DNA from: an uncultured Neisseria sp.
GTDB lineage: Bacteria > Pseudomonadota > Gammaproteobacteria > Burkholderiales > Neisseriaceae
Assembly: GCA_947097615.1 (NCBI GenBank)
Contig: CAMURX010000048.1
Span: 1 to 10,673 of the forward strand
DNA: 10,673 bases
Direction: 5' to 3'
Below, one piece after another: positions 1 through 10,673 of the stretch. The first letter of the stretch is position 1. The number at the start of each line of letters is the position of its first letter. Both the position numbers and the translations under genes were made by a program. The notes beneath the pieces are model-generated. The model had not been told where the DNA came from. It worked only from the letters and a program-made list of their open reading frames with translations, and searched no databases.

Positions 1-511
1 CACCGAAATGCTCAAACAAGCCGTGCGCGACCTCAAAAAAGGCCGCCAACCCGACTTGGACGCGCCCTTGGGCGTAACCACCGAAATCAAGCTGCACAGC
101 CCCGCCCTGCTGCCCGAAAGCTACTGCCCCGACATCCACGAGCGTTTGGTACTCTACAAACGCCTTGCCACCTGCGAGAGCGAAGGACAAATCAACAGCA
201 TCCACGAAGAATTAGTGGACAGATTCGGACTGCCCGAGCAGCCCGTCAAAACCCTGCTCGACAGCCACCGCCTGCGCCTGACCGCCAAAGCCCTCGGCAT
301 CACCGCCATTGATGCGTCCACCGACGCGCTCACGCTTACCTTCGGCAAACACACCGTCGTCGAGCCTGCCGATATTATTTTGCTGATGCAGAGTAATAAA
401 AACTACCGCATGGCGGGGGCGGACAAATTGCGCGTTTCCGCCGTGATGGAAGACATCGAAACACGCATAAAAACCGTGCGCGCGGTGATACAGAAACTGT
501 CTGGGAAATAA
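1..511 (+). CDS. mfd: Mfd, transcription-repair coupling factor (3' end only)
   Basis: This is the C-terminal part of Mfd, the ATPase that removes RNA polymerase stalled at DNA lesions and recruits UvrA for nucleotide excision repair. The frame is open from the window's left edge (first complete codon at base 2) to a TAA at 509-511, so the true start lies outside. The visible piece begins TEMLKQAVRDLKKG, typical of the stretch joining the translocase module to the C-terminal D7 (TRCF) domain. It continues with the conserved LPESYCPDIHERLVLYKRLA segment and DRFGLPEQPVKTLL. D7 holds the protein in an autoinhibited state and masks the UvrA-binding surface in the E. coli protein. The ATG at base 8 is an internal methionine, not a start. 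The gene ends in a DUS-rich gap before the restriction-modification gene. Nothing looks damaged. Confidence 0.93.
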   Translation, partial: TEMLKQAVRDLKKGRQPDLDAPLGVTTEIKLHSPALLPESYCPDIHERLVLYKRLATCESEGQINSIHEELVDRFGLPEQPVKTLLDSHRLRLTAKALGITAIDASTDALTLTFGKHTVVEPADIILLMQSNKNYRMAGADKLRVSAVMEDIETRIKTVRAVIQKLSGK

Positions 512-516
512 GCGTT

Positions 517-565
517 TTCAGACGGCCTTTTATGATTTTCAGACGGCATAGTAGGCCGTCTGAAA
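517..565 (+). terminator. Inverted DUS pair after mfd (likely terminator)
   Basis: Three uptake sequences lie in the mfd downstream gap: TTCAGACGGCCT at 517-528, TTCAGACGGCAT at 538-549 (the AT dialect, reverse strand) and AGGCCGTCTGAA at 553-564. The last two form a perfect 11-bp stem, 537-547 with 555-565, around a 7-nt loop. Closely spaced inverted DUS pairs are widely regarded as Rho-independent terminators in Neisseria. No clear T-run follows the stem, so strength is uncertain. Confidence 0.7.
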
Positions 566-602
566 CCAACCCAAACCGACACGGCAACCCAAGGGAAAAC
601 CC

Positions 603-2222
603 ATGACCGTCCACACCTACGAACACAAATACCGCCTTGCCCAAGCCTTCGAGCGCCGCTGGAAAAACGAAAAGCGCGAAGAAGCCGAAGCCAAAACCTT
701 TTGGGACGAATTTTTCCGCATCTTCAACCTCGACCGCTACAAAACCGCCAGCCTCGAATACGCCGTCAAACACCACCGCCAGAAAACCACCAAATTTGCC
801 GACGTTTTCTGGGTAGGCAGGCTCTTGTGCGAACACAAATCCGCCAACAAAGACCTCGACAAAGCCTTTGCGCAGGCCGCAGGCTATGTGGACGAAATCC
901 GCCGCCACAATCCGGAAGACGTGCCGCGCCATGTCATCGTGTGCGACTTCGCCACCATGCGCCTTTACGATTTGCAGGCCGACACGCGCATCGATTTCCC
1001 GCTCGAAGACTTGCCCGAGCAGATTAAAAACCGCAATTTCGACTTTATGGACGGCATCGGCCGCGACCTCAAAGCCGCCGAAGAGCAGGCCAACATCGAA
1101 GCCGCCGATGCCGTGGGCAGCCTCTACCAAGCCTTTCGCGCCGATACCGCCTACAACGAACACGCCCTCAAACAATTCATCATCCGCCTTTTATTCTGCT
1201 TTTTCGCTGACGACACCCTGATTTTCGACAAAGGCCAGTTTGAAGACTACCTGCGCCGCCACACCAAAGAAGACGGCAGCGACACCGGCAGCACCCTCAA
1301 CCAAATCTTCCAAGTGCTCGACACCCCGCCCGACAAACGCCCCGCGCGCATGAACAGCGAGCTTAAAGCCTTTCCCCATGTCAACGGCAAACTGTTTGAA
1401 CACCAGATTGACGAATTTTATTTCGACGCCGAATTGCGCCAAAAGCTGCTCGAATGCTCGCAGCGCGACTGGGCGAAAATCAGCCCCGAAATCTTCGGCA
1501 GCCTGTTTCAAAGCGTGATGGACGGCAGCGAACGCCGCGCCGCCGGCGCGCACTACACCGAAGAAGCCAATATCTTAAAAGTCATCGACAGCCTGTTTAT
1601 GAACAGCCTGAGCGCCGAACTGGCCGCCGCACGCAAAAGCGGCAAAGCCCAACGCCGCAAGCTCGCGCAAGCGCTGCACGAAAAAATAGGCCGTCTGAAC
1701 TTCCTCGACCCCGCCTGCGGCTGCGGCAATTTTCTGGTCGTCGCCTACCGCGAACTGCGCCGCCTCGAAGACGAAATCATCGGCGAGCTTTTTGCCGAAA
1801 ACCAGCTGCTCGACATCGCCACCATGCAGCGCGTCCACATCGGCCAATTCCACGGCATCGAGCTGGACGAATACCCCGCCCAAATCGCCAAAGTCGCCAT
1901 GTGGCTCACCGACCACCAATGCAACCTCGCCACCGCCGAACGCTTCGGCACCACCCGCCCCACCATCCCGCTCACCGACAGCGCCGAAATCATCAACGCC
2001 AACGCATTGCACACCGAATGGCCGCAGGCCGATTACATCTTCGGCAACCCGCCGTTTATCGGAAAAGCCTACCAAAGTGCCGCGCAAAAAGCCGATATGG
2101 CCGCCATTGCAGGCCGTCTGAAAAACAGCGGCGTATTGGATTACGTATCCGCTTGGTATCTCAAAGCCGCCGACATCATGGAACATAGTCACCAGCAATC
2201 AATCACCCCCCCCCCCCGATAA
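603..2222 (+). CDS. MmeI-family Type IIL restriction-modification enzyme, 5' portion (phase-variable, off)
   Basis: This is the first 539 codons of a gene that really spans 603-3498. MmeI-type enzymes cut DNA about 20 bases from their site and methylate adenine on one strand, using a single polypeptide. Visible parts: an N-terminal nuclease motif D67-X9-E77-X-K79, the same D-X9-EXK spacing as MmeI; a helical spacer at about 160-310; GAHYTE (315-320, motif X); FLDPACGCGNFL (367-378, SAM-binding motif I); GNPPF (481-485, adenine N6-methyltransferase motif IV); then LDYVSAWYLKAADIM (512-526). The frame then enters 12 C at 2206-2217, picks up an arginine and stops at TAA 2220-2222. Later methyltransferase motifs and the whole recognition domain are lost, so the product should be inactive. 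With one C fewer the gene encodes 964 residues; MmeI itself is about 920. The start ATG follows AAGGGA at 7 nt or less. Internal DUS lie at 1688-1699 and 2111-2122. Family assignment is strong; the off state assumes the C count is right. Confidence 0.9.
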   Translation: MTVHTYEHKYRLAQAFERRWKNEKREEAEAKTFWDEFFRIFNLDRYKTASLEYAVKHHRQKTTKFADVFWVGRLLCEHKSANKDLDKAFAQAAGYVDEIRRHNPEDVPRHVIVCDFATMRLYDLQADTRIDFPLEDLPEQIKNRNFDFMDGIGRDLKAAEEQANIEAADAVGSLYQAFRADTAYNEHALKQFIIRLLFCFFADDTLIFDKGQFEDYLRRHTKEDGSDTGSTLNQIFQVLDTPPDKRPARMNSELKAFPHVNGKLFEHQIDEFYFDAELRQKLLECSQRDWAKISPEIFGSLFQSVMDGSERRAAGAHYTEEANILKVIDSLFMNSLSAELAAARKSGKAQRRKLAQALHEKIGRLNFLDPACGCGNFLVVAYRELRRLEDEIIGELFAENQLLDIATMQRVHIGQFHGIELDEYPAQIAKVAMWLTDHQCNLATAERFGTTRPTIPLTDSAEIINANALHTEWPQADYIFGNPPFIGKAYQSAAQKADMAAIAGRLKNSGVLDYVSAWYLKAADIMEHSHQQSITPPPR

Positions 2223-2251
2223 AAATTTACAATCCGAAATTCAGACGGCCT
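2111..2251. other. Two opposed DUS flanking the poly-C tract
   Basis: AGGCCGTCTGAA lies at 2111-2122 and its reverse, TTCAGACGGCCT, at 2240-2251, on either side of the C tract. Both are coding: the first reads AGRLK and the second IQTAF, inside the conserved methyltransferase. They could make this stretch a preferred substrate for uptake and allelic replacement. Confidence 0.8.
2206..2217 (+). repeat. Poly-C tract (C12), phase-variation switch
   Basis: Twelve consecutive C lie inside the restriction-modification gene, just where the two halves of its frame go out of register. With 11 C the codons read ACC CCC CCC CCC GAT and the halves join without a stop; 8 or 14 C would also work. With 12 C, as here, translation ends three bases past the tract. 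Long homopolymeric C or G tracts are the classic slipped-strand switch in Neisseria. The tract encodes a proline linker between methyltransferase motif IV and the later motifs. Confidence 0.87.
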
Positions 2252-3498
2252 TTGTTTCCACCAATTCCATCTGCCAGGGCGACCAAGCCGCCACCTTATG
2301 GCAGCCCCTGTTTGAACGCGGCATCCGCATACAGTTTGCCCACCAGACCTTCCAATGGCAGAACCAGGCCAAAGGCGTGGCTGCCGTGCACTGCATCATC
2401 GTCGGCTTCGCATTCAAACAGCCCGACAGCCCCACGCTGTTCCGCTATCCCGACATCAAAGGCGAAGCGCAGCCGCAGGCCGCCCGCAACATCAACGCCT
2501 ATCTGATTGATGCCGACAACGTTGCTATTGAAAAAAGCAACATTCAAATTACTAACGAAACTGGAATCTGCTTCGGCTCAATGCCCAACGATGGCGGCCA
2601 TCTGCTGCTTACACCCGAAGAAAAAACCGTCCTGCTCGAAGCCGAACCCTTGGCCAAGCAATACATCCGCCCCTTTCTCGGTGCGGAAGAATTTCTCAAC
2701 GGCAAACAACGCTGGTGCTTATGGTTTGACGGTTGCGATCTGGAACAGCTCAACCGTGATTTGAAAAAAATGCCGCAAGTGGCGCAGCGTATTGAAAAAG
2801 TGAAAACCGCACGTCAGGAAAGCAAACGTGCTGCCACCCAAAAACTCGCCGCCACCCCGCACCTGTTCGGCGAAATCCGCCAGCCCGCAAGCGGCAACTA
2901 TCTTGCCATTCCCGAGGTTTCATCAGAAAAACGCAACTACATTCCCATCGGCTTTCTCGACAGCAACAGCATTGTCAGCAACAAAATCTATACACTTAGC
3001 AGCCCCACGCCGCTTTACCATTTCGGGCTGCTAATGTCCGCCATGCACAACGCCTTTATGCGTACCGTGGCAGGCCGTCTCGAAAGCCGCTACCAATATT
3101 CGGCGGGCATCGTGTACAACAACTTCCCCTTCCCCTTTGCCGCGCAAACGCCGTCTGAAAGCAAAAACGGCAGCGCACCGCCCGCCGCCGAACAGAAAGC
3201 CCGTGCCAAAATCGAAGAGGCTGCACAAAAGGTGTTGGACGTGCGCGAACAATACCGCCAAGCCGCCGTCAAAAAAGGCAGCACGCCGCCCACCCTCGCC
3301 CAACTCTACAACCCCTACACCGTCCACCCCTATCCCGACCTGCTCAAAGCCCATCAGGCGCTGGACAAAGCCGTCGACGCCGCCTACGGCTACACCGGCA
3401 AAAACGACGACGCCGACCGCGTGGCATTCCTGTTTGATGTGTACCGGCAACACCAAACCGCCACCCCCGAAAAAAAACCGCGCAAAAAGGCCGTCTGA
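2218..3498 (+). CDS. MmeI-family Type IIL enzyme, 3' portion (out-of-frame continuation)
   Basis: This is the rest of the same gene, one base out of register with the upstream part and open from the C tract to TGA 3496-3498. In full-length numbering it begins at D539. It carries FVSTNSICQG (550-559), FAHQTFQW (578-585) and VHCIIVGF (595-602), which are conserved late methyltransferase segments of MmeI relatives. The target-recognition domain follows, with YLAIPEVSSEKRNYIPIGF, LYHFGLL and YNNFPFPF (from about 838), and then a charged helical C-terminus ending KPRKKAV. The first alternative start is GTG 2377, with ATG only at about 2581; neither has a convincing ribosome site. A separate product is therefore unlikely, and the segment is probably made only when the tract length restores the frame. 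Its last codons (GCC GTC TGA) lie inside an AG-DUS at 3488-3499. Stretches near 2505-2580 and 2930-3005 are visibly less GC-rich than the rest, as if the recognition domain had been exchanged. Confidence 0.88.
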   Translation, partial: DKNLQSEIQTAFVSTNSICQGDQAATLWQPLFERGIRIQFAHQTFQWQNQAKGVAAVHCIIVGFAFKQPDSPTLFRYPDIKGEAQPQAARNINAYLIDADNVAIEKSNIQITNETGICFGSMPNDGGHLLLTPEEKTVLLEAEPLAKQYIRPFLGAEEFLNGKQRWCLWFDGCDLEQLNRDLKKMPQVAQRIEKVKTARQESKRAATQKLAATPHLFGEIRQPASGNYLAIPEVSSEKRNYIPIGFLDSNSIVSNKIYTLSSPTPLYHFGLLMSAMHNAFMRTVAGRLESRYQYSAGIVYNNFPFPFAAQTPSESKNGSAPPAAEQKARAKIEEAAQKVLDVREQYRQAAVKKGSTPPTLAQLYNPYTVHPYPDLLKAHQALDKAVDAAYGYTGKNDDADRVAFLFDVYRQHQTATPEKKPRKKAV

Positions 3499-3499
3499 A

Positions 3500-3665
3500 A
3501 CCGTAGGCGGCGTCGAGTTCGGTTTGCAAGCGCTCGGACAGTTGGCCACGTTGGTTTTGGTAGTGCCGCCAATACATGCCCGGCGTGAAGCGGCAGGTCT
3601 GCGCGGCTTCGCTCTGGATGATGATGAGCTGGCTCAGCACAAAGGCGGCGGGGGCGTTTGGGCAT
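3500..3665 (-). pseudogene. Decayed minus-strand gene fragment, unrecognised
   Basis: On the minus strand, one frame reads like real protein: AAFVLSQLIIIQSEAAQ, then TCRFTPGMYWRHYQNQRG, then QLSERLQTELDAAYGF. It has strong GC3, a hydrophobic helix and a sensible aromatic and charged composition, unlike the arginine- and proline-rich shadow frames around it. It has no in-frame ATG at its head. An ATG at 3663-3665 lies in the neighbouring frame, and removing one A from the AAA at 3657-3659 would join it as MPNAPAAF. The other end runs without a stop into the DUS at 3488-3499, the end of the restriction-modification gene, so the 3' end appears cut off there. I do not recognise the family. It is best read as a remnant left by recombination; a short expressed protein from a GTG or CTG start is less likely. 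Confidence 0.5.
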
Positions 3666-3689
3666 GGTCGCTCTTTCGGGTGTTTTGCT

Positions 3690-3727
3690 TTTCAGGCTGC
3701 TTTTGCGGTTTGGCAGGCAGCCTGAAA
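3690..3727. repeat. Inverted pair of Kingella-dialect uptake sequences
   Basis: AGGCAGCCTGAA at 3715-3726 is an exact match to the AG-king DUS dialect described for Kingella. Its inverted partner starts at 3690. TTTCAGGCTGC (3690-3700) and GCAGCCTGAAA (3717-3727) form a perfect 11-bp stem around a 16-nt loop. These are the only uptake sequences of this dialect seen here; all the others have the Neisseria GCCGTCTGAA core. The arrangement resembles a terminator brought in from another genus. Confidence 0.75.
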
Positions 3728-3950
3728 TGTATCGGCCGCTGTGTTTGCTCTCCCGCTTGTATTCCGTCGGGGCATAAACGGGGAAGGGAGTCAGATCCTC
3801 GGCAGGATTGGCGGTTTCAGACGGCCTGAAAATAGATACAAGTATCCGGCCTACGGGATGTTGCTTTGAGGCCGTCTGAAATTTGTCGGGCAACAGCGTC
3901 TCCTTCCGTTCGCGGAGGAAGGTTGAGTGGATGCGCGGCAGGTTCGGCTG

Positions 3951-3988
3951 TTTCAGACGGCCTTTCGGCCGAGATCGGCCGTCTGAAA
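3951..3988 (-). terminator. Inverted DUS pair, ptsI terminator
   Basis: TTTCAGACGGCC (3951-3962) and GGCCGTCTGAAA (3977-3988) form a perfect 12-bp stem with a 14-nt loop. It begins 16 bases past the ptsI stop on the minus strand, the right place for an operon terminator. A further DUS at 4003-4014 overlaps the ptsI stop codon. Confidence 0.7.
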
Positions 3989-4003
3989 ACCGCAGACGGG
4001 GTT

Positions 4004-5755
4004 TCAGACGGCCTCTTCCTGGCCGTTGAGCTGTTTGAGCAGTTTGTCGGTTTTGTCGGGGTCTTCGTTGCGCAGGATGCGCAGGATGTCTTGTTCGAGG
4101 CGGTCGATGCTGCTGTGGATGACGATGTCTTTCACGGCCAGCAGGTTGTTGGTGTTCATGGAGAAGCTGCGCAGCCCCATGCCCAGCAGCAGGCGGGTGT
4201 AGAGGGTGTCGCCGGCCATTTCGCCGCAGAGGGAGACGGGTTTGTTCATGCGCTGGGCGGTGCGCAGGATGTGGGCGAGCAGGCGCAAAACGGCGGGGTG
4301 GGCGGGCTGGTAGAGGTAGCTGACGGCGTCGTCGCCGCGGTCGACGGAGAGGGTGTATTGGATGAGGTCGTTGGTGCCGATGGAGATGAAGTCGGCGTGT
4401 TTGAGCAGGCTGGACACGGTGAGGGCGGCGGAGGGGATTTCGATCATGCAGCCGGTCTGCACGCTGCCGAAGGTTTCGCCGCATTCGGTGAGCTGGCGGC
4501 GAGCGGTGTCGAGGTGGACGTGGCATTGTTTGAGTTCGGCCACAGAGCTGATCATCGGCCACATGATTTTGACGGGGCCGAGGGCAGCGGCGCGCAGGAT
4601 GGCGCGCATTTGGGTGCGGAACATGACGGGCTCGGCCATGCACAGGCGGATGCCGGTGAGGCCGAGGGCGGGGTTGAGGCTGCCGTTGGGCGTGCCGTTC
4701 TGGCCGAACCAGCGGGGGTTTTTGTCGACGCCCAGATCGACGGTGCGGATGGTGAGGGGTTTGCCTTTGAGTTTTTTGACGATGGCGGAATAAACGGCAA
4801 ACTGTTCTTCTTCGTCGGGCAGGGTGTCGCGGTTGAGGTAGAGGTATTCGCTGCGAAAGAGGCCGACGCCGTCGCCGCCGAGGGCGTGCAGGGCTTTGAT
4901 GTCGTCGGCGCCTTCGATGTTGGCCGAGAGTTCGATTTGGATGCCGTCGGTGGTGGCGGCGGCGGTTTTTTTCAGTTTGCCCAGTTCGCGCTGTTTGCTT
5001 TTGTAGGCGCGCAGGCGGCGGCGGTATTCGGCGATGACGAGGTCGTCGGGGTCGATGATGAGGACGCCGTTGATGCCGTCGACGATGACCCATTCGTGTT
5101 CGCTGATGAGGGCGCGGGCGTTGGAGAGGCCGATAACGGAGGGGATGTCGAGGCTGCGGCCAAGGATGGCAGTGTGGCTGGTGGGGCCACCGGCGTCGGT
5201 AACGAAGGCGGTGACGCGCTGTTCTTTAAATTGGACGGTGTCGGCGGGCGAGAGGTCGTGGGCGATGAGGATGGTGTCGTCGAGGAGGTTGGCGTCGAGG
5301 TTGAGCTCGTTGCCCGTGCCGATGAGGTTGTTGTGGATGCGCTCGGCCACTTGCAGCATGTCTTGTTTGCGCGCCCGCAGGTATTCGTCCCCGATGGCGT
5401 CAAACTGGGCCGCCAGGCGGTCGGTTTGGATTTTCAACGCCCATTCGGCGTTGATTTTCTGCTCTTCGATGATGTCGGCCGGTTCGCGCGACAGGGTGAC
5501 GTCGGTGAGCAGCATCAGGTGCAGGGAGATGAAGGCGCCCAGTTCGGTGGGGGCGTTTTCGGGAATGGTGCTGCGGATTTGTTCGAGCTGGCGGCGGGTG
5601 GTTTTCACGGCGGCCTCGTAGCGGGCGGTTTCGCCGTCGATTTCGTTTTCCGCCAGGTCATACTGCGGCACTTCTCCGCGTCCGCGCACCAAAAGATGGG
5701 CGCGGCCGATGGCGATGCCTTTGCCCGCCGCCACGCCGTGCAGCACGATGCCCAT
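4004..5755 (-). CDS. ptsI: PTS Enzyme I (phosphoenolpyruvate-protein phosphotransferase)
   Basis: Enzyme I takes phosphate from phosphoenolpyruvate and passes it to HPr, the first step of the phosphotransferase relay in the cytoplasm. The 583 residues match the usual length of about 575. GGPTSHTAI carries the phosphorylated histidine, H194. The C-terminal PEP-binding barrel shows GLFRSEYLY (R301), TIRTVDLG (R337), MIEIPSAAL (E439), GTNDLIQYTLSVDR and SLCGEMAGD with the acid-base cysteine C510. All expected catalytic residues are present. The ATG lies two bases after the ptsH stop, and its ribosome site (GGAGA) is within the last HPr codons, so the two are probably translationally coupled. The final codons GAG GCC GTC TGA lie in a DUS, giving the C-terminus EEAV. 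It is the last gene of the operon. Confidence 0.97.
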   Translation of the reverse strand: MGIVLHGVAAGKGIAIGRAHLLVRGRGEVPQYDLAENEIDGETARYEAAVKTTRRQLEQIRSTIPENAPTELGAFISLHLMLLTDVTLSREPADIIEEQKINAEWALKIQTDRLAAQFDAIGDEYLRARKQDMLQVAERIHNNLIGTGNELNLDANLLDDTILIAHDLSPADTVQFKEQRVTAFVTDAGGPTSHTAILGRSLDIPSVIGLSNARALISEHEWVIVDGINGVLIIDPDDLVIAEYRRRLRAYKSKQRELGKLKKTAAATTDGIQIELSANIEGADDIKALHALGGDGVGLFRSEYLYLNRDTLPDEEEQFAVYSAIVKKLKGKPLTIRTVDLGVDKNPRWFGQNGTPNGSLNPALGLTGIRLCMAEPVMFRTQMRAILRAAALGPVKIMWPMISSVAELKQCHVHLDTARRQLTECGETFGSVQTGCMIEIPSAALTVSSLLKHADFISIGTNDLIQYTLSVDRGDDAVSYLYQPAHPAVLRLLAHILRTAQRMNKPVSLCGEMAGDTLYTRLLLGMGLRSFSMNTNNLLAVKDIVIHSSIDRLEQDILRILRNEDPDKTDKLLKQLNGQEEAV

Positions 5756-5757
5756 GT

Positions 5758-6027
5758 TTATTCTCCTTCGCCGAAGTAGTCGTTAATCAGCGCGGTGAGC
5801 GCCTGCATGGCGGCCGCTTCGTCGGCGCCGTCGGTTTCCAACGTCACCATGCTGCCTTTGGCGGCGGCGAGCATCATCAGTCCCATAATGCTTTTGCCGT
5901 TGACGCGCTGCCCGTTGCGCGTTACCCAGACTTCGCAGGCAAACGGCGAGGCCGTCTGAACGAATTTGCTCGACGCACGGGCGTGCAGGCCGAGTTTGTT
6001 GATGATTTCGATGTCTTGTTTGAGCAT
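5758..6027 (-). CDS. ptsH: HPr phosphocarrier protein
   Basis: HPr shuttles phosphate from Enzyme I to EIIA proteins. The 89-residue protein has the standard fold signature: NKLGLHARAS with the phosphorylated H15, and NGKSIMGLMML with S46, the residue phosphorylated by HPr kinase in organisms that have HprK. Neisseria is known to encode HprK, but it is not in this window. The gene starts 13 bases after the EIIA stop and ends 2 bases before ptsI. An AG-DUS at 5949-5960 lies inside the coding region and reads VQTAS in this frame. In N. meningitidis HPr has been linked to the regulator CrgA and to virulence traits rather than sugar uptake; a similar role here is inference. Confidence 0.97.
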   Translation of the reverse strand: MLKQDIEIINKLGLHARASSKFVQTASPFACEVWVTRNGQRVNGKSIMGLMMLAAAKGSMVTLETDGADEAAAMQALTALINDYFGEGE

Positions 6028-6040
6028 GGTCTGGGATTTC

Positions 6041-6442
6041 CTATTCGGGGGCAGCGGTGAGGGCGATGATGCCGCTGACGGCCGCTTCGCGCACGGCTTC
6101 GGTAAAGGCGGCGAGGTCTTCAGCGGCGGCGGAATACTGCACGGCCTTCACCAGCATGGGGGCGTTGAGGCCGGTGAGGATGGCCACTTTCTGCGGCACG
6201 ACGAGGCGGCGGGCGGCGTTGCACGGCGTTGCGCCGAAGATGTCGGCCAACACCAGCGTGCCGTGCGGTGCGGCCGTGTCGGCCAGCTCGCGCTGCAGGC
6301 GGGCGATGACGTCTTCGTGGTCTTCGTCGGGCTCGACGCCGAGCAGGCGGATGTGGGCAGGGATTTCGGGGAAAAAATGACCGGCCAGCTCCGTGTAGGC
6401 GCGGCCGAGGGCTTGGTGAGTGACGATAACGATGCCTATCAT
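6041..6442 (-). CDS. PTS EIIA component, mannose family
   Basis: This 133-residue protein is a stand-alone mannose-type EIIA domain. It starts MIGIVIVTHQALG, where H9 sits at the phosphorylation site; the usual motif is THG, so Q10 is a small departure. It also shows LVLADIFGATPCNAA, the conserved core loop of the family, and NAPMLVKAV near the end. It would receive phosphate from HPr. No IIB, IIC or IID partner is present, so it probably acts as a regulatory phosphoacceptor, as in other beta-proteobacteria where EIIA-HPr-EI are clustered. It is the first gene of the operon, transcribed towards ptsH, with a 13-base gap. The ribosome site before its ATG is weak. It is sometimes annotated manX, but that name properly belongs to a IIAB fusion, so I leave the symbol blank. 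Confidence 0.9.
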   Translation of the reverse strand: MIGIVIVTHQALGRAYTELAGHFFPEIPAHIRLLGVEPDEDHEDVIARLQRELADTAAPHGTLVLADIFGATPCNAARRLVVPQKVAILTGLNAPMLVKAVQYSAAAEDLAAFTEAVREAAVSGIIALTAAPE

Positions 6443-6541
6443 GGTGTGTTCTGTTCTGCCGTCCTGTTTCGCTTCGCCGGAGCTTGGCTTTCACTCCGTT
6501 GAAGCCTCGCTTTCAGACGGCCTTGTTGTGTAAAAGGCGGC

Positions 6542-6570
6542 ATTATATGTGAAAGCGGTATCCCGCGGGC
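6542..6570 (-). promoter_or_regulatory. Candidate promoter for the PTS operon
   Basis: On the minus strand a perfect TATAAT lies at 6547-6542, about 100 bases before the EIIA start. The bases 17 nt further upstream (GCCCGC) do not resemble a -35 box, so an activator or another mode of recognition would be needed. A DUS (6512-6523) lies within the predicted leader. Confidence 0.45.
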
Positions 6571-6595
6571 AGACACAGGCCGTCTGAAAACGGTT

Positions 6596-6648
6596 AGGCC
6601 GTCTGAAAACGCCGCCCGACAATGTCGGGCGGCGTTTTCAGACGGCCT
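6596..6648 (-). terminator. Perfect 26-bp inverted repeat, rhlE terminator with nested DUS
   Basis: AGGCCGTCTGAA starts the left arm (6596-6621) and TTCAGACGGCCT ends the right arm (6623-6648); the arms are perfect complements around a single central base. The outer halves are DUS and the inner halves are the GC-rich ACGCCGCCCGACA and its complement. It begins 22 bases past the rhlE stop on the minus strand and should fold into a very stable hairpin. Another DUS lies at 6577-6588. Confidence 0.75.
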
Positions 6649-6670
6649 TTGCGTATGCGGCGGGCGCGCT

Positions 6671-8038
6671 TTATTTCACGCCGAAGTTGGGCAGTACTAG
6701 GGCGCATTTGACGCGCTCGCCGCGCCGGTTGCGCCTGCTGCGGCCGGCGATTCTGCCGCAGGAGTCGCCGGCGTCCCTGCCTTTGTCGGCTTCGCGGCGC
6801 GGTAGGCGCTCTTCGCTGCGGGCGCTGTCGCTGCGGCGGCGGTTTTCAGACGGCCTCTGCGCGGCACTCTCCTGCGTGCCTTTGTCCCACCATTGCGGCT
6901 CGAAGCCTTCGATGCGTTCGACGGCAATATCGCTGCCGGTCAGCTCTTTAATGGCTTCAAACATTTTCTGTTCGTTTTCGTCCATCAGCGAGATGGCGAC
7001 GCCGTCGGCGCCGGCGCGGCCGGTGCGGCCGATGCGGTGGACATAGTCTTCGGGCTGGGCGGGCAGCTCGTAGTTGATAACAAAGGGCAGTTCGGCAATA
7101 TCGAGGCCTCGGGCGGCGACGTCGGTGGCGACGAGGACGCGCAGGCTGCCTTCTTTGAAGGCGGCGAGGGTTTCGAGGCGGCTTTGCTGGGATTTGTCGC
7201 CGTGGATGGCTTGGGCGGCGATTTCGCGCCGCTGCAAATCGCGGGTGACCTGGTCGACGCTTTGTTTGGTTTTGCAGAAGACGATAACCTGCTTGATGTC
7301 CAAATCGACGATGAGGCGTTCGAGCAGGTGACGTTTTTTGAAGGTGTCGACGGCGATGATGTGCTGTTCGACGTTGGCGTTGGCGGTGTTCTGCGCGGCA
7401 ACTTCGACGAGTTCGGGCGCGTTCATAAAGTCTTGCGCGAGCTTGCGGATGGGGTCGGAGAAGGTGGCGGAGAAGAGCAAGGTTTGGCGCTCGCGCGGCA
7501 GCATCTGCATGATGGCGCGGATGTCGTCGATAAAGCCCATGTCGAGCATGCGGTCGGCTTCGTCGAGGACGACGATTTCGACTTTGTTGAAGTGGATGTT
7601 TTTCTGTTTGACATGATCGAGCAGGCGGCCGACGGTGGCGACGACGATTTCGCAGCCGGCGCGCAAATCGGCGGTTTGCTTGTCCATATTCACGCCGCCG
7701 AAGAGGACGGTGTGGCGCAGGGGCAGGTTTTTGATGTAGCCCTGCACGTTTTGGTCGATTTGGTCGGCCAGTTCGCGCGTGGGCGTGAGCACGAGCATGC
7801 GCACGGGGTGCATGGCGGGCGAGGCGGAGGTGGTGGCGAAACGTTTGAGGCGCTCCAGGCTCGGCAGCATAAAGGCGGCGGTTTTGCCGGTGCCGGTTTG
7901 CGCGGCGGCCAGCAGATCGTGTCCGGCCAGCGCTTTGGGAATGGCGGCGGCCTGGATGGGGGTGGGGTTTTCGTAGCCCTGATCGGTGAGGGCGGAAACG
8001 ATTTCCTGCCCCAAGCCCAATGAGGAAAAGGGATTCAT
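6671..8038 (-). CDS. rhlE: DEAD-box RNA helicase, RhlE type
   Basis: This is an ATP-dependent RNA helicase of 455 residues, of the kind that remodels structured RNA, including ribosome precursors and mRNA under decay. Motifs in order: GYENPTPIQ (Q motif, 21-29), AQTGTGKT (Walker A, 46-53), PTREL (86-90), VLDEADRMLDMGF (DEAD at 159-162), FSATF (189-193), VATDVAARGLDI (303-314) and HRIGRTGRAG (334-343). Motif Ib reads TVGRLLD rather than the common TPGRLLD. A basic, low-complexity tail follows residue 385, as in RhlE proteins; a DUS (6845-6856) encodes RPSEN within it. I chose the ATG at 8038 because MNPFSSLGLG is the typical family start; the open frame extends 71 codons upstream into non-coding, DUS-containing sequence. 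RhlE fits best by length and tail, but a neighbouring DEAD-box subfamily is possible. Confidence 0.9.
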   Translation of the reverse strand: MNPFSSLGLGQEIVSALTDQGYENPTPIQAAAIPKALAGHDLLAAAQTGTGKTAAFMLPSLERLKRFATTSASPAMHPVRMLVLTPTRELADQIDQNVQGYIKNLPLRHTVLFGGVNMDKQTADLRAGCEIVVATVGRLLDHVKQKNIHFNKVEIVVLDEADRMLDMGFIDDIRAIMQMLPRERQTLLFSATFSDPIRKLAQDFMNAPELVEVAAQNTANANVEQHIIAVDTFKKRHLLERLIVDLDIKQVIVFCKTKQSVDQVTRDLQRREIAAQAIHGDKSQQSRLETLAAFKEGSLRVLVATDVAARGLDIAELPFVINYELPAQPEDYVHRIGRTGRAGADGVAISLMDENEQKMFEAIKELTGSDIAVERIEGFEPQWWDKGTQESAAQRPSENRRRSDSARSEERLPRREADKGRDAGDSCGRIAGRSRRNRRGERVKCALVLPNFGVK

Positions 8039-8404
8039 GGCGGTTCTTTCTGTTTTCAGACGGCCTCTTCGCCGCCTGCGTGATTCGGGGATAGTTTTGA
8101 AATAAATGACGGTTCCAAACGGCATAGGCCGTCTGAAAAAAATACAGCGTCCGACGTGCGGGCAAGGGCGCGCATTATGCCACAAAAGCCCGCCGCCGTT
8201 GCGCCCGCGCCTGTGCCGCAGGGCGGGGAAAAACGCAAGTTTTCCGCACAAACGGTTTGACCCAAATCAAAACAAACCACGTGTTACATTATTACAATGC
8301 GCGCAATTTTGCGGCGGCGCAGCCGCGAAAGGCCGTCGGAAAACAGTTTGCCTGCGCCGTTTTCCCTACCGATTCCTCTTCTCACACAAATCAGGAGCCG
8401 CTTC
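8039..8404. promoter_or_regulatory. Divergent regulatory region between rhlE and the TonB receptor
   Basis: These 366 bases contain no gene. An AG-DUS inverted pair lies at 8053-8066 and 8126-8139 (14-bp arms, 59-nt spacer). On the minus strand TGGCATAAT (8182-8174) is a plausible extended -10 for rhlE. On the plus strand TACAAT (8293-8298), in a local AT-rich patch after a GC-rich stretch, is a candidate -10 for the receptor, without a good -35. AGGCCGTCGGAA (8330-8341) is a one-mismatch DUS. The AATAATG patch near 8285-8300 only weakly resembles a Fur box. Confidence 0.4.
8393..8397 (+). promoter_or_regulatory. Ribosome binding site that fixes the receptor start
   Basis: AGGAG at 8393-8397 lies 7 bases before the ATG at 8405. 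It decides for this start over the longer open frame from 8297, whose first 36 residues are arginine-rich and precede a clear signal peptide. Confidence 0.85.
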
Positions 8405-10612
8405 ATGTCACCGTTCAAACTCTCCGCCCTCGCCCTTGCCCTCTTCGCCGGCCATGCCGCCGCCGACACCGCCGCACAGGCAGACAACATAGAAGAAAGC
8501 GAAGGCGTGGCACAAGTCACCGTCACCGCCAAAAACCGCAGCCTGCGCACGGAAAACCGCAACAGCTACGCCGCCTCCGCCCTGCGCTCCACCACCGGTC
8601 TGATTCTCGCGCCTAAAGACATTCCCCAGTCCGTTACCGTCATCACCAAAAAACAGCTCGAAGACCAAGGCATCACCACGCTGGAAGACGCGCTGAAAAC
8701 CGCCACCGGCGTCAACGTTTTCCAATCCGGCGGCCGCACCCACTTCATGTCGCGCGGCTACTTTATCGAACAGTTTGAAGAAGACGGCATGGCCACGCAA
8801 ATCGGCTCGCCTGGCGGCTTCGGCCTCGGCGGCCCCTACGGCGACCCGACCAACGCCACCGATCTGGCGCTTTACGACCGCATCGAAGTCGTGCGCGGCG
8901 CGGCCGGTCTGACCCAAGCCAACAGCGAACCGGGCGGCACGATTAACGCCGCACGCAAAAAACCCACCGCGCAGCGCCAAATCAGCGCCGACCTTTTGGC
9001 CGACCGCTTCGGCAAAATCAACGGCACTTTCGACGCCTCCGGCACACTCAGCGGCGAACACGGCCTGCACGGCCGCTTCGTCGGCTCCGTCACCCGCAAC
9101 AAAACCTTCCGCGAACGCTCCGGCGGCCGCGATATCCTGCTCTACGGCGTGATGGAAAAAGACATCGGCGACAACGGCAAACTCACTTGGGGCGCAAGCC
9201 GCATCGACAAGAGCGAAACCCCCGACCTTGTCGGCCTGCCGCTTTATTCAGACGGCCGCGGCCTGCCGCGCAAACGCTATCTGGGCGCGGATTGGAACGA
9301 AAGCCGTCTGAAAAAAACCAACCTCTTCGCCGAATACGAACACTTCTTCAACGACAACTGGAAACTCTCCAGCAAACTCGACTGGCGCAAAACCGCCTCG
9401 GAAAAAGAATACTACTTCCTCGGCGGCATCAACGGCGAGGGCATCGGCACCGACGGCCTGGGCGCAACCTACAGCCACGACCGCTACGACAACGACTCGC
9501 GCCAATTTACCTGGCAGAACAACCTCACCGGCCGCTTCCAAGCGCTCGGCCGCAGCCACGACGTGTTTTTCATGCACAGCTTCTCCAAAGAAAAACACCA
9601 CACCGTCAACCGCTGGCCCGACGACAGCCGCCGCTTCGACGCCGACAGCTTCAACGGCAGCGAAATTGCCAAACCCGACTGGGACGGCGCCGACATCAAA
9701 GCGCGCGGCGGCGACGGCCGCTACAAAACCCACGCCTTCGGCGCGGGTGTGCGCCTCAACCCCACCGAACGCCTGCACATCATGGCCGGCGGCCGCTACA
9801 CCCGCTGGTACCGCTACCTGATTTGGGACAGAAACCTCAAAGACGGCACCCCGGGCACGGTTTACGAACTTAAACGCAACCGCTTCATCCCCTACGCCGG
9901 CGTTACCTTCGACCTCACCCCGAGCCAAAGCCTGTACGCCAGCTACACCGCCATCTTCAAGCAAACCATGAACCGCGACGAAAACGACAACCTACTGCCG
10001 CCGATTATGGGACGCAACTACGAAATCGGCTGGAAAGGCCAATGGCTTTCAGGCCGTCTGAACACCGCGCTGGCCGCCTATTTCACCGACAAAGACAACG
10101 AAAACTTCCGCGTCAACGCCCCCAAACCCTACTGGGTCGCTCTCGACCGCCGCAGCAGGGGCGTGGAAGCCGAAATCTCCGGCGACCTGAGCGAGCGTTG
10201 GAAAATCTTCGCCGGCTACACCTTCAACCGCAGCACCAACCGCAACACCATCCCCGGCGGCTTTGCCAGCCGCGAAAAAGGCTACGATTTCAGCACCCAC
10301 ACACCCAAACACATGCTGCGCCTCTACACCAGCTACACCCTGCCGACAGCAGGCAACAAATGGAGCGTCGGCCTCGGCATCAACAGCAGCAGCAAAACCT
10401 CCAACAGCAGCCGCACCCTCACCCAAGGCGGCTACACCGTGTGGAACGCCAACCTGCAATACCGCCCCAACGCGCACATGCAGCTCGGCCTCGCCGTCAA
10501 CAACCTCACCGACAAACGCTACTACACCAACCAATACGGCCGCAGCTTCGACAGCGGCAACTTCTACGGCGAACCGCGCAACGTCCTACTCAGCTTCAAA
10601 TGGAAAATGTAA
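8405..10612 (+). CDS. TonB-dependent siderophore receptor
   Basis: This is a 735-residue outer-membrane receptor predicted to import a ferric siderophore using energy from TonB-ExbBD. The start MSPFKLSALALALFAGHAAA is a signal peptide, probably cut before D21. A TonB-box-like stretch, GVAQVTVTA, follows at about 34-42. The plug domain (about 65-190) has the signature of siderophore receptors (TIGR01783 type): APKDIPQSVTVIT, LEDALKTATGVNV, YDRIEVVRGAAGL and EPGGTIN. The rest is the 22-strand barrel with alternating aromatic strands, ending in NNLTDKRYY and YGEPRNVLLSF. The general pattern resembles FhuE and FpvA relatives (hydroxamate or mixed siderophores); the ligand cannot be told from sequence. 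The last residue is Met (SFKWKM) instead of the usual terminal Phe or Trp of outer-membrane barrels. DUS or DUS cores lie at 9247-9256, 9303-9312 and 10051-10062. The promoter is unclear; iron control through Fur is expected for the family but not shown. Confidence 0.93.
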   Translation: MSPFKLSALALALFAGHAAADTAAQADNIEESEGVAQVTVTAKNRSLRTENRNSYAASALRSTTGLILAPKDIPQSVTVITKKQLEDQGITTLEDALKTATGVNVFQSGGRTHFMSRGYFIEQFEEDGMATQIGSPGGFGLGGPYGDPTNATDLALYDRIEVVRGAAGLTQANSEPGGTINAARKKPTAQRQISADLLADRFGKINGTFDASGTLSGEHGLHGRFVGSVTRNKTFRERSGGRDILLYGVMEKDIGDNGKLTWGASRIDKSETPDLVGLPLYSDGRGLPRKRYLGADWNESRLKKTNLFAEYEHFFNDNWKLSSKLDWRKTASEKEYYFLGGINGEGIGTDGLGATYSHDRYDNDSRQFTWQNNLTGRFQALGRSHDVFFMHSFSKEKHHTVNRWPDDSRRFDADSFNGSEIAKPDWDGADIKARGGDGRYKTHAFGAGVRLNPTERLHIMAGGRYTRWYRYLIWDRNLKDGTPGTVYELKRNRFIPYAGVTFDLTPSQSLYASYTAIFKQTMNRDENDNLLPPIMGRNYEIGWKGQWLSGRLNTALAAYFTDKDNENFRVNAPKPYWVALDRRSRGVEAEISGDLSERWKIFAGYTFNRSTNRNTIPGGFASREKGYDFSTHTPKHMLRLYTSYTLPTAGNKWSVGLGINSSSKTSNSSRTLTQGGYTVWNANLQYRPNAHMQLGLAVNNLTDKRYYTNQYGRSFDSGNFYGEPRNVLLSFKWKM

Positions 10613-10644
10613 AGGCCGTCTGAAAGACGCCTTTCAGACGGCCT
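10613..10644 (+). terminator. Inverted DUS pair, receptor terminator
   Basis: AGGCCGTCTGAAAG (10613-10626) and CTTTCAGACGGCCT (10631-10644) form a perfect 14-bp stem with a 4-nt loop, starting on the base after the receptor's TAA. No T-run follows. A further DUS is cut by the window edge at 10665-10673. Confidence 0.8.
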
Positions 10645-10673
10645 GAAACGGCTGCGGCATACACAGGCCGTCT

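Follow-up and report, generated by a model that had tools for sequence, protein, structure and literature searches.

How a conserved restriction-modification gene comes to be read in two frames that meet at a run of cytosines, and whether this arrangement is a switch, an error or a ruin, is the question raised by this locus of an uncultured Neisseria sp. In the window, meaning the whole stretch of 10,673 nucleotides that was analysed, an MmeI-family (Type IIL) restriction-modification gene changes frame exactly at a C12 tract (2206-2217), which separates an upstream open reading frame, the N piece, from a downstream one, the C piece. The best explanation of the gene is phase-variable expression, ON or OFF, of a single-chain MmeI-type (Type IIL) enzyme through slippage in the tract, a reading to which we assign a probability of roughly 0.8. 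The features on which the argument draws are as follows, with the basis of each in brackets; P0008 and P0070 are related proteins and A1 a family alignment, all described below.

603..2222, plus strand: N piece, 539 amino acids, from ATG to TAA (open reading frame list; Pfam)
801..839, plus strand: nuclease motif D-X9-E-X-K, residues 67-79 (motif; alignment A1)
1707..1733, plus strand: methyltransferase motif DPACGCGNF, residues 369-377 (columns invariant in A1)
2043..2057, plus strand: methyltransferase motif GNPPF, residues 481-485 (columns invariant in A1)
2190..2232, plus strand: putative switch insert that holds the tract, P0008 residues 530-543 (alignment A1; gap in 5hr4; P0070)
2206..2217, plus strand: C12 tract, the point of the frame change (sequence reading; comparison with P0008)
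2218..3498, plus strand: C piece, 426 amino acids, in the next frame and up to its stop (Pfam; identical to P0008 residues 539-964)
2240..2249, minus strand: core of what we take to be the DNA uptake sequence, inside the coding sequence, 22 bases after the tract (motif match)
2512..3135, plus strand: target recognition domain MmeI_TRD, residues 99-306 of the C piece (Pfam, E=8.8e-71)

According to Pfam, the N piece contains the MmeI_N nuclease domain, the helical spacer (MmeI_hel) and about the first three quarters of the methyltransferase domain (MmeI_Mtase, profile positions 7-192), and the C piece contains the end of the methyltransferase domain (profile positions 189-258), the target recognition domain (MmeI_TRD) and the C-terminal domain (MmeI_C). 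The methyltransferase profile is covered by the N piece up to position 192 and by the C piece from position 189, so that the two pieces belong to a single gene that changes frame inside this domain. Type IIL enzymes recognise an asymmetric site, cut the DNA some way from it and methylate one strand. The order of parts typical of the MmeI family, namely spacer, methyltransferase, target recognition domain and C-terminal domain, is present in two frames in the window and in one frame in P0008, so the single open polypeptide of the family is missing from the window and is found in this near-identical protein. The motifs that the earlier note expected on both sides of the tract are in place: D-X9-EXK, in which E77 and K79 are invariant and D67 is kept in at least 90% of the 63 rows of A1, DPACGCGNF, which we take to be the AdoMet-binding motif, and GNPPF, presumably the catalytic motif, all in the N piece, together with MmeI_TRD and MmeI_C in the C piece. 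Neither piece has a stop besides its known end. In the 12-C state, TAA starts three bases past the tract and leaves a protein of 539 residues without the target recognition domain.

The tract is a simple repeat with a unit that is not a multiple of three, and it lies within the reading frame at the frame change. It is the one run of a single base of at least nine in the window, and a first-order Markov model of the window predicts 0.0009 C runs of at least 12, or 0.013 such runs of any base. When the codons of the N piece were shuffled synonymously, the longest run was 12 in 313 of 2000 shuffles, a length reached often because proline is here often written CCC, and run length alone is therefore weak evidence. 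Codon bias in these shuffles leaves two things unexplained, the match of the tract with the frame change and the proline-bearing insert; the strong evidence for the significance of C12 is positional and comparative.

The comparison depends above all on P0008, found by a search with an intact relative from Cardiobacterium hominis (L001), which is a natural protein of 964 amino acids from another sample (source code lgn), encoded on a contig of 3,516 bases. All 426 residues of the C piece recur unchanged in P0008 (residues 539-964), and before the frame change the N piece departs from P0008 at two positions (A49T and S309N); the remaining difference is the residue at the exit of the tract, where P0008 joins the N and C pieces as ...SITPPPDKNLQS.... 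Because both pieces match P0008 up to the prolines, the frame change lies in the tract itself and not in a neighbouring lesion. Judging from TPPPD in the protein, the tract of P0008 would be one C shorter. The earlier note had placed 12 C exactly at the frame change of an MmeI-family gene, which both the sequence and the comparison with P0008 bear out, and the restored protein of 964 residues that it predicted has the same length as this natural in-frame protein. P0008 matches all five MmeI Pfam domains and is homologous to MmeI (PDB 5hr4) over its full length (E=1.4e-242). The structure model of P0008 (mean pLDDT 87.8), which was used for the fold comparison instead of the separate pieces of the window, was matched first to 5hr4 by Foldseek against the PDB, at 44% identity and a TM of 0.91-0.92 on the target.

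The opposite form occurs in Kingella potus (Neisseriaceae). Its protein P0070, from an assembly with a longest contig of 1.37 Mb, consists of 542 amino acids and shares with the N piece 86% identity as well as the insert. Its last residues are ...LQSITPPPR, with the stop at the OFF position of the window; the length of its tract would follow from the TPPPR of the protein. At protein level, at which P0008 and P0070 were compared rather than as DNA, both predicted expression states occur in nature, ON in P0008 and OFF in the window and P0070. The case that every related isolate is ON, named earlier as the outcome that would speak against a switch, is contradicted at this level by Kingella potus, which is another species. 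Its DNA was not met in the genome collections searched, and because the downstream part of its gene was not recognised among the 120 C-piece matches listed, this copy may be damaged in other ways.

These two proteins also bear on the rival explanations. Should the frame change be an artefact of sequencing or assembly, the tract would be in frame in the cell and the gene constitutively on. Long C homopolymers are prone to sequencing error, which lends some weight to this account for a run of such length, as does the in-frame reading of the near-identical P0008. However, the same OFF ending is found in Kingella potus, in an assembly of its own with a 1.37-Mb contig, and even an in-frame run of about 12 would be of a length known from the phase-variable G tracts in a table for Neisseria, for example that of pglA with G 9-21 (PMC5953494); we consider an artefact unlikely.

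Under fixed inactivation, the gene would be a recently formed pseudogene that stays off for good, and P0008 would preserve the ancestral state. In favour of this account, the window and Kingella potus share the frame in which both are off, and breaks also occur in related genes of other genomes (in 6 of 85 sampled loci and also in genome G022). Such inactivation appears quite improbable in view of the N and C pieces, which are free of other stops, of the C piece, which equals the ON protein P0008 at all 426 residues, and of the N pieces of both species, which are open despite 14% divergence. Programmed or leaky frameshifting, or slippage in the transcript, would yield some full-length enzyme at 12 C and let the tract tune the dose, for which a long run and an intact downstream frame would be suitable, but the separate ON form P0008 makes it unnecessary; we give it a very slight chance.

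Phase variation by slippage in the tract, the preferred reading, has an observed base that consists of the tract, the frame change, the intact domains on both sides, the natural ON and OFF proteins and the insert in two species. This insert, 14 residues long and proline-bearing, is common to P0008 and P0070. It is absent from all 62 other rows of A1, which have no letter in these columns, A1 being composed of 63 of 300 proteins that we selected, mostly full length, without the longer-looped P0164, P0168 and P0175; in the alignment with MmeI 5hr4, a gap of 14 residues stands opposite the insert. Among the proteins compared, ITPPP occurs in P0008 and P0070 only. The length of the loop could be read in 270 of the 300 proteins and amounts to 21-28 residues in 242 and to at least 31 in 28, comprising P0008 and 27 of the 269 others, which carry different inserts; 24 of these 28 derive from the search with the C piece, which favours fragments. 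Many of the long loops look to us like inserted repetitive elements. As the other inserts of the family in this loop (27/269) carry no run, an insert there is not by itself the sign of a switch. At DNA level, the loop was readable in 65 of 85 loci and measures 63-72 bases in 54 and 84-201 bases in 11.

In the P0008 model, the insert is located at the end of the helix formed by residues 516-534 and in the loop before the strand 547-553, and the confidence is lowered there (pLDDT 68 for the block 531-540). A loop that accepts inserts is a fitting site for a switch: the ON enzyme should tolerate the insert, and the OFF product should lack the target recognition domain. The idea that no other site of the family takes up insertions as readily as this loop was considered and rejected, since other linkers do so more often. 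Insertions of at least eight residues are most frequent after residue 844 of P0008, with 70 rows, and after residue 476, with 52 rows, and those at 527, 528 and 545, among the best 15 positions, total 7 rows, in a count made on 287 aligned rows of 319 sequences that may underestimate rows split into separate domains.

The proposed mechanism would proceed from the 14-residue proline-bearing insert, with its poly-C tract, in this methyltransferase loop. Through slippage of the strands the tract would gain or lose one C, and translation would enter or leave the downstream frame, so that 12 C would give the OFF protein of 539 residues and the P0008-type state the full enzyme of 964 residues. The cell would presumably alternate between a restricting and methylating state and a permissive, unmethylated state, with slippage as the probable mechanism and a probably inert OFF product. 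The joint loss of restriction and modification put forward in the earlier note is what the anatomy of the protein leads one to expect, and the argument has already been published for Cj0031, an enzyme of Campylobacter jejuni. Because cutting and marking should go off together, such switching could let DNA into a naturally competent cell and spare it the risk of self-cutting that attends separate Type II enzymes. A role as a DNA barrier or as a phasevarion is plausible by analogy. Two clones that differ at one tract would permit a clean comparison by methylome, phage plating and transformation.

Several switched systems resemble this gene in part. Cj0031 (cj0031c) is a phase-variable Type IIG enzyme and likewise a single-chain nuclease-methyltransferase split in two by a homopolymer inside the reading frame, in its case poly-G; its OFF state is predicted to abolish both activities, and many of its homologues are without the tract (PMC4889913). 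It differs in size (1243 amino acids), in the position of its tract (base 2573 of 3732), and in that its methylation, transcript changes and phage restriction have been measured, whereas the gene of the window is known from sequence alone; MmeI has no occurrence in the main text of that paper (PMC4889913). JHP1272 of Helicobacter pylori (HP1353-HP1354), a Type IIG enzyme with two homopolymeric switches, is similar in that its first run, a C run that codes for prolines, is an ON/OFF switch, and its similarity to MmeI was pointed out by the authors (PMC3936762). The second tract of JHP1272 alters specificity via an extra recognition domain (PMC3936762), whereas a single tract, in the methyltransferase domain, is seen in the gene of the window.

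In Neisseria, the phase-variable restriction-modification systems listed are modA, modB and modD (Type III), a Type I S subunit and NMB2030, the last entered as restriction modification with a GCCGC repeat and no evidence (PMC5953494). Like them, the gene of the window would be a restriction-modification gene of this bacterial group that is switched by a repeat, but those with a type given in the available text, which excludes NMB2030, are Type III or Type I systems with separate subunits (PMC5953494). The main text of this phasome survey has no occurrence of MmeI (PMC5953494), and the available text of a survey of 115 meningococcal genes treats restriction-modification in general terms only (PMC5084427). 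A literature search on titles and abstract openings, with supplements and most subscription papers outside its scope, found no phase-variable MmeI-family gene in Neisseriaceae. Homopolymer-switched Type IIG enzymes are thus already known through Cj0031 and JHP1272, and no description of an MmeI-family case in Neisseriaceae appears to exist; with the gene of the window, the switched systems of this bacterial family would come to include a fused restriction-modification enzyme.

With regard to its surroundings, the gene is flanked in the window by mfd (1-511) and ptsI (4004-5755); where a single contig of a relative contains both, they are widely separated, for example in G006 (1.66 and 2.04 Mb). 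In a synteny comparison with six relatives, only the block 3977-6469, with ptsI, ptsH and the next PTS gene, was aligned, and as mfd lies elsewhere in these relatives, no empty site can be demonstrated. A plasmid search with the gene gave no match. The uptake core GCCGTCTGAA has 26 sites in the window, 21 of them as AGGCCGTCTGAA; five lie within the MmeI-family gene, including the one 22 bases past the tract.

Beyond the window, the N piece was matched in 8 of the 46 genomes of the genus-level group. One of these eight, genome G040, contains L035, a distant MmeI-family gene that has a G11 run (coding strand, 2869-2879) at a frame change of its own. Its N piece of 98 amino acids, which alone matched no Pfam family, is 55% identical over its first 71 residues to the counterpart L034; its C piece, in the next frame, has 890 amino acids, is 61% identical to L034 over 866 columns and has matches to each of the five MmeI domains, the one to MmeI_N beginning only at position 89. 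Unlike the tract of the window, this G11 sits in the N-terminal part of the gene. C or G runs of at least seven were not found in the counterparts L034 and L036. Runs of at least 11 C or G occur at two places in G040, one of which is the G11 of L035, and at none in 5 of the 14 genomes searched. Two unrelated tracts, at different places, split two MmeI subfamilies in this bacterial group.

Across the aligned stretches of 119 family loci, some of them genes fetched twice and many partial, there was no C or G run of at least nine, the G11 of L035 lying outside its aligned stretch. Under thresholds of our choice, 17 arrays in these loci have a repeat unit whose length is not a multiple of three. 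Single-base runs of 8 or 9 make up 14 of them, with C or G represented by C8 (L020) and G8 (L188) only, and the other three are GC x5, GGGAGAGGGGCCGG x2.7 in L126 and CTTGC x6 in L174. The longer-unit repeats of L126 and L174 both lie in the helix-strand loop. That of L174, on the coding strand from about 1197, is in frame and absent in the nearest relatives L191 (76%) and L192 (64%). In L126 (1186-1223), the 14-base unit, present 2.7 times, comes with a frame change in the loop, and because a further stop follows downstream, this locus may be a plain pseudogene. L188 has a frame change at its G8 (1132), near residue 504.

Frame changes were present in 6 of the 85 loci sampled at order, phylum and class level, with at most the best 30 TRD matches taken from each sample (L121, L126, L129, L152, L163 and L188); genomes with matches numbered 63/300, 51/398 and 38/369 in the three samples, respectively. 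A repeat is found at the break in L126 and L188, and near-duplicate sequence at the break of the gene of L152, which is the same as L002; a run of at least eight was not found in L121 and L129. In L002, an MmeI-family gene of a Neisseria MAG, the break lies between the methyltransferase and recognition domains, with near-duplicate segments at about 3990-4140.

It is a tentative and on the whole doubtful proposal that MmeI-type single-chain barriers repeatedly evolve slippage switches, often in the loop between 516-534 and 547-553, and that Type IIL phase variation is widespread and uncatalogued in proteobacteria. The proposal draws on the poly-C of the window and Kingella potus, L174 and L126 in the loop, and on L035 and L188 elsewhere. 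If the proposal is true, proteobacteria could admit or shut out foreign DNA by means of Type IIL phase variation, and if the recurrence of repeats holds, tract length would be worth reading in seemingly broken MmeI-type genes.

Two further observations were made on runs in related genomes. In L032, from genome G022, a C7 within the codons of the NPPF motif (coding strand, 2926-2932) is the site of a frame change, and in its relative L031 the run is interrupted at this position. In other Neisseriaceae genomes, C or G runs of 11, 11 and 13 lie near weak methyltransferase-domain matches in L075, L077 and L078, respectively.
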